Positions 1-64,000 of a DNA stretch of 64,000 nt are shown piece by piece. The translations under genes and the position numbers were made by a program. The stretch lies in NCBI GenBank assembly GCA_019233975.1, contig JAFALY010000019.1, forward strand, positions 1-64,000, in the 5' to 3' direction. Position 1 is the stretch's first letter; every line of letters begins with the position of its first letter. The DNA comes from Alphaproteobacteria bacterium (GTDB lineage Bacteria; Pseudomonadota; Alphaproteobacteria; UBA9219). A model generated the notes under the pieces. That model was not told the origin of the DNA. It saw only the letters and a program-made list of their open reading frames with translations, and did not search any database.

Positions 1-2
1 TT

Positions 3-440
3 CTGGCGGTTGGATATTACCTCAGTTCAGATATGCGCTTGAAACATGATATTCAGGCTGCGCATAAGGGGCTTGCGGCTGTGGATGGATTGCGTACCGT
101 CACTTTCCGTTGGAACGATACCAACAAGGACGACTATGGCGTCATCGCGCAAGAAGTGCAAAAGGTACTGCCCGAAGTCATCGGCCATCGTGATGACGGT
201 ATGTTAAGCGTGCAGTATGACAAGCTGGTCCTGCCGGTCATCGAAGCCGTAAAGGAACTGCATGCCATGATTGTTGATCTCGAGGCCAAGGTTGCAGGCC
301 TGCTGCAATGGCAGTCGGATACTGACAAGCGTCTGGACGCCATGCAGGCCGAGATTCAGGCGCTTAAGGCGGCTAATGACAATCTGGCGCACCAGAATGA
401 CGAATTGCGCAAACTGGTGACGGGCGCACAGAAGAAGTAA
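3..440 (+). CDS. Peptidase S74 (intramolecular chaperone) C-terminal domain protein, 5' end outside window
   Basis: The reading frame is open to the left edge, so this is only the C-terminal part of a larger gene. Just before the first in-frame ATG (33) the frame reads SSDMRLKHDI, the hallmark start of S74 domains: the Ser and Lys of SDxRLK form the self-cleavage dyad in phage endosialidase tail spikes. The following stretch (TFRWNDTNKDDYGVIAQEV, then LPEVI) is also typical, and about 55 C-terminal residues form a heptad-rich coiled coil, as expected for the trimerising chaperone that is cut off after folding. In the family such domains sit at the end of phage tail fibres or bacterial trimeric surface fibres. 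The neighbours here are exported proteins rather than phage genes, so a surface fibre is as likely as a prophage remnant. The start at 33 would be an artefact. Confidence 0.85.
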   Translation: MAVGYYLSSDMRLKHDIQAAHKGLAAVDGLRTVTFRWNDTNKDDYGVIAQEVQKVLPEVIGHRDDGMLSVQYDKLVLPVIEAVKELHAMIVDLEAKVAGLLQWQSDTDKRLDAMQAEIQALKAANDNLAHQNDELRKLVTGAQKK

Positions 441-517
441 AGCCCTGTTTTGCTTGACATAATCGCCTGACAGGGTAGGGTTGGCCTCGTACTTCTATTG
501 CTCGACTGGAAGGGTGT

Positions 518-1453
518 ATGACGCTGCGCTTCGCTCCGCTTATATTATTGCTGGCCCTTCTGACTGGATTGGCCTATCCCCACAACGCACAGGCTCAAAC
601 CAATCTGTGTACGTCGCAGCCATCCGACGGTGCGGCGTACACATATAACATTTTCAGTAATTGCCACACCGTGACAAACAACACGGGTGCCACAATCTGC
701 GTGATGACCGGCACCAGCAGTGAATGGAGTACTTTTACCGCCAGCAGCACGCCCTGGAGCGGGGTGAGTGTCGGTTCATGTTGCAGTTGTACGTACCCTT
801 GGGGGGGGACGCAGGCCTGTGGTACGACCGGCGTTGATACGGGGCGCTATTTCAAACAAAACGTTTATGTAAATGCCTGTTGTCCTAACATTATTTCATG
901 TAACGGCGTGAAGGTAACAGCGGACTGCAGCGCTTCTGCGGTTCTTTCATGTTATGACGGGTATGGTGACTCCGGTTGTTCACCTACTTATACAAGTTGT
1001 ACCCTCCACAGTAGCGGTGGTTGCTTTGTTTCAGACGTGTCAATCTTGATGTCTGATGGTAGTCGTAAATTTATCTCAGAAATACAAAAGGGGGATGTTG
1101 TCAAAGGCGAGACGTCTGACAACGAAGTCCTGGAGGTCAAGACAATAGAAACTTCCGAAGACCTTTATGGCTTTAATGGGGGCCAGGCGTTCGTTACCGG
1201 TGGACATCCATTCAGGACAGATCAGGGTTGGAAATCTATTGACCCCAGCCTGACATCCAAGGAAGGTCATGCGGTTGATACGACGCCGTTGCAGATCGGA
1301 GATAGGCTGCTCACTGAAACAGGGTCGGTGGAGGTACGTAGCATAGAGCGTTATCCTGGGGGACCGCACAAAGTATATAACCCCATGACGGATGGGGATC
1401 ACACCTATTTTGCCAACGGCCTGCTTGTGCATAACAAGTGCGTCCAGTGTTAG
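518..1453 (+). CDS. Secreted Cys-rich protein with C-terminal Hint (Hedgehog/intein-type) autoprocessing domain
   Basis: 311 residues. Residues 1-26 are a signal peptide (hydrophobic core LILLLALLTGLA, cleavage after AQA). Residues 27-168 are a secreted domain with about 14 cysteines, which I do not recognise. Residues 169-306 are a Hint domain: nucleophile Cys169 in GGCFVSDVSILMSDG, block B motif TGGH at 227-230 followed by PFRTDQGW, and the terminal block YFANGLLVHN with His305-Asn306. All elements needed for N-S acyl shift and Asn cyclisation are present. Only five residues (KCVQC) follow the HN, and the +1 residue is Lys, so ordinary protein splicing is not expected; cleavage or transfer of the N-terminal domain to another nucleophile is. 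It lies 77 bp after the S74 gene and 10 bp before the next secreted protein, probably one transcription unit. The fold call is firm, the biological role unknown. Confidence 0.88.
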   Translation: MTLRFAPLILLLALLTGLAYPHNAQAQTNLCTSQPSDGAAYTYNIFSNCHTVTNNTGATICVMTGTSSEWSTFTASSTPWSGVSVGSCCSCTYPWGGTQACGTTGVDTGRYFKQNVYVNACCPNIISCNGVKVTADCSASAVLSCYDGYGDSGCSPTYTSCTLHSSGGCFVSDVSILMSDGSRKFISEIQKGDVVKGETSDNEVLEVKTIETSEDLYGFNGGQAFVTGGHPFRTDQGWKSIDPSLTSKEGHAVDTTPLQIGDRLLTETGSVEVRSIERYPGGPHKVYNPMTDGDHTYFANGLLVHNKCVQC

Positions 1454-1463
1454 GGAGAACTTG

Positions 1464-2069
1464 ATGCGTGGCCATAGATTAACGGCAGTTTTTCTTGCGG
1501 TTTTCTGTATTGCCGCCATGCCTGTATTCGCAGCAGATAAGGCTGCTGTAACGAAAGATCAGCCAGCTAATGCGGGGCGCTCTGCGACCTCAAGCCAAAC
1601 AGCTTCGACAGATAATGCTGTGACAGGCCCCTTTGCCGAAATAGCCTATGCTGGGAATATTTGGGTTGTAGAGGCAGGGGATCCCACAGCTAACTATGCT
1701 GCTTGTGCCGCTTATTCCAAGGCGGGGCCTAACGCCCTGCAGAGTGCCCGTGATCTGGCTACCAGGATGGACTTTGCCAGAACCAGACAGGATACGGGCA
1801 CAGACGACAAGGTTGTCCTTTCAGTTTATGCAGAGTATGACCCCAGTATTTATGATAAAGCCATTATGTTTGACGATGTTTCTGTGACTGCCAACAGAAG
1901 GCAGATGATGCGTGTCGTGCAGCGTTTTAAGCCGGAAATCCTCAAGGCACGGTTAGAGAGTGCCACCACTGTCAAATTCAGCCTGGCCGGTAAAACGACG
2001 CAACTACCAGCCACTTTGTTTTTGCAATTACTGGATAAGCTTGATCAGTGCGCGACGCTCAAGAAGTAG
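1464..2069 (+). CDS. Secreted protein of unknown function, paralogue of the 3264-4004 product
   Basis: 201 residues starting at ATG 1464, which has a good ribosome binding site (GGGAGAA) seven bases upstream; longer in-frame starts would run into the Hint gene. A signal peptide covers about residues 1-23 (FLAVFCIAAMPVFA, cleavage before ADKAA), followed by a low-complexity Ser/Thr/Ala linker and a domain starting around PFAEIAYAGNIWVVEAG. The C-terminal part (TVKFSLAGKTTQLPATLFLQ, then LLDKLDQC) matches the arrangement in the gene at 3264-4004 (TALQFDDNKLEIPASVLFEL, then SEKLDSC), so the two are homologues. No known family is recognised. It follows the Hint gene by 10 bp and is probably cotranscribed, suggesting a periplasmic or surface partner. 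Confidence 0.75.
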   Translation: MRGHRLTAVFLAVFCIAAMPVFAADKAAVTKDQPANAGRSATSSQTASTDNAVTGPFAEIAYAGNIWVVEAGDPTANYAACAAYSKAGPNALQSARDLATRMDFARTRQDTGTDDKVVLSVYAEYDPSIYDKAIMFDDVSVTANRRQMMRVVQRFKPEILKARLESATTVKFSLAGKTTQLPATLFLQLLDKLDQCATLKK

Positions 2070-2080
2070 CGTTCATATCA

Positions 2081-3103
2081 TCACTTCTTCTCAAAATACG
2101 GTTCGGTATATTCCTTGGCGCCGTGATTGACGGTCAGCATGGTATTGGTCAAGCGTACGCTTAGTTTCTGGGCTGTGTTGTCGGCGCAGACATAGTCGTT
2201 ACGGCCAAACCCTTCTTTTACCTTCATCTCGCCAAAATCGACGGCGACGCAAATGCTTGTCTTGTTATCGCGCGCCATGACCTCGATCAACTCAGGCAGC
2301 TCGATGATCGTCCGCGCATATCGCTTCGCGTCTTCTGGGGCGTCTGGCCCATTCAAGATGATTTTCCGGTACAGGAAATCCTCGTTCATTTCGGCGAGGC
2401 CCAGATCCTCGGCATCGCTCGCGCTCTTTTTCGAAAAACCATCAAGGTGGAAAACAGATCCCATTTCGCCAATGTCATGCGTGCCGCCATTTTCCTGATA
2501 ACGCGGGAAGAACACGCCGCTTGGCGACCCGTCATTGCGCGCCAGTATGTGGCAGAAGCCGCATTTCTCATTACTCAGCTTGCCCTGCACCATATAGTCC
2601 CATGTCGGGTCGGCAATGGGTTGGTCGTAACCGTTCTGGATAAACGCATCCATGGTGTTCTTCATATTCTGCAGGCGCAGATAGTCGTAACTGTCCGGCG
2701 TTTTGCGGTACATGATCTTGACGTCGACAATCTGGTCCTTATCCGCATAGGCGGAATTGCCCAGAATAGGATCTTTGCTGGTCTTATAGGCGGTTTTGAC
2801 GACGTCGATATTTTTATCGTCCGCCCACGTAATGCGGATAACGCCCATATCGGTTCGATACACGACGTTCTTCAGGGCCATTTTATGGTCACGGAATTTT
2901 TTCAGGATACGATCAAGGACGGCGCGCTCCTTATCCGTTACATTTTGTGCATACTCACCCTGTGCCTGCAGCGATACTTCCAGAACATGCAGTATCTGCG
3001 TATCGAAATTCATGGGTGGTGTTGTGCCGCCGTCATTCGACAGGGCAGGGGTTGTGGCCAACATTGCAGCCAGAAAAGCAGTGGCAAGTGAAAGTTTATT
3101 CAT
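2081..3103 (-). CDS. Exported protein with a single CXXCH haem-binding motif (cytochrome c-like)
   Basis: 340 residues with a signal peptide (MNKLSLATAFLAAMLATTPA, cleavage near LSN). One haem c attachment motif, CGFCH, lies at residues 181-185, so the mature protein is probably a periplasmic monohaem c-type protein. The rest is mixed charged sequence without a recognised domain; candidate distal Met ligands occur downstream but none can be assigned. Two further cysteines (in TSICVAVD and DYVCAD) could form a disulphide. The gene is convergent with the secreted-protein gene ending at 2069 and diverges from its paralogue at 3264. It may act in electron transfer, but a structural CXXCH cannot be excluded. 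No cytochrome maturation genes are in the window. Confidence 0.7.
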   Translation of the reverse strand: MNKLSLATAFLAAMLATTPALSNDGGTTPPMNFDTQILHVLEVSLQAQGEYAQNVTDKERAVLDRILKKFRDHKMALKNVVYRTDMGVIRITWADDKNIDVVKTAYKTSKDPILGNSAYADKDQIVDVKIMYRKTPDSYDYLRLQNMKNTMDAFIQNGYDQPIADPTWDYMVQGKLSNEKCGFCHILARNDGSPSGVFFPRYQENGGTHDIGEMGSVFHLDGFSKKSASDAEDLGLAEMNEDFLYRKIILNGPDAPEDAKRYARTIIELPELIEVMARDNKTSICVAVDFGEMKVKEGFGRNDYVCADNTAQKLSVRLTNTMLTVNHGAKEYTEPYFEKK

Positions 3104-3263
3104 GATTTATGTCCATTGCGTGTGGCCTAGCCTTGCAGCAAAACACACACTACAGAACTGTCCGATATCCGCAAGGCTTGTGTAAGGTGACAGTATTTAT
3201 TCTTGCCCCGCCTGTAAGGCGAAGCTAGCATTAAACGACCAGATACAACGGATGGGTGACCCG

Positions 3264-4004
3264 ATGAAGCAGACATGGCGTGGACCTGGATTGGCATGTG
3301 TCGCAACACTGACTGCACTTTGCTCTCTCACGACGCCGGCAGAAGCTGGCTGGTTTGATAAGCAATCAGACGAACCAAAGGCCTCCTCCAAACCCGCCAC
3401 GCCGACGACTGTGCCGGTGACTCCGCCCGCCGCAGTGCCGGCTGGCCCCCCACCCGGTATGCCAACCTCTGGGCCAACGGTCACAAATTATGCGGAGATT
3501 AAAGACGGCACAGCCACATGGGTTGTGATAGAACAATCACTCATGGGCGGTGAAACGCAGGCACAGTGTACAGCCGCGCATGGCGGAACGATGCCCGGTA
3601 TCGTTCCCGACGTGACGGCCAGTTTTATTCGCGTGCATGGAGCCACCCTGCCGGGACAACCGCTGGCCGACAAGTTGCAAATCATGCTGACATCGAATGT
3701 GGCTCCTGAGAAATCCAATATCGGGGTACTGGTTGATGATAAGAAAGCAGAGACGCAGATCGCAGCGCGTAACTACATGCGCGGCGCCACGATTGACATT
3801 ACTGATGTCAAAGCCTTTGAGCAGGGTTTGAAAAAAGGCAAAAAAACTGCTTTGCAATTTGATGACAACAAGCTGGAAATTCCGGCGAGTGTCCTGTTTG
3901 AGTTGAGCGAGAAACTTGATTCCTGTGTGGCAGATCAGGAGAAAAAGCTCGCTAAAGCGGCAGAGGAAGCCAAAAAGGCCGCGCCAACACCCGCTAAAAA
4001 ATAA
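3264..4004 (+). CDS. Secreted proline-rich protein of unknown function, paralogue of the 1464-2069 product
   Basis: 246 residues from ATG 3264, chosen because MKQTWRGPGLACVATL gives a normal positively charged signal-peptide n-region; an in-frame ATG at 3252 adds only MGDP. Cleavage is likely after PAEA. A Pro/Ala/Thr-rich linker (about residues 40-75) leads to a domain beginning NYAEIKDGTATWVVIEQS. This domain and its end (LEIPASVLFELSEKLDSC) are homologous to the product of 1464-2069. The tail is a Lys/Ala-rich helix ending in AAPTPAKK. The two paralogues bracket the cytochrome-like gene. No catalytic motif is visible, so a structural or binding role is more likely than an enzymatic one. 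Confidence 0.75.
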   Translation: MKQTWRGPGLACVATLTALCSLTTPAEAGWFDKQSDEPKASSKPATPTTVPVTPPAAVPAGPPPGMPTSGPTVTNYAEIKDGTATWVVIEQSLMGGETQAQCTAAHGGTMPGIVPDVTASFIRVHGATLPGQPLADKLQIMLTSNVAPEKSNIGVLVDDKKAETQIAARNYMRGATIDITDVKAFEQGLKKGKKTALQFDDNKLEIPASVLFELSEKLDSCVADQEKKLAKAAEEAKKAAPTPAKK

Positions 4005-4047
4005 TTATTTAACAATATCAAATAGTTGATGCATTTTTTAGAGATTA

Positions 4048-4062
4048 GAACAAAAATAGAAC
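4048..4062 (+). promoter_or_regulatory. LexA (SOS) box upstream of recA
   Basis: GAAC-AAAAATA-GAAC is a perfect match to the alphaproteobacterial LexA operator (GTTC-N7-GTTC, read on the other strand). It lies 97 bp before the recA start codon, where such operators overlap the promoter, so recA is expected to be DNA-damage inducible here. Confidence 0.85.
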
Positions 4063-4091
4063 TTGCAACCACTATTCACCGCATGTTATGA

Positions 4092-4106
4092 GAACAAAAT
4101 AGAAAC
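4092..4106 (+). promoter_or_regulatory. Second, imperfect LexA box upstream of recA
   Basis: GAAC-AAAATAG-AAAC differs from the consensus by one base in the second half-site. It starts 44 bp after the first box, about four helical turns, so two LexA dimers could bind the same face of the DNA. Weaker evidence than the first box. Confidence 0.45.
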
Positions 4107-4158
4107 AAAGAGCCACTTAACCCCACCCCGCAATCTTGCTAGACCGAAGGAGATAGAT

Positions 4159-5250
4159 ATGAGCCGTAACACCTCCAACCTCCATATTGTCGAGAAAGAG
4201 AACAAAGATATGCAAGCGGATCGCCAGAAAGCCCTTGATGCAGCGCTTAGCCAGATTGAGCGTGCTTTTGGTAAGGGCTCGGTCATGAAGCTCGGCACCC
4301 ATGCCGAGGGTATTGAGATTGAAACGGTTTCAACCGGTTCGCTTGGGCTCGATATCGGGCTCGGCATCGGCGGTTTGCCGCGCGGCCGTATCGTTGAAAT
4401 CTACGGGCCGGAAAGCTCTGGTAAAACAACGCTCGCGCTGCACGTTATCGCGCAGGCGCAAAAGACCGGTGGCACATGCGCGTTTGTCGATGCAGAACAT
4501 GCGCTCGACCCCGTTTATGCGCGCAAGCTCGGCGTCAATATCGACGATTTACTGATTTCCCAGCCGGATGCCGGTGAGCAGGCGCTTGAAATCGCCGATA
4601 CGCTGGTGCGTTCTGGTGCGATTGACGTGCTGGTGGTTGACTCGGTTGCCGCGCTGGTACCGCGCGCTGAACTAGAAGGCGAAATGGGCGATGCCCATGT
4701 GGGTCTGCAAGCGCGTCTGATGAGCCAGGCGCTGCGCAAACTGACCGGCTCCATCTCCAAATCACGTTGTATGGTGATTTTTATCAACCAGATCCGTCAA
4801 AAAATTGGCGTCATGTTCGGTAACCCGGAAACAACGACAGGTGGTAATGCGCTGAAGTTTTATGCCTCTGTTCGCCTTGATATCCGCCGCATTGGCGCCA
4901 TCAAGGATCGTGAAACCGTGGTCGGCAACCAGACGCGTGTTAAGGTCGTGAAGAACAAACTCGCGCCGCCGTTCCGCGTGGTTGAATTTGACATTATGTA
5001 CGGCGAAGGCGTTTCGAAAACCGGTGAGCTGATTGATCTTGGTTCACAGGCCGGTGTTATTGAAAAATCTGGCGCCTGGTTTTCATATGATGGTCAGCGC
5101 ATCGGGCAGGGGCGTGAAAACGCCAAGCAGTTCCTGCGCGATAATCCCGTCATGCTGGAAGAGATCGAACAGAAAATCCGCGCCAACGCAGGCCTTGTGG
5201 CGGATGCCATGATGGGCGCTTCGGAAAACGCGGAATCCAACGACGATTAA
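4159..5250 (+). CDS. recA: Recombinase RecA
   Basis: 363 residues, normal family length. RecA forms ATP-dependent filaments on single-stranded DNA, promotes strand exchange and triggers LexA self-cleavage. Visible landmarks: the N-terminal helix [20 protein letters not shown], Walker [10 protein letters not shown], the Walker B strand [14 protein letters not shown], the L2 region with [20 protein letters not shown], and the acidic C-terminal tail. ATG 4159 is chosen over in-frame codons upstream because AAGGAG sits seven bases before it; an internal ATG at 4210 would give a shorter N-terminus but has no such site. Two LexA boxes precede the gene and a strong intrinsic terminator follows it, so it is a single-gene SOS-regulated unit. 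Confidence 0.98.
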
Positions 5251-5286
5251 TACCGTCCCTTGGTATCAGTACGGAATGTAGAGTAA

Positions 5287-5317
5287 CCGCCGGCCTTAAA
5301 GGGTCGGCGGTTTTTTT
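5287..5317 (+). terminator. Intrinsic terminator of recA
   Basis: CCGCCGGCC and GGTCGGCGG form a 9-bp stem (one G-T pair) around a short TTAAAG loop, followed directly by seven T. It sits 37 bp after the recA stop and overlaps the 3' end of the convergent rppH gene. Confidence 0.9.
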
Positions 5318-5835
5318 CCTTTGGCCAATGCGGCAGCGATGGGCTCAAAAATCTCGGCCATACGCGCGTAAACCGGGCGTTTGAACTCCACAATCAGATC
5401 GACCGCTTCCTGTAAGGTGGCCCAGCGCCAGTTGGAAAACTCAGCTTCGGCCCCGTCATGACCGGACAGGCAGATATCGTCTTCCGATCCCGTAAAGCGT
5501 AGAGCAAACCAGGTTTGTTCCTGCCCACGATATTTGCCGCGGAATAGGCCATGTCTGTATTGCAGGTAGTTGGGAAAATCGTAACGCAGCTTCTCCGGCG
5601 CTTCGGCCAGTATCTCTGCTGCGGCCGTACCGATCTCTTCTTTCAATTCTCGGAGCGCGGCAAGACGCGGCTCCTCATGTTTGTTGATGCCGCCCTGTGG
5701 CATCTGCCACGCCCCGTTTTTGTCGGTGCGTTCGGCGATGAAAACCTCGCCCCGGTCGTTAAAAATGCACAGGCCGACGCAGGCGCGATAAGGTAATGTC
5801 TGCGGATCAACAGTCTTTGGGTCAATGCTCGTCAT
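5296..5835 (-). CDS. rppH: RNA pyrophosphohydrolase (Nudix hydrolase RppH)
   Basis: 179 residues. RppH removes pyrophosphate from the triphosphorylated 5' end of mRNA, which starts RNase E-dependent decay; the wider family hydrolyses dinucleoside polyphosphates. The Nudix box is complete: GGINKHEEPRLAALRELKEE followed by IG, with all catalytic glutamates. The opening PYRACVGLCIFNDRGEVFIA and WQMPQGG before the box are typical of RppH. ATG 5835 has CAGG seven bases upstream; an in-frame TTG at 5850 is a weaker alternative. The gene converges on recA, and recA's terminator lies inside its last codons. No catalytic residue is missing. Confidence 0.93.
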   Translation of the reverse strand: MTSIDPKTVDPQTLPYRACVGLCIFNDRGEVFIAERTDKNGAWQMPQGGINKHEEPRLAALRELKEEIGTAAAEILAEAPEKLRYDFPNYLQYRHGLFRGKYRGQEQTWFALRFTGSEDDICLSGHDGAEAEFSNWRWATLQEAVDLIVEFKRPVYARMAEIFEPIAAALAKGKKPPTL

Positions 5836-5912
5836 GGAAACCTGCGTCAATGGCTGTTGATGCAGGATAGCAGGCAGGTGCGCATCGTTAAAGCGTCTTG
5901 CGGCAATACCTG

Positions 5913-6686
5913 TTACAGAACGCCCAGCATACTGGCCACCAGCGGATGACGTACAATATCCTTTTCCGTCAGGCGCACAACGGCGATCCCTGAAACCTGC
6001 TCCAGCTTCCGCGCGATATCGGCAAAGCCCGACATGCCTTCCAGCAGGTCGCTCTGATCCGGGTCGCCCGTCAGCACCATGGTGGAATGCCAGCCAAGGC
6101 GTGTCAGCAACATCTTGATCTGGTTATAGGTGCAGTTCTGGGCTTCGTCGATTACCACAAATGCGTTGTTCAGGGTGCGACCGCGCATGTAACCGATTGG
6201 CGCGATTTCAATCGCTCCATCAGCCAGATATTGCTTCAGACGCTTGCCACCCAAACGATCGTTCAGCGCGTCGTAGAGGGGGCGCAGGAACGGTGCCATC
6301 TTTTCCTGCAAATCACCGGGCAGGAAGCCGATGGTTTCGCCGGCTTCAACCGCCGGGCGTGACAGGATGATGCGGTCAACCTTGCCCGCTTCCATGGCTT
6401 CAACTGCGGCCGTTATGGCCAGATAGGTTTTACCCGTGCCGGCAGGGCCACAGGCCACGACCAGGCTGTTTTTGGCCATTGCTTCGAACAGAGCGGCCTG
6501 ATTGGCGTTTTGTGGCTTGATTTTGCGGGTATAGCTTTGATCGCGGCGGTCAAACGCGGGTTGGTTCAGCGGGTCCCAGGGCGAACCGGAAGAATAAATC
6601 GGTTCAACATTATGTTTTTGGTCGTGCCCCTTATGGTCGTATTTGTCGTTGCGATTAGAACTTTCAAACTGACGACGCTTGGACAT
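5913..6686 (-). CDS. PhoH-family ATPase
   Basis: 257 residues. PhoH-like proteins are single-domain P-loop ATPases related to the helicase core of superfamily 1 and are linked to RNA metabolism; the substrate is not settled. Walker A GPAGTGKT (about residue 80) and Walker B FVVIDEAQN are intact, as are the PhoH signatures RPAVEAGETIGFLPGDLQEK and LTGDPDQSDL. The N-terminal 50 residues are charged, His/Asp/Lys-rich and probably disordered. The start is ATG 6686 with AAGGGG five bases upstream; a GTG two codons earlier is less well placed. It stands apart from the usual ybeY-corC neighbours of phoH and has two possible hairpins in its leader. Confidence 0.92.
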   Translation of the reverse strand: MSKRRQFESSNRNDKYDHKGHDQKHNVEPIYSSGSPWDPLNQPAFDRRDQSYTRKIKPQNANQAALFEAMAKNSLVVACGPAGTGKTYLAITAAVEAMEAGKVDRIILSRPAVEAGETIGFLPGDLQEKMAPFLRPLYDALNDRLGGKRLKQYLADGAIEIAPIGYMRGRTLNNAFVVIDEAQNCTYNQIKMLLTRLGWHSTMVLTGDPDQSDLLEGMSGFADIARKLEQVSGIAVVRLTEKDIVRHPLVASMLGVL

Positions 6687-7066
6687 ACTCACCCCTTTTC
6701 TGTCTGGCTATAAACCAGACGTTGCCCTGACCCGACGCACCACGCGACGGGCCTGATAAAATCTTGAGAAGTGCGGATAGTGTCGGAAGGCTTCTTTGCA
6801 GGCGGCTGTCGAACGGACACAAAACCCATAATCCAATCGCTGATTGGCGTATTTTTGTGAGGTTCTTGAGGGTGTTAATATAACTAACTCCTTCTCCCAA
6901 GCTGCCTTAGCCTACACCCCTACTGTATAGCAATATGGTTAAATTTCTATTGAATTGTGCAGTGCCGCGATCTTTTGCCCACACTGTGGCATGTGTACAA
7001 CGTCCTATTAGTTGCGATAGGATAACGATATAACGAATCCCAACACAACCTGTAGGTATCACGATT
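6687..7066. other. 380-bp divergent intergenic region between phoH-like gene and dapA
   Basis: Both flanking genes read outward, so this must hold two promoters. The left part carries the two leader hairpins of the phoH-like gene (6702-6720 and 6731-6751). The right half is AT-rich (around 6850-6960) and contains no convincing coding frame on either strand. I could not assign -35/-10 boxes with confidence and see no tRNA, riboswitch fold or repeat. Confidence 0.5.
6702..6720 (-). promoter_or_regulatory. Stem-loop in the 5' leader of the PhoH-like gene
   Basis: GTCTGG and CCAGAC form a perfect 6-bp stem with a 7-base loop. The stem ends a few bases before the AAGGGG ribosome binding site of the gene starting at 6686. 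A second imperfect hairpin (CCCGACGC / GCGACGGG, one mismatch) lies at 6731-6751. Position suggests translational or stability control; inference only. Confidence 0.4.
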
Positions 7067-7978
7067 ATGCGCGCACCCTTCCATGGATCCTTCACGGCTT
7101 TGCTGACTCCTTTTACTGACGGCAGGATTGATGAGAAAGCGTTCGCTTCTTTTGTGGCGTGGCAGATTGCCGAAGGTATTCACGGTATCGTGCCCTGTGG
7201 CACAACCGGTGAATGTCCAACACTGTCGGCGGAAGAGCAGGGACGGTTGATCGAGATCGCGATTGCGACATCCAAGGGGCGTGTGCCTGTTATCGCCGGT
7301 TGCGGATCAAATGACACGGCCAAAGCCATTTACCTGACGCAGCAGGCAGAAAAACTGGGCGCCAGCGCCGCGCTGCATGTTGTACCTTATTACAACAAGC
7401 CGACACAGGAAGGTTTGTATCAACACTTTAAAGCCATTCATGACAGCAGCCATCTGCCGATCGTGCTTTACAATGTGCCCGGCCGTACGGTTGCCTCCAT
7501 CAATGTTGAAACCATGGAACGTTTGGCGCAGTTACCGCGCATCGTGGGCGTGAAAGACGCCACCGGTGACCTGACGCGTGTACACAAAACGCGCGCGACC
7601 TGCGGCGATGATTTTGTGCAACTGTCTGGCGAAGACAGCCAGGCCTTGCCTTACCTGACACTGGGCGGCCATGGCATTATTTCGGTCACGTCCAATATTG
7701 CACCGGGCCTTTGCTCGTCCCTGCAGAATGCCTATGCCGCCGGTGATCTGGAGCAGGCGCAGGCGATCAATGACAAGCTTCTGCCCCTGCATGACGCGAT
7801 GTTCTTTGAGACCTCGCCCGGCCCCGCCAAGTTTGCGGCGTCACTTCTGGGGCTATGCCGTAATGAATTCCGCCTGCCGTTGGTGCCGGTGGCCAAGCCG
7901 ACGGAGGCCGTTGTTCACGCCGCCATGCTGCAGGCCGGGTTGCTCGACAATGTGGCCACGATCAAGCGCGCAGTCTAA
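7067..7978 (+). CDS. dapA: 4-hydroxy-tetrahydrodipicolinate synthase
   Basis: 303 residues. DapA condenses pyruvate with aspartate semialdehyde, the first committed step to diaminopimelate and lysine, in the cytoplasm. Family landmarks: FHGSFTALLTPFTDGRIDE at the N-terminus, the PCGTTGE motif near residue 45, PYYNKPTQEGLYQHFKAI with the catalytic Tyr, YNVPGRT, and the Schiff-base Lys in VGVKDATGDL (about residue 163). It is read opposite to dapB and asd, which lie 0.4 kb downstream; the three genes together supply the shared upper diaminopimelate pathway. A start at ATG 7067 agrees with family length. Confidence 0.97.
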   Translation: MRAPFHGSFTALLTPFTDGRIDEKAFASFVAWQIAEGIHGIVPCGTTGECPTLSAEEQGRLIEIAIATSKGRVPVIAGCGSNDTAKAIYLTQQAEKLGASAALHVVPYYNKPTQEGLYQHFKAIHDSSHLPIVLYNVPGRTVASINVETMERLAQLPRIVGVKDATGDLTRVHKTRATCGDDFVQLSGEDSQALPYLTLGGHGIISVTSNIAPGLCSSLQNAYAAGDLEQAQAINDKLLPLHDAMFFETSPGPAKFAASLLGLCRNEFRLPLVPVAKPTEAVVHAAMLQAGLLDNVATIKRAV

Positions 7979-8015
7979 CAGGCGGCCTATCGCCGCTTTG
8001 CTCTGCTGTGTGCAG

Positions 8016-8354
8016 ATGCTGGGTGTTCTTGCGCTGGCGCTTCTGACAGCTTGTAGTTATGAGCCTGAGGTTGATATGCGCGGCATTAACCAGGAACGTT
8101 ACGAGAAAGACCTGAAGGCCTGCACCGGCGTGGCCGAAAAAGCCGACGATACATGTGATCTTGGGGGCAATCTTGGTGGCGGTGGCGGCAATGGAGGCGC
8201 GGTTTACGCACTCATCATCGGTGGCGTCCTTTTGGGTTGTGTGACCTATCATGAAATTGCCGATATGACGATGGATTATCAGGACACTTATGCCGGTGTG
8301 ATGGACCGGTGTATGCGTGAAAAAGGATATCGCGTTATCTCAGGCGGTTACTAA
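8016..8354 (+). CDS. Small glycine-rich lipoprotein
   Basis: 112 residues if read from ATG 8016. The N-terminus is a hydrophobic segment ending in the lipobox LLTAC, so Cys13 is probably lipidated. The start is uncertain because ATG 8016 leaves no basic n-region; an in-frame TTG at 7998 with AGGCGG upstream would give a longer signal, while basic residues (NRR) lie further upstream. The mature part has four more cysteines, a run of glycines (GGNLGGGGGNGG) leading into a second hydrophobic stretch (YALIIGGVLLGCV), and a conserved-looking tail ending MREKGYRVISGGY, similar to tails of small glycine-zipper lipoproteins. It follows dapA by 37 bp and its stop overlaps the end of dapB by 4 bp. No known function. 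Confidence 0.65.
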   Translation: MLGVLALALLTACSYEPEVDMRGINQERYEKDLKACTGVAEKADDTCDLGGNLGGGGGNGGAVYALIIGGVLLGCVTYHEIADMTMDYQDTYAGVMDRCMREKGYRVISGGY

Positions 8355-9085
8355 CCGCCGATGCCCAGCATTTCATTCAGTGTGTAAAGGCCCGGCTTTT
8401 GTCGGCTGAGCCACTGTGCCGCCTGCACGGCGCCACGCGCAAATATACGGCGGTCGGTCACGCTGTGATGCAGGCGGATGACTTCACCTTCGCCTGCGAA
8501 AATCACCGCATGCTCGCCGACAATGTGGCCTGCGCGCACCGATGATATGGGGGGCTGGGGCTTGCCGTTACCTGCGGCAACCTGCTCTGCCAGAAATTTG
8601 GCTGTGCCGGATGGTGCGTCTTTCTTCATGCGGTGATGCTCGTCGGTAATCGCGATATCATAATCATATCCGCGCAGTAATCCCGCCGCGATGCGCGACA
8701 GATGCGCCGTGAGCGCCAGCGACAGGCTGGTATTGGGGGCCAGCATGATGGCGGCATGCGATGATGCTTCACGCGCCAGGGATTGCGTTGTTTGATCCCA
8801 CCCCGTCGTGCCACACATCAGGGCTTTGCCGGTTGCGGCAGCCAGTTGCACATGCGCAGTCGTTGCGGCGGGCAGGGTGAAGTCAATCACAACGTCGCTT
8901 TGCGCAAAAATGGCGGCGGCGTCCGCGGCTGTTGCAACGGCATCGCCGCCATGTTGGGCCGCTATCTGTGTCGATGCATTGCGCAGCTGTGCCGCCGATA
9001 GGGTGACGTCAGGGCCTGCCGATAAAATATCGGCGATCTGCTGGCCCATGCGGCCGCTATAGCCCAGCAAGCCGACGCGCAGCAT
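8351..9085 (-). CDS. dapB: 4-hydroxy-tetrahydrodipicolinate reductase
   Basis: 244 residues. DapB reduces the dapA product with NAD(P)H to tetrahydrodipicolinate. The N-terminal Rossmann motif is VGLLGYSGRMGQQIAD, the central CGTTGW motif lies near residue 92, APNTSLSLAL near 118, and the signature DEHHRMKKDAPSGTA (about residues 147-161) carries the catalytic His-His and Lys. Its ATG overlaps the stop of asd (TAATG), so translation is coupled to asd. It converges with the small lipoprotein gene. The length is slightly short for the family (usually 250-270) without loss of a motif. Confidence 0.97.
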   Translation of the reverse strand: MLRVGLLGYSGRMGQQIADILSAGPDVTLSAAQLRNASTQIAAQHGGDAVATAADAAAIFAQSDVVIDFTLPAATTAHVQLAAATGKALMCGTTGWDQTTQSLAREASSHAAIMLAPNTSLSLALTAHLSRIAAGLLRGYDYDIAITDEHHRMKKDAPSGTAKFLAEQVAAGNGKPQPPISSVRAGHIVGEHAVIFAGEGEVIRLHHSVTDRRIFARGAVQAAQWLSRQKPGLYTLNEMLGIGG

Positions 9086-10101
9086 TACAGATAATCCTTC
9101 GCCAGAACTTCGGCAATTTGCACTGCGTTCAGTGCGGCACCCTTGCGCAGATTATCAGCGACAACCCACAGGTTCAGGCCGTTTTCAACCGAGATATCTT
9201 CACGGATACGGCTGACGAAAACAGAATCTTCACCCGCGCATTCCACTGGCGTCACAAAGCCATCTTCATGATGGTGGTCGATAACCGTAACGCCCTTGGT
9301 TTTCTTCAGGGCGGCGCGCGCTTCGGCGGCGCTGATCGGATTTTCAAACTCGACATTCACCGCTTCGGCGTGGCCGATGAAAACCGGCACGCGCACACAG
9401 GTGGCACTCACCTTAATGGCAGGTTCCAGAATTTTCTTGGTTTCCACAACCATTTTCCATTCTTCCTTGGTGCCGCCGTCATCCATAAAACTGTCGATAT
9501 GCGGGATGACATTGAATGCGATCTGTTTATGGAATTTCTGCTTTTCAACCGCGTCATTGACGAAGATGGCGCGCGTCTGGCTGAACAACTCATCCATCGC
9601 TTCGCGGCCTGCGCCCGATACGGATTGATAGGTCGCAACGACAATACGCTTGATCTTCGCCATGTCGTGCAGGGGCTTCAGCGCGACCAGCATTTGTATG
9701 GTGGAGCAATTCGGGTTCGCGATGATGTTTTTCTTTTTGTAACCGGCGATTGCTGATGGGTTCACTTCCGGCACAATCAGCGGTACATCCGGGTCCATGC
9801 GGAAATGCGACGTGTTGTCGATGACCACGCAACCGGCCGCGGCCGCGCGTGGCGCAAATTCGGCCGAGATCTTGCCGCCGGGCGACGACAGGCAGATATC
9901 AGCCTTTTTGAAGTCAAAGCTGGCTAGATCCTGCACGGTCAGAACATCATCTTCGCCAAAGCTGATTTCGCTGCCTGCCGAACGGCCTGAAGCAACGGCA
10001 TACACCTCGGCGACCGGAAAGTTGCGTTCCGCCAGAATTTGTAACATTTCGCGCCCGACATTACCTGTGGCGCCGACGACCGCAACACGCAGTTTTTTCA
10101 T
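9085..10101 (-). CDS. asd: Aspartate-semialdehyde dehydrogenase
   Basis: 338 residues. Asd reduces aspartyl phosphate to aspartate semialdehyde, the substrate of DapA and of the threonine/methionine branch. Landmarks: KKLRVAVVGATGNVGREML dinucleotide-binding N-terminus, SSPGGKIS, NTSHFRMDPDVPLIVPEVN, and the catalytic Cys in NPNCSTIQM. The active-site His/Arg region is VRVPVFIGHAEAVNVEFE. ATG 10101 is chosen because the protein then begins exactly at the Rossmann strand; the frame stays open upstream but those residues are unlike the family. It is the first gene of the coupled asd-dapB unit and diverges from the EAL-like gene at 10200. Confidence 0.97.
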   Translation of the reverse strand: MKKLRVAVVGATGNVGREMLQILAERNFPVAEVYAVASGRSAGSEISFGEDDVLTVQDLASFDFKKADICLSSPGGKISAEFAPRAAAAGCVVIDNTSHFRMDPDVPLIVPEVNPSAIAGYKKKNIIANPNCSTIQMLVALKPLHDMAKIKRIVVATYQSVSGAGREAMDELFSQTRAIFVNDAVEKQKFHKQIAFNVIPHIDSFMDDGGTKEEWKMVVETKKILEPAIKVSATCVRVPVFIGHAEAVNVEFENPISAAEARAALKKTKGVTVIDHHHEDGFVTPVECAGEDSVFVSRIREDISVENGLNLWVVADNLRKGAALNAVQIAEVLAKDYL

Positions 10102-10199
10102 GAATTTTGCCTTACTGTTCAGAATGAAGTAACTATCTATGGTATAATAAAGATTGCCGTTAATCGCAAGGAAAGCGGCGCAGGCAGGGGGATTGGGCC

Positions 10200-11420
10200 A
10201 TGTCACGCAGTTGGGAAGTCGAAGACGGCCGTTTGTTGCAGCCGGACCCCGTCCGGGAGCAGGATTTTATCCTGCGCGTTCGCCGTATGCAAAGACTTGG
10301 TACACCGCATCTGGCGGTTAATATCGCCTTGCAATCCCTGCCTTTTGTGGCGGCGCATTTGCAGGTGCTGGAAAGTATGCACAAGGCCTTGCAGGAATTT
10401 GCGCGCGTGACCAACGCACATTTTGCAGAAATGTCGAACGGTGACGTTTTTCTGAGTTGGGAAAACACGGCCAGCGCCAACGCCGTTGTCGATCAGTTGG
10501 TTGCCGTTATTGATATGGCAGGCAAACATGACGTGCCGCGCGACAATTACCTGCATATCTATCACATGCCCGCCGACTACACGGCATTGCGCGAACGCAT
10601 CAACAGCTATATCGAATTACTGCGTAGCAGCAGTCCATCCGCCGCGCATGAAACCGCCGCTGCGCGTCTGCACAGCAACGAAGCGCGCGGCCCATTGACG
10701 GCCTGGGGTGTGGACCAGATTGACCATTTGCTGTCGGAAATCGACATTGCCCCCTATGCGCAACGGCAGGCCATCTGCGCGCAGCAGCCCAACGGCATAT
10801 GGAAGAAGCAGACGGAAGAATGTTACGTAAGCTTTACGCGGTTCCGCAAGGAGCGTTTCCCCAAGCTGGATATCGACGCGCCAACGCACTTATTCCAAGC
10901 GTTGTGCGAAGTTATCGATACGCATCTGATCGCGCACTTCGCCAACCACTATGATGTTATCAAGGGGTTGATGCTCAACTTCAACCTGTCGGTTTCGATG
11001 GTGCCGTTGCAGGGATTTACGCAGTTTGTGCACAGCGTACCCGAAAGCGACCGCAAGAATATCGGGTTTGAAATCCATCGCAGCGATTTGTTTCAGGATG
11101 TGGGCCGCACGCTTGAGGTTGTTGATGAGCTTCGCCGTTTTGGCTTCCGCGTTATTCTGGATAGCGTGACACCAAACCTGCTGGCGCTGGCGGACCTTTC
11201 CTCCCTGCGTTTTGACGCCATCAAGGTTAATGTGTCGGAAGAAAAAGTCGGCGGTTTTGACATCACCGCCGCACGGCAGTCATTGTCCAAAATCCCGCCC
11301 GAAAAGCTGATTTTCTTCCGCTGTGACAATCCGCACGCTTTCAAGCTGGGTCGCGAATGCGGGGTTAGCCTTTATCAGGGCTGGCTGGTTGATGAGCAAC
11401 TGGGTGCCAAGCGCGGATAA
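10200..11420 (+). CDS. Degenerate EAL-domain protein, probably without phosphodiesterase activity
   Basis: 406 residues, soluble. The C-terminal 180 residues follow the EAL TIM-barrel pattern: LMLNFNLSVSMVPLQGFTQF (strand corresponding to the NLS region), IGFEIHRSDLF (where active enzymes have E-[IV]-T-E), LRRFGFRVILDSVTPNLLAL (normally DDFGTG) and SLRFDAIKVN (normally DxIKID), ending in YQGWLVDEQLG (normally QGYxF). The EAL triplet and the metal-binding acidic residues are missing or replaced, so c-di-GMP hydrolysis is unlikely; binding or a protein-interaction role is more plausible. The N-terminal 200 residues are not recognised. It diverges from asd with a 98-bp gap. Confidence 0.7.
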   Translation: MSRSWEVEDGRLLQPDPVREQDFILRVRRMQRLGTPHLAVNIALQSLPFVAAHLQVLESMHKALQEFARVTNAHFAEMSNGDVFLSWENTASANAVVDQLVAVIDMAGKHDVPRDNYLHIYHMPADYTALRERINSYIELLRSSSPSAAHETAAARLHSNEARGPLTAWGVDQIDHLLSEIDIAPYAQRQAICAQQPNGIWKKQTEECYVSFTRFRKERFPKLDIDAPTHLFQALCEVIDTHLIAHFANHYDVIKGLMLNFNLSVSMVPLQGFTQFVHSVPESDRKNIGFEIHRSDLFQDVGRTLEVVDELRRFGFRVILDSVTPNLLALADLSSLRFDAIKVNVSEEKVGGFDITAARQSLSKIPPEKLIFFRCDNPHAFKLGRECGVSLYQGWLVDEQLGAKRG

Positions 11421-13118
11421 TCAGACATTCGCCAGCAGAACGCCGGAAATTGCGTTTGAGGCCGATGCGTCTTTGGCCAACGTGCCGTCGCCGTTATAGG
11501 TCTCAAAGCTGCTCTTCAAATACGAAGCTGCCGCCAGGCTGCTGCTGTAACCGACAACCGATGGGTTGCCCGTCAGTACGGCGTTACCGTATGTCTGGGC
11601 CGATGCCGTTGTCTGATATTCTTTGGTAAAGGTGTTGCCCGAGAAGAATTGCAGGCTATAGGTCTGTGTTGTCTTGTTGTTGGTGTTGGGCGCATAGCTG
11701 ACATTAACATTATAGGCACCAGGCGCGGCTGCCAGGCCATTTGACGATATCAAGTCATTGTAAGCCTGCTGTTGGGCTGCGGTGCCATGATTATCGGCCA
11801 ACACGCGGAGACCGGACGCGTCATAAATCTTGATGCGCAAATTGGCTGTGTTGGTCTGGTTTGTTGCCGTTAATTTCAGATTATCACCCTGCTGCAATGT
11901 CAGCGAATAAGACTCGCTGTTGTCATCTTTGGTCAATTGACTGCTGACCTGCAGGGATGAAAGGTTTTCACTGATCCAGCCAATGTTGACACCATTTGCC
12001 GGTTTCTCGCCTATCGTATGATAGGCCGAGCGCGAAAATTTCAGGGCGTTATAGTTTGTGAAAACGCCGACATCCAACCCATCAGTAGACGATGTGCCGC
12101 TTTTGGCAACATAGGCGGTTGTCTGATAAAGCGAGTTGTAGCCGTTGCCCGCAAAAAGCTGAAGGTTGTAGTTCTGTGCGATGCTGGTGTCTGAACCGGG
12201 CGGGTATGAGACTTTGACGTAGTATTTTCCGGCCGTCTGATAAAGGCCGGCGCCCGAGTTAAAGGCCTGGTACGCGGCCACCTGGTCGCTGGTGCCCTGG
12301 CTGTCGGCGATGATGTTGCCGCTGCTGTCATAAAGTTGAACGCGCGGCGTAATCTGCAGGTCGGCATTCGACGTTGTGTTGTTCAGGTTGAATTTAATCG
12401 CGCCGGTTACCGTGTTGTTAAAACTGTAATAGGCGGCGGGGACGGCGCTGGTCAGGCCGCTCACAACCGTCAGCTCGGACACGTTTTGCGTCAGGTCGCC
12501 CACATCCGTTGCGTTTGCAATGGATGGCGTTTGCGACAGCAGGGATGTCTTATCGTAATCCGTAACATTGGACGCAGCGGTCACCGACGATGTTGCCGAT
12601 GTAAATAAATTGGGGTCGTAGGACTGTGTCAGCGTTGTGGTGATGATTGAATCTGAGTAGGTCGAACCTGAATAAAGCTGGAAGTCGTAAGCCTGGCTGG
12701 TGTTGTTTGGATCGGTGGGCGAGTAATAGCCTACCTTGACATAATAAGTGCCCGTGTCGGCTGTTAGGCCTGAGGAAGATGTTATGTCTGTGTATGCCTG
12801 TTGCTGGGCGGCGGTACCAAAATTATCGGCCACCACATTACCGTTTGAGTCGAGAATCTGCGTGCGGACGGTGGATGTGTTGGTTTCGTTGTTGAAGGCG
12901 AGCTTGAGCGCGCTGCCTTGCTCGAAATTGAATTTATAGATGTTGGTCGACACCTGCGTCGTTAACTGTCCTGTGACGCTAAGGTCTGATGTGTCGGCCG
13001 ACAGGCCGCCGATAAAGGGCGCGTTCTTAGTGCTGGCGAACACATAGTTTGTGCCAAGCAAAAAAGTTTGCGCGACGCTGCTGGCAGCGGTAACGCCAAG
13101 ATCAGATGCACTCGTCAT
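11421..13118 (-). CDS. Three-repeat PPC-like surface or secreted protein
   Basis: 565 residues from ATG 13118. Three homologous repeats of about 130 residues lie at roughly 40-165, 207-337 and 375-507. Each has a core of the kind seen in bacterial pre-peptidase C-terminal (PPC) beta-sandwich domains: xLKLxxNNxTN, then IxDSSGNVVADNxGTAAQQQ, AYxD, YYVKVxYxP, QxYxLQLFSG and a closing YQTTAxA. Composition is Ser/Thr/Asn/Gln-rich with no cysteine, typical of extracellular proteins. No cleavable N-terminal signal is seen, so export by a type I system or another signal-less route is possible; the C-terminus (SNAISGVLLANV) is hydrophobic, as in some type I signals. No secretion genes adjoin. Adhesin or surface-layer role is an inference. 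Confidence 0.7.
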   Translation of the reverse strand: MTSASDLGVTAASSVAQTFLLGTNYVFASTKNAPFIGGLSADTSDLSVTGQLTTQVSTNIYKFNFEQGSALKLAFNNETNTSTVRTQILDSNGNVVADNFGTAAQQQAYTDITSSSGLTADTGTYYVKVGYYSPTDPNNTSQAYDFQLYSGSTYSDSIITTTLTQSYDPNLFTSATSSVTAASNVTDYDKTSLLSQTPSIANATDVGDLTQNVSELTVVSGLTSAVPAAYYSFNNTVTGAIKFNLNNTTSNADLQITPRVQLYDSSGNIIADSQGTSDQVAAYQAFNSGAGLYQTAGKYYVKVSYPPGSDTSIAQNYNLQLFAGNGYNSLYQTTAYVAKSGTSSTDGLDVGVFTNYNALKFSRSAYHTIGEKPANGVNIGWISENLSSLQVSSQLTKDDNSESYSLTLQQGDNLKLTATNQTNTANLRIKIYDASGLRVLADNHGTAAQQQAYNDLISSNGLAAAPGAYNVNVSYAPNTNNKTTQTYSLQFFSGNTFTKEYQTTASAQTYGNAVLTGNPSVVGYSSSLAAASYLKSSFETYNGDGTLAKDASASNAISGVLLANV

Positions 13119-13255
13119 AACTGCCCCAATCCTCTCAAGATGGGGTACTTCGTCTCTCTCGGTGCCCATAATACCCTAATTCATGGCGGGCCGCCACTGA
13201 AAAAGGTTAACACACCAATGATTTTAAGTGTTTACAAAGGGTTAAACGATTTTTC

Positions 13256-13285
13256 TTGCCAATATGGGCCCGTGGGCGTTATAGA
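13256..13285 (+). promoter_or_regulatory. Possible sigma70-type promoter for rpmI-rplT-lipB
   Basis: TTGCCA (13256-13261) and TATAGA (13280-13285) are separated by 18 bp, about 77 bp before the rpmI start. Spacing and match are reasonable for a vegetative promoter; pattern match only. Confidence 0.4.
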
Positions 13286-13361
13286 ACCCCTCCTTCGTGC
13301 GCCGGTGCCCTTGGCATGCCCGGCCACAAGATAAGGCAAACATTTAACCAAAGGACTGAAA

Positions 13362-13562
13362 ATGCCCAAACTCAAAACCCACAGCGGGGCGAAGAAGCGT
13401 TTCCGCACCACGGCCACCGGCAAGGTCAAGGCTGGCGCCGCAGGCAAACGTCACGGCATGCGCAAGCGTTCCCAGCAGATGAAGCGTACAGCGCGCCAAG
13501 GCACCATTTTGTTCAAGGCTGACGGTGAAAATGTCGTCAAGCATTTTCTGCGCCAACACTGA
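13362..13562 (+). CDS. rpmI: 50S ribosomal protein L35 (bL35)
   Basis: 66 residues, very basic, normal size. The start [17 protein letters not shown] and the internal RHGMRKRS are the family signature; the C-terminus (VVKHFLRQH) is typical of alphaproteobacterial L35. It is followed 19 bp later by rplT, the conserved partner. The usual upstream infC gene is absent: the gene before it is an unrelated surface protein on the opposite strand, so the operon starts here, probably from the promoter around 13256. Confidence 0.97.
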
Positions 13563-13581
13563 TTTTTAAGGAGATAAAACC

Positions 13582-13947
13582 ATGGCACGTGTAAAACGCG
13601 GCGTTACGACGCACGCTCGTCACAAAGAAGTTATTAAACTGGCGAAGGGCTATCGCGGTCGCTCCTCCACCAACTATCGCATCGCGATCGAAAAGGTCGA
13701 AAAGGCTCTGCGCTATTCGTACCGCGACCGTAAGGCGAAGGCCGGTGAATTCCGCGCTTTGTGGATCCAACGTATTAATGCAGGCGTGCGCGAACACGGC
13801 CTGACCTATGCCCGTTTCATCAATGGCCTGAAGCGCGCCGGTATCGAACTGGACCGCAAGTCTTTGGCCGAACTCGCCGCGACCGAACCCAGCGCTTTCA
13901 AGGCGTTGGTCGATCAGGCGCAGGCCGCCCTGAAGGCGAAGGCCTAA
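13582..13947 (+). CDS. rplT: 50S ribosomal protein L20 (bL20)
   Basis: 121 residues. L20 binds 23S rRNA and is required for early 50S assembly; in many bacteria it also represses its own operon. The signature [20 protein letters not shown] at the N-terminus, [12 protein letters not shown], and [20 protein letters not shown] are intact. AAGGAG precedes the ATG. The usual downstream pheS-pheT genes are missing; lipB follows after only 8 bp, so the ribosomal pair has been joined to lipoylation in this lineage. Confidence 0.97.
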
Positions 13948-13955
13948 GGGTTGCC

Positions 13956-14636
13956 ATGTTGGGCGCCCTTTGCCCGACGGAAGCAGATACCATAAACCGC
14001 CAACCAGAATGGCGGGTCGAGACAAAACCCGTGTCTTATCCTGATGCCGTTACGGCGATGGAGACACGGGTTTCTTGTATCGAAAACGGCACAGCGCCGG
14101 AACTGTTCTGGCTTTTGGAGCATCCACCGCTTTATACCGCCGGCACCAGCGCGAAACCCGCTGATCTGGTGGACCCTGACGGTTTGCCTGTATTTGAAAC
14201 GGGGCGTGGTGGGCAGTACACCTATCATGGCCCGGGGCAACGTGTTCTCTATGCGCTCAACGATTTACGCACGTGCGGGCGTGACGTGCGTGCCCATGTG
14301 TGGCGGTTGGAAGAATGGGTCATACGCACCATGCAGCAATTTGGCATTATCGCCGAACGTCGTGAAGGCCGCGTGGGCCTGTGGGTCGTCACGAGCGGGC
14401 GCGAAGAAAAAATTGCTGCCATTGGCGTGCGCGTCCGGCACTGGGTGACGTTTCACGGCCTTGCGCTGAATGTCACGCCGGATCTGAACCATTTCAAAGG
14501 CATCGTGCCGTGTGGCCTGCCGCAATATGGGGTTACCTCAATGGCGGCACTGGGCGTTAACGCGTCGATGGCAGAAATTGACGCCGCGTTTTACCGCACA
14601 GGCCAAGGCCTGATGTGGGATGCGGCAGCGCGTTAA
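13956..14636 (+). CDS. lipB: Octanoyl-[acyl-carrier-protein]:protein N-octanoyltransferase LipB
   Basis: 226 residues. LipB moves octanoyl groups from ACP to the lipoyl domains of 2-oxoacid dehydrogenases and GcvH; LipA then inserts sulphur. Signatures: LEHPPLYTAGTSAKPADLV, the RGGQYTYHGPGQ motif, the acid/base Lys in KIAAIGVRV (about residue 150) and the catalytic Cys in GIVPCGL (about residue 184). The first 18 residues precede the conserved core; a later start is possible but none has a better site. It lies 8 bp after rplT and is probably cotranscribed with it. lipA is not in the window. Confidence 0.95.
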   Translation: MLGALCPTEADTINRQPEWRVETKPVSYPDAVTAMETRVSCIENGTAPELFWLLEHPPLYTAGTSAKPADLVDPDGLPVFETGRGGQYTYHGPGQRVLYALNDLRTCGRDVRAHVWRLEEWVIRTMQQFGIIAERREGRVGLWVVTSGREEKIAAIGVRVRHWVTFHGLALNVTPDLNHFKGIVPCGLPQYGVTSMAALGVNASMAEIDAAFYRTGQGLMWDAAAR

Positions 14637-14711
14637 CCACTAATAATCTCTGGCCTTAAAGGCTGGGCTTGTACATAATAGATTCACATTCCGTGTTCCA
14701 AGGGGTTCACA

Positions 14712-14882
14712 ATGTCAGCGGCACAAGGACAGTCTTTTGCAGGACCCGAGGTCGGGGTTAGAACAGCGCAGGCATCGCTTCTGCGTCGTCCCGTGTTGGC
14801 AATGCCCGGACCGGATGAGGCAGCCGCACGGCAAAGAAAAATCCGGGACGCTGATGAACTGCTTCTGCGCAAGCATTTTTGA
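14712..14882 (+). CDS. Small hypothetical protein (56 aa)
   Basis: ATG 14712 is preceded by an excellent ribosome binding site (AAGGGG, six-base spacing). The 56-residue product is Ala/Arg/Gln-rich, soluble, with a basic middle (LLRRPVLAM) and charged C-terminal helix (AARQRKIRDADELLLRKHF). Codon use resembles the neighbours. It lies 75 bp after lipB and 48 bp before the next small gene. No family recognised; support is the ribosome binding site and open frame only. Confidence 0.5.
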   Translation: MSAAQGQSFAGPEVGVRTAQASLLRRPVLAMPGPDEAAARQRKIRDADELLLRKHF

Positions 14883-14930
14883 ACTGTTTATTTGACTACT
14901 GATTCATTTGTTTAGCTACACGAGGTCGTC

Positions 14931-15110
14931 ATGGAAATCCCTCTCGCAACCACACCACACCTTTTGCCGTCAGCAGCCGGACGCTATGGCGTCGGCGCAA
15001 TGGCCGTACACGGAAAAGTTGGCACGCTGATGCTGGCGGACAGCAGTGGCTTTTTCTGGTTCATCCTTATCATGGCGATCCTGATGTCACAGTCGGGACG
15101 CCGTAGATAA
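14931..15110 (+). CDS. Small membrane protein (59 aa)
   Basis: ATG 14931 follows ACGAGGTCGTC, an acceptable ribosome binding site. The 59-residue product has one clear transmembrane segment near the C-terminus (GFFWFILIMAILM) followed by a positive tail (SQSGRRR), suggesting an N-out/C-in or tail-anchored inner-membrane protein. The preceding 40 residues are unremarkable. It ends 20 bp before the convergent edd stop. No family recognised. Confidence 0.45.
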   Translation: MEIPLATTPHLLPSAAGRYGVGAMAVHGKVGTLMLADSSGFFWFILIMAILMSQSGRRR

Positions 15111-15129
15111 CACGTGATTGATCTGGCGA

Positions 15130-16938
15130 TCAAAACACCGCGCCACCGGTGTCGGCGGTGCTGACAACGCGGCGGAAGTTGGCGAACAGTTCGCGGCCCA
15201 TACCGTCAGGCTCGGCGGGTTGCGGAACGGGTTTGCGGGCGTTGAAGGCAGCCACGTCACCGACATAATCCAGCGTCCCTTTGACGCAATCCAGACGCAC
15301 GATGTCCCCGTTTTGTAGACGGGCAAGCGGTCCGCCCTCGGCGGCTTCCGGCGTGGTGTGGACGGCGGCGGCAACTTTGCCTGACGCGCCCGACATGCGG
15401 CCATCGGTGACCAGAGCCACCAGTTTTCCGGCATCAAGGCAGCTGGCCAGCGCGGGTGTCAGGTTATGTAATTCCGGCATGCCGTTGGCCTTTGGCCCCT
15501 GAAAACGCACGACGCAGACGAAATTACCTTCGGGCAATGTCTTGGCCTTGAACGCGGCCAGGAATTCATCCTGACTGTTGAACACGGCGGCTGGCGCTTC
15601 GACAATCTGATGCTGCGGCTGTACGGCCGATATTTTGGTGATTGCGCGACCAAGGGTGCCACTGACTTTGCGCAGGCCACCTTCGCGGCTGAACGGATTG
15701 GCGGCACCGCGTAAAATGGCTTCATCCTGACTTTGGGCCGGAATGTCGCGCCAGATCAGCTTGCCATCCTGCAAAACCGGTTCTTGCGTATAGGCCTTCA
15801 GACCCTTGCCCCAGACGGTATTCACATCGTCATGCAACAACCCGGCCTGCAACAATTCGCGGATGACAAAACCAATGCCGCCTGCGGCGTGGAAATGGTT
15901 CACGTCAGCCTGACCGTTCGGATAAACGCGGGCCAGCAACGGCACTACTGCCGACAGGGCGTTGATATCTTCCCATGTCAGGATGATGCCTGCGGCGCGC
16001 GCAATGGCGGGCAGATGCAGTGTGTGGTTGGTAGAACCGCCGGTGGCCAGCAGGCCGACAACGCCGTTCACAATTGCGCGCGCATCCATGATATCGGCCA
16101 GACAGGACGGGGCCTTGCCATTGCCTGCGGTCAGGGCGGCGCGCTCCGTTGCGGCTGCCGTCAGCGCATCACGTAGCGGCGTGTTCGGCGGCACAAAGGC
16201 GGCGCCCGGCACATGCAGTCCCATAATTTCCATCAGCATCTGGTTGGAATTGGCCGTGCCGTAGAAAGTGCAGGTGCCCGCGCTGTGGTACGAAGACATT
16301 TCAGCCTTCAACAATTCATCGCGCCCGATTTGGCCCAGCGCGTACTGCGTGCGGATTTTAGCCTTTTCGGCGTTCGGGATGCCTGACGGCATGGGGCCGG
16401 CCGGCACAAAAATCGTCGACAGATGCGCAAAGCTCAACGCGCCGATCAACAGGCCGGGCACAATCTTGTCGCAGATACCAAGGCATAAAACGCTGTCAAA
16501 CGCATCATGCGACAGGGCGATGGCTGTGCCCATCGCGATCACGTCGCGCGAGAAAAGCGACAGTTCCATGCCTTCGCGGCCCTGCGTCACGCCATCGCAC
16601 ATGGCGGGCACGCCGCCTGCCACCTGTGCCGTGGCGCCGTGCTTATGGGCCGCATCTTTGATTTTGTCAGGGTAGGGGGCATAGGGCTGATGCGCCGACA
16701 GCATGTCATTATACGCGGTCACGATGCCGATATTCGGTACAGATTCCATGGCGATACGCAGTTTATCCTGCGCCGTTTCCGCTGCAACAGCATGGGCATA
16801 GTTCGCGCAGGATAATTTTTTGCGGCGTGGGCTGCCGTGGCTGCTGTAACGCTTGGACCGTTCTTCGAAGGTGGCACGCGTGGTGCGGCTGCGTTCGATA
16901 ATGCGTTGGGTCACTTCTTGCAGTACGGGATGTGTCAT
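15130..16938 (-). CDS. edd: Phosphogluconate dehydratase (Entner-Doudoroff pathway)
   Basis: 602 residues, normal family length. Edd dehydrates 6-phosphogluconate to 2-keto-3-deoxy-6-phosphogluconate using a 4Fe-4S cluster. The family signatures [20 protein letters not shown] (about residues 106-125) and [18 protein letters not shown] carry two cluster cysteines; the Mg/substrate region continues through [20 protein letters not shown], and the C-terminal [15 protein letters not shown] motif carries the catalytic Ser. AAAGG precedes ATG 16938. It resembles IlvD dihydroxyacid dehydratases, but [16 protein letters not shown] and overall length favour Edd. No eda, zwf or pgl genes are nearby, so the pathway is encoded in pieces. 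Confidence 0.95.
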
Positions 16939-16997
16939 GGCTTGGCCTTTAATAAAATAACGGCCCTACCATAGAATCTTATGCCCTACCGGGCAAG

Positions 16998-18299
16998 TCA
17001 TGCCGCTGCGGCCAGTAACTGCAGTTGATGATCGAGAGCGGGCACCGTTTTTAAAGGTTTTAAGGTCGTCAGGCCGATGTGTCCCAACATGTACTGCATC
17101 ATCTCGCTAACCACAACGCTATGTTTTTCCATGGCCAGCGCCGTTTTATCGGTGGCTAGATTAAAAGTCTTGCAACCGCAAGGCTTATCATCAGGGTGCA
17201 GGTAGTCGCTCGCGAAATGCAGACTGCCAAATCTTACCTTTGTCGTTGAGTTCTTGTTCCACTTATCAATTGCCAAGGCAATGTGCGCAGTTTCCATGTC
17301 AATCGTTGTGCTGCCGATTGTCGAGGCTATCTCACGTTGACGGAATGTCTCTTCCATGATCGTCGCAACCGATACATGCATGTTACTGTTCAATTCCGGA
17401 TACGAATTGCATAATGTGTTTTCCACCTGAACAACGGTTGAAATTTGCTCGCGGTCCAGAGCCGCAAAACGCACGGGAGCGAACACACGGCTATAGACGT
17501 CATCTGCATTTGTCAGTGTGCCGACCTTGCTGACATATATAATTTCACTGGCGCCTAGCTCACAGAGGCGTTCGGCGATAAGACCGGCCATGTTCCCCCA
17601 GTAACTATAGTGAGCACTTACTAGATTGATCACCTCACCTGTCTTCGTCCGATATCGCTTGGATCCGTAAAACGGATTCTGGGCATTGCTTAGCAATGTC
17701 ACTTCACCCTGTGCCACGGCTGCGTGCATTTCTTGCTCGAGTTCGGTCACGTGCCCCATGATAATGCGGTCACCAGGTGTGACAAATCCGTGATCCAGTC
17801 CCGACCAATTTGTCAGCTCTGTCTCGACATCAGGGTAGCGCACGATTTGTAGGGTCTTGGATGGATCGTAAAAATGCTGATGACAGAAGTAGCGAACCAA
17901 TTCAGCAAAATGTGCCACATAATCTTTGCCTGGCGTGACGGCCATCAGCAATTTTCTTTGACCTGTTTTGTCCGTTGCCCAGAAGAAGCGCGGCGGCAAT
18001 GGGCTAAAACCAACATAAAAGTCTGTTCTCTCGGTGTGTATTTCCTCTATGTCTGTATATCCCACACTGAGCATGATTTCCGTGGCATAGAGCGGGTGGG
18101 TGCCATGAATTTCTACGGGTATGCCGTTAAAGAGGGCTTGTTCCAACTCTTTGGTGGGTAATTTCTGTTCCACAAACGCGTATAAATCATCTCGCATAGT
18201 GTGCTGCTTGTACCATGCGGGGGGGATAAACTGATCATCTTCTGCGCGTCGTGCATTTATGTGCAGACGGACGTATTCACTGAATCCAACCGTTTTCAT
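16998..18299 (-). CDS. Phosphorylase-superfamily (nucleosidase-like) protein of unknown substrate
   Basis: 433 residues, cytoplasmic. The C-terminal half resembles the PNP/MTAN/AMP-nucleosidase fold: LVSAHYSYWGNMAGLIAERL followed by CELGASEIIYVSKVGTL (the strand-helix-strand leading to the phosphate or water site), then STTIDMETAHIALAI, where the M-E-T core matches the ribose-binding M-E-[ST] motif, and a later HFASDYLHP matching the catalytic Asp strand (VSD in relatives). The N-terminal 180 residues are not recognised. It could be a nucleosidase, a phosphorylase or a descendant with a new job. The flanks are AT-rich (18300-18428) and the gene stands alone on the minus strand between edd and the chorismatase, so recent acquisition is possible. 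Confidence 0.55.
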   Translation of the reverse strand: MKTVGFSEYVRLHINARRAEDDQFIPPAWYKQHTMRDDLYAFVEQKLPTKELEQALFNGIPVEIHGTHPLYATEIMLSVGYTDIEEIHTERTDFYVGFSPLPPRFFWATDKTGQRKLLMAVTPGKDYVAHFAELVRYFCHQHFYDPSKTLQIVRYPDVETELTNWSGLDHGFVTPGDRIIMGHVTELEQEMHAAVAQGEVTLLSNAQNPFYGSKRYRTKTGEVINLVSAHYSYWGNMAGLIAERLCELGASEIIYVSKVGTLTNADDVYSRVFAPVRFAALDREQISTVVQVENTLCNSYPELNSNMHVSVATIMEETFRQREIASTIGSTTIDMETAHIALAIDKWNKNSTTKVRFGSLHFASDYLHPDDKPCGCKTFNLATDKTALAMEKHSVVVSEMMQYMLGHIGLTTLKPLKTVPALDHQLQLLAAAA

Positions 18300-18428
18300 G
18301 AATCCAACTCAACAATACAGTGACTACTAATTTTTCGTATTTATGGTTTTTATTTTAATAATCAAATTTTTATGTTGGCAAGATGTTTAATACTATCAAG
18401 CCTATATCAGGGCATCAAATGATAGTTT

Positions 18429-19364
18429 TTATATTATGCTGAACACAGCCTCGACCTCCGCCAGCAATTCGGGGCGGCAAATGGCTGTGTTAATTAAAGT
18501 GATGTTTGCCCTATGGCGGGTCAGGGGCTGTACAAGCCGCTGCAGTTTGTCATGGTCGTGTGCGTGCCGGTAATAGAGGCGCAGCAGGCGGATATCCCGC
18601 GCTTTGAAGCTGCAGGGCACTCCTTGGGGCAGCAGGTTTTCTGCGCTGACGAGCGTGAGAAGATTATCAAGCGCCATCGTCAACTGCCCTTCGGCGTCAT
18701 CAGGCAAGCATGAATCTTCGCCACGGATGGCCGCCGTGCCGGATGCCAGAAACGTAGGCGTATCATCAAGCGTAACAAAAGCGCCGCGTGCAAACAGGGG
18801 CGGTGTACGCCCGTAGCGGTAGGAATAATGGGCGGCGGGTGTCTGCAATCTGTTTTCAATAAAGATCGGCTTTGCTGTTGTGGCGAAGAGGGTGAGGTGG
18901 AGCCGTTGATCGGCACTGCCCATGCCTGATGCGGCCGGCGGTGTCCAACCCTGTCTGTTGTTGCCAAAACATTCCTGAAAAGCCTGGTGCCTGCCTGCGT
19001 TGAAGTGCTGATACATATCGGCATGTTCGGCGGGTGGTGGGATTGGCAGGTTGATCTGCGGAACAAAGTTCCAGATGCGCGTCAGGTTATAGGATGGGTG
19101 GGTATGCAGAAGGTTAAACAATCCCCGGTAAAGCCTGTATGTCGCTGCCTGCAGGGTGACGGCATCGCCGGGCGGTATCTCAAGTGTAGCCTCAGCGACC
19201 AGATAATCATTCGTCACGCGGACGATGTAATCTTGATGGAGTTCGACCACCATTGTCGACGCGCCATCAGCCACCCATTGGTCAATCATCTGTGCTCCGA
19301 AAAATGAGCGCAGCAGCGGCTGTCCATGGCTCGGGATAGGAGCGTCTGACGGCAGGAAGAGCAT
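18429..19364 (-). CDS. FkbO/Hyg5/XanB2-type chorismate-converting enzyme (chorismatase family)
   Basis: 311 residues. Family members hydrolyse chorismate to dihydroxycyclohexadiene or hydroxybenzoate products (3- or 4-hydroxybenzoate) using a YjgF-like fold. Diagnostic stretches: LTRIWNFVPQINLP followed by an acidic/aromatic segment and FNAGRHQAFQ, then PPAASGMGS, HYSYRYGRTPPLFARG, TFLASGTAAIRGEDS, and the C-terminal CRPELLAEVEAVF that supplies the catalytic Glu. AAAGGG precedes the ATG. No other chorismate or quinone genes adjoin, so the product might serve ubiquinone (if 4-hydroxybenzoate) or a pigment or siderophore. Which product is made cannot be told from the motifs alone. Confidence 0.8.
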   Translation of the reverse strand: MLFLPSDAPIPSHGQPLLRSFFGAQMIDQWVADGASTMVVELHQDYIVRVTNDYLVAEATLEIPPGDAVTLQAATYRLYRGLFNLLHTHPSYNLTRIWNFVPQINLPIPPPAEHADMYQHFNAGRHQAFQECFGNNRQGWTPPAASGMGSADQRLHLTLFATTAKPIFIENRLQTPAAHYSYRYGRTPPLFARGAFVTLDDTPTFLASGTAAIRGEDSCLPDDAEGQLTMALDNLLTLVSAENLLPQGVPCSFKARDIRLLRLYYRHAHDHDKLQRLVQPLTRHRANITLINTAICRPELLAEVEAVFSII

Positions 19365-19601
19365 AAAAACCCTTTGAAAATGAGTTGGTTAGCGTATTTG
19401 ACGGCTAGAAAGTTTCCGGCTCAACACGCCATGGACTTTTTGCTGGCCTTTTGGCGCGATTTCGTTTATTTCAACCCTATTCCCTTAAAAGTAAACAGTT
19501 TAGTCCAACGCGCAAGCGGTGGACGGGGAAGTGTAACTGGAAGTTAAACGTGCAGGCATGCAGCCGTCGGGCCGCATTTCCGCTGTTTGGGTTTAAGTTG
19601 T

Positions 19602-19677
19602 AGGAGTGTAGCTCAATTGGTAGAGCACCGGTCTCCAAAACCGGGGGCTGTGGGTTCGAGCCCCTCCACTCCTGCCA
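19602..19677 (+). tRNA. tRNA-Trp (CCA)
   Basis: Complete cloverleaf of 76 nt with encoded CCA: acceptor AGGAGTG pairs with CACTCCT, the anticodon loop CTCCAAA gives anticodon CCA between CCGGT and ACCGG, and the T-loop is GGGTTCGAGCCCC. It lies 18 bp before secE, the classic tRNA-Trp-secE-nusG order. Confidence 0.98.
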
Positions 19678-19695
19678 TTACTGGAAAGACGATTT

Positions 19696-19926
19696 ATGGC
19701 AGATGAACAAAACAAGGCTGAAAAAGCCGAACGTAAAACCAGCTTTGCCGATTTCGTGCGCGAAACGCGTCAGGAAATCGCCAAGGTGACGTGGCCGTCG
19801 CAAAAGGAAACACTGATGACGACCGTCGCCATCGTGGTTATGGCCGTTGCTGCGGGCGTATTTTTTCTGGCGGTCGACTCGGTGCTGGGCGCCGTCGTCA
19901 GCCGTATTTTGGGCATGAATTCGTAA
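19696..19926 (+). CDS. secE: Preprotein translocase subunit SecE
   Basis: 76 residues. SecE clamps SecY in the inner-membrane translocon. The short alphaproteobacterial form has an amphipathic helix (FADFVRETRQEIAKVTWPSQKE, with the conserved VTWPS) and a single transmembrane helix (TTVAIVVMAVAAGVFFLAV). The ribosome binding site GGAAAG precedes ATG 19696. It is cotranscribed with nusG (21-bp gap), and the tRNA-Trp upstream is probably on the same transcript. Confidence 0.97.
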   Translation: MADEQNKAEKAERKTSFADFVRETRQEIAKVTWPSQKETLMTTVAIVVMAVAAGVFFLAVDSVLGAVVSRILGMNS

Positions 19927-19947
19927 GAGAAAGATCAAGAGGTCAAC

Positions 19948-20478
19948 ATGGCACATCGCTGGTACGTCGTTCACGTTTATTCAGGCTTTGAAAAGAAAGT
20001 GGCGGAAGCCGTGCGCGAAACCGCGCTGAAAAAAGGGCTTGCGGACTTTTTCTCGGAAATTCTGGTGCCGACCGAAGAAGTGGTCGAAGTGCGTCGCGGC
20101 ACAAAAGTCAATGCTGAACGCAAGTTCTTCCCGGGCTATGTGCTCATCAAGATGGACCTGACGGATGAAAGCTGGCATCTCGTCAAGAACACACCAAAGG
20201 TTACGGGTTTCCTGGGCGGCGGCGGCAAGCCCGCGCCGATTTCAGAAGCCGAAGCGCAACGCATCCTGAACCAGATCACCGAGGGCGTGGAGCATCCGAA
20301 GCCCTCTATCGTCTTCGAAGTGGGCGAACAGGTCCGCGTCGCAGACGGCCCGTTTGCTTCGTTCAGTGGCGTTGTCGAAGAAGTGGACGAGGGCAAGGCC
20401 CGCCTCAAGGTCGCGGTGTCGATCTTTGGCCGCGCCACGCCGGTTGAACTGGAATACAGCCAGGTCGAAAAGGTTTAA
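19948..20478 (+). CDS. nusG: Transcription termination/antitermination protein NusG
   Basis: 176 residues. NusG binds RNA polymerase through its N-terminal NGN domain ([20 protein letters not shown] at the start, [12 protein letters not shown] at about residue 60) and Rho or ribosomal S10 through its KOW domain ([20 protein letters not shown] near residue 125). AAGAGG precedes the ATG. The usual rplK-rplA-rplJ-rplL genes do not follow: an intrinsic terminator at 20510-20531 ends the unit and an unrelated gene is read from the other strand. Confidence 0.98.
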
Positions 20479-20493
20479 TAGCGCATAACAGGA

Positions 20494-21834
20494 TCAGGGG
20501 GTATGACGGAACCAGTCGCGGCTGGTTTTTTCCGTCGTGCACTTGTGCAGGCGCCTGTAACCTTCATAGGCTTTGCTGTAGGCGGTCCTTGTGATGAACT
20601 GACCTGTTTGTTCAAGCGCCACGTCGATCTGGTGGATGATCTTGCGCCATGATGAAACGTAACCCCAGTTTGAAACCAGAGCACCAGCCCGGTGCTTTTC
20701 CATTTCAAACAGGAACAGGTTATCGCGGGTATGGTCTGACTTGGGCAGTTCTACGATGTATCGCGTGTCGTTATTTCTGACGGCGTCTGTCAATTGTTCC
20801 AGCGTTTGAGCTTCAATGCCCGGCTTGGGCATGAATATTCTCAGTTCTTCCAGGCACGCTTCATAAACGATTTCTGTCGGCCCCGGCTCAGTGTGCCCTG
20901 TCACCAGGAAACGATCTTTCTCTGCCTGCGTCACAGGCTCTCCCGCCAAGAACTTCGACAGGAACCGCATGGACTCCCCCGTCTTATCCTCCGTGTCATA
21001 GCGGATATAGAACATCGTGCGTTCAGACAGTGTTATGAATTGCGGTTTAAGAACAGAGTTTTCGGTAAGATGGCCGTCTGAATTGTTCAGCAATTCATCG
21101 CGATGCTCGTTGGCGAGTTGTCCGACCTTGACCTCGGTCATCTTGCCGATATCGACACCTTCCTCGACATTGGCGTATTTTGTTTCAATTTCGACTTCTT
21201 TACGATTGATGGGGTAGTCAATATTGGCTTCGTCGTCGCTTTGCTGATCTATGCGCATAGCAATCTTGCGCGCTTCTGCGGTTTCTTCCTTGCACAGGGT
21301 CTTCATACCGATCAGGCGCTTGTAAACATTACCAGCATCGTCCGTGTTGCCGGGGCGGAAGCGCAGTGAACGTGCCATTCTTGCGACGACCCAGGGGTCA
21401 CCACTGTCGACTGGCGTGTCGAGGTACACGGAAACAACGCGGCCAAAGCTGGACGGTGCGCCTGCGCGAACCGACTCTACAAACTTATCATGGCCGTCTT
21501 TGCTGATCTGATAGGCTTGTTCAACTTCTATCGGGTGTCCCCAAGCGTACTTGGCTTTGCGGCTACGCCTGTCCTCAAGAATGCGCTTCTGTGCGAGTCT
21601 GTATTCTCGGCGTCTGTTCTGGAATTTGTATATACTGCTGCCGGTAGGATTCGAGTGTTGTAGCAGGGATGCGGCGGCTGCCTTAAACCGCAAAATCCAT
21701 CCACCTGGCGAGAGCCAGTATTTTCTGAATAATTTTCTCGACTCCGCAGATCCAGAAAGTTCATTAAAAATATTCGGAGTGTCGTTCCTTGTAACTTTGG
21801 CGCGTACCTTTGCTTCTGCGATAGAACTTGACAT
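20494..21834 (-). CDS. Large soluble protein of unknown function
   Basis: 446 residues from ATG 21834 (AGGG eight bases upstream); a GTG at 21855 would add seven residues. No signal peptide or transmembrane segment. The sequence is charged and mostly helical in appearance; a basic N-terminal third (FQNRRREYRLAQKRILEDRR) is followed by an acidic central part (QQSDDEANIDYP, KEVEIETKYANVEEGVD). I recognise no motif. It occupies the place where rplK normally follows nusG and its 3' end contains the nusG terminator. It may be an insertion that split the ribosomal operon. Function cannot be inferred from neighbours. Confidence 0.7.
   Translation of the reverse strand: MSSSIAEAKVRAKVTRNDTPNIFNELSGSAESRKLFRKYWLSPGGWILRFKAAAASLLQHSNPTGSSIYKFQNRRREYRLAQKRILEDRRSRKAKYAWGHPIEVEQAYQISKDGHDKFVESVRAGAPSSFGRVVSVYLDTPVDSGDPWVVARMARSLRFRPGNTDDAGNVYKRLIGMKTLCKEETAEARKIAMRIDQQSDDEANIDYPINRKEVEIETKYANVEEGVDIGKMTEVKVGQLANEHRDELLNNSDGHLTENSVLKPQFITLSERTMFYIRYDTEDKTGESMRFLSKFLAGEPVTQAEKDRFLVTGHTEPGPTEIVYEACLEELRIFMPKPGIEAQTLEQLTDAVRNNDTRYIVELPKSDHTRDNLFLFEMEKHRAGALVSNWGYVSSWRKIIHQIDVALEQTGQFITRTAYSKAYEGYRRLHKCTTEKTSRDWFRHTP
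20510..20531 (+). terminator. Intrinsic terminator after nusG
   Basis: AACCAG and CTGGTT form a 6-bp stem with loop TCGCGG, running into TTTTTT. It lies 32 bp after the nusG stop, inside the 3' end of the convergent gene. Confidence 0.75.
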
Positions 21835-21979
21835 AACCACAGCCCTAATAACCACAAGAATATGGGTGTGTGATTACCAACCGGGTGGGGTGCAAGCAAT
21901 AGAATAATTCGTGTTTTAGGCTAAATAAATTAGTTCTGGAATCAAACTAATTAGGTTATACCTGCCCCTTATGTGCCCA

Positions 21980-22663
21980 TTACGGCATTGCGGCGACGAT
22001 ATCCGAGACCGATTTAGAGGTCGACGTGGCCGTATGGTCCACCAAAATGGCCTCTGGCGTCGCCTGTTCACCATAAAGCTGCTGGTTCCAGGTTTCACGC
22101 GGGGCAATAACCGACCCTTCCAGGGAAACGCCTACAAACAGCCCTTCCGAGCGTGCAAACGCATACATATCAGCGTTTAAGCCCATGCCGGTGGCGGCGT
22201 TAACGCCTTTACCGAGTTCACCAATTGCAACGCCCGCATCCCCGCCCAGCGTGACTTCGCGGTGTATGACGGCGTTCAGACCCTTATCCGTCATAACGGT
22301 TAACACGAGCTCCGATGTCTGACCGCCGAATTGCAGGCCCCAGCTGATCCCGCCGAGTGTGTAGAAGGCAGGCGCGCTCCATTTACCATCTTCGCCACGC
22401 ACCAGCATGACGGCATTGCCGCCACGGCCGCCAAAGAAAAAGGCCGCGCGAATAAGGTTCGGTACGATGATAATGGCCTTGGCGCGGGTCGCGAGGTCAA
22501 CAAGACCGGGATATTGGTTGTCGGACATCATGCTCTGGAAGGTGCCGCGGGCGCGGTCAACCAGCTGTTCAGCTTCCGAGCCGAATTCGCCCGAGCTACG
22601 GCAGCTTGCGAGGCTCAGCACGAGCGTAAAGACCAGAGCAAGGGTTCGGTGCAGTTTTTTCAT
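21980..22663 (-). CDS. Ysc84/SYLF-domain lipoprotein
   Basis: 227 residues from ATG 22663. The signal peptide MKKLHRTLALVFTLVLSL ends in lipobox LASC, so Cys is the lipidation site. The rest is a SYLF (Ysc84-like) domain: an N-terminal helix (SEAEQLVDRARGTFQSMM), AKAIIIVPNLIRAAFFFGGR, GNAVMLVRGEDGKWSAPAFY, GISWGLQFGGQ, SELVLTVMT, VTLGGDAGVAIGELG and AFARSEGLFVGVSLEGSVI. Eukaryotic relatives bind phosphoinositides; bacterial ones are periplasmic lipoproteins with poorly known roles, some stress-linked. Longer in-frame starts upstream would bury the signal peptide and are rejected. It is probably a single-gene unit. Confidence 0.9.
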   Translation of the reverse strand: MKKLHRTLALVFTLVLSLASCRSSGEFGSEAEQLVDRARGTFQSMMSDNQYPGLVDLATRAKAIIIVPNLIRAAFFFGGRGGNAVMLVRGEDGKWSAPAFYTLGGISWGLQFGGQTSELVLTVMTDKGLNAVIHREVTLGGDAGVAIGELGKGVNAATGMGLNADMYAFARSEGLFVGVSLEGSVIAPRETWNQQLYGEQATPEAILVDHTATSTSKSVSDIVAAMP

Positions 22664-22807
22664 CGTCAACTCAACAACCTGTTTCTTAACCATACTGCCT
22701 ACAGATGACATGAAAACTTGTCAAATCTGTGTTTGGCAGGGCTTTATAGGTGGATATTAGGTTGAGTCTAAGCAGAAAGAAATAGTTTCTTTGGCTTATG
22801 GCCCTGA

Positions 22808-23665
22808 TTACTGGATAGCCAGCACCATGCCAAGGACGGTTATTTCAACAACCTGCTGCAGGGTGCCCAAAAGGGGTCCATTATAGCCGCGTAACTGATT
22901 GGCGCCGATAATGGCAACCATCAGGCCCGCCAGCGCGCCCGTCATCAGGATGGTGGCCGTGTCTTCGCCAAACACCACAAAGGTAATGGCGGCAGCAAGG
23001 CCGAGCGCCAGCGCCACGCGTACGCCGGGCGGTTGCAGGAAATGGTCGGCGACCGGGTCACCTTCAATGGGGCGTAACCAGGCGGCTGCCACAACCATCA
23101 GGGCACGTGACCAGCTTCCGGCTACAATCAACGCCTGAAAAACCAGCGTGCTGTCGGCCAGACTGGCGATCGCACCAATTTTCATGATGATAATCAGGAT
23201 GATGCTAAGCGTGCCATAGCGCACAGACCGTTCTTCGCGCAGCCAGCCGATCTTCTTTTCATTATCCATCGTGCGGCCATATTGGTTGATCAGGCTCGCA
23301 AACTCTTCTTCGTGCAGGGCGCGCGTGAACCACAGCATGCCGACCACGGCAAAGGTCGCCGTGATGATGCCGGGCATATGCATTTCGGTCATGATCCAGT
23401 CGATCATCGCGCCGAACATGCCGATGGCGGCACCGATCAGTGGGAACCAGCTCATCGATTTGCGGATCAGGCGTGGACGAGGCTCTTCCTTAAAGGGCAG
23501 GTTAAAGCGCGTCAGGTAATTAATGGCGATCGACAGCTCAACCCACAGATTTTCAGCGCTGGGCGGACGCATGGTCACGGCGGACTGATAACCGCCGAGC
23601 CCGCGCGGACGGGGTGTCGGAGCTGCCTTTTGTTGGGATTCTGGAGTATCGCCGTTCTCAGTCAT
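22808..23665 (-). CDS. CobS-related polytopic membrane protein lacking the catalytic acidic residues
   Basis: 285 residues, about six transmembrane helices after a Pro-rich N-terminal 40 residues. Its layout follows CobS (adenosylcobinamide-GDP ribazoletransferase): INYLTRFNLPF and SMSWFPLIGAAIG at the start, then the helix ending LWFTRALHEEEFAS where CobS has LHLDGLAD, then WLREERSVRYGTL where CobS has IMKDSRIGxFG, and GYNGPLLGTLQQVVE where CobS has a GxTGDxxGAxxQ pattern. Every acidic residue thought to bind Mg and substrate is replaced, so cobalamin synthesis is unlikely. No cobalamin genes are nearby. It may be a pseudoenzyme or have a new substrate in the same CDP-alcohol-phosphotransferase-like membrane fold. 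Confidence 0.7.
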   Translation of the reverse strand: MTENGDTPESQQKAAPTPRPRGLGGYQSAVTMRPPSAENLWVELSIAINYLTRFNLPFKEEPRPRLIRKSMSWFPLIGAAIGMFGAMIDWIMTEMHMPGIITATFAVVGMLWFTRALHEEEFASLINQYGRTMDNEKKIGWLREERSVRYGTLSIILIIIMKIGAIASLADSTLVFQALIVAGSWSRALMVVAAAWLRPIEGDPVADHFLQPPGVRVALALGLAAAITFVVFGEDTATILMTGALAGLMVAIIGANQLRGYNGPLLGTLQQVVEITVLGMVLAIQ

Positions 23666-23740
23666 GTTTTCATGTTATAGTGATTCACCACGACAATCGC
23701 AAACAATCTTCCACGACCCAATTGGGGCGATTTTATGGAG

Positions 23741-23757
23741 ATGGGCCTTTGGCCCAT
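23741..23757. other. Perfect 7-bp inverted repeat
   Basis: ATGGGCC-TTT-GGCCCAT. It lies between the divergent CobS-like gene and the small membrane protein gene at 23829. There is no T-run, so it is not a terminator; it could be an operator or a leader hairpin for the downstream gene. Confidence 0.4.
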
Positions 23758-23828
23758 GGCTGGACGTCGAGGGGAAACACGTATAAATTTCATGGGTATT
23801 TGGACGATTAAATAATCAGGGTGTGCGC

Positions 23829-24155
23829 ATGAAGCTTACAGTGCCTAAAATGTTGGTTGCGAAGGATGGACATGACGCGATTATGCGCTATGGGGTTGTA
23901 CCAGTAACTGCGTTGTGCACTCTTGGTATACTGTACGGTCTTGCCGCGATGACACTGGCCAAGCCGTTAGCTGCGGTGGCCCATGCGGCCGGACAGGTGG
24001 CGGCTGCAGGTCATACACTTTTGTTGACGGTTCCTTTGCCAATATTGATATTGACCGTACTCTTTGTTTTGGCGTGCGGCTATGCAGGAGGCCGTATTGC
24101 TTCGCGTTTGTCACGACCAAAGACTAGTATATCAGAAGATCAGCCAGTTCGCTGA
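23829..24155 (+). CDS. Small two-helix membrane protein
   Basis: 108 residues from ATG 23829, with AGGG seven bases upstream; a GTG two codons earlier is less well placed. Two hydrophobic segments (VVPVTALCTLGILYGLAAM and LLLTVPLPILILTVLFVLA) flank a short Ala/Gly-rich linker (AHAAGQVAAAGH). The basic C-terminal tail (RIASRLSRPK) suggests a cytoplasmic end. The gene ends directly against the convergent ABC permease. No family recognised. Confidence 0.6.
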   Translation: MKLTVPKMLVAKDGHDAIMRYGVVPVTALCTLGILYGLAAMTLAKPLAAVAHAAGQVAAAGHTLLLTVPLPILILTVLFVLACGYAGGRIASRLSRPKTSISEDQPVR

Positions 24156-24974
24156 TCACTCACCCATCTGGATCAGGCCGCCGCGGCGTCGCGCGCTGCG
24201 GTAGGATCGGCTGAGGATCCAACTGGCCAATCCCAGATAAAACAAGTTGAGCGCGAATGCGATCCAGAGATTTTCTGCCTGCACGCCTTCGCCCGCCAAA
24301 ATAGATTTGACGCTGTCGAAAATATAACTGCCGGGCAGAGCACGGGCCATCCATTGCATAACAGGCGGCAGAACAGATACGGCGTAATAGGGTGCAAAGA
24401 GTGCCGAAAATGACCACCCCGCCATCCAGGCTACCCATTCGGCGGCCAGACCGTAATGCAGCATCATGGCGACGATCAGCATGCCGAGCCATGCGCCGGC
24501 CATCAGCAGCAAAATGACGATGGGGATTAGCGGCGGACCAAGACTGAACAGCGAATAGCCGAACAGATAATCGGCCAGCAGGATGGCCGGCACGATGGCG
24601 ATCAAAACACGTATGATGCTTACAATCGTAATGCCGCCAATATATTCGCGCAGGCCGATAGGGCTTGCGAACAAATGGCCCAGATTGCGCGACCATATTT
24701 CCTCAATAAAGGAAACCAGCATGGTCATATTCATGCGGATGAAAAACTCCATCAGCAAAGTGCCGATGACCATGGTACTGCTGACAAATTCGACATGCGC
24801 GACTTTTTTCAGCAGGTAGGAACTGGTGAACCCCCAACTGATCATATTCACGATCGGCCAATAAATGACTTCGACCATGCGTGGCCACGACGCCATATAC
24901 AAATACAGGTGGCGCAACATCAGGGCGCGCAGGCGGCCCAGCATGCGGGGTACAGGGTTGGCGGCGTCAGTCAT
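24156..24974 (-). CDS. ABC-2 type transporter permease
   Basis: 272 residues, six predicted transmembrane helices. The arrangement matches ABC-2 exporters: an N-terminal cytoplasmic stretch (RLRALMLRHLYLYMASWPRM), a first helix reading VIYWPIVNMISWGFTSSYLL, a central cytoplasmic coupling helix (EEIWSRNLGHLFASPI) and a conserved loop near LPGSYIFDSVKSIL. AGGAG precedes ATG 24974. It overlaps the ATPase gene by 8 bp, so translation is coupled and the two form one exporter. The substrate is unknown; relatives export polysaccharides, drugs or daunorubicin-like compounds. Confidence 0.88.
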   Translation of the reverse strand: MTDAANPVPRMLGRLRALMLRHLYLYMASWPRMVEVIYWPIVNMISWGFTSSYLLKKVAHVEFVSSTMVIGTLLMEFFIRMNMTMLVSFIEEIWSRNLGHLFASPIGLREYIGGITIVSIIRVLIAIVPAILLADYLFGYSLFSLGPPLIPIVILLLMAGAWLGMLIVAMMLHYGLAAEWVAWMAGWSFSALFAPYYAVSVLPPVMQWMARALPGSYIFDSVKSILAGEGVQAENLWIAFALNLFYLGLASWILSRSYRSARRRGGLIQMGE

Positions 24975-25743
24975 GCAAACTCCTGTTGCGGGCGATATCC
25001 AGAAACACTTCTTCTAAATTATCGCGGCCATAGGTGGCGATGAGCGCGGCAGGCGTGCCGCGCGCGACAATCCGGCCCTGTTTCATCATCACGACATCGT
25101 CGCACATGCGTTCGACCTCAACCATATTGTGGGATGCCATGAAAATGGTGGCGCCCGTACGGTCGCGGTATTGTAGCAGTAGTGTTCGCACCCAGTCCGC
25201 CGTGTCGGGGTCAAGCGAGGCGGTCGGTTCATCCAGCAACAAAAGGCGTGGCTGGTTGATGAGGGATTTAGCCAGTGCTGCGCGTGTTTTTTGCCCTGCC
25301 GACAGGCTGCCGTAACGGCGGTCCAGCATGGCGGTCATCTGCAATTCATCGGCCAGCGCGGCGATTTTACCCTTCAGGTCCTCAACACCGTAAAGCAGGC
25401 CATAGATCACCAGATTTTGCCGCACCGTCAATCTTTGCGGCAGATCGACATACGGGGATGAAAAGTTGATCTGTCCGGCGATGCGCGTGCGGTGATGGCG
25501 CATATCCTCGCCCAGCATCGTGATGGTGCCGTCTGTCGGCTCCAGAAGGCCTAGCAACATCGACATGGTCGTGGTTTTGCCAGCACCATTGCCGCCCAGC
25601 AGGCCGGTTATCGTTCCCGCCGTAACCGACAGGTCCAAATGGTCAACCGCCAGCATTTCATCGAACTGCTTGGTCAGGCCGCGCGTTTCAATCGCGAAGG
25701 GATGGGGTGTGCCGATTTCCGGTATTGTGATTGTATCTGACAT
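24967..25743 (-). CDS. ABC transporter ATP-binding protein (ABC-2 exporter)
   Basis: 258 residues from ATG 25743; an in-frame GTG at 25761 is possible but less likely. Walker [15 protein letters not shown] (about residue 50), Q-loop region [11 protein letters not shown], signature motif [15 protein letters not shown] and Walker [14 protein letters not shown] followed by a switch His ([12 protein letters not shown]) are all intact. The C-terminal end is typical of the NodI/CcmA group of exporter ATPases. It is the first gene of the pair with the permease and diverges from argF with only about 70 bp between the start codons. Confidence 0.92.
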
Positions 25744-25814
25744 TGTGGTTACATATCTCACTATCCGTTGTCATAGCAAAGATTGATGGCGGTCGCCACC
25801 CCATTGCTTGCCTG

Positions 25815-26762
25815 ATGGATGCTATGACCCTTGCCTTTCCCGCCGCGCCGACCGTCTCACGTGACTTTATCGATCTGGACAGACTGACGCGTGACGATGT
25901 GCGTACGATCCTGTCCCTGGCCGTGGCGATGAAGAAAGATCCCAAGGCGCATCAACCCATGGCAGGGCGGGTGCTGGCGCTGATTTTTGAAAAACCGTCC
26001 ACGCGCACGCGTGTTTCATTCCATGTGGGCATGCAGCAACTAGGGGGTGAGGTCATTACTTTGTCAGGCGCGGAAATGCAATTGGGCCACGGCGAAACCA
26101 TTGCCGATACGGGGCGCGTCATGTCGCGCTTTGTCGATATTATGATGCTGCGCACCTTTTCTGAACACAAACTGCATGAACTGGCTGAGGGTGCCAGTGT
26201 GCCCGTCATCAATGGCCTGACCAATCAATCGCATCCCTGTCAGGTGATGGCCGACCTGATGACGATTGAAGAAAAACTGGGCAATATCACGGGTAAGAAA
26301 ATCGTTTGGGTCGGTGATGGCGACAATAACGTCCTGACCAGTTGGATCCATGCCGCCTGCCTGTTTGATCTTGAGCTGTGCGTTGTGGCACCACCAGAAT
26401 TTACGGTGCCGTCTGCCCTGTTGATCGACGCGCAACGCAAGGGCGCCAAACTGCGCGCGTTGGCTGACATTGAGGTGGTAAAGGGTGCCGATGTCGTTAT
26501 CACCGACTGTTGGGTGTCGATGCATAATAGTGACGCGGCGGCGCGTATGGACAAATTGCAGCCTTATCAGGTGAATGAAAAGCTGATGCGTCTGGCCGCC
26601 CCGCATGCGCTTTTCATGCATTGCCTGCCTGCTCATCGCGGGGAGGAGGTAACGGACGGCGTCATCGACAGCCCGCAATCTGCCGTCTGGGATGAGGCCG
26701 AAAACCGCATGCATGCACAAAAAGCCATCATCTGCTGGTGTTTGGGGTTGATACCGCAATAA
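25815..26762 (+). CDS. argF: Ornithine carbamoyltransferase
   Basis: 315 residues. ArgF carbamoylates ornithine to citrulline. Signatures: [20 protein letters not shown] (carbamoyl phosphate site), [14 protein letters not shown], and [15 protein letters not shown] with the catalytic Cys. ATG 25815 is used; ATG 25824 (MTLAFP) is equally possible and neither has a strong ribosome binding site. The usual partner argD is missing. The gene is followed after 87 bp by the polysaccharide operon, whose last member is argB, so two arginine genes bracket it. Confidence 0.95.
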
Positions 26763-26849
26763 AAATCAACCTTTTGGGCCTTGAGCGGGTTGCCTTATCT
26801 CCGTCACTATCCTATGCATGATGGTCGTTAACCTGTTGTGATTAATGCC

Positions 26850-28157
26850 ATGTCTGAGAAAATTGCCGTCATTGGTCTGGGCTATGTCGGGCTGCCTTTG
26901 CTGGTCGGCCTGTCGCGCCATTTCGACTCTGCTATCGGGTTCGATATCGACCCCCGTCGTGTCAAAGCCCTGCAGGAGGGACATGATTGGACGGGTGAGG
27001 TGGATGACGCCACCCTGAAACAGGTTCGGCCGCGTTGTACCGACAAGGTTGCCGATATGGCCGGTTGCAGCTTTTTCATCGTGACCGTGCCGACCCCGAT
27101 CGATGACGCCAAGCGTCCCGACCTGACACCCGTTCTTGGGGCCTGCCGCAGCGTGGGCGAAGCGTTGAAGCTCGCCCGCCGCGCTGCTGGTGATCCGGTT
27201 CCCGTGGTAGTGTTTGAATCGACGGTTTACCCCGGCCTGACCGAAGAATTATGCGGTGCCAAACTGGAAGAACATTCAGGGTTGAAGCGCGGGCAGGATT
27301 TCCGCCTTGGCTACTCGCCGGAGCGCATTAATCCCGGCGATCAGGTGAACAAGCTGGAAACGATCATCAAGGTGATCAGCGCCGAAGATGATGCAAGCCT
27401 CGATCGCCTTGCACAGGTGTATGGCAAGGTGGTCCCCGCCGGTCTTTACCGTGCCGCCAATATCCGCGTCGCCGAAGCGGCCAAGGTTCTGGAAAACACG
27501 CAGCGCGATCTGAACATTGCATTGATGAACGAACTCGCGTTGATTTGCGATCGTATGGATATCCGCACACGCGATGTTCTGGATGCCGCCGCAACAAAAT
27601 GGAATTTCCTGAAATTCACGCCGGGGCTGGTCGGTGGGCATTGCATTGGTGTTGATCCGTATTACCTGACATCGCGTGCCGAGGAATTGGGCTATAACCC
27701 ACAGGTTATTCTGGCGGGTCGTCGCATCAACGACCATATGGGCGTGTTTGTGGCGCAAAAGACTATCAAACTGGTCAATGGTGACGCACAACGTGTCGGT
27801 CGTGGGCCGGCCCGCATTGGCGTTCTGGGCCTTTCATTTAAGGAAAATGTCCGCGATATCCGCAACAGTCGCGTGCCAGATATCATCGCCGAATTAAAAA
27901 GCTTTGGCGCCGAAGTTATTCTGCATGACCCTGTGGTTGACCCCGCACATGCGCAACATGAATATGGGCTGGCAACACAGGATGCCACAGCGTTACGTGA
28001 TCTGGACGCGCTCATTCTGGCGTCACCGCACAAGGTGCTGCTGGATAACATAAAGGCTTTGTGCGGCGGTGTGCGTAACGGCGGTTGGGTCGTGGATGTG
28101 AAATCCGCGCTGAACGCCAGTCAGGTGCCGGCGCAATTGCGCTACTGGAGTTTATGA
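26850..28157 (+). CDS. Nucleotide-sugar 6-dehydrogenase (TviB/WbpO/UDP-glucose dehydrogenase family)
   Basis: 435 residues from ATG 26850. The enzyme oxidises the C6 hydroxyl of a UDP-hexose to a carboxylate in two NAD-dependent steps. Landmarks: KIAVIGLGYVGLPLLVGLSR at the N-terminus, FIVTVPTPID, FESTVYPG, the LGYSPERINPGD motif typical of TviB/WbpO-like enzymes, and the catalytic Cys in GGHCIGVDPYYL. These motifs favour UDP-GlcNAc or UDP-GalNAc as substrate, but the next gene is a UDP-glucuronate-type epimerase, so UDP-glucose cannot be excluded. Its stop overlaps the start of the next gene (ATGATGA), opening a chain of coupled envelope genes. Confidence 0.9.
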   Translation: MSEKIAVIGLGYVGLPLLVGLSRHFDSAIGFDIDPRRVKALQEGHDWTGEVDDATLKQVRPRCTDKVADMAGCSFFIVTVPTPIDDAKRPDLTPVLGACRSVGEALKLARRAAGDPVPVVVFESTVYPGLTEELCGAKLEEHSGLKRGQDFRLGYSPERINPGDQVNKLETIIKVISAEDDASLDRLAQVYGKVVPAGLYRAANIRVAEAAKVLENTQRDLNIALMNELALICDRMDIRTRDVLDAAATKWNFLKFTPGLVGGHCIGVDPYYLTSRAEELGYNPQVILAGRRINDHMGVFVAQKTIKLVNGDAQRVGRGPARIGVLGLSFKENVRDIRNSRVPDIIAELKSFGAEVILHDPVVDPAHAQHEYGLATQDATALRDLDALILASPHKVLLDNIKALCGGVRNGGWVVDVKSALNASQVPAQLRYWSL

Positions 28158-29143
28158 TGAAGGTGCTGGTCACCGGCGCCGCCGGTTTCATTGGCTTTCA
28201 TACGGCGCAGGCCCTGTTGGCGCAAGGGGTAACGGTTGTCGGTGTCGACAACCTGAATGACTATTATGACATTCGCCTGAAAGAAGCGCGCCTATCGCGC
28301 CTGACGCCGCACCCGAATTTCACTTTTCATAAAATCAACATTGCCGACCACGACGCGATGCTGGCGCTTGCGTCCGAGAAGTTTACGCATATCATCCATC
28401 TGGCGGCGCAGGCGGGTGTACGTTATTCGCTGCAAAACCCCTATGCCTATGTTGAATCCAACCTGATGGGGCATGTTGTGCTGCTGGAACTGGCGCGCGC
28501 CTTACCGCAGTTACAGCATTTTGTTTATGCCAGTTCATCCTCGGTTTATGGCGGCAATACCAAAATCCCGTTCAGTGTTGATGACCCGGTTGAACAACCG
28601 ATATCGCTTTATGCCGCGACCAAACGCGCGGATGAACTGATGTCATACACCTATGCGCATCTGTACCGCACGCCTTGCACTGGCCTGCGATTCTTCACTG
28701 TGTATGGCCCGTGGGGGCGCCCGGACATGGCCGCTTATATCTTTACGCGGCAGATTGTCGCGGGTGAGAAGATCAAGATATTCAACAACGGCGATATGCG
28801 CCGCGACTTTACCTATATCGATGACATCGTGGCCGGCATTCTGGCTGCCCTGAGCAAACCGCCCGTGGTCGCCGCAGGCAGCGTTCCCGCGCGGGTTTAT
28901 AACCTTGGTAATTCACAGGCTGAAAACCTGATGGACTTTATCGGCGTTCTGGAAAGTGCCTTGGGGCAAAAAGCAGTTTACGACTTCCAGCCGATGCAGC
29001 CGGGTGATGTGCCCGAAACCTTTGCCGATATTGCCGCCAGCACGCGCGATTTTGGGTTCCATCCCACGACCAGTATCCAGACCGGCATTCAGAAATTCGT
29101 CGATTGGTACCGCACCTACAGGGCGGAAGGCGGTCATCCATGA
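28154..29143 (+). CDS. UDP-glucuronate 4-epimerase (SDR family)
   Basis: 329 residues. It would interconvert UDP-glucuronate and UDP-galacturonate for surface polysaccharide. Landmarks: MKVLVTGAAGFIGFHTAQAL, the DNLNDYYDIRLKEARLSRL stretch diagnostic of glucuronate epimerases, HLAAQAGVRYS, catalytic SSSVYG and YxxxK in SLYAATKRADE, and FFTVYGPWGRPDM. Two adjacent ATGs (28154, 28157) both overlap the upstream stop. Its end overlaps lpxI by ATGA. With the dehydrogenase it supplies an acidic sugar nucleotide. Confidence 0.93.
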   Translation: MMKVLVTGAAGFIGFHTAQALLAQGVTVVGVDNLNDYYDIRLKEARLSRLTPHPNFTFHKINIADHDAMLALASEKFTHIIHLAAQAGVRYSLQNPYAYVESNLMGHVVLLELARALPQLQHFVYASSSSVYGGNTKIPFSVDDPVEQPISLYAATKRADELMSYTYAHLYRTPCTGLRFFTVYGPWGRPDMAAYIFTRQIVAGEKIKIFNNGDMRRDFTYIDDIVAGILAALSKPPVVAAGSVPARVYNLGNSQAENLMDFIGVLESALGQKAVYDFQPMQPGDVPETFADIAASTRDFGFHPTTSIQTGIQKFVDWYRTYRAEGGHP

Positions 29144-29967
29144 CGAGCGCATTGCCGAAACTGGGCATTATCGCGGGTGGCGGCACGGCGCCACAGGCCG
29201 TTATTGAGGCTTGCCGTCGTGACGGCAGGCCCTATTTCATCTTCTGTCTGGAAGGGCAGGCGGATGCGGGATTGGCCGCGCAGGGCGCGCACCAATGGCA
29301 ACCGCTCGGCGCACTTATCCGGCTGCGCGATGCGGTCAGGGCCGAAGGGATTCAGGAGCTGGTTCTCATCGGCCATGTGCGTCGCCCGTCACTGCTTGAG
29401 ATTAAGCCTGACTGGTTGGCACTTAAAATTCTGACGAAAATCGGCATCAACAGTCTGGGTGACGATGCGCTGTTGCGTGCAATAGGCAAGGCGCTGGCCG
29501 AGGAAACGGGTGCGCGCGTCATCGGCGTACAGGATATATTCGGCGATCTGGTCGTGCCGGTCGGCCGTCTGGGGCGCCATAAGCCCGATGCAGTGGCTGA
29601 GGCGGATATTCAACGCGGTATGCAATTAGCGGCGACACTCGGTGCGCTGGACGTCGGTCAGTCTGTTGTTGTGCAGCAGGGGCTCGTGCTGGGCGTCGAA
29701 GCGATTGAAGGAACCGATGCGCTCATTGCCCGTTGCGGCGCCCTGCGTCGTGAAGGTGAGGCTGGCGTTTTGATCAAGCGCGCCAAGCCGCAGCAGGATG
29801 ACCGCTATGACTTGCCTACCATCGGGCCGGATACCATCCGTTCGTTGCAGGCCGCCGGTTTGCGCGGTGTTGCCGTCGAAGCAGGCCGCGCCCTGATTGT
29901 CGAGCGTGCGGAAACCATCCGTCTGGCCGACGAAGCGGGTTTGTTCATTGTCGGGGTTTCGGCGTGA
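29140..29967 (+). CDS. lpxI: UDP-2,3-diacylglucosamine pyrophosphatase LpxI
   Basis: 275 residues. LpxI hydrolyses UDP-2,3-diacylglucosamine to lipid X and UMP, replacing LpxH in most alphaproteobacteria. Signatures: LGIIAGGGTAPQAVIEACRR at the N-terminus, GHVRRPSL, SLGDDALLRAIGKALAEETG, the VIGVQDIFGDLVVP stretch, LDVGQSVVVQQGLVLGVEAI, and near the end VLIKRAKPQQDDRYDLPTIG plus the catalytic Asp region. ATG 29140 overlaps the previous stop (ATGA). lpxB follows directly; lpxI-lpxB is the conserved pair that makes lipid X and joins it to its precursor. Confidence 0.95.
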   Translation: MTSALPKLGIIAGGGTAPQAVIEACRRDGRPYFIFCLEGQADAGLAAQGAHQWQPLGALIRLRDAVRAEGIQELVLIGHVRRPSLLEIKPDWLALKILTKIGINSLGDDALLRAIGKALAEETGARVIGVQDIFGDLVVPVGRLGRHKPDAVAEADIQRGMQLAATLGALDVGQSVVVQQGLVLGVEAIEGTDALIARCGALRREGEAGVLIKRAKPQQDDRYDLPTIGPDTIRSLQAAGLRGVAVEAGRALIVERAETIRLADEAGLFIVGVSA

Positions 29968-31154
29968 TGCCCGCCGTTGCATCAGAAGCGCCGCTTTATT
30001 TCATCATGGCGGGCGAAGCATCGGGTGACCTGTTAGGCAGCCGGTTGATGCATGCGCTCAAGCAAAAAACTGGCGGCCATATACGCTTTGCCGGTATCGG
30101 TGGACCGCGGATGCAGGCCGAGGGGATGGATCTGCTTTTTCCGCAGGCGGAATTGGCGCATTTCGGCGTGTTTGAACTGCTGTGCCACATTCCCAACATT
30201 CTGCGCCGCATCCGTGAAACCGCCGCCGCTATTCGTGCGCAAAAACCCGTTGCTGTTATCAGTATCGACGCGCCGGATTTTTGCTTTCGCGTTGAAAAGC
30301 AGGTGCGCGATGCGGGCATCCCCCTTATCCACTATGTGGCGCCGACTGTTTGGGCTTGGCGGCCTGAACGCGCCGCTAAAATCGCGCGGTTTCTGGATCA
30401 TCTGCTGGTGCTGCTGCCGTTTGAACCGCCTTACTTCGCGCGTGAAGGACTGGATTGCACTTTCGTTGGTCATTCGATTGTCGAAGGCGGGGCTGACCAT
30501 GGCGATGCCGCGCGGTTTCGTGCACGTTATGGCGTGACAGGGCATGATGTGCTGGTCACCGTTTTACCGGGTAGTCGTGCAGGTGAACTCAAACGGCTTC
30601 TGCCTGTGTTCGGCGATGCGGTTCGTTTGCTGGCGGCACGACATAAAAACCTGACGCTGACCATCCCGGTTGCCCACGGCATGCGTGCCCGTCTAGAGGC
30701 GGCGATCGCAAACTGGCCCGCACGCGTCATTTTGACCGAAGGCGATCAGGATAAATATGACGGTTTTGCCGCTTCGGCGGCGGCGCTGGCCTGTTCAGGT
30801 ACGGTTGCGCTGGAGCTGGCACTGGCGGAATTGCCCGCCGTTATTGCTTACCGCTTGAGTCCGGTGACGGTCTTTTTCTATCGTCGGTTGATCAAGACGC
30901 GCTTTGCCAATCTCGTCAACATTATGCATGAGAAAATGCTGGTACCGGAGTTGTTGCAGGAAACCTGTACGGCGGACAGGCTGGCTGACGCACTCGATGA
31001 ATTGCTGACAAAACCGTCTGTGCGTGATGCGCAAAAGGCAGGGCTGCATCAGGTCGGCGCGTGGTTGGGACAGGGACAATTTGTGCCGTCCGAACGTGCG
31101 GCGGAAACTGTGCTGCAAGTTGTGGCTGATCGCGGATGCAGGGTGGCGCCATGA
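29967..31154 (+). CDS. lpxB: Lipid-A-disaccharide synthase
   Basis: 395 residues. LpxB (GT19) joins lipid X and UDP-2,3-diacylglucosamine into the beta-1,6 lipid A disaccharide at the inner membrane. Landmarks: FIMAGEASGDLLGSRLMHAL, IRFAGIGGPRMQAEG, ISIDAPDFCFRVEKQVR, YVAPTVWAWRPERAAKI, FEPPYF, FVGHSIVEGG, VLPGSRAGELKRLLPVF and the C-terminal CSGTVALELALAELP. ATG 29967 overlaps the lpxI stop (TGATG); an in-frame GTG one codon earlier is a less likely start. Its end overlaps the GT4 gene by ATGA. Confidence 0.97.
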   Translation: MPAVASEAPLYFIMAGEASGDLLGSRLMHALKQKTGGHIRFAGIGGPRMQAEGMDLLFPQAELAHFGVFELLCHIPNILRRIRETAAAIRAQKPVAVISIDAPDFCFRVEKQVRDAGIPLIHYVAPTVWAWRPERAAKIARFLDHLLVLLPFEPPYFAREGLDCTFVGHSIVEGGADHGDAARFRARYGVTGHDVLVTVLPGSRAGELKRLLPVFGDAVRLLAARHKNLTLTIPVAHGMRARLEAAIANWPARVILTEGDQDKYDGFAASAAALACSGTVALELALAELPAVIAYRLSPVTVFFYRRLIKTRFANLVNIMHEKMLVPELLQETCTADRLADALDELLTKPSVRDAQKAGLHQVGAWLGQGQFVPSERAAETVLQVVADRGCRVAP

Positions 31155-32296
31155 CAACACAACCGCGCCATGTCATTCAAATTATTCCGTCGCTTAGCGC
31201 CGGGGGCGCCGAACAGGCTTGCGTCGATATCGCCATTGCGTTGAAGGCAGCGGGGCATCGCGCGACCATTATTTCATCGGGCGGTGGTCTGGTGCGTAAG
31301 GTCGAAGAAGCCGGGGTGGAGCACATCCTGCGCCCCGTGCACAGCAAGAACCCGCTGACCATTATTGCCAACGGCATATGGCTGGCTGGCTATGCCCGTC
31401 GGCACAAGGCCGATATTCTGCATGTTCGCAGCCGCGCGCCTGCTTGGAGCGTTTTCATGGCCGCACGCATGACGGGTATTTTTTTTATCAGCACATTTCA
31501 TGCCGCGTATAAATTCTCGAGCGGCATCAAGAAATTTTACAACAGCGTGATGGCGCGAGCGGACAAGATCATCGCCATTTCTGATTTCATCGCGCAGCAT
31601 ATCCGTGAAACCTATGGCGTCGAAGCGTCACGTATTTGTACCATCCCGCGCGGCATCGATATGGATCGTTTTAATCCAGCGCAGGTGATGGCGCGCAGCC
31701 GTACCGACACCCGCGATGCTTGGCGGGTCTCCGCAGATGACAACGTTATCCTGCTGCCCGGACGCCTGAGCCCCATCAAGGGTCATACCGTGTTTATCGA
31801 AGCGTTGGCGTGCATGCAGCGGACGGATTGTGTCGCTGTCATTTTGGGTGATGATCAGGGGCGTGTTGCCTACCGGCAGGAATTAAAGGATTTAATAGCC
31901 GCCAAAGGCCTGACGGCGCGTGTGCGGATGATCGATCACACGCAGGATATGCCTGCCGCCTATGCGTTGGCGCGTTTGGTCGTGGCACCCTCTTTGGTAC
32001 CCGAAGGGTTTGGCCGTGTGCCGGTTGAGGCAATGGCTATGGGCGTTCCCGTCATCGCCACAAAGCTGGGTGGTTATATCGAAACTATTCGCGATGGCGA
32101 CAACGGCGTTCTGGTTCCCGCAGGTGACGCGGCGGCCTTGGCCACAGCCATGGATACGCTATTATCAACACCTGCCCCTGACGCTGCTGCGCGGCAGGCA
32201 CTGCGTGACAGTGTGGCGCAACTTTACAATAAGAAAACCATGGTTGCCACTACGCTTGGCGTCTACGATGCTGCCCTGCCAAAGAGGGCGCTATGA
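31151..32296 (+). CDS. GT4-family glycosyltransferase
   Basis: 381 residues. GT-B fold retaining transferase, probably adding a sugar to the lipopolysaccharide core or an O-antigen unit at the inner membrane. The N-terminus (VIQIIPSLSAGGAEQACVDI) and the acceptor-side HVRSRAPAWSVFMAARM are followed by the GT4 signatures LLPGRLSPIKGHTVFIEAL (nucleotide-sugar side) and EGFGRVPVEAMAMGVPVIAT, whose E-x7-E pair is the family hallmark. The sugar cannot be told from sequence. ATG 31151 overlaps the lpxB stop, and the gene's own stop overlaps the next start. Confidence 0.93.
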   Translation: MTTQPRHVIQIIPSLSAGGAEQACVDIAIALKAAGHRATIISSGGGLVRKVEEAGVEHILRPVHSKNPLTIIANGIWLAGYARRHKADILHVRSRAPAWSVFMAARMTGIFFISTFHAAYKFSSGIKKFYNSVMARADKIIAISDFIAQHIRETYGVEASRICTIPRGIDMDRFNPAQVMARSRTDTRDAWRVSADDNVILLPGRLSPIKGHTVFIEALACMQRTDCVAVILGDDQGRVAYRQELKDLIAAKGLTARVRMIDHTQDMPAAYALARLVVAPSLVPEGFGRVPVEAMAMGVPVIATKLGGYIETIRDGDNGVLVPAGDAAALATAMDTLLSTPAPDAAARQALRDSVAQLYNKKTMVATTLGVYDAALPKRAL

Positions 32297-33249
32297 CGAA
32301 GCCACCCGTCAAGACCGAACGCGAAAGAATATTGGTGATCCGCCTCGGCGCGCTGGGCGACCTTGTGCTCTGCTTTCAAGGTTTTGAAGAAATCCGCCAG
32401 CATCACCAGACGGCAGAGATCGCGCTACTCACTATGCCTGCCTATGCCACGTTTGGCCGGATGATGCCGTGGTTCGATACGGTTTTTGTCGATGAGCGCG
32501 CGCCAGTCAGTGACACGGCGCGCTGGCGGCAATTGCTGAATACAATCCGTGATTATCACCCGCACCGCGTTTATGACCTGCAGGGTAAATTGCGTCAGAC
32601 TTTGTTGTATATGGGGTTGGGCGGGCCCTTTGGACCCGAATGGTCGGGCGCGGCCCCTTTCTGTAGCCATCCGCGCCGCTGGCCGCCGACACCCAACATG
32701 AATTACACGGATTTTGTCGAGGCCCAATTACGCCGTGCAGGCGTGCCTGCGGCTATTGAGCCTGATCTGTCCTGGCTGGATGCGCCGCTGGAAAACATCA
32801 CGCTGCCTGAATCCTATGTGCTGCTGGTGCCGGGCTGCAGTCCCGGTCGCGAGTATAAACGGTGGCCGCCGCAAGCCTATGCTGATCTGGCGCAACGCCT
32901 GCACGCACAGGGTGTGGGAGCGGTGGCCGTGGGTACAAAGGCAGACCGCGCCGCCATTCAAGCGCTGTGTGCGGCGGCACCGACGGTTGTGGATCTTTGC
33001 GCCCGGACGGATTTAAAACAGCTGGCTCGTGTATCACGCGGCGCACGCGCCGTCATCGGCAATAACTCCGGCCCGACCCATATGGCGGCCGCTGTTGGTG
33101 CGCCGACCATTATGTTGATGGATGAGACAGCGGCCACGGTCTGGTCATGCCCGGCCGCGAAAAACAGCCGGTGGATACAGGGTAATCCGCTGTCGCAACT
33201 CAGCGTGGATGAGGTGTTTGTCACCCTTCTGCAAATGTTGAATCAATAA
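32293..33249 (+). CDS. GT9 (ADP-heptose:LPS heptosyltransferase-like) glycosyltransferase
   Basis: 318 residues. Landmarks of GT9: RILVIRLGALGDLVLCFQGF with the glycine-rich donor loop, DLQGKLRQTLLYM, the PGCSPGREYKRWPPQAYADL nucleotide-binding segment (normally PGxSxxxKxWP), and the C-terminal ARVSRGARAVIGNNSGPTHM, matching the D-SG-x-x-H region with Asn in place of the usual Asp. The family transfers ADP-heptose to lipid A-Kdo; the substitution and context leave the exact substrate open. ATG 32293 overlaps the GT4 stop. argB follows after 18 bp. Confidence 0.88.
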   Translation: MTKPPVKTERERILVIRLGALGDLVLCFQGFEEIRQHHQTAEIALLTMPAYATFGRMMPWFDTVFVDERAPVSDTARWRQLLNTIRDYHPHRVYDLQGKLRQTLLYMGLGGPFGPEWSGAAPFCSHPRRWPPTPNMNYTDFVEAQLRRAGVPAAIEPDLSWLDAPLENITLPESYVLLVPGCSPGREYKRWPPQAYADLAQRLHAQGVGAVAVGTKADRAAIQALCAAAPTVVDLCARTDLKQLARVSRGARAVIGNNSGPTHMAAAVGAPTIMLMDETAATVWSCPAAKNSRWIQGNPLSQLSVDEVFVTLLQMLNQ

Positions 33250-33267
33250 GCAAACTGAGAGGCAACC

Positions 33268-34143
33268 ATGACGCGTTCCAGCCAAACCGAATTTGTCGCC
33301 GAAGTGATGGATGAGCTTGAGGCGTACCGCAACCGTACCGTGGTTATGAAAATTGGCGGCAACGCCATTGCCGAGGATGATCAGTTTCTGGCCAAAATCG
33401 GTAAGCAGGTGCGATTTTTAACGTCGAACGGCGTGCGTGTGGTTGTTGTCCATGGCGGTGGCCCGCAGATTGACGAAGCGCTGCGCCTCGCAAATATTCC
33501 GACCGCCAAGGGTAAGGATGGCCGTCGTATCACGACGCCAAAGGCCGTGCGTGTCGTGCATAAGGCGATGAATGCGCTGAACTTGCAAATCGCCGATGCG
33601 CTGGTGAAGGTCGGGTGTGAAAAAGCGCGTGTTGTGCCTGCGGCAAAGATCAAATCCCTGTTGGTGAAAGCCAAGCCGTCCGACCCTGTTGATGGCGGCA
33701 AGCAAAACCGCGTCGGCGTGCCGCAACCGACCACCATGCCGGAATTGGGGAAATTAATCGCGCAGGATAAGATTATCGTGCTGCATTGTGTCTGTATCGG
33801 CACGGACGGCAAAACGGTTTTCAACACCAACGCGGATGATTACGCCATGGCCGTGGCCATCGGCGTGAAGGCAAAACGCTTGCTGCTCGTGACCAATGTC
33901 GCGGGTGTGCTTGATAAACAGGGGCAATGCATCCCCGTCATGGATGCCGATATCGCCAAGGATCTGATCCAGACAGGCGTCATCAGCGGCGGCATGATCC
34001 CGAAGGTCGAAAGCGCGCTCAGCACCGTCGAACACGGGGTCGGCGGCGTTGTCATTCTGGACGGTTTTGTGCCCTGGTCCATTCTTGCGGAAATGCTGAC
34101 GCATCAGGGGCAGGGGACGTTGTTCCGGATGCGCGTGGTTTAA
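33268..34143 (+). CDS. argB: Acetylglutamate kinase
   Basis: 291 residues. ArgB phosphorylates N-acetylglutamate, usually the arginine-feedback step. Signatures: TVVMKIGGNAIAEDD (ATP site), VVVVHGGGPQIDEALR, RRITTPKAVRVVHKAMNAL, FNTNADDYAMAVAIGVKAKR, LLLVTNVAGVLDKQ and ISGGMIPKVESALSTVEHGV. The extended N-terminal helix (TEFVAEVMDELEAYRNRT) is the kind found in arginine-inhibited hexameric enzymes. It comes 18 bp after the GT9 gene and probably shares its transcript. Its stop codon directly abuts that of kup on the other strand (TAATTA). Confidence 0.97.
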   Translation: MTRSSQTEFVAEVMDELEAYRNRTVVMKIGGNAIAEDDQFLAKIGKQVRFLTSNGVRVVVVHGGGPQIDEALRLANIPTAKGKDGRRITTPKAVRVVHKAMNALNLQIADALVKVGCEKARVVPAAKIKSLLVKAKPSDPVDGGKQNRVGVPQPTTMPELGKLIAQDKIIVLHCVCIGTDGKTVFNTNADDYAMAVAIGVKAKRLLLVTNVAGVLDKQGQCIPVMDADIAKDLIQTGVISGGMIPKVESALSTVEHGVGGVVILDGFVPWSILAEMLTHQGQGTLFRMRVV

Positions 34144-36057
34144 TTAAACCTCGATCTGCGTGCCGATCTGCACCATCTGGTCGGTCGGCATGGGGGAATA
34201 ATCATATTCTTCCTCGACATTATTCGCGAGCCAGAGGAACAGCCTTTTACGCCATGCGGGTTTCCACTGGCTTGGCCCGTTGATGAAGATGCTGCGCCCT
34301 ACATAATAGGTTGGGTTTGCCATATCGACATCGGCATAGCGTTGCATGGTGCGGCGCAGGTCATTCGTCACATGCGGGTGCTGTACAAAGCCGTAATAAA
34401 GCGTGACTTGCCAAAAACCTTTGCCAAGTTTTTCTACATGGGCCTGATGTTTGGTCTCAACAACCGCTTCATCCGTGCGTGTGATACGGACGATCAGGAT
34501 GTTCTCACGCAAAACGCGATATCGTTGATAATCGCTGTGCAGTGATGGCGGCACATCATCATGCAGGGCAGTCAGGTATACGGACGTTCCCGGTGACCGT
34601 GTCACAGCGCCGGGTTGCAGGCCGCGCACAAATTGTTCCAGTTTTTCATGATGGCCCTGCCGGCTGGTGCGCAAGTATATGCGCCCGCGTCGCCATGTGG
34701 CAAAGATTGATAAAACAACCAACCCGACGCTAAGCGGTAGCCAACCGCCTTCCGGTATCTTGGCGGTTGCGGTGACAAAGAAGGTTGTGTCGAAAAGGAA
34801 GAGGGGCAGAAAAAGGCCCAGCACAACCGGCGTTGTCCAATGCCAGGCGTTGCGGGCGACATAGGCGACCATGATCGTGTCAACCAGCATCGCGCCACTG
34901 ACGGCAAAACCATAAGCCCCCGCCAACGCTGATGATGACCGGAATAAAAGGACGATCATGATAACGCCCAGGCAGAGGATCATATTGACCTTGGGCAGAT
35001 AAACTTGCCCCTGTTCAAGTGCCGATGTGTGAACAACCGAAAAGCGCGGCAGATAATCCATTTGGATCGCTTGCCGAACCAGAGAGAATGTTCCCGATAT
35101 AACCGCCTGCGACGCAATGACGGTGGCAACAGAGGCAAGGGCAATCATGGGTGCGAGCAAAGCCTCCGGCAGCATCATATAGAACGGGTTGCTGCTGGCC
35201 TCGGGGTGCGACAATAATAACGCACCCTGTCCCAGATAATTGACGGCAAGGGTGGGCATCACCAGCCCGTACCAAGCCAGCCGGATGGAGTTCAGCCCGA
35301 AATGCCCCATATCCGCATACAAAGCCTCGCCGCCTGTGAAGGCCAGAAGGCAGGCACCGAGGATCGCCAGCGACAACGCGCCATGTGTGGCCAGCATATG
35401 CAGGGCGTGGGCCGGGTTCAGGGCGGTCAGAATGCCGGGTGCCTGCACGATGTGATAAAAGCCGGATAGGGCCAGACATAGGAACCAGCCGACCATGATG
35501 GGTCCAAAGCTGTTGCCGATTTTCTGGCTGCCAAAACGTTGCAGCACGAACAGGGCCACAAGAATGATGATGGCGATGGGCATAACAAAGTTCGCCAGTC
35601 GTGGCGTAATGACATTCAGACCTTCAACCGCGCTTAAGACGGATATGGCGGGGGTTATCATGCTGTCGCCAAAGAACAGCGCCGCGCCGAACATGCCCGC
35701 TACCATGATGGCGCGTGCCAGGTGGACGCTGCCTGCAGACTGGGGGCTGCCATCCTTTGCCTTGTCTTCGCCGGCGCGGCGTGCGGTGCGCAGCGCCAGG
35801 GCCAGCAGCGAAAAAACACCGCCCTCACCCTGATTATCGGCCCGCATGATGATGAGCGCGTATTTGACGGAAACGACAATCGTCAGTCCCCACAGGATGA
35901 GGGAGATAACGCCGATGATGTTTTCAGGGTCGGCGCGCAGGCCGTGCGCAAAGCATTCCTGTACGGCATAAAGCGGGCTGGTGCCGATATCGCCGAACAC
36001 GACACCGATGGCGCCAACCGCGAGTTTGGCCGATATCTTCTTCGCCTGTGACGACAT
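34144..36057 (-). CDS. kup: Low-affinity potassium transporter Kup
   Basis: 637 residues, normal length. Kup is a secondary, proton-coupled K+ uptake protein with twelve transmembrane helices and a C-terminal cytoplasmic domain. Signatures: GAIGVVFGDIGTSPLYAVQE at the N-terminus, LILWGLTIVVSVKYALIIMR, ADNQGEGGVFSLLAL, FFGDSMITPAISVLSAVEG, TGGEALYADMGHFG and the C-terminal NNVEEEYDYSPMP. AAGGGG precedes ATG 36057. It is a single-gene unit between argB (abutting stops) and gltA, which is read in the same direction 90 bp upstream. Confidence 0.97.
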   Translation of the reverse strand: MSSQAKKISAKLAVGAIGVVFGDIGTSPLYAVQECFAHGLRADPENIIGVISLILWGLTIVVSVKYALIIMRADNQGEGGVFSLLALALRTARRAGEDKAKDGSPQSAGSVHLARAIMVAGMFGAALFFGDSMITPAISVLSAVEGLNVITPRLANFVMPIAIIILVALFVLQRFGSQKIGNSFGPIMVGWFLCLALSGFYHIVQAPGILTALNPAHALHMLATHGALSLAILGACLLAFTGGEALYADMGHFGLNSIRLAWYGLVMPTLAVNYLGQGALLLSHPEASSNPFYMMLPEALLAPMIALASVATVIASQAVISGTFSLVRQAIQMDYLPRFSVVHTSALEQGQVYLPKVNMILCLGVIMIVLLFRSSSALAGAYGFAVSGAMLVDTIMVAYVARNAWHWTTPVVLGLFLPLFLFDTTFFVTATAKIPEGGWLPLSVGLVVLSIFATWRRGRIYLRTSRQGHHEKLEQFVRGLQPGAVTRSPGTSVYLTALHDDVPPSLHSDYQRYRVLRENILIVRITRTDEAVVETKHQAHVEKLGKGFWQVTLYYGFVQHPHVTNDLRRTMQRYADVDMANPTYYVGRSIFINGPSQWKPAWRKRLFLWLANNVEEEYDYSPMPTDQMVQIGTQIEV

Positions 36058-36147
36058 GCATGACCCCTTGTCTGTACCGGTGGCACAGGCTTACCCTTTC
36101 GTGACAAAGGGTGTCTTGATCCCGATCAATGAAACCGAAAGGCGGGT

Positions 36148-37452
36148 TTAGCGCTTCTCGATCGAGACGTAATCGCGGGCGGCGGCGCCTGTGTAAAGCT
36201 GACGCGGGCGGCCGATCTTGGAATCGGGCTCGCGCAGTTGTTCCTGCCAATGCGCGACCCAACCGGCGGTACGCGCCAGCGCGAACAGAACCGTGAACAT
36301 GCTCATCGGGAAGCCCATGGCGCGCAAGATGATGCCGGAATAGAAATCAACGTTCGGATACAGCTTCTTCTGAACGAAATATTCATCCTGCAGCGCGATG
36401 CGTTCCAGCTCCATGGCGGTTTCCAGAAGCGGGTCGTTCTTGATGCCCAGTTCGGACAGAACCTCGTAACAGGTTTCACGCATGACCTTGGCGCGCGGGT
36501 CGTAATTCTTGTACACGCGGTGACCAAAACCCATCAGGCGGAAAGTGTCGTTTTTGTCCTTCGCGCGGCGGATAATTTCCGGGATCTTATCCTTGGTGCC
36601 GATTTCCATCAGCATCTTTAAAACCGCTTCGTTGGCGCCACCATGCGCCGGACCCCACAGGGATGTGATACCCGCCGCGATACAGGCGAACGGGTTCGCG
36701 CCGGACGAACTGGCCAGACGAACGGTCGATGTTGACGCGTTTTGTTCATGGTCGGCGTGCAGGATAAAGATCTTATCCATGGCGCGCGCCAGAATGGGGT
36801 TGATTTTGTAAGGTTCGGCGGGCACCGAGTTGCACATGTACAGGAAGTTTTCCGCGTATGACAGGCTGTTTTGCGGATAAACAAAGGGTTGTCCGCGATC
36901 ATATTTGAAAGCCATGGCGGCCAATGTTGGCATTTTGGCAATCAAGCGATGACAGGCGATTTCGCGCTGACGCTCATCGTGGATATCGATGGAGTCGTGA
37001 TAGAAAGCGGACAGGGCGCCGACCACACCGCACATGATGGCCATGGGGTGCGCGTCGCGGCGGAAGCCGTTATAGAAACTAATCAGCTGTTCATGCACCA
37101 TGGTGTGATAGGTGATGTGTTTCACCCAATCATCACGTTCCTTTTCATTGGGCAGTTCGCCGTATTGCAGCAGATACGCGACTTCCAGAAAATTGCTCTT
37201 GTCGGCCAGTTGCTCAATCGGATAGCCGCGGTGCAACAGAATGCCCTGTTCACCGTCGATATAGGTGATGGCGGATTCGCATGATCCGGTCGACGTATAG
37301 CCCGGATCATAGGTAAACATGCCCGTATCGGTATAAAGTTTGCGGACGTCGATAACGTCCGGGCCCACGGTGCCGGGCAGGACAGGCAATTTCCAGCTTT
37401 TGCCCGTGGCGTCATCGGTCAGGGTCACGGTGCGGGTGGGGGTCACGGTCAT
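36148..37452 (-). CDS. gltA: Citrate synthase (type II)
   Basis: 434 residues. GltA condenses acetyl-CoA and oxaloacetate at the start of the citric acid cycle. The type II N-terminal domain ([19 protein letters not shown]) is present; signatures are GYPIEQLA, the catalytic His in [49 protein letters not shown] and the catalytic Asp in [14 protein letters not shown]. The family form is a hexamer inhibited allosterically by NADH. GAAGGAA precedes the ATG. Between its stop and kup lies a perfect 7-bp inverted repeat (36093-36112) without a T-run. Confidence 0.98.
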
Positions 37453-37642
37453 GGCGGTGTTCCTTCAGGGGCGGGGTGGTTCCGGGATGCTACGCCTGCC
37501 TTGGCGCAGTGAGAAGTGCCTTAAAAATAAATCCATCATGTTAATGCGTAGTTAATCTTTTTAAGGCCCAATTCGTTGTCAAACGTGCGATCGCATGTTA
37601 ACTATAACGAATCATCTCTTGATACCTCCGGGGAGTTATCAC

Positions 37643-37945
37643 ATGAACGGCAAGATTACTTATTGGGCGTCTGTTATCCTGGGCTTTGTAGCCCTTGGTT
37701 TGCTGATCGCCGATGTCTCTCTTATTGACAGCAATCGCAAGTTACAGGAAGAAGTCAACGCCCGTCAGGCGGACCTGAACAAGGGCTTGACGCTCAGCCA
37801 GGTTAATCAGGCGCTGGTGCAGGCGCTGGCCGAAGCCGTTGTGACGCATGGCGACAATGGTATTCGCGAATTGTTGGCTGCACAGGGCATTACCGTCAAA
37901 CAGGGCGCCGACAAAGCAGACGCCGCCACTGAATCCAAGAAGTAA
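37643..37945 (+). CDS. Small membrane-anchored coiled-coil protein
   Basis: 100 residues from ATG 37643 (GGGGAG seven bases upstream). One N-terminal transmembrane helix (YWASVILGFVALGLLIADV) is followed by a short coiled coil (SNRKLQEEVNARQADLNKG) and an Ala/Gln-rich helix, then a Lys-rich tail. The topology, a single anchor with a helical extracytoplasmic domain, resembles that of the next gene (37957), 11 bp downstream, and the two probably form a pair. No family recognised. Confidence 0.65.
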   Translation: MNGKITYWASVILGFVALGLLIADVSLIDSNRKLQEEVNARQADLNKGLTLSQVNQALVQALAEAVVTHGDNGIRELLAAQGITVKQGADKADAATESKK

Positions 37946-37956
37946 GGGAGCGTATC

Positions 37957-38316
37957 ATGACAACCGAATGCAAATTGACCGCCGCGCATGTTTTGTTCCC
38001 AGTCAGTTTGGTCGCCTTTGTGGTGGCCCTGTCGCTCGCTTTTCAGACAACGCAGATCGTGCGTGAAAACACGGTGTTGCAGAGCGTGAAGAGCCAGCAG
38101 GACAAACCGCTTGAAGAAACCACCAAGGTTCAGGCGCAATTGAACGCGCTGGCCCTTGGTACCAAGAAACTGGCCGACGGTGGTGACAAGGATGCGCAAA
38201 CCATCATCACCCGTATGAAGCAGGCCGGCATCAACATCGGTGAAAACGCTCCGGCGGGTACTGCCGCAGCACCTGCTGCGCCTGCACTGCCCGGCAAGTT
38301 GACCCCGGCCAAGTAA
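37957..38316 (+). CDS. Small membrane-anchored coiled-coil protein, partner of the previous gene
   Basis: 119 residues, AAGGGAG before the ATG. One transmembrane helix (HVLFPVSLVAFVVALSLAF), a helical region rich in Gln/Glu (QIVRENTVLQSVKSQQDKPL, then EETTKVQAQLNAL), and a Pro/Ala-rich tail (APAGTAAAPAAPALP). Its shape parallels the upstream gene, suggesting heteromeric partners or duplicated anchors. The unit continues into gpt after 14 bp. No family recognised. Confidence 0.65.
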   Translation: MTTECKLTAAHVLFPVSLVAFVVALSLAFQTTQIVRENTVLQSVKSQQDKPLEETTKVQAQLNALALGTKKLADGGDKDAQTIITRMKQAGINIGENAPAGTAAAPAAPALPGKLTPAK

Positions 38317-38330
38317 TCAGGTTCAGGCTG

Positions 38331-38825
38331 ATGCAGAAACTCAAGAAGTTTTTTCACGTCAGCTGGTCTGATATTCAAAACGAAGCCGCCAAGCTTTCAC
38401 ATAAACTGAAAGGCAAGCGCGCGTGGAAGGGCATTATTGCCGTGACACGCGGTGGTCTTATCCCCGCCACGACACTGGCGCGGGAAATGGATATTTATGT
38501 GATCGAAACCATCGGCACCGTTGGTTACGATCCGCGCGACCTGGATAAAAAACCGTTACCTACCATCACGCTTGTGAAGGAAGCGCCCTCTTATGTGGGA
38601 GATGGTGACGGGTGGCTGGTAGTCGATGATTTGGCGGATAGTGGCCGCACTTTGCGTTTCCTGCGTCAGATATTGCCCAAGGCGTATTACGCAACAATTT
38701 ATGCCAAACCGGACGGCGAAGATGCGGTGGATGAATTTGTTTCCCGTATTGACCAGAATGTCTGGGTCTATTTCCCGTGGGAAATAGACGAATGGGAACG
38801 TGACAAAAACGCTCGCCCTGCGTGA
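38331..38825 (+). CDS. gpt: Xanthine phosphoribosyltransferase
   Basis: 164 residues. The enzyme salvages xanthine and guanine (with PRPP) to nucleotides at the membrane surface. The PRPP motif WLVVDDLADSGRTLRFLRQI is complete (VVDDLADSGRT), and KGIIAVTRGGLIPATTLARE supplies the N-terminal loop, as in E. coli Gpt; the C-terminal NVWVYFPWEIDEWE is characteristic of this subfamily. It sits 14 bp after the membrane protein gene and 6 bp before the LD-carboxypeptidase gene, in a four-gene operon. Confidence 0.95.
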   Translation: MQKLKKFFHVSWSDIQNEAAKLSHKLKGKRAWKGIIAVTRGGLIPATTLAREMDIYVIETIGTVGYDPRDLDKKPLPTITLVKEAPSYVGDGDGWLVVDDLADSGRTLRFLRQILPKAYYATIYAKPDGEDAVDEFVSRIDQNVWVYFPWEIDEWERDKNARPA

Positions 38826-38831
38826 GGCGTT

Positions 38832-39752
38832 ATGAAACATGTGCCCTTCCACCCTTTATCCACAGGCGACAGGGTAGCGATTGTTTCTACCAGTTACTGG
38901 CCGACCGATGAAATACTGACGGGTGCCACGGCGTTGATACAGGCGCGTGGGCTGCAACCCGTTATTGATCCCGTCAATCATGACAGATGGGGCCCGCTGG
39001 CGGGTACGGATGACGCGCGTCTGAACGCGCTGCATCGTGTGTTTGCTGATCCGGATATCAAGGCGGTTATCCTGTCGCGCGGTGGCTATGGCTTGCTGCG
39101 CTTTATCGACCGGATTGATTTTGACCTGATCCGTAACAATCCGAAACCCTTTGTCGCCTACAGCGACCTGACGCCTTTCTTGAATTACCTGCCGCGCCTT
39201 GGCATCCCCACATTCCATGGGCCCATGGCGCGCGACTGGCAGGAACCGGATGGATTCAATGCCATGCTGGATATTCTGATGCAGGGGGCGGGGACCTATT
39301 TCGACGCTGATGTGCCCGCCGCCGATATAGTGGCGACAGGCAGTGTCACGGCCCCCATCTGTGGCGGCAATCTGGCGATGATCAACAGCGTTGTCGGTAC
39401 GGATTATCAGATCGACATGCGCGGTAAAATCTTGTTGATCGAAGATGTGTGTGAAGTGCCCTATCGCATCGACCGTCTGCTGCGCCACCTCAAGTTGGCA
39501 AATGCGTTCGATGGCCTTGCAGGCGTTATCATCGGCACCTTTGTCGCGACTGAACAGGCATCACGCCCCTTTATGTATGACGAACACGCTATGTTTGCTG
39601 AATATTTTGCGAACAGGGGCATCCCCGTTGTTATGAATATGCCGTTCGGACACATGGTGGGTAAACGCACGTTGCCGATAGGCGCATCCGTTATCATGAA
39701 TGTAACGGGTGCGCATGTGGTTATTCGTCAGGCGGCAAAGCTTTTCAGCTAG
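38832..39752 (+). CDS. Murein tetrapeptide LD-carboxypeptidase (peptidase S66)
   Basis: 306 residues. The S66 family removes the terminal D-alanine of the murein tetrapeptide during peptidoglycan recycling in the cytoplasm. Landmarks: GDRVAIVSTSYWPTDE, ILSRGGYGLLRFIDRIDFDL, the catalytic Ser in PFVAYSDLTPFLNYL (about residue 111), the catalytic Glu in KILLIEDVCEVPYRIDRLL, and the catalytic His in PFGHMVGKRTLPIG. The product is probably cytoplasmic; no signal peptide. It is the last gene of the operon beginning at 37643. The LdcA name is likely, but other S66 substrates (microcin C7 immunity) exist. Confidence 0.9.
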   Translation: MKHVPFHPLSTGDRVAIVSTSYWPTDEILTGATALIQARGLQPVIDPVNHDRWGPLAGTDDARLNALHRVFADPDIKAVILSRGGYGLLRFIDRIDFDLIRNNPKPFVAYSDLTPFLNYLPRLGIPTFHGPMARDWQEPDGFNAMLDILMQGAGTYFDADVPAADIVATGSVTAPICGGNLAMINSVVGTDYQIDMRGKILLIEDVCEVPYRIDRLLRHLKLANAFDGLAGVIIGTFVATEQASRPFMYDEHAMFAEYFANRGIPVVMNMPFGHMVGKRTLPIGASVIMNVTGAHVVIRQAAKLFS

Positions 39753-39764
39753 TTGCTCCCGTTG

Positions 39765-40196
39765 TTATATAAAACTATCAGGATACAGGCCGCGCGCGGC
39801 GCGTAATATGCAAACCGACGCGCTGTTGCAGTGTGCGCCGGGGCACAGGGCATGTACAACGGCACAAAGGGCGGCGCGTAACATGTGGTCCCAGATGTCA
39901 CGGTCTTTCAGGACCGGTGCCGCAAGTGCTGCCTTCAGGGCGCAGGGATTGCGCGTTGCCATCTGTTCAGCCAACGCTTTGATCGCCTGCCCGACGGGTG
40001 TTGGCGCGATGGGTTGCGCAGTTATGGTGCACCACAGGCTGCGCACTGCATAACAGGTGAATTTAAAGGCAAAGCCCAGCGACATGCGTGCATGCTGGGC
40101 CCAGGTTTCATTGACGGTGCCAAGGTGTTTGCGGCTGCCAGCAATCAACCCGTCCGATGCGGTGTCGATATTAAGCGCTGGATCTTCAAACGGCAT
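39765..40196 (-). CDS. DUF6356-like membrane protein
   Basis: 143 residues from ATG 40196 (AGGGG five bases upstream); a TTG 42 bp further up lacks a good site. The first half follows the DUF6356 pattern: HLGTVNETWAQHARMSLGFA, then FKFTCYAVRSLWCTITAQPI, PTPVGQAIKALAEQM. The second half (WDHMLRAALCAVVHALCPGA) has two further weak hydrophobic segments and several cysteines, unlike the family core, and may be an extension. The family is small, common in alphaproteobacteria, and of unknown function. It is convergent with the LD-carboxypeptidase gene. Confidence 0.7.
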   Translation of the reverse strand: MPFEDPALNIDTASDGLIAGSRKHLGTVNETWAQHARMSLGFAFKFTCYAVRSLWCTITAQPIAPTPVGQAIKALAEQMATRNPCALKAALAAPVLKDRDIWDHMLRAALCAVVHALCPGAHCNSASVCILRAARGLYPDSFI

Positions 40197-40320
40197 CGCG
40201 GCCCCTGTCGGTTGCGTGTTGCAGGCGATGTTAGCCAATCACCGTGATTCTAAACCAGACCGCGTTGCCTGTCACGCCATAGCGTACAGTTTTTGCACTG
40301 CTCACTGTGCAGGCGCAGCA

Positions 40321-42735
40321 TTATTCCTCTTCGGGGCTGCGGCCAAAAACTTCGCGTTTGCCCATGGCGTTAGCGGGGCCGATGATCCCTTCGCGTTCCA
40401 TGCGTTCAATCAGGTTCGCCGCTTTGTTATAGCCGATTTGCAACTGACGCTGCACATAGCTCGTCGAGGCTTTGCGTTCGCGTAACACAACATCGACAGC
40501 GCGGTCATAAAGTGCGTCGCCTGAGCTGGTGTTACCGCCTGCGAACATATCTCCGCCTTCGCCGCCCATGTCGCCTTCGCCCTCATCGGCGGTGATGGCG
40601 TCCAGATACTGCGGTTCGCCTTGTGCTTTCAGGAATTTGACGATGGCCTCAACTTCCTGATCGCGCACAAAGGGACCGTGCACGCGGGTGATGCGCCCGC
40701 CGCCCGCCATGTACAGCATGTCACCTTGGCCCAAAAGCTGTTCGGCTCCCTGTTCGCCCAAAATCGTGCGGCTGTCGATCTTTGAGGTGACCTGGAAGCT
40801 GATGCGCGTTGGGAAATTGGCCTTGATGGTGCCCGTGATGACGTCCACGGACGGGCGCTGTGTGGCCATCATGATGTGAATGCCAGCCGCGCGCGCCATT
40901 TGTGCCAGACGTTGAATGGCGGCTTCGATTTCCTTGCCCGCGACCATCATCAAATCGGCCATTTCGTCGACGATAACGACGATAAACGGCAGTTCGGTTA
41001 GGTCCAGCGGTTGCTCTTCGTAAACGGGCTTGCCGGTTTCGCGGTCAAAGCCGGTTTGCACCGTGCGCGTCAGATTTTCACCGTTCTTGGCGGCATCGCG
41101 CAGGCGCACATTATAACCTTCGATATTGCGTACGCCTAGTTTTGACATCGCGCGATAACGGTCTTCCATTTCGCGTACAACCCAGCGCAGCGCCATAATC
41201 GCCTTTTTCGGCTCTGTAACCACGGGGGCCAGCAGATGTGGAATACCGTCATAGACCGACAGCTCCAACATTTTCGGGTCAACCATGATGAAGCGGCATT
41301 TTTGCGGCGGCAGATGGTACAGCAATGACAGGATCATGGTGTTAATGGCGACCGATTTACCGGAACCGGTTGTGCCGGCAATCAGCAAATGCGGCATGCG
41401 CGCCAGATCCGCAATGATGGCTGTGCCCGCGATATCCTTGCCCAGCACCAGCGGTAGGTTGGCCTTGGTATTCACATATTCGTCGCAGCTCAGTAATTCA
41501 CGCAGATAAACGGTTTCACGCTTCGCGTTCGGCAATTCGATGCCGATGACGTTACGGCCCGGCACCACGGCGACGCGAACCGAGGCGGCGCTCATGTTGC
41601 GCGCGATATCGTCGGCCAGCGAAATAACGCGTGACGCGCGCGTGCCCGGTGCGGGTTCCAGTTCATAAAGCGTGACCACGGGGCCGGGATGCACGTTGGT
41701 AATCTGTCCGTTGACGCCGAAATCGTTCAAAACGGCTTCCAGAAGCTTGGCGTTCTTCTGCAACGCTTCTTCGGAAACATTGTTGGTATTGCGCCAGGCA
41801 TGCTCCGGCCATTGCAACAAATCCAGTGGCGGCAGCGTGCCGTCATGTTCCGACAACTGCATCTTGCCCTGCCGGTCAATGGCGGCGGGTTTCTTGATGG
41901 CAGGGGCCTTGATCTTGGGCTCTTTCTTTTTGGCGGCGCGCGGCGGTGGAGATTCTTCCTCAACCTCATCCGCTTCTTCTTCGAGATTTTCGGCTTCGTG
42001 TTCTTCGGGTATCTCTTCGTCTTCCGCTTCTTCGTCTAGATTACCGCTGCGGTCGTTTCGCGCCAGGCTCCAGATATTCATCGCGAAAGCATGGACCTTG
42101 CCATAAATCCAGACGATGCCGTCTTTCAGGCCCAGCCCAAAGCCGTGCCATTCGTCCAGCGACAGATTGCATGCCAGATAGAGGCCGCCAAGCGTCAGCA
42201 ATATAGACGGAATGCTGACAGCGTATGTGGTCCACCACTCGTGCGGTAACAGGGATAACAGGCCGCCGCCAAGCATAAAGCCGAACGTGCCACCCGCAGG
42301 CAGGGCATGTTCCGTGGTGCCGCTCAGGCAATGAATGGCGATAGCGGCACATATCATGACCGCCAAACAGGCAGGCACGCGCCAGTATAGTTTTTCCAAC
42401 CCCTGACCATTGATAACGCGCCATCCCCAGGCGGCAATGATAGGGATCATCAGCAACCCGGCCCAGTCAAAACTTTGGCGCAGCAGGTCGGCGATGTAAC
42501 TGCCGGGCACGCCCATCCAATTATGCAGATCTTTTAAATTGGTCGCCGTGTTCCATGACGGGTCTGCCGCGTCATAGCTGAAGAGCGCCAGTGCCAGCGC
42601 GAAAGCCACCAGAAAAAGCGCCCCGCCCAGTGTGGTTTGCAGGAATTGGCCAACGGCGTCGCGCATACTGTCGGGCATCCAGCGACGCTTGCGGGATTTT
42701 TCAGGACGTTGGGGGCGGACAAAGGGGCTGGGCAT
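40321..42735 (-). CDS. ftsK: DNA translocase FtsK
   Basis: 804 residues from ATG 42735; a TTG at 42768 adds eleven residues. FtsK moves chromosome ends into place at division and activates XerCD at dif. The N-terminus has four transmembrane helices (LGGALFLVAFALALALFSY and others); the linker is acidic and short (EEAEDEEIPEEHEAEN), then the ATPase: Walker A AGTTGSGKSVAINTM, Walker B FIVVIVDEMADLMM, arginine finger region, and the DNA-reading gamma winged helix (ASTSYVQRQLQIGYNKAANL, then IERMEREGIIGPANA). The sequence is shorter than E. coli FtsK because the linker is short. It is probably monocistronic. Confidence 0.97.
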   Translation of the reverse strand: MPSPFVRPQRPEKSRKRRWMPDSMRDAVGQFLQTTLGGALFLVAFALALALFSYDAADPSWNTATNLKDLHNWMGVPGSYIADLLRQSFDWAGLLMIPIIAAWGWRVINGQGLEKLYWRVPACLAVMICAAIAIHCLSGTTEHALPAGGTFGFMLGGGLLSLLPHEWWTTYAVSIPSILLTLGGLYLACNLSLDEWHGFGLGLKDGIVWIYGKVHAFAMNIWSLARNDRSGNLDEEAEDEEIPEEHEAENLEEEADEVEEESPPPRAAKKKEPKIKAPAIKKPAAIDRQGKMQLSEHDGTLPPLDLLQWPEHAWRNTNNVSEEALQKNAKLLEAVLNDFGVNGQITNVHPGPVVTLYELEPAPGTRASRVISLADDIARNMSAASVRVAVVPGRNVIGIELPNAKRETVYLRELLSCDEYVNTKANLPLVLGKDIAGTAIIADLARMPHLLIAGTTGSGKSVAINTMILSLLYHLPPQKCRFIMVDPKMLELSVYDGIPHLLAPVVTEPKKAIMALRWVVREMEDRYRAMSKLGVRNIEGYNVRLRDAAKNGENLTRTVQTGFDRETGKPVYEEQPLDLTELPFIVVIVDEMADLMMVAGKEIEAAIQRLAQMARAAGIHIMMATQRPSVDVITGTIKANFPTRISFQVTSKIDSRTILGEQGAEQLLGQGDMLYMAGGGRITRVHGPFVRDQEVEAIVKFLKAQGEPQYLDAITADEGEGDMGGEGGDMFAGGNTSSGDALYDRAVDVVLRERKASTSYVQRQLQIGYNKAANLIERMEREGIIGPANAMGKREVFGRSPEEE

Positions 42736-42832
42736 CGGTGTTAAAGCATCGCAAACTGACGGAACCAAAGAACGGGACAGCCTAGCGATTCTTCATGCTT
42801 CCCGCCAGTGTGAAGAGAGCCCAAAGCCCGGT

Positions 42833-43828
42833 TCAGGCGCTGACCTGACGGGACAGGCTGCGGCCGATATCGCCCGGAATGACATAGGGCGGACGGCTTT
42901 GGCTGCTGGCGGCCAGAACGGTATCGATCGCCGGCACCGTATTGGTGGGCAGGGGCATATGGTGCGTGTCGTTCGCGGCTTCGCGTTCGAATGGCGCTGA
43001 TTCCAGAACACCCTGACCGCCGACCGCGATTACCTCAACCAGCTTGCCGCTGGGCGTAAAGCTGCCGCACATCAACGGACCGCCGCGGCCACAACCGGCA
43101 TCCAGCGTAACGGCCGCTTCATCCAGGCATGCGCCGCCATTGACGGAGTCAAAGCCGCGAATGATGCGGTTATAGGTGCCTTGCGCGCGGCCCGACAGGC
43201 GATAAGACGCTGACGTCCACCACAGTGCTTCGCCTTGGTCATCGAGCGAGCGCGAGCAATCAAAACCGGCCGGTACAAACAAGGTACGTTTCTGGTCGGT
43301 GCCCATGCCTGTATAGGCGGCGCGGCGCATGCCGCACATCAGGGGTTCATGGCCCGCTGTATTGCGCTGCAGGGCGCGCAACTGGTTGGTCCAGCGCGTG
43401 ATGGCCATGCTGCCCGCGCGGGCGATAGAGCGCGTGTCGTTAACGCTGACGCCATACAGGCGCAGATAAGCCTCAACCCCCGATGCCAGCGTGCGTTCTA
43501 GTGCCTGTGTCGGCACGGGCGCGAATTGCAGGCGCAGCAGGCGCTGCCATGCTTCTTCGGCAGTGCCACGCAAGTAAACAATGTCGGAGGGCTCCAGCCC
43601 TTGTTTGCACATCAACGCGGCGCGGAAAGCCAGTATTTCGTCGACCAGGGCACGGTTATTGCGGGCCTCAACGCCCAGGTAATTGCCCATGTAAACCAGC
43701 TTGTCACGCACCTGAAAGCGCGTGGCCAGATGGTCATGCAGGGTGGCCAGTCGGTCAACATCGCCATGAATGGCGGCGACAGCCCATATACGGCGCGGAG
43801 CGCCAAGTTCGGCAAATTTCTCGTTCAC
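42833..43828 (-). CDS. Degenerate PPP-family metallophosphatase-like protein
   Basis: 331 residues, start GTG 43828 with AGG six bases upstream. The N-terminal domain matches bacterial serine/threonine PPP phosphatases in position and hydrophobic pattern, but all metal motifs are altered: GDIHG is AAIHGD (residues 18-23), GDYVDRG is MGNYLGVE (47-54) and RGNHE is RGTAEE (87-92). Only the first His remains. The C-terminal half (about 150-331) has six cysteines and resembles nothing I know. Catalysis is improbable; a binding or regulatory role is an inference. It lies between ftsK, read in the same direction, and the YejB-like permease. Confidence 0.65.
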   Translation of the reverse strand: MNEKFAELGAPRRIWAVAAIHGDVDRLATLHDHLATRFQVRDKLVYMGNYLGVEARNNRALVDEILAFRAALMCKQGLEPSDIVYLRGTAEEAWQRLLRLQFAPVPTQALERTLASGVEAYLRLYGVSVNDTRSIARAGSMAITRWTNQLRALQRNTAGHEPLMCGMRRAAYTGMGTDQKRTLFVPAGFDCSRSLDDQGEALWWTSASYRLSGRAQGTYNRIIRGFDSVNGGACLDEAAVTLDAGCGRGGPLMCGSFTPSGKLVEVIAVGGQGVLESAPFEREAANDTHHMPLPTNTVPAIDTVLAASSQSRPPYVIPGDIGRSLSRQVSA

Positions 43829-43954
43829 AAGGCACCTGTCTGCGAATCATGGAAACGACTTGTTAAGAAAATCATGCGTGTTGCATGAATGCAATGATTC
43901 GATGTGAATGTGGATTAATTTTTTGTGCACAGACCGCCGCTGGTGTTGCGGGTG

Positions 43955-45070
43955 TCATCCCTCGCGTGATTCAAAATCGATGCGTGGGTCGGTCAGCATA
44001 TAGGCGATGTCGCCCAGCAGATTCATCACCAGTCCCAGCAGCGTGAAGAAATACAACGTGCCGAACATTACCGGATAATCGCGGTTGATGGCGGATTCAA
44101 ACCCCAGCAAGCCCATGCCGTCCAGCGAGAAGATCACCTCGATCAACAGCGAGCCAGTGAAGAGGATCGAGATAAAAGCCGACGGAAAACCGGCAATGAC
44201 GATCAACATCGCGTTACGGAAAACATGGCCGTACAAAACGCGGCTTTCGGGCAGGCCCTTGGCGCGCGCCGTCAGGACATATTGCTTGTTAATCTCATCC
44301 AGAAACGAGTTTTTGGTCAGCATTGTCAGGCTGGCGAAACCGCCGATCACCATCGCCGTTATAGGCAATGTTATATGCCAGAAATAATCCAGAATACGAT
44401 GCGGCCAATCCATGTCCGACCATGTGTCGGACACAAGGCCGCGCAGTGGAAACCACCCCAGATAGCGGCCGCCAGCGAACAGGACGATCAGCAGCACCGC
44501 GAACAAGAAACTGGGGATGGCGTATCCGGCGATGATGACAGCGCTGCTCCATATATCAAAAGGCGTGCCGTCCTTGACCGCCTTGCGGATGCCAAGCGGG
44601 ATGGAGATCAGGTAGATGATGAGTGTGGTCCAGAGGCCAAGCGACACCGAAACCGGCATTTTGCTGATGACCAGATGCATCACGCTTTCATCACGGAAAT
44701 AGGATTTGCCGAAATCAAAACTCAGGTAATGCTGCATCATAATCGTGAAGCGCTTCCAGAGCGGTAGGTCGAACCCGAACTGGTGTTCCAGTTCCTTGAT
44801 CAATTCGGGGTCAACGCCCTGCGCGCCGGGGTAATGGCTGGCGCTGTTGTCCTCGGCGGTTTTCATCATCTGGCCTTGCGGCGCGGCGGTTTCGCCCGCG
44901 GCACTGCCGCCCACGCGGGCGGTGGCGGCCACGTCATTACCATGCAGTTTGGCGACAATTTGCTCGATCGGGCCACCCGGTGCCGCCTGAACAATCAGGA
45001 AATTCAGCACCATGATGCCGAACAGGGTCGGGATGATCAGCAGAATACGACGAAGTATATAAGCAAGCAT
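43955..45070 (-). CDS. YejB-type peptide ABC transporter permease, lone subunit
   Basis: 371 residues from ATG 45070. Binding-protein-dependent permease of the YejB group (microcin C and oligopeptide uptake): [20 protein letters not shown] start, an acidic/Gln-rich periplasmic insert after the first helix (about residues 38-80), then [20 protein letters not shown], the cytoplasmic EAA loop ([20 protein letters not shown]), [20 protein letters not shown] near the end. All elements are intact. The partner genes normally fused in one operon (yejA, yejE, yejF) are not beside it: upstream is the divergent LABN gene, downstream a degenerate phosphatase. Either the partners are elsewhere or it pairs with another transporter. 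Confidence 0.93.
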
Positions 45071-45176
45071 GGCCCGATCATAAGGCCGTCGGGGGGAAAG
45101 GCAACAAACAATCCACCCCCTCGCCAAACGCGAACGGGGCGGCTATAAACGGCGTTTGTTAAAACGGGAACTAAAA

Positions 45177-45491
45177 ATGTCGGAAATTGTGCAAAATCTG
45201 GTCGCCTGGGTGCAGGCGCATTTCAACTGGTGGACGGTCGTTGGCTTTGGCGGTCAGGCCATGTTCATGATGCGCTTTGTCGTGCAATGGATCGCCAGCG
45301 AAAAAGAGAAGAAGAGCGTTGTGCCGGAACTTTTCTGGTATTTCAGTCTGGCTGGCGGTGTCGTTCTGTTCGTCTATGCTCTGCATCAAAGCGACCCGGT
45401 CTTTATTCTGGGGCAGGGGCTGGGGTTGTTCATCTATCTGCGCAACATGTACTTCATCTGGCGGCACAAAAAAGCCGCGCCGCAGGGTTAA
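45177..45491 (+). CDS. Lipid A biosynthesis N-terminal (LABN) domain membrane protein
   Basis: 104 residues from ATG 45177. Three transmembrane segments: WWTVVGFGGQAMFMMRFVV, FWYFSLAGGVVLFVYALHQ, and ILGQGLGLFIYLRNMYFI. The LABN signatures are FxxQxxFxxRxxxQWxxSEK near the first helix (here MRFVVQWIASEKEKKSVVP) and QxxGxxIYxRNxxxI near the end. The domain was first seen in front of a lipid-A disaccharide synthase and often stands beside lipid A or undecaprenyl glycosyltransferases. It begins a compact operon: the ArnT-like gene follows after 3 bp. It diverges from the lone YejB permease, sharing a 106-bp promoter region. Confidence 0.88.
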   Translation: MSEIVQNLVAWVQAHFNWWTVVGFGGQAMFMMRFVVQWIASEKEKKSVVPELFWYFSLAGGVVLFVYALHQSDPVFILGQGLGLFIYLRNMYFIWRHKKAAPQG

Positions 45492-45494
45492 CAT

Positions 45495-47183
45495 ATGACG
45501 CGCCTGCTGGATAAAGTAGCGCAGGGTCAAAGGCTGACGCCTGTCGGCTGGCTGATGCTGCTGCTTTTATGCGCGGCGATGTTTTTATCCGGCCTTGCGG
45601 CCTTGCCGCCGACCGACCGCGATGAATCCTCGTTCGCGCAGGCGACCAAGCAGATGGTCGAGACGGGTAACTATGTCGATATCCGGTTGCAGGACAAACC
45701 GCGTTATCAGAAACCCATCGGTATATACTGGTTGCAGGCGGCCAGTGTGCGCCTGCTGGACCGCGACCATTTGAATGAGATCTGGGCTTATCGTGTGCCG
45801 TCCTTCATCGGCATGACGATTGCCGTGCTGATGACGGCGGCGCTTGGCTGTGTTCTGTTCAATGCGCGGGTTGGCTTTCTGGCCGCCTTGATGCTGGCAG
45901 GCTGTCTGATTGCGAATGTCGAAGCGCGGTTGGCAAAGACAGACGCGTCGTTGCTGGCAACCATTATGGTCGCGCAATACGGGTTGGCGGTAGCCTATCG
46001 GCGTGAGGCGATGCAATGGGGGGTGCGCCTCGCTTTCTGGACGGCGCTTGGCATCGGTATATTGATCAAAGGGCCGATGGTCCTGTTGCCGGTTGCCGCG
46101 ACGTTGCTCTGGCTGTGGCGTCGGGATAACGCCGAAGGGGCCAGCACATGGCAATGGCTGCGCGTGACAAAACCTGTCATCGGCCTGCCCTGGATGCTGC
46201 TGATCGTTGTGCCGTGGTTTGTGGCCATTATGCATGCCAGCCATGGCGCGTTTGCCGAACAATCTGCCGGGCATGATATGCTGGCCAAAATCTGGCAGGG
46301 ACAAAATCGCGGGATCGTGCCGCCGGGCGCGCATGCGGTGCTATTCACGGCGATGTTCTTCCCGTCATCCCTGTTTGCGCTGCTGGCTTTGCCCGATGGA
46401 TGGCGGCTGCGGCGGCAACCATCCTATGCCTTCCTGTGGGGGTGGATTATCCCGACATGGATCGTTTTTGAACTGTCGCTGACCAAGCTGCCGCACTACA
46501 CCATGCCGACCTTTCCGGCCTTTGCTTTGTTGGCCGCCAAGATTGTGTGCGACGGCTACCCCGTCATGCGGCAAAAGCTGGCCGATGGCGGTTGGTTCCG
46601 CGCTTGGCCTGTGCTGGTTGTCTTTTTGTGGTTGATCGTCGGCTTTGCGCTGGCGGTTGCTGGCGTCGCCCTGCCGGTCGTGGCGCAGGGGCAGTGGTCG
46701 TGGCCACAAATGGGTGTCAGTGTCGCCTTGATCCTGCTACAGGCGGCGGTACTCTATAAACTGACGACATCGCGCACCGAAAGCGCACCTATCTTGATGG
46801 TTATCGGCAGCCTGTTCTTTATGTCTTTGGCATTCGGCATGACAGTACCGAACCTCAAGCCGTTATGGATGTCGCGCCAGTTGGTGCAGGCGGCAGAGGC
46901 GGTACAGCCTTGCGGGCAGTTGCAGCTTATTACCGCTTCCTATAACGAACCCAGCCTTGTCTTCATGGGCGGCACGCACAGCCTCTTGTTGAATGACGGC
47001 GCGGCGGCGGCGCAGGCCCTGCAAAACGACCATTGCGCCATTGCCATTATTGACGACAGCCGCCGCGAGGCTTTCCTGAATGCATTTACGGGTGCCGTTA
47101 AGCCCCGCCTGTCGGCCACGGTTGAAGGGTTGAATATGGGCCATGGCCATTTGGCGCGTTATGGGGTTTATACCTTGCCATGA
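45495..47183 (+). CDS. ArnT-like polyprenyl-phosphate glycosyltransferase (GT83/GT39)
   Basis: 562 residues, about twelve transmembrane helices. ArnT-type enzymes move an aminoarabinose or other sugar from undecaprenyl phosphate to lipid A at the periplasmic face. The conserved first periplasmic loop PPTDRDESSFAQATKQMV has the catalytic DE pair, followed by RLQDKPRYQKPIGIYWLQAA and a central KGPMVLLPV. A second conserved segment (PWFVAIMHASHGAFAEQ) is also recognisable. The C-terminal 110 residues form a periplasmic domain. It sits between the LABN gene (3 bp) and the PAP2 gene (ATGA overlap). Which sugar is transferred cannot be inferred. Confidence 0.9.
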   Translation: MTRLLDKVAQGQRLTPVGWLMLLLLCAAMFLSGLAALPPTDRDESSFAQATKQMVETGNYVDIRLQDKPRYQKPIGIYWLQAASVRLLDRDHLNEIWAYRVPSFIGMTIAVLMTAALGCVLFNARVGFLAALMLAGCLIANVEARLAKTDASLLATIMVAQYGLAVAYRREAMQWGVRLAFWTALGIGILIKGPMVLLPVAATLLWLWRRDNAEGASTWQWLRVTKPVIGLPWMLLIVVPWFVAIMHASHGAFAEQSAGHDMLAKIWQGQNRGIVPPGAHAVLFTAMFFPSSLFALLALPDGWRLRRQPSYAFLWGWIIPTWIVFELSLTKLPHYTMPTFPAFALLAAKIVCDGYPVMRQKLADGGWFRAWPVLVVFLWLIVGFALAVAGVALPVVAQGQWSWPQMGVSVALILLQAAVLYKLTTSRTESAPILMVIGSLFFMSLAFGMTVPNLKPLWMSRQLVQAAEAVQPCGQLQLITASYNEPSLVFMGGTHSLLLNDGAAAAQALQNDHCAIAIIDDSRREAFLNAFTGAVKPRLSATVEGLNMGHGHLARYGVYTLP

Positions 47184-47887
47184 CACACCAACACTTGCCC
47201 AAAGTTTTGCGGACAGTGGCGGCGGGTGCGGCCTTTGCGGCTTTGGTGGTGTTGACCGTTCTGTATGTCGATCTGCCGGTATCGCTCTATTTCCGGAATC
47301 TGGATCAATCGCATCACGCGTTGATCGACGCTTTTCGTGCGTTCACGGATTTTGGCAAATCGAAATGGTATTTGTGGCCTGCGGGTGTCGTCCTTATCGT
47401 TGCCGCCTGTCTTTGCCGCGCGCGTATTGTGCAGCCAACCGAGAATTTGTCGCGGAACACGTGCTGGCTTTTGCAGTTCTTTCTGTACATAGCCGCGTCC
47501 GGCATTATCACCGATATCCTGAAGCCATTGATAGGGCAGGCCCGTCCCGTTGAATGGCTGCGTGACGGCGTCTACGGCTTCCATCCTTTCAGCTTTACGG
47601 CGGCGTGGAACGCTATGCCCTCCGGCCATGCGACGACGGCCTTTTCCCTTATTCTTATTTTATCGGCGCGCTGGCCGCGTCTTGCGGTCTTGTGGACGGT
47701 TGGCGGGTTTGTGCTGGCGCTCAGCCGCGTGCTCGTTAACGCGCATTATGTCAGTGATATTTTTATGGCCGCTGCCGTGGCATGGGCCTGTTTTATCATT
47801 TTGAGACAGGGTGTTGTGCAAAATGGGATAAAAACATTGCATGATAGTATTTTTCCCATTGACGAGCCGGGGGGGCCTTCCGCATAA
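47180..47887 (+). CDS. PAP2-family lipid phosphatase
   Basis: 235 residues, five or six transmembrane helices. The three phosphatase motifs are intact: KPLIGQARP (KX6RP), AMPSGHATTAF (PSGH), and SRVLVNAHYVSDI (SRX5HX3D). In this context, after an ArnT-like transferase, likely substrates are lipid A phosphates (LpxE/LpxF-like) or undecaprenyl pyrophosphate. Its ATG overlaps the stop of the transferase gene (ATGA), so the two are coupled. The XRE regulator follows after 8 bp. Confidence 0.9.
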   Translation: MTHQHLPKVLRTVAAGAAFAALVVLTVLYVDLPVSLYFRNLDQSHHALIDAFRAFTDFGKSKWYLWPAGVVLIVAACLCRARIVQPTENLSRNTCWLLQFFLYIAASGIITDILKPLIGQARPVEWLRDGVYGFHPFSFTAAWNAMPSGHATTAFSLILILSARWPRLAVLWTVGGFVLALSRVLVNAHYVSDIFMAAAVAWACFIILRQGVVQNGIKTLHDSIFPIDEPGGPSA

Positions 47888-47895
47888 TCCGCGCC

Positions 47896-48372
47896 ATGCC
47901 GCGTTCAAAAAACAAAACAATGCCGCGCTGGGTCGAAACCCTGCGTGACCTGATGGAAAGCGAAGGGTTAAACCCGCGCAGCCTGTCGTTGAAGGCCGGG
48001 CTTAGCCCGACAGCCGTGCGTGATATGCTGGAAGGGCGTTCGCGCTTCCCACGCTATGATACGGCAGAGGCTTTGGCGCGTGCGCTAGGCACGACGCCCG
48101 CCTTTCTGATGAGCAATGACAGCGCCGAAGAGCACACGATGGATGACACAGGCCTGCTGACGGAAATTATTGCGCGCCTGCAGGAAATCAGCGAAGAGCT
48201 GGAACATCCGCTCTCGCCCCGTGAATTTGCCGCCATGGCGGCCACCATCTATCGACGCATGCAGGATGAAGAGAAAAAACATGGCGCCGCGTCGGCGATA
48301 CAGAATATCGGCGCCAAGATATACGACTTGCTGGATTATGAAAAACTGCGCAAGCAGGGCGGTCGTCGGTAA
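47896..48372 (+). CDS. XRE-family DNA-binding regulator
   Basis: 158 residues. The N-terminal helix-turn-helix (LNPRSLSLKAGLSPTAVRDM, then LEGRSRFPRYDTAEALARAL) is an XRE/Cro-C1 type fold, similar to phage repressor-like regulators that read TPAFLMSND at the end of the domain. The C-terminal half (ISEELEHPLSPREFAAMAAT, then IYRRMQDEEKK) is helical, without peptidase motifs. It is the last gene of the lipid A modification operon and may regulate it, though an independent promoter is not excluded. An internal ATG at 47920 would give a shorter form. Confidence 0.88.
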   Translation: MPRSKNKTMPRWVETLRDLMESEGLNPRSLSLKAGLSPTAVRDMLEGRSRFPRYDTAEALARALGTTPAFLMSNDSAEEHTMDDTGLLTEIIARLQEISEELEHPLSPREFAAMAATIYRRMQDEEKKHGAASAIQNIGAKIYDLLDYEKLRKQGGRR

Positions 48373-48494
48373 CCTTCTGAAACCATAATTATTGGGCTCA
48401 GCAGGCATTATTTAGTTTCATGGTTTGGTGCTACCATCCTTGTATCCGACAAGATGGCGTGCCTTTGGATTGTTATTACAGGACAGGTATAGTC

Positions 48495-48866
48495 ATGACT
48501 GATCGTAGTGAGAAGATTATTACGCTGGCGCGTGAAATGTTGCGTTCCGATATGATGACGAAGCAACAGCCGGTGCGGCAGGAAAACAAAAAACTTTCCC
48601 TGAGTATTGTGTGCCTGACGACGGTACTGAGCGCGGCCGCCGGCAGTATGATGACGGGCTGGATTGTTGAATTGCACCGCCCCATTAACCGTTATGAACG
48701 TACGGAACTGGACGCGCTGATTTTCTATGCGGCGCATGAAAAAAACCTTGATGAATCGTCACTGCGGCATGAGGTCGCGGCCCATCTGAATATTGTCAAC
48801 CTTGAGGATATGAACCTGGCGGATTTTCGTGCCGCACGTTTGTACTTGCAAGACCGCGCTCGCTGA
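48495..48866 (+). CDS. Small single-pass membrane protein
   Basis: 123 residues from ATG 48495 (AGG nine bases upstream). A short basic N-terminus (RQENKKLS) leads into one transmembrane helix (LSIVCLTTVLSAAAGSMMTG), then a 70-residue extracytoplasmic or cytoplasmic helical domain with acidic residues (ERTELDALIFYAAHEKNLDE). No family recognised. It follows the XRE gene by about 120 bp and stands alone. Confidence 0.55.
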   Translation: MTDRSEKIITLAREMLRSDMMTKQQPVRQENKKLSLSIVCLTTVLSAAAGSMMTGWIVELHRPINRYERTELDALIFYAAHEKNLDESSLRHEVAAHLNIVNLEDMNLADFRAARLYLQDRAR

Positions 48867-48922
48867 TAAAACACTTGATAACGTCTGAATCCCATAGTAT
48901 GTAGGATAAATCCCATATACTT

Positions 48923-49246
48923 ATGATCAGGATGTTATGTTGTCAGATGTCGTGTTGGTTTGATTATTCAGATTTATCCGCCCGCCGAAAAGCATTGCCG
49001 GCCCTGCGTCGATACCGGGCGCATGCCAGACACCCGTGGGTCACGCGCGATGAATTGGCCTTTATTCTTGCCCATGAATTGCAGCACAAAGGCATACGCG
49101 TCTTCTCGCGGCGGCTTTATCGCGTGCTGCGTGACGTGTATGGGCAGGGGGCCGATGCTATGCTGTCGCAAATCGCTACGTTTATCCCGCCCGACGAAAA
49201 CGGGTCAGATACGAAGGCAGCGCGAGGTCGAGCGTCACGGGCGTAA
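48923..49246 (+). CDS. Small hypothetical protein, start uncertain
   Basis: Up to 107 residues. Several in-frame ATGs (48923, 48932, 48947) and no clear ribosome binding site make the start unsure. The middle (RDELAFILAHELQHKGIRVF, then SRRLYRVLRDVYGQGAD) is helical and basic and looks coding, with HELQHKG reminiscent of a metallopeptidase HExxH but one residue off (HELQH reads H-E-L-Q-H, a true HEXXH spacing). The end overlaps the convergent epimerase gene by 65 bp. If the HEXXH is real the protein could be a small zinc-binding protein; no other protease feature is seen. Confidence 0.4.
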   Translation: MIRMLCCQMSCWFDYSDLSARRKALPALRRYRAHARHPWVTRDELAFILAHELQHKGIRVFSRRLYRVLRDVYGQGADAMLSQIATFIPPDENGSDTKAARGRASRA

Positions 49247-50132
49247 CGCCAAGGTCAGCCAGCGTACCGATCCCGGACGCAATGTCCAGAACATTGTCTG
49301 TCTTTAGCAATGTCACTTGGTCCCGGGTCAAGAGCGGGTGCGGCATCCACTCCAGAAAGAACGCCTTCAGATAGGCAATGGCCCATGGAACGGGGACAAG
49401 CGCGACTTTCTGTCCGGTCACAGACAGCATTTTTTGCATCAGGTCGCTGAAGCTTGCAATTTCGCTGCCCGCCAGGGCATAAGTTCTGCCTTGCAGGTTG
49501 GCGTTTTGCAGGATGTTCATCACAGCCGCGGCGACATCGCCGACATAGACAGGCTGGAACCGCGTTTGCCCGCCACCGATCAAAGGCAACGCCGGCGCGA
49601 ATTGAGCCATGCGGGCGAACAGATTGAAAAACTGATCTTCGGCGCCGAACACAATGCTGGGGCGCAGGATGGTGGCATGCGGGAAAAAGGTGCGCGCCGC
49701 TTCTTCGCCCGCAAACTTGCTGCGTGCATAGGCCGCCGCTGCGTTAGGCGACGCGCCCAGTGATGACATCTGAATATACTGGCTGGCGCCTGCGTCATGT
49801 ACTTGTCGCGCGATACGCGCCGCCGTTTCGACATGCAGGCATTGGAAGCTCTGGTTCTTCTTTTCGTACAAAATGCCGATCAGGTTAATGACGGCATCAG
49901 ACCCTGCGCAGGCTCGCGCTACAGCGGATTCGTGGCGGATGTTAGTGGGCAGGGCGACAATCTGTCCAACGTCACCGCAGGTCTTAAGCGGCAGGACCAG
50001 GTCAGGATGGCGTGTCGGTATGATAATGCGTGCGCCGGTTTCAGCGAGTTTGCGCACCAGATGACGACCGATAAAGCCCGTGCCGCCGAAAAGGGTGATT
50101 TGCCGAAGAGGGTGAAGGCCGGAGCGCGTCAT
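49182..50132 (-). CDS. NAD(P)-dependent epimerase-like protein (NDUFA9/complex I-associated type)
   Basis: 316 residues from ATG 50132; a longer start at 50159 is possible. Atypical short-chain dehydrogenase: the dinucleotide loop is QITLFGGTGFIGRHLVRKLA, followed by IIPTRHPDLVLPLKTCGDVG, AVINLIGILYEKKNQSFQCL, IQMSSLGASPNAAAAYARSK (the active-site YxxxK region), ILRPSIVFGAEDQFFNLFAR and FQPVYVGDVAAAV. This is the pattern of NDUFA9, the mitochondrial complex I accessory subunit, and of its alphaproteobacterial relatives. No nuo genes adjoin. It is probably read alone, ahead of recR by the opposite gene order. Confidence 0.88.
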   Translation of the reverse strand: MTRSGLHPLRQITLFGGTGFIGRHLVRKLAETGARIIIPTRHPDLVLPLKTCGDVGQIVALPTNIRHESAVARACAGSDAVINLIGILYEKKNQSFQCLHVETAARIARQVHDAGASQYIQMSSLGASPNAAAAYARSKFAGEEAARTFFPHATILRPSIVFGAEDQFFNLFARMAQFAPALPLIGGGQTRFQPVYVGDVAAAVMNILQNANLQGRTYALAGSEIASFSDLMQKMLSVTGQKVALVPVPWAIAYLKAFFLEWMPHPLLTRDQVTLLKTDNVLDIASGIGTLADLGVTPVTLDLALPSYLTRFRRAG

Positions 50133-50194
50133 GGGTTTCGTGTACCAAAAGTGAACCAATCAACACTGATTCTAACCAAAGACTGCGCGTAAAG

Positions 50195-50788
50195 CTATCC
50201 CGTCTTGCGTCGTGATTGAAAAGCGGCGATGAGCGTGCCGTCATCCAGATAATCCAGCTCTCCCCCAACCGGCAGGCCATGTGCCAGACGCGTGATGGTT
50301 ACGCCCGTGGCGGCCAGTCTTTCCGCCACATAATGCGCCGTTGTTTGTCCTTCGACCGTGGCGTTCAGTGCCAAAATAACTTCGGTCAGGTCACCTTGGT
50401 TCAGGCGCGTGATTAATGCATCGATCCGCAAATCTTCGGGGCGTATGCCTTCCAGTGCCGATAAGGTGCCGCCCAGAACATGATAGCGTCCGCGAAACGC
50501 ATGGCTGCGTTCCAGCGCCCAAATATCAGCCACATCTTCGACCACGCACAAAACACCGTTCTGGCGGGCAGGATCGCGGCAGATGGGGCAGGGATCGCTG
50601 TCGCTCAAATTGCCGCAGGTGCCGCAGGGTTTGACCTGTTCTGCGGCATTCTGCATGGCGTCGATGAGTGGTTGCATCAGGACTTCGCGCCGTTTCAGCA
50701 GGTGCAGAACGCTGCGCCTTGCCGAACGTGGGCCAAGGCCCGGCAGTTTCGCCAGTAATTGTATCAGTTGTTCAAGCGGCGACAGCAT
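50195..50788 (-). CDS. recR: Recombination mediator RecR
   Basis: 197 residues. RecR forms a ring that, with RecO/RecF, loads RecA at gaps. The order is helix-hairpin-helix ([20 protein letters not shown]), Cys4 zinc finger ([20 protein letters not shown]), and Toprim domain ([16 protein letters not shown] region through [20 protein letters not shown], then [12 protein letters not shown]), with [20 protein letters not shown] at the end. All zinc ligands are present. It lies 17 bp downstream of ybaB, the conserved pair; the usual dnaX in front is missing. Confidence 0.97.
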
Positions 50789-50805
50789 CGCGCGGGCAAC
50801 AATGT

Positions 50806-51126
50806 TTAGAAGGGCAGCTTCATGCCGGGGGGCAGGCCCATGTCACCCATGATCTGCTGCGTTTCGCCGGCAATATGTTCTTCGGCGCGCTTTTTCGCGT
50901 CATTCACGGCGGCGACGATCAAATCTTCCAGCAGATCCTTCTCAGCCGGGTTGATCAACTGCGGGTCGATGGTGATTTTGCGCAGTTCTGCCTTGCCGTT
51001 CGCCTGCACAACAACCATACCGCCGCCTGACTGGCCGGTAATATCAACCGAGTCGAGGCTGTTCTGCATATCGGCCATCTTGGCCTGCATTTCCTGAACC
51101 TTGCGCATCATGACGTTGATATTCAT
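50806..51126 (-). CDS. YbaB/EbfC nucleoid-associated protein
   Basis: 106 residues from ATG 51126; longer in-frame starts precede it but do not match the family. Dimeric DNA-binding protein. [20 protein letters not shown] forms the long helix that makes the tweezer dimer, and [20 protein letters not shown] and [20 protein letters not shown] are the family core. It is first of the ybaB-recR pair. dnaX, its usual upstream neighbour, is absent: the upstream 278 bp are non-coding and lead to an oppositely read gene. Confidence 0.95.
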
Positions 51127-51235
51127 GGGACCGTTTATCCTTTGTGTTGGTGTTTTGAACGTGCGCCTATCGCGTAACATCCCGACAACGGGAAGGCAAT
51201 GGATTTGGTTATTGGTCTATAATGTCAACGAAATG

Positions 51236-51259
51236 TGGTTTTAAGATTAATTAAAACCA
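51236..51259. other. Perfect 9-bp AT-rich inverted repeat
   Basis: TGGTTTTAA-GATTAA-TTAAAACCA lies in the 278-bp divergent gap between ybaB and the small gene at 51405. It has the size of an operator for a dimeric regulator, or could form a weak RNA stem. No matching copy was noticed elsewhere in the window. Confidence 0.45.
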
Positions 51260-51367
51260 ACACTTGGACGTGAATTACTTTCATGATTTATAACGAAAAA
51301 ATAGGGCTGAATAAGTTTTTTAGTTTCAGGTTTTCCGTTTAAGCTTGAATTAACGAGTTGAGATTAG

Positions 51368-51389
51368 AACCGTCAACGGAACGGTTTTT
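51368..51389 (+). promoter_or_regulatory. Hairpin with T-run immediately before the small gene at 51405
   Basis: AACCGT and ACGGTT form a 6-bp stem around CAACGGA, ending in five T, and the AAAGGA ribosome binding site of the next gene starts two bases later. The layout is that of a small attenuator or a leader terminator. Confidence 0.4.
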
Positions 51390-51404
51390 GAAAGGAATCA
51401 AGAA

Positions 51405-51614
51405 GTGTTGGTTGAACTATCACCCGTAGCTTATCTGGGTTTGTGCGGTCTGGTGCGCGATGCGTTGCAGCACCCGACGGACGCCACCCCCCTGCTGAAC
51501 AAAATCGCTCAGGAACTGAGCAGCGCGACCGCGGGCGGCATGATCCCGTCCGAGTTGGCCGAGCATCCGGAAAAGCTGGAAGCCCTGCGTACGGCCGGCT
51601 TCGTTAATCACTAA
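51405..51614 (+). CDS. Small hypothetical protein (69 aa)
   Basis: Start GTG 51405, with AAGGA eight bases upstream. The 69-residue product is soluble and helical (LVRDALQHPTDATPLLNKIA, then QELSSATAGGMIPSELAEHP) and ends in FVNH. Strong expression signals surround it: a good ribosome binding site, a leader hairpin (51368-51389) and an intrinsic terminator (51633-51661) only 19 bp after its stop. No family recognised. The gene is a compact monocistronic unit, unusually well equipped for a short hypothetical. Confidence 0.65.
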   Translation: MLVELSPVAYLGLCGLVRDALQHPTDATPLLNKIAQELSSATAGGMIPSELAEHPEKLEALRTAGFVNH

Positions 51615-51632
51615 ACATAATCGCCATTGCTC

Positions 51633-51661
51633 AAAACGGCCGGGTAAAATCGGCCGTTTTT
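51633..51661 (+). terminator. Intrinsic terminator after the small gene at 51405
   Basis: AACGGCCG and CGGCCGTT form a perfect 8-bp stem around GGTAAAAT, bordered by AA and a T-run. It is symmetrical enough to act on both strands, but only the plus-strand gene ends here. Confidence 0.9.
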
Positions 51662-51718
51662 GTTTGCGCACGTGGAGGATTATGCCATGCTGCGGCCCAT
51701 TCAGAACCGGGGGTTAAA

Positions 51719-52246
51719 ATGGGACGCGAGCTTTCCGTATGGGCTATGTTGGCCAAACCGTCATTGGGCGAATGGCGACGCCGTATTGAGGATATCGCCG
51801 GTGCCTTTGGTGCGGCACCCTTTGACCCGCACATTACGGTCTATTGCGGCAAGCAGGGTGACGATGTCACGCTGGACGCGGTGCGGCGTGCGGCGGCAGA
51901 ACATGCGCCCTTCACGCTGCGTGTGACGCAACTGGTCCATGGCGTGCTGTTTAACAAAAACCTGTATTACGAATTTGAACGGCATGAAACGCCGTTTGCG
52001 CTGTGCAAACGCATTATCGAACTGGCCGATCCCGAACCCTATTACGTGCCCAACCCGCATATGAGCGTTTTATACAGTGGCGATTTTCAGAAAACGCTGG
52101 CGGCGGCCAGCCATTGCCTCGCGCCGTCGTTGGTCGGGGAATTACGCTTTGACTCGCTGCGCGTCATTCAGGGAACCTCGCCGTTGCAAAGCAACGATCA
52201 TGTCATGGCCTGGAAGACGTTACTGGATGTACCGTTGGGCGGCTAG
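51719..52246 (+). CDS. 2H-family cyclic phosphodiesterase-like protein
   Basis: 175 residues, GGGGG seven bases before the ATG. The two catalytic HxT/Sx motifs of 2H phosphoesterases are present: FDPHITVYCG (about residue 38) and NPHMSVLYSG (about residue 112). The overall size and the C-terminal GTSPLQSNDHVMAWK fit the plant/yeast-type CPDase family, which opens ADP-ribose 1,2-cyclic phosphate or nucleoside 2,3-cyclic phosphates. RNA ligase or tRNA-splicing genes are not beside it, so the substrate is open. tRNA-Gly lies 64 bp downstream on the other strand. Confidence 0.85.
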   Translation: MGRELSVWAMLAKPSLGEWRRRIEDIAGAFGAAPFDPHITVYCGKQGDDVTLDAVRRAAAEHAPFTLRVTQLVHGVLFNKNLYYEFERHETPFALCKRIIELADPEPYYVPNPHMSVLYSGDFQKTLAAASHCLAPSLVGELRFDSLRVIQGTSPLQSNDHVMAWKTLLDVPLGG

Positions 52247-52255
52247 CCTGTGGCT

Positions 52256-52325
52256 AAGTGGAGCGGTGAAGGGCTTGCTGCGCAGGCAGCAAGCGAGGTT
52301 GCCGTGAAGTGGAGCGGGTGAAGGG
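52256..52325. repeat. Near-perfect direct repeat of the tRNA-Gly 3' end
   Basis: Plus-strand copy A (52256-52273) AAGTGGAGCGGTGAAGGG and copy B (52307-52325), which is the same with one extra G, lie 33 bp apart. Copy B covers the acceptor 3' strand, CCA and half of the T-arm of tRNA-Gly; copy A is a second partial copy outside the gene. This is what is left when an element integrates into a tRNA 3' end or when the gene is duplicated and decays. Confidence 0.6.
52273..52294. other. Perfect 9-bp hairpin between the tRNA repeat copies
   Basis: GCTTGCTGC and GCAGCAAGC pair perfectly around a GCAG loop, directly between the two copies of the tRNA-Gly end. There is no T-run. It could be a processing or folding element for the tRNA transcript, which is read leftward through it. 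Confidence 0.55.
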
Positions 52326-52383
52326 AATCGAACCCTCGTCGTGAGCTTGGGAAGCTCCTGCTCTACCATTGAGCTACACCCGC
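52310..52383 (-). tRNA. tRNA-Gly (CCC)
   Basis: 74 nt with encoded CCA. Acceptor GCGGGTG pairs with CACCCGC; D-arm GCTCAATGGTAGAGC; anticodon loop TTCCCAA gives CCC; T-arm GAGGGTTCGATTCCCTT. The anticodon stem has a mismatch at its top, as is usual in this tRNA. Confidence 0.96.
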
Positions 52384-52423
52384 TTAACCAATGTCCAAAC
52401 ACTATACCAGCGTGACGGCAATC

Positions 52424-53305
52424 TCAAGCACTCTGCCGCGGTGTGTCTTCCCGATAGGCAAAGAGGCTGATCAGGCGGGACAGGCCCTTACCATCGCGTG
52501 GGCGTGTTTCGGCATAAGCCTGCAGGGCAAAGCCGGTCAGGATGAACTCGCCATGCGCCGACAGGGCGTTGGTAATCATGCCCAGTATCAGCCCGTTCAT
52601 GGCCCCGGCGACGGTGTTCAGTGCCGCCACCAACATTAATATGCCCATGGGTATGCCGGTGTTAATTTTCATGCGCCCGACCTTGCCAAGGCATATAAGC
52701 GCGGCGGAGGTCAACGCTGCCGCGATGGGGATCAGCGACAACGGGCCAAAGCTGGTCGCCAACCCGGCCATGAGGCCGGAGCAGCAAGACCCCGCCGCCA
52801 CTAGAAATTGAGGGCTGCCTACGACATCGAGCCATGTTTTGTGTGGTTGCACACGGGAGCGGTCATTCATATGCCGCCCGAACTGAATATTGCATCCGGC
52901 AAACAGTCCGGCGGCAATGGCCGCGAGCCAACTGAGCAAATATGTCGGGTCGAACATGAGGGCCAGAACGCTGCCCAGAAAAATAAAAATTTGCACCACG
53001 CCGACAATCAGCAAGGTTGAGCCGGGTTGGGAGGCTTCAAATTCGTGGCGGTCGATCTTGTTCAGGAAAGGAATGTTCTTGTGCACGTGCCAGAAAAGAC
53101 CTGCCACCGGCTTTTCAAGGATGGTCAGCCGGTTCAGAAGGCTGTCGGGCGTTACGGCCCTCAGCACAATATAGAAGGCGATTAGGGCGGACGGAATGGC
53201 GACGGCCGGGTTCGGGATCTGCGCGAACAAAAAAACATCCGACAGCGCAAAATTCAGCCCTGCATCCAGCTTAATTTTTCGTAACGCGGCTGTGAGGGCG
53301 GACAT
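52424..53305 (-). CDS. Polytopic membrane protein of unknown function
   Basis: 293 residues, about six hydrophobic segments (PSALIAFYIVLRAVT, TLLIVGVVQIFIFLGSVLAL, YLLSWLAAIAAGLFAG, GLATSFGPLSLIPIAAALTS, MGILMLVAALNTVAGAMNGL and others). The loops carry basic residues (KIDRHEFEASQPG, RSRVQPHKTWLDVV) and there are no transporter or enzyme motifs I recognise. It is read away from tRNA-Gly, toward it on the minus strand, as a single gene with apaG on the opposite side. Confidence 0.65.
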   Translation of the reverse strand: MSALTAALRKIKLDAGLNFALSDVFLFAQIPNPAVAIPSALIAFYIVLRAVTPDSLLNRLTILEKPVAGLFWHVHKNIPFLNKIDRHEFEASQPGSTLLIVGVVQIFIFLGSVLALMFDPTYLLSWLAAIAAGLFAGCNIQFGRHMNDRSRVQPHKTWLDVVGSPQFLVAAGSCCSGLMAGLATSFGPLSLIPIAAALTSAALICLGKVGRMKINTGIPMGILMLVAALNTVAGAMNGLILGMITNALSAHGEFILTGFALQAYAETRPRDGKGLSRLISLFAYREDTPRQSA

Positions 53306-53420
53306 TCAATCCTGAAAGATAAAAGGGAGCGATAACGCCCTAGGCGTAGCAAGAACGCGGGCCGGAATCCACGCGAAAAAGCCTTGGCCCCGTCCCAAAA
53401 GGTTGGGTAGACTGCGGCGT

Positions 53421-53843
53421 ATGAGCAAGATCAAAGCCACAGAAAACATGCCCTATAACGCCGTTACGCGGCAGATCCGCGTCGGTGTGCAGCCTTTTTA
53501 CATGCAGGAACAGTCGGCTCCGGATGACTGCCATTTTGTCTGGTCGTATCATGTCGTGATCGAAAATCATGGGCCAGAGACCGTGCAGTTGATAAGCCGT
53601 TATTGGCGCATTACAGACGCGCATGGCGAAGTGCACGAAGTGCGTGGTATGGGCGTAATCGGCGAGCAGCCGACGCTGGAACCCGGCGACGCGTATCAGT
53701 ACACCAGCGGTGTGCCGCTGGCCACGCCGTCCGGCATTATGGAAGGCGCTTACCAAATGCAGAACGAAAAAGGCGAGCCGTTCGATATCGTCATTCCCGC
53801 TTTCTCACTCGACAGCCCTTATCAACCCGTACGCTTGAACTAA
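53421..53843 (+). CDS. apaG: ApaG (CorD) protein
   Basis: 140 residues from ATG 53421. ApaG is a small beta-sandwich (FN3-like) protein; bacterial ApaG is linked to Co2+ resistance and Mg efflux and binds pyrophosphate-type ligands. Landmarks: [55 protein letters not shown] and [20 protein letters not shown], then [20 protein letters not shown]. Its usual partner apaH is not in the window. The next gene starts 7 bp later and is likely cotranscribed. Confidence 0.95.
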
Positions 53844-53850
53844 ATCCCGT

Positions 53851-54735
53851 ATGATTGAGTCCATTACCTTTGCAGCAACAGAGCCCGGTCCGCGTTTTCT
53901 TGTGTTGGGCGCCGTTCATGGCACCGAAATGTGCGGGCCGCATGCCATCCGCCGTGTCATGGATGATCTGCATGCCGGACGCCGGATGATCGCCAAAGGG
54001 CGTGTGACCTTTGTGCCGGAGGCGAATGCCCGCGCCTTTGCTGCGGGTAAGCGTTTTATCGATCGCAACCTGAACCGCTTTCTGGTGCCGACACCAGACC
54101 CACAATTGCATGAAGAAAAACTGGGCAACATTTTGTGCCCCATGCTGGCGGATTGCGATTACATGCTGGATATTCATTCCTATACCGTCGGTGGGCCCGC
54201 CTTTGCGATTGCCGGTAGTCTGGATGCGGGGGAGTTGGGGCTGGCGGCGTCACTGGGCGCGGATGCGACGCTCATTGAAATGGCGGACGCGTATGAACGT
54301 AGCGAAAAATCGGGCAAGCCCGTGCATCCGGATGAATCGGTTGGCACGACCGTTTATGCCCGCCGCATGGGGGCGAAGGCTGTGCTGCTGGAAAGCGGAA
54401 AAAACGGCGACCCTGCGACAATAGACATCGCCTATCGCGCTATTTTGGGTGCGCTTTCCCACTTAGGGATGACGGTGGCGAATGCCGCATCTGCCCAACC
54501 TCAACGTTTGATACGCACGCATAAAGTTTATTTCAGGACGGATGACGGTGTGTACACGCAGGAATGGAAGAATTTCTCGCCGGTGACGAAAGGCCAGCAT
54601 CTGGCGACACGCGCGAATGGCGAAAAGCTCTATGCCGATATAGACGGCGTGATTGTCTTGCCGTTCTTTAACGTTCCCTTGGGTGGGGAATGGTTTTATG
54701 TCGGTTATGATGCCGACGTTACAAATGCTGGATAA
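53851..54735 (+). CDS. M14-family aspartoacylase/succinylglutamate desuccinylase-like protein
   Basis: 294 residues. Zinc-dependent hydrolase of the AstE/AspA group of the M14 fold. The zinc ligands are seen: [17 protein letters not shown] (His and Glu), then [11 protein letters not shown] (second His), and the substrate-binding DRNLNRFL. The C-terminal part ([20 protein letters not shown]) is the small beta domain. Substrate could be an N-acyl amino acid. It follows apaG by 7 bp. It ends convergently with the chemotaxis receptor gene, overlapping it by 17 bp. Confidence 0.9.
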
Positions 54736-56080
54736 AGTCCTCGATATTTGTGTCCAGCATGGCCGAACGCGACGCGACGTCGCGCGACACGATAACCAGA
54801 TTGGATGTGACTTCTTCCAGCGTGCCGGATTGCAGTTTGACGGTCTCTGACACGGTATTGCTGATCTGACGTATCTTGGCGACAACATCCACAATCTGGT
54901 CAATCGCTTGCGCCACCTGCTGGCTGGCGTTTTGGATGCCTTCGACCTGTTGCGCGATGTCTTCGGTCGCGCGCGACGTCTGGTTGGCCAGTGTTTTGAC
55001 TTCGGATGCGACGACGGCAAAACCCTTGCCGGCTTCACCCGCGCGTGCCGATTCGATGGTTGCATTCAGCGCCAACAAATTGGTCTTGCCTGCAATTTGC
55101 GCGATGGTGTTGGTGCTGCCGCCGATCTTTTCTGCCATGTGGAGCAGTTCAGACACCTTTTCCTTGGAATTGCTGGCTTCGTGCGTGGCGTCGGTGACGG
55201 TTTTGTCGGAATGGCTGAGCTGATCCAGGATCTGGCTATAAGAGCTTGCGCTGGCCAGTGACTGTGCCGTGGCCTGCAATTCAGTGGAGGATGAAGCGAG
55301 GATGGAGGCCAGTTCCTTGATGCTATGGCTCAGGCGTATGGCGCTCAACTTCTGCTCGGTTACATTGCGCGCGTATTTAACAACCTTGTAGGCGCGCCCT
55401 GTGTTGGTGAAGAGGGGGGTATAGGAAGCATCCAGCCACACCTGTTTGCCGCCTTTGCTGACGCGCCGAACCATCTGTTCCTTGGCGTGCCCTTGTGACA
55501 GGCTTTTCCAGAACAGTTTATAGGTTTCGCTGTCGCGTTCGTTGGGATGTACGAACATGCTGTGATGTTTGCCCTTGATCTCTGCACGTTCATATTCCAT
55601 GGCGTGCAGAAAATTGGCGTTGGCATCCAACACGTTGCCGTTCAGGTCGAACTGCACCACGCAGAAATAATCATTCAGGGCCTTAATCTGTCCGTCATTT
55701 TCTAACGTCTTGGGATTATCCCATTCCACCATCGTGCCGACGCGCTCGCCTGTCTTGTTGAACAGCGGAACAACGCGCTGATAAAAAATGGCCTCACCCA
55801 ATTGCACATTCGAAAGGCGCGGCGCGGACAGGTCATCCAGGATTTTGCGTATATGCCCCGGGTTTTGGTGGAAGGTGTCGATATTGGTGCCAACAAGTAT
55901 GTCGGGGTTAAAATGCGGCAAGCCTTTTTTGATTTCTGGTTCGGCGTGTTTCAAAAAAGCCTTCAGCGCCTGATTCAGGTAGACGATGTTGTAATGCCTG
56001 TCGGCAATCATGATGTTCAGGCTGGTGTTTTCCAGTGCCGTTCCTTCCAGTTTCAAGTGTTTGTTGGGGATTGCAAACAT
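54719..56080 (-). CDS. Soluble PAS-containing chemotaxis signal transducer
   Basis: 453 residues from ATG 56080, with AGG eight bases upstream. No transmembrane segment, so a cytoplasmic receptor. Two PAS domains (about residues 10-120 and 130-245; [20 protein letters not shown] and [20 protein letters not shown] in the second) precede a long coiled coil with the conserved methyl-accepting hairpin tip, [20 protein letters not shown] then [19 protein letters not shown]. Ligands of such proteins are often flavin or haem redox signals. A HAMP domain and a tetrapeptide CheR tether are absent. No other chemotaxis genes adjoin. Confidence 0.93.
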
Positions 56081-56172
56081 GCAGGACACCTATCACGATT
56101 GTGGATAGACAATAGCCGCAAATATAAATCAGATAAAGATTAATAAATATTAAGAGGTAATAGGGGTTTATA

Positions 56173-58419
56173 CTAGAAAGAAAGTCTTGCGCCGACAAGT
56201 ATATCGGCCGCCTGATTGCCGCGGATATTATCTGCATCGTGCCGCGCCTCGAACGAAGCGGTCCAGTTGACACCCATTTTCCAAGGGGCCGCATAATTGA
56301 CGGACAAATCCGTTTCCTGACCATCGGCGGCCAGATTGACGCGCTGCGTCGTCGTTGTGGCAAAGCCGTTTGAATCAACCGCCATCGTGTTCAGGTCCGC
56401 ACTGCCTGCATACACTTGCAACGGCATGCGCAGGGCAAAGCTTAGTTTATCATCGTCATGAAACGCGTCGCTTTGGGTCAGGGCTGCGCCCATGCTTCGG
56501 GCATAAACATCCGAGACGTGGCTGATCAAGCCGCCCGCAATATCCGCGCCATCGCTGCGCACCCACGCGGCATCGAATGTCAGGTTGGTTTTCGGTGTGA
56601 CGTCATAGGAGGCGGTAACACCGACTGAGAAGCTGTTATGTTGGTTGCCAAGGCCGATGGAGCTGTTGCCGTATGTGGAACCCAGAAGTCCGTTGCTTTC
56701 GCTGAGTGAATTCAGCGTGACACCCGTTGTCCACTGATCGCTCAGGCGGGTGGTCAAACCGGCGCCCGCAGCGGTGGCGTTGATGCTTTGTGACGGCATG
56801 GCCATAGGGTCGTAGGTGTTTTCTGTCTGCGACCACGAAAAGGCAATGCGTGTATTATCACCGATCTTTTTGCCATAGGCGGTAAAGGGGCCGCCTTCGG
56901 CAATGCCCATCAGGCTGTTCGATATACCAAGCGTATTCACGCTGTCTGAGGCCAAACTATCGCTGCCCCACATCGCTTCGGCAAAGGAAGCGGCGGCCGG
57001 AAAACCCTTGCCTGCAGCCAGTGTTGACCCCTGATTATCCGTAATCGACATATACCAGCCGCGTTGTTTGGCGGGCGTGTCATACCCGGACGGCGTGCCG
57101 GTCAGGCTGGCACTGCTTTCGCCGAAGGCAAAGGATGATCCATCCGCAAAATGCGCTTTGGTTGCCGATATCGTCGGCGCGGTCACTTGCGATACAATCA
57201 GCGATGCCGCTTTGGATGTTGTCACAAGGCTTGATAAATCAACCGGGAAGTCACGGCTGTAGCTATCCAGCGCGGTCATGTTTTTCAACTGACTGGTCAA
57301 GCTCGACATAGAGCCGAACGCGCCACTCGCCAACATGCTGCCGGTGATCGTGCTGACATTAACGGCCTGTCCTTTGGCGTTGGTGATGGTCAGGTTGCCC
57401 ACAGGTTGAAACGCCTGCGTCACATTCATCATGCCGGTGCCATAGGTCGTGTCTGTGCCTTTGGCACCCAGATCTGTCGTGGTGGACAGCAGTAATTGCG
57501 TGGCTGTACCGTTACGGTACAGGACTGGCCAGCGCGCTTCTAACAGTGCCAGCGCCCCTGATACTTGCGGGGCTGAAAACGACGTGCCGCTGCCAATCGC
57601 GTAATAGCCGTTACCTTGATACCATGCGGCCTGCAGATTATCGCCGGGGGCCATAATCCAGAGCGACTCCAACAATTTCGACTGGCCGTTGGTCGCCAGA
57701 AAATTCGATGTACCCGGCGTGTTGCTGTAGGATGACAGGGTGGATGTCGGTGTGGTGGCACCGGCAAAGATCAGGTGGCTCAGGGCTGTGCTGGTAAAAC
57801 CGCCCTGATTGACGTTTTGCATAAAGGTCGTGCTGCTGTTGCCGCCCGCGATGACAACCGTGGCGCCATAGGATGCCGCAACGTTGATAGCATTGACCAT
57901 TTGCGCATTATAAACGGCATAGGCGGATGTATCGCGCGGCGCGAAGAAACTGCCAAAGCTCAGATTAATAACCTTGGCGCCATTTCTGGCGGCGGTCATG
58001 ACGCCATTATCTTCATCTGTTGTGTAGGCGGTGCCGCCCGGTTGTGAAATCTTGACCGCCATAATGGTGGCCTTCGGCGCAACACCAGTGCTGATATACG
58101 CATTACCGGGGCCGCCGGCGGCAATGGACGCGACAAAGGTGCCATGTCCGAAATCATCCGCATAACCGTTTTTGCAATTGTTGGTGGCCACGCAGGTGCT
58201 GAGCGATGAAATGCGTCCGGCAAAGCCGGTGATCGCAGGATTGATGCCAGTATCGACAATCGCGATGGTTATGCCTTGCCCGCCATTAGCCTGTGACTGG
58301 ATGGCTGACGTTACGCCCGTTATGCCTAACTGATATCCGGCAGGTGTTGAGGTTGCATAAGAAGCCGCCGGGTAAAAACCAGCCAATAAAGCAAGCAGGG
58401 AGGCAGTCGTAGTTTTCAT
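56173..58419 (-). CDS. Autotransporter subtilisin-like (S8) serine protease
   Basis: 748 residues from ATG 58419. Signal peptide (MKTTTASLLALLAGFYPAAS, cleavage after YAT). S8 catalytic triad: Asp in IAIVDTGINP (about residue 52), His in FGHGTFVASIAAGG (about residue 89) and Ser in GSGTSFSAPQVSGALALL (about residue 275); an oxyanion Asn is in VVIAGGNSST. The C-terminal about 280 residues form an autotransporter beta-barrel (Ysc/AT pattern: NLTFDAAWVRSDGADIAGGL to a terminal GARLSF). The passenger is therefore exported to the surface and may cleave itself off. The gene diverges from the NrtR-like regulator. Confidence 0.93.
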   Translation of the reverse strand: MKTTTASLLALLAGFYPAASYATSTPAGYQLGITGVTSAIQSQANGGQGITIAIVDTGINPAITGFAGRISSLSTCVATNNCKNGYADDFGHGTFVASIAAGGPGNAYISTGVAPKATIMAVKISQPGGTAYTTDEDNGVMTAARNGAKVINLSFGSFFAPRDTSAYAVYNAQMVNAINVAASYGATVVIAGGNSSTTFMQNVNQGGFTSTALSHLIFAGATTPTSTLSSYSNTPGTSNFLATNGQSKLLESLWIMAPGDNLQAAWYQGNGYYAIGSGTSFSAPQVSGALALLEARWPVLYRNGTATQLLLSTTTDLGAKGTDTTYGTGMMNVTQAFQPVGNLTITNAKGQAVNVSTITGSMLASGAFGSMSSLTSQLKNMTALDSYSRDFPVDLSSLVTTSKAASLIVSQVTAPTISATKAHFADGSSFAFGESSASLTGTPSGYDTPAKQRGWYMSITDNQGSTLAAGKGFPAAASFAEAMWGSDSLASDSVNTLGISNSLMGIAEGGPFTAYGKKIGDNTRIAFSWSQTENTYDPMAMPSQSINATAAGAGLTTRLSDQWTTGVTLNSLSESNGLLGSTYGNSSIGLGNQHNSFSVGVTASYDVTPKTNLTFDAAWVRSDGADIAGGLISHVSDVYARSMGAALTQSDAFHDDDKLSFALRMPLQVYAGSADLNTMAVDSNGFATTTTQRVNLAADGQETDLSVNYAAPWKMGVNWTASFEARHDADNIRGNQAADILVGARLSF

Positions 58420-58592
58420 GATCCAACACTCAAGGGGCCAGATTCGACGTGTAACAGACCTCATCCTATGGGCGGCATATTGCCAAAATGTTACTTATAC
58501 GGCAAGTTTTAGATGATCATTTGACGGGTGGTATTTTGCTAAAATTTGACCTAATAAAGCCCTTGTAAAATGCGCTTTTTAACGGAACGGGC

Positions 58593-59507
58593 ATGACCGA
58601 GCTTTCTACGAAGATTGAGCTGAGCGCCGTCATTGTTCGCGTGGCGCAGGGGCAACCGCAACTGGCGCTGGCGGAAGACGGGGCTTTGCCTACCGGGCCG
58701 TTTGAAACGGGTCACCGAACTATGGAGCAGGGGCTGCGCGCCTGGGCCGGTATGAAGCTTGGTTACGTCGAACAGCTTTATACCTTTGCCGACCGTGACC
58801 GCACGGATGACGGGCGGCGCGTTGTATCGATCGGCTATGTGGCGCTCGTGCGTCAGGAAGCGCCGGCGGGTAGGCAAACAGGCAAACAGGCGGGGCATGA
58901 CCCGTTGTGGTCGGACTGGTACCGCCATTTTCCGTGGGAAGATCACCGTCAGGGCGTGCCGACTATCATCGGCAAACATATCATGCCGCGTTTGCGCGAA
59001 TGGAAGGGGCAGGCGTCTTCGGCGCAGATGAAGCGTGACCGGGCCGAACGTATAGACAGCGCGTTTCCCGCCGACATGCGTAACTGGCATGACGAATATG
59101 TTTTGCAGCGATACGAATTATTGTGGGAAGCCGGTCTGGTGCCGGAGGCTGGCGTTAAGCAAAAGGATGTGCATCACGCGCTCGGCGCACCCTTGCCACA
59201 TGACCATCGCCGGATTGTTGCGACCGCCATCGCGCGGTTGCGCGCCAAGATCAAATACAGGCCGGTGGTTTTTGAATTATTGCCGGATCAGTTCACGCTG
59301 CTGCAGCTTCAGGAAACCGTCGAAGCGTTGGCTGGCCTGCGCCTGCATAAACAGAATTTCCGCCGTTTGGTGGAAGCGCAAGGCCTTGTCGAAGAAACAG
59401 GCGGCATGGCCCGCGGCTCATCAGGCAGGCCTGCAAAATTATTCGCTTTCCGTCGTCAGATTTTGCGCGACCGTGCCGTGGCCGGAACCAAATTGCCGCG
59501 TGTGTAA
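58593..59507 (+). CDS. NrtR-like regulator with a degenerate Nudix domain
   Basis: 304 residues. The N-terminal domain has a Nudix-like frame but its box reads GHRTMEQGLRAWAGMKLG, lacking the catalytic glutamates, so it binds rather than cleaves; this is the arrangement of NrtR repressors, where the Nudix domain senses an ADP-ribose or other nucleotide sugar. The C-terminal winged helix is clear: FTLLQLQETVEALAGLRLHK then QNFRRLVEAQGLVEETGGMA and RGSSGRPAKLFAFRR. NrtR proteins repress NAD-salvage or sugar genes, but none of these lie next to it, so its regulon is elsewhere. It diverges from the S8 protease. Confidence 0.85.
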   Translation: MTELSTKIELSAVIVRVAQGQPQLALAEDGALPTGPFETGHRTMEQGLRAWAGMKLGYVEQLYTFADRDRTDDGRRVVSIGYVALVRQEAPAGRQTGKQAGHDPLWSDWYRHFPWEDHRQGVPTIIGKHIMPRLREWKGQASSAQMKRDRAERIDSAFPADMRNWHDEYVLQRYELLWEAGLVPEAGVKQKDVHHALGAPLPHDHRRIVATAIARLRAKIKYRPVVFELLPDQFTLLQLQETVEALAGLRLHKQNFRRLVEAQGLVEETGGMARGSSGRPAKLFAFRRQILRDRAVAGTKLPRV

Positions 59508-59508
59508 A

Positions 59509-59802
59509 TCAGGTAGGATCGCCTTCGGGCGGTTGGGCTGAGCCGAAGCGACCAAATCCCAATCCCATGCCGGGGGCGGCCATGGCGACCGGAGCGCCCC
59601 TGTTCTGTTTTGTGCGACTGAGCGCCTGTGTTACCGGCGCAACGACTTGCGCCAGCGGAGCCAGCGCCTGCTCAAGCGATTTTAGAATCCGCACCGCCGT
59701 TTCAACGCGCAGGTTATGTAGCCCTGCGTTTCTGCGCGCGTTTGGTGATCCCAGATACATAGGCAATCCATCCAATTTTTCGATCCACTGCCAGAATCCC
59801 AC
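59509..59802 (-). CDS. Small hypothetical protein (97 aa)
   Basis: 97 residues from GTG 59802, which has AAGG five bases upstream. A charged N-terminus (FWQWIEKLDGLPMYLG) leads to a helix (ETAVRILKSLEQALAPLAQV) and a Gly/Pro/Ala-rich tail. A later ATG at 59760 is an alternative start. It ends immediately after the NrtR-like gene's stop, convergently. No family recognised; coding status is supported by the ribosome binding site and amphipathic helix only. Confidence 0.45.
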   Translation of the reverse strand: MGFWQWIEKLDGLPMYLGSPNARRNAGLHNLRVETAVRILKSLEQALAPLAQVVAPVTQALSRTKQNRGAPVAMAAPGMGLGFGRFGSAQPPEGDPT

Positions 59803-59844
59803 TTCTGCCTTAATACATCCTTAAATGCAGGCTGTGCCGCAAAT

Positions 59845-61491
59845 TCAGGGGCTTATCTTTTCCTGCCAGACCTTATTGTGTAAATCCAGCTTGCATACAT
59901 GCGTCAAATGATGGGCGGTGATATAGGCCTCGACTCGCGGTTCATAATCCGGCGCCAGCGGGTCATTGAGCCCTGCGCCGGGCGGTGTGAAGCTCGCAAT
60001 ACCGTTCAGTGTTGGTATATGGACCAACTGCGCGATCATCATGGCGCTGACATTATGCGGGAAAGTTGCTCCCACTAAACCACGGGTACTATCGTCGCGG
60101 GCACTCACGTAAAAAGAAGCGCAGGATGCAGGAGGGGGCGGCACTGTGGCTTCAGCCAGCGCTTGCTGCCTGTCCAATGTCGCAACGGGGCTGAGGTCGA
60201 TTTCTTCTGCCAATAAAGCGGCGATCAGCAAAACGCAGGCCCAGCGCGGCCATTTTGCCGTCATGCCCTCGGCCTTGCGTACAACCACAATTGTAAGGGG
60301 AAATGACAAAAACAGAATCAGGCGCGATATGACGCGAAGCCCCGCAGCCCCGGGCACGAGGTGATAAACGGCATACCAGCCCGACACACCATGCCATTGC
60401 ATAACCAATATAAGGGTCAGCAGGCACGCCATTGTCACGGCCTGTAGCCACCTTGGGGTGCGTGCGCGGCATGCGTCAAAGACTGCCCCCACAAAAAGGA
60501 TCAGCAGTATCGGCATCAAGGTCGTGCTGGCAAAGCGCGGCGCGCCAGCGGGCAGAATGTCTGACAACCATGACGGCAGCGCATCCCGCAACCAGTGCGT
60601 GGGCGGCAGGGAGACGATATCTATCGGTGTGGGGGTGTAAAACAGCGCATAGCTGTAATCATGGCCCCCTGTTTCGTGCCAGCCGGGTAGGTAAAGCATC
60701 AGGAATGGTAGCAGTGCGAGCGCGGCCACTATCATGACAGCCACGCCCGCATAAACCTCACGGGCGGATGGTGGGCGCAACCGGCTGCGCAAGATACCAA
60801 GGCGCGGCAGGGCATAAAGTGCCAGCGCTATCGAGGTAAAAAAGATAAAGAACCACGCCATATAAAAACCGGTCATCAACCATGCGCCAATCAACAGGCC
60901 CAGGCCAGTGCCGCAGCCAATGCATTTTTCAAACTGCCCGGCACGCCACGCCGCCCTTGCGGCATGCAATAACAAAATGGCGATCGGGGCAAAGGCGACA
61001 CTGAAAACCTGCGCATGACCGGAGGCCAGCAGGTTGTCGTGATTGAGGGTGAACAAAGTTGCGGCAACAACGGCCCACAAAGGTGATGGCGATATCAGGC
61101 GTCGATAAAGCGCGTAGGAGGCAAAGTAGCCGACGAACTTGATCGTAACATTCACGCCCTCCATCGCCAGAAACGGATCAAGGCCCATGGCGCGAAACGG
61201 CGCGTAGAGTAGCCCGTAGAGAAAGAACGCATCATTGTAGCCCAGTGTCCCGATATAGGGATAAAACAGGGCGGCGTCCGACCAGTGCTGCAGGCCGCGC
61301 AGTGCATTCCACCAATGTTCCAGCAAGGCCGCCTCTATCACCGCATCATAGCGATTACCGAACAGCAACTGACCATGCCCCAGTATCTGCGCGTGAAAAA
61401 AAACAGCGACGACGATGAACCCTGCCAGGGGGACCAGAGCCGCAGGGGCTTTGCTGCTGAATGCGGGTTTGGCAGGCAGGCCATCAATCAT
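59845..61491 (-). CDS. Polytopic membrane glycosyltransferase-like protein
   Basis: 548 residues from ATG 61491, 12 or more transmembrane helices. The overall layout (first periplasmic loop GNRYDAVIEAALLEHWWNAL, a second loop GLDPFLAMEGVNVTIKFVGY, many helices, and a C-terminal periplasmic domain with TLNGIASFTPPGAGLN) resembles DUF6311/GT-C type integral membrane enzymes that use polyprenyl-linked sugars. The acidic DxE-type residues in the first loop are present (YDAVIEAA). It is the last gene of an operon with the DUF707 protein and an outer-membrane protein. The GT-C assignment is a structural inference. Confidence 0.65.
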   Translation of the reverse strand: MIDGLPAKPAFSSKAPAALVPLAGFIVVAVFFHAQILGHGQLLFGNRYDAVIEAALLEHWWNALRGLQHWSDAALFYPYIGTLGYNDAFFLYGLLYAPFRAMGLDPFLAMEGVNVTIKFVGYFASYALYRRLISPSPLWAVVAATLFTLNHDNLLASGHAQVFSVAFAPIAILLLHAARAAWRAGQFEKCIGCGTGLGLLIGAWLMTGFYMAWFFIFFTSIALALYALPRLGILRSRLRPPSAREVYAGVAVMIVAALALLPFLMLYLPGWHETGGHDYSYALFYTPTPIDIVSLPPTHWLRDALPSWLSDILPAGAPRFASTTLMPILLILFVGAVFDACRARTPRWLQAVTMACLLTLILVMQWHGVSGWYAVYHLVPGAAGLRVISRLILFLSFPLTIVVVRKAEGMTAKWPRWACVLLIAALLAEEIDLSPVATLDRQQALAEATVPPPPASCASFYVSARDDSTRGLVGATFPHNVSAMMIAQLVHIPTLNGIASFTPPGAGLNDPLAPDYEPRVEAYITAHHLTHVCKLDLHNKVWQEKISP

Positions 61492-61504
61492 GCGGGGCGG
61501 ATTT

Positions 61505-62335
61505 CTAGTTGGATATGCCGAACAAGGGCTCAATCGCTTTATAGATGATCTGCGGATGGTTGGCGAGTTCCGGTAAATAACCCGCTATCAGTTTTTCTAT
61601 CAATCGTCTGCGCCCGTCGTTCCAGATGGCATCCAGATTGTTTTCCCTGTCGATGCCAGCATAGGTCATCTGGATTGTCCGTATTTTGTATTTCATAACC
61701 AGAGCCACTAACTCATCGTCGGGGCTGGGCTGCCCATTTTGGAAAAAGGCGTATTGCGCGCCGCGCGCACGCGTGTGCTTGACGGCTATCTCATCAATAA
61801 TCGCGACCTGATCCTTGCGCTCCAGCATCGCAGGCCACAGGAAATCCAACCCGTAACCGCTGACATTCTCATTAAAGGTATGCCAGCAATGCTCCATAAA
61901 CGCGCGGCTGAAGCAGGGTGCCATGATCTCGACAAATGTCACATAGCGTAGACGGAACGACTTGTTTGTCAGGGTGATGGGGTGGCCGACAATACTGTCA
62001 TGTGTCAACGAAGGTTGCGCCAGTTGCAGGTTAAATTCGGCCATGTCCGTGAACAGGCGGTTGATGTCGGTTGCATTGGTCACCAGGTCATCATCCGGAA
62101 ACCAGATGTAGTCATAGGCCAGAATGTCGGCTCTATAATCCGCGATCAGTCGGTAGAGTGCTGGCCACTTCGGCCCCTTGGAGTCGATGCGCCGCTGTTC
62201 GCGGTCATAATAGAGATCGGGGTTGTCACCGTAGTAATTGACAATGATGTCCCAGTTGCGCTCACCTTCCGCGCCCAGCCAGTCTGTATGCAGGGAATTG
62301 TCTCCGGCACGGACAATAACAAGGTGGCGCGGCAC
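61505..62335 (-). CDS. DUF707-family protein (putative glycosyltransferase)
   Basis: 276 residues, start GTG 62335 with GAGG six bases upstream. DUF707 proteins are thought to be GT-A fold transferases of plant and bacterial cell-wall pathways. Landmarks: HLVIVRAGDNSLHTDWL at the N-terminus, WDIIVNYYGD, the acidic DDD-type metal motif in YIWFPDDDLVTNATDI, FVEIMAPCFSR, and GLDFLWPAML with the general-acid region. It lies 8 bp after the outer-membrane protein gene and 13 bp before the polytopic membrane protein, so the three are one operon. Confidence 0.85.
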   Translation of the reverse strand: MPRHLVIVRAGDNSLHTDWLGAEGERNWDIIVNYYGDNPDLYYDREQRRIDSKGPKWPALYRLIADYRADILAYDYIWFPDDDLVTNATDINRLFTDMAEFNLQLAQPSLTHDSIVGHPITLTNKSFRLRYVTFVEIMAPCFSRAFMEHCWHTFNENVSGYGLDFLWPAMLERKDQVAIIDEIAVKHTRARGAQYAFFQNGQPSPDDELVALVMKYKIRTIQMTYAGIDRENNLDAIWNDGRRRLIEKLIAGYLPELANHPQIIYKAIEPLFGISN

Positions 62336-62343
62336 GAACGACC

Positions 62344-63567
62344 TCAGAAGAACAAATAGTGGAGCCTTACAAGAAACAGATTCTCATTAGACATGGTCCA
62401 ACTGACGCTGTTCGAGGCGGAAGGTTGGCTGTATTCATATTTTGTCGAACCGCCAAGAAAATGTTCGTAGTCCGCCGTTGCAACAAACCTGTTGGGTATC
62501 AGGTGATAATTGAAGGATGTGTACAGGTCGGTCACATCGCCGGGTTTGATAACATAAGCATAACCATCAACCAGATTTTGTGCCTTCTCATCATCATGCA
62601 TCGTATAAATACTGCCCAGGTCAATGGACGCCCTGGATGTCAGGCGTGTTTGTGTGCGCAGTCCGATAAAGTAATCCGTTGTCGGACGTACATCGGTTGA
62701 TGAACCGTCACCCAGGTGCAGGGCTTTCTGCTTGCCCAGAAAATCCACTCCCGTTGTTGCCTGTACAGTCAGGCTTTTCATAACGCGGCTGATGGATGTT
62801 GAAAGCTCGCCACTTTGCCTGCCGTCAGCAATCGTGCCCGTGTTGTCAGTTGTGCCGGTTTTATCGGGGAAAAGATCGGGCGTGTAATATCCGCTGACAT
62901 CCCACAAAAGGGGTGCTTGCGTCTGGTCGATGATACGATACGTGGCGCCGACGGTTGGATCGGTGAAGCCGGCATTATCAACGCGCTGGGCAGAACTGCC
63001 CGTGAAGGAATCTTTATAGATTGACGATGTATAGCCGATAGAGGCGCGCAGGCTCAGGTTGTTCGTCAGACCATAAGCTATATTTTGCAGAACATGATTG
63101 CCGCGCGTCACGTCATTCAGGTTTTTTTCGCCCGTGTTGCTTTGTTGGGCTGTTGCATAATTGGAGTAACTATACGATGTGTTGCCCAACACTTGGCCCT
63201 TCATGGTTAAAAAGGTTGGATCGGCTAAAATTCTGTCCGTAATGGGCGTGAAGGCAGACGGGGCGTTATCGTAAGTATAAGAACGTGTGTTGTCTGTGTA
63301 GGTGTAAGGCTTTGGTGCAGGCGCGATGCTGGGCACGGGTTTTGTTTCCGGCATGGCCCTGACGGGTGTCGGCGTTGGCACGACGGGACTTGGTTGCGGT
63401 ACTACCTCCCGGTGATAAACGAGGGGCGGGTTCAGGTAATGCCCCTGCGCGTCACTGGCGGCATATGGGTCAAAGGTCGACACCTCCTGTGCGACCGCAA
63501 GGGTAGGAAATAAACCGGCGATCATGATGAGGGAGGAGAACAAGTCTGCATGGCGTATTTTCGTCAT
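62344..63567 (-). CDS. Outer-membrane beta-barrel protein
   Basis: 407 residues from ATG 63567. Signal peptide (IMIAGLFPTLAVA, cleavage before QEV). A Pro-rich linker (about residues 45-85) leads into alternating hydrophobic/polar strands, for instance VLQNIAYGLTNNLSLRASIG, SRVMKSLTVQATTGVDFLGK and a closing NLFLVRLHYLFF whose terminal Phe is typical of BamA-dependent barrels. The family is not identified; related barrels include phenol-degradation-type transporters. It heads the operon with DUF707 and the polytopic protein, which suggests export of the sugar polymer made by the other two. Confidence 0.75.
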   Translation of the reverse strand: MTKIRHADLFSSLIMIAGLFPTLAVAQEVSTFDPYAASDAQGHYLNPPLVYHREVVPQPSPVVPTPTPVRAMPETKPVPSIAPAPKPYTYTDNTRSYTYDNAPSAFTPITDRILADPTFLTMKGQVLGNTSYSYSNYATAQQSNTGEKNLNDVTRGNHVLQNIAYGLTNNLSLRASIGYTSSIYKDSFTGSSAQRVDNAGFTDPTVGATYRIIDQTQAPLLWDVSGYYTPDLFPDKTGTTDNTGTIADGRQSGELSTSISRVMKSLTVQATTGVDFLGKQKALHLGDGSSTDVRPTTDYFIGLRTQTRLTSRASIDLGSIYTMHDDEKAQNLVDGYAYVIKPGDVTDLYTSFNYHLIPNRFVATADYEHFLGGSTKYEYSQPSASNSVSWTMSNENLFLVRLHYLFF

Positions 63568-63680
63568 GACCCAGATTCCATATATTGGTGATTGTGCACA
63601 GTAGTGTGCCGCCAACATGCACAAATTCAGGTGCTAATGCACACAAAATCGGTAAAACAAACCGGATATTACGTGGAAAA

Positions 63681-63756
63681 TGGCTCCCTGGGACGGGCTC
63701 GAACCGCCGACCCGGTGATTAACAGTCACCTGCTCTACCAACTGAGCTACCAGGGA
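63681..63756 (-). tRNA. tRNA-Asn (GTT)
   Basis: 76 nt with encoded CCA. Acceptor TCCCTGG pairs with CCAGGGA, D-arm GCTCAGTTGGTAGAGC, anticodon loop CTGTTAA gives GTT, T-arm GGCGGTTCGAGCCCGTC. It is read leftward. Confidence 0.97.
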
Positions 63757-63896
63757 AAAGAGGGAGTGTTCATAATAGTTTCGCCGCCCCTGCGCAAGCG
63801 GTGTTTTTAGCCCTTCCCCCCGATTTTTTACCTAGGCAATAAAAAACCTTATAAAATTCCTCTGATTTTGCTAACAAAGGCCCCTTATCCGGTCCC

Positions 63897-64000
63897 GCGG
63901 GCATGACGGAACTGGTAGACGTACCAAACTTTTGAGCAAAAAGCGCGTATGCGTACGCGTATGTCCGAGACACACGACCTCTTGGGTGGAAAACTCCATG
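63897..64000 (+). tRNA. tRNA-Leu (UAA) 5' half, gene continues past the window and appears interrupted
   Basis: The first 35 bases (63897-63931) are the 5' half of a leucine tRNA: acceptor GCGGGCA, TG, a Leu-type large D-arm (ACGGAACTGGTAGACGT) and then ACCAAACTT, which ends exactly at U34 of the anticodon loop. From there the sequence departs: no TTTGG anticodon stem partner, no variable arm, no GTTCGA T-loop and no TGCCCGC acceptor partner occur within the remaining 69 bases, although a normal gene of 87 nt would have ended before position 63984. Confidence 0.65.
63932..64000 (+). ncRNA. Possible group I intron inside tRNA-Leu (start only)
   Basis: The break after U34 is the known insertion point of the tRNA-Leu(UAA) group I intron of cyanobacteria and plastids. 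After it come a GAGC segment, a perfect 6-bp hairpin (CGCGTA-TGCG-TACGCG, 63944-63959, P2-like), then TTGGGTGGAAAACTCC (63982-63997), which resembles the conserved P/J3-4-P4 region of group I introns (UUGCGGGAAACUCC type). The window ends before P7 and the 3' exon, so this remains a hypothesis. Confidence 0.45.

Follow-up and report, generated by a model that had tools for sequence, protein, structure and literature searches.

The Hint gene and its neighborhood

The window, a 64,000-nucleotide stretch of an alphaproteobacterial contig (JAFALY010000019.1), opens with a truncated gene for a protein with a Peptidase_S74 domain. It is followed on the same strand by an open reading frame of 311 amino acids at 518-1453, with an ATG start and GGAAGG directly 5′ of it, and by a gene for another exported protein (Table 1). 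The 311-residue protein combines a signal peptide, a Cys-rich part (residues 27-168; 142 residues with 14 cysteines) and a C-terminal Hint domain without a C-extein. A residue check located Gly168-Cys169 at the junction, T227-G-G-H230 within the Hint domain and His305-Asn306 at its end, and the catalytic Cys169 is the sole cysteine between residues 169 and 306. This architecture, down to Cys169, TGGH at 227-230, the His-Asn (HN) pair and the closing KCVQC, had been described in the first-pass annotation, with which our check agrees residue for residue. Absent from that annotation were a conserved lysine behind HN, the S74 fiber gene upstream and the recurrence of the layout in phages.

Table 1. 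Features at the Hint locus, in positions of the window.
Feature	Position	Strand	Basis or remark
Upstream gene, Peptidase_S74 domain and coiled coil, cut by contig start	1..440	+	PF13884, 7.6e-16
Signal peptide, aa 1-26, predicted cut AQA|Q27	518..595	+	Sequence; hydrophobic, GRAVY 1.06
N-terminal module of about 60 aa, aa 27-89, C..VTN..G....T..EW..F....GV....C	596..784	+	Profile A4
Cys-rich linker, PWGGTQAC ... YGDSGC.PTYTSC, C-terminal end Ser-Ser-Gly-Gly168	785..1021	+	Kept in L021; model confidence low
Hint domain, A-type BIL-like, aa 169-306	1022..1435	+	Profiles, AlphaFold2, Foldseek, residue check
Tail Lys-Cys-Val-Gln-Cys (K307-C311) behind Asn306	1436..1450	+	Sequence; stop codon 1451-1453
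Exported partner gene	1464..2069	+	10 bases past the Hint gene stop; L021 homologue at same place, BLASTP 1e-17, 32%

The upstream gene retains an intact S74 dyad (SDMRLK, matching SDxxxK, with the motif serine at base 27), consistent with membership in Peptidase_S74 and comparable to self-cleaving phage spikes; no contig overlapping the start of the window was found to complete it. The downstream partner is shared only with the homologous locus L021 and was absent elsewhere in the order. We therefore rejected it as a universal companion of the Hint gene, since the third locus with this layout, L125, carries another gene in its place. An exported protein encoded at 3252-4004 of the window has a C-terminal end, LPASVLFELSEKLDSC, that is weakly similar to the end of the downstream partner.

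Fold and class of the Hint domain

Profile searches with the protein matched PT-HINT at 4.6e-6 and 27.4 bits, slightly below the cut-off of 27.7, which the match exceeded in the genome scan (28.0 bits). Vint matched at 2.6e-5, and TIGR01443, the intein C-terminal splicing region, scored above its cut-off. An AlphaFold2 model based on 26 sequences placed 125 residues at pLDDT ≥ 90, nearly all within the Hint domain, whose fold is thus predicted with high confidence; a model from two sequences only (pLDDT 43) was set aside. The best Foldseek match in the PDB was BIL2 of Tetrahymena (6y75, E 7e-12, TMt 0.81), the closest solved relative by sequence as well as by fold. The gp41-1 intein and the Clostridium thermocellum BIL (2lwy) came next among the nearest solved folds, and Hedgehog (1at0) ranked 28th among the PDB fold matches.

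An A-type BIL has a Hint fold, Cys1, TxxH and a His-Asn pair followed by a residue other than Cys, Ser or Thr, all of which are present here, with Lys307 behind HN. It also has flanks on both sides, and as the C-terminal flank is merely KCVQC, we filed the domain as a C-terminal variant of the A-type BIL. A class 1 intein would carry Cys, Ser or Thr at +1 and a host C-extein, where this protein has lysine and five remaining residues. Likewise, a Hog domain is followed by a sterol-recognition region, and a PT-HINT of the polymorphic-toxin type by a toxin domain; the protein stops five residues past the Hint domain and carries neither. As it retains HN and leaves no space for a sterol-recognition region, the domain is classed by sequence as A-type-BIL-like and not as a Hedgehog Hog domain. 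The first-pass comparison with Hedgehog is consequently not upheld as a family assignment, although by analogy it remains a fair description of the domain layout.

Recurrence of the terminal Hint layout

A search for homologues with the same domain order, as proposed in the first pass, recovered the whole layout in L021 and L125. Outside an insertion of about 360 residues, the L021 protein is 51% identical to that of the window and has the same ends. It keeps the signal peptide, the N-terminal module, the last Cys-rich segment and the Hint domain, the roughly 360 additional residues being Cys-rich, and ends in LVHNPIK. The complete layout occurs for a third time in L125, a locus from a viral collection whose protein has a Hint domain 53% identical and ends in LVHNKIAPTC. 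Since L021 shares both ends and L125 is complete, the layout is not a product of chance. Cys1, TxxH and HN are intact in all three proteins. The L021 contig is binned as Paludibacterium, and its Hint gene and partner match the alphaproteobacterial-looking genome of the window; mis-binning or horizontal transfer is possible.

Further loci of the order (L032, L121, L122, L124 and others) encode exported proteins that are large, rich in cysteine and closed by a Hint domain, which retains Cys1 and TxxH but not HN; several of these proteins also carry the N-terminal module. Across the order, the majority of Hint proteins have GGLRV, GVRIM or a similar sequence where HN would stand. Beyond the order, the class also contains L238 and L239, which have an exported Cys-rich N-terminal part and end exactly in VHNK and a stop codon, and L237. 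The same terminal Hint ending closes many exported proteins whose N-termini are unrelated, in Alphaproteobacteria and in phages; a phage protein of L127 (2024-2893) likewise stops after VHNK. The terminal, extein-less Hint domain is thus a recurring layout and not a truncation. Viral scans with the window protein and with the PSTNGR1 protein yielded no confirmed match.

The first-pass annotation had tied its proposal to conservation of both Cys169 and the HN pair among homologues. Of the two, only the cysteine is invariant; most of the order's Hint proteins have lost HN. This combination suggests that the wider family can do without Asn cyclization but keeps the N-S chemistry, and N-terminal cleavage is probably the common step across these proteins.

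Several further arrangements were observed. L237 encodes two tandem exported proteins (5443-7044 and 7225-8922), each with a C-terminal Hint domain without HN and a 30-residue tail. They are possibly fiber-like; a fiber origin was dropped, as the similarity to an S74 fiber is weak (E 0.002). One phage reading frame on the viral contig L175 (5530-7344) contains three successive Hint ends with HN-K. In L012, L014, L096, L102, L105 and L107, a Hint domain with Gly at +1 splits a phage-like host-specificity protein and is classified as an internal BIL, seen in several genomes of the family. The genome of the window also encodes, on C19, a second Hint protein of 186 residues without an obvious N-terminal domain (L031, 6671-7228), which ends in HS, not HN, followed by a 19-residue basic tail.

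A near-constant lysine behind the Hint domain

Lysine occupies +1 in 36 of 38 short-tailed Hint proteins (viral and bacterial pooled) and forms the majority in each of the 13 N-terminal families, which are clusters of unrelated pre-Hint regions; as a control, 13% of 738 other reading frames from the same loci have a terminal lysine. The search patterns for Hint ends included VHN but not the +1 position, and both codons, AAA and AAG, are used. Among distinct viral Hint ends, +1 lysine was found in 19/20 with a tail of at most 10 residues versus 12/31 with longer tails (Fisher p 7e-5, indicative only because the sequences are related). L021, with Pro at +1, is an exception. Past +1, the tails are highly variable.

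BIL2 is known to form an isopeptide bond to lysine, and the literature describes it as a ubiquitin-dispensing platform; its reacting lysine sits in the ubiquitin-like domain behind BIL2, and the +1 residue is not stated (PMC8616854). Together with the lysine at +1, this bond makes lysine transfer by the Hint domain a concrete hypothesis rather than a result, albeit one for which a precedent exists.

The N-terminal module and S74 fiber genes

Profile A4 detected the N-terminal module at 47 loci in 18 of the 33 genomes of the order, with one weak match beyond the class among 398 genomes of the phylum, and the module is thus a lineage-restricted domain. It had no PDB profile match, and model confidence was only about 60-70 in AlphaFold2; for these reasons we claim no fold for it. 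At five of the 47 loci (G000:C26, G006:C90, G022:C219, G024:C11 and G026:C46), against about 0.04 expected by chance, an S74 gene lies directly 5′ of the module gene and shares its strand; most of the 47 are not beside S74. Two further module genes directly downstream of S74 were found in the class (L048 and L051). In T-even phages, a fiber gene is followed by the gene for its tip adhesin (gp37-gp38). As the order of S74 and module genes resembles this arrangement, we take the N-terminal domain as a probable fiber partner, and the adjacency suggests a fiber or pilus role for the module.

In two phage loci, PSTNGR1 (L034) and L188, an S74 fiber gene overlaps the Hint gene that follows. As a general phage rule the pairing was rejected, with just one match in 80 Hint loci besides PSTNGR1.

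The same genome encodes a type IV pilin-like protein (N_methyl) with a C-terminal S74 domain (L030, 7161-8549, on C19), which by sequence is a PilV-like adhesin with a phage-type chaperone. It adjoins a Dot/Icm type IVB secretion cluster (DotM, with two DotI and DotH nearby in L031). In another genome, G003, a Hint/module gene (L122, 653-7256) stands next to an ATPase gene whose start is similar to that of the ATPase in this cluster.

A proposed model for self-maturation outside the cytoplasm

Our preferred reading, to which we assign a probability of roughly 60%, is that the gene encodes a disulfide-rich protein, exported to the surface, whose maturation is carried out by the Hint domain at its C-terminus, the N-terminal domain being probably a partner of an S74 fiber or pilus. 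The domains, the catalytic residues, the architecture and the gene order are established here; cleavage, acceptor, location and fiber role are what we infer. Export via the signal peptide and folding would come first, outside the cytoplasm. Cys169, assisted by T227 and H230, would then attack the carbonyl of Gly168, and this N-S acyl shift would leave the Cys-rich domain as a thioester. Its resolution by water or an amine would free the N-terminal domain, which would probably serve as the partner or tip of the trimeric S74 fiber (or of a pilus adhesin) encoded directly upstream. Cyclization of Asn306, dispensable in relatives, could remove or expose the KCVQC tail. Water has a little less than an even chance of being the final nucleophile; lysine or another amine is a less likely choice that still deserves attention, with the conserved K307 as the best candidate acceptor, and the lack of a recognition region makes a sterol-like alcohol unlikely. 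The model is supported by the catalytic residues and fold, by the Cys-rich exported N-terminal part and terminal Hint domain shared by the window, L021, L125, L238, L239 and the L032/L121/L122/L124 group, by the isopeptide bond of BIL2 and the +1 lysine, and by the S74 genes directly upstream of module genes. Against it stand the loss of HN in most of the order's Hint proteins, Pro at +1 in L021, the position of the BIL2 lysine in the domain behind it, the truncation of the upstream S74 gene by the contig end, the minority share of module genes beside S74 and the phage S74-Hint pairing in two cases only.

Nearly balanced odds attach to a plain A-type BIL that would cleave itself at both termini by water, with no transfer, an irrelevant tail and a +1 lysine that only aids the last strand or Asn cyclization. 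A-type BILs do yield mainly cleavage products (PMC4031507; PMC7765530), and the tail is very variable past +1, but if just one residue were removed, it would be difficult to see why many unrelated proteins retain HN and lysine at their extreme end. In the most ambitious version, which we consider improbable, a widespread ATP-free system ("Hint-Lys") on alphaproteobacterial exported and phage virion proteins would transfer the upstream domain, through its activated C-terminus, to the ε-amine of a lysine, either at +1 or on a neighbor such as the S74 fiber, yielding isopeptide-linked assemblies on the surface or in the virion. Even less probable is a decayed Hint domain retained as a structural cap without catalysis, which would suit the many relatives in the order that lack HN but not the intact Cys1, TxxH and HN of the window protein, L021 and L125.

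A true Hedgehog analogue, in which thioester attack by a lipid or sterol-like alcohol anchors the N-terminal domain to the outer membrane, is very unlikely: the domain order and the Gly ahead of Cys1 are those of Hedgehog, but five residues replace the sterol-recognition region, HN is kept and the closest folds are BILs. Equally disfavored is a polymorphic-toxin relic whose toxin cassette was lost from behind the Hint domain; the best Pfam match is indeed PT-HINT, but otherwise unrelated homologues terminate at this very residue or just a few residues later, which bears out the contrast with such toxins drawn in the first pass. Moreover, the gene that follows encodes an exported protein of its own, and no toxin domain was matched.

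The layout and the near-constant lysine suggest, at the level of sequence, a shared means by which proteins may be released or linked outside the cell. If true, extein-less bacterial intein-like domains would have a job, self-maturation or covalent linkage outside the cytoplasm, with surface adhesins and phage tail-region proteins as substrates. The constant lysine makes the Hint chemistry testable with one small protein, and paired self-cleaving S74 (serine) and Hint (cysteine) genes would constitute a new kind of fiber module.

Comparison with known systems

A- and B-type BILs have already been described (PMC7765530, PMC4031507), and Buerglin 2008 (PMC2362128) reported bacterial proteins that are secreted and carry a Hint-like domain at the C-terminus. 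In an incomplete literature search, we found no report of the +1 lysine rule, the spread of the layout among phage proteins or the S74-module pairing.

The upstream gene, though not the Hint gene itself, resembles the S74-ended, self-cleaving fiber genes of the Bdellovibrio mosaic adhesive trimer fibers, in which S74 self-cleavage is known (PMC10769870); no report of a Hint partner for these fibers was found. The proteins of Buerglin share a signal peptide and a C-terminal Hint-like domain with the window protein, but they come from other taxa and were described as divergent from BIL (PMC2362128). Hedgehog likewise combines an exported N-terminal domain, a C-terminal Hint domain and a Gly ahead of the catalytic Cys, whereas the window Hint lacks the sterol-recognition region, carries HN and is more distant in fold. 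The A-type BIL of C. thermocellum (2lwy) agrees in Cys1, TxxH, the HN ending, a +1 residue other than Cys, Ser or Thr, similar size and a near fold; BILs as described are embedded in hypervariable proteins and flanked by sequence at either end, whereas the window protein stops five residues past its Hint domain. BIL2 of Tetrahymena BUBL1 (6tmm, 6y75) is eukaryotic and has a ubiquitin-like domain behind it, where the window protein has a lysine and no domain, but it is the closest solved structure and acts behind a domain that is passed to a lysine.
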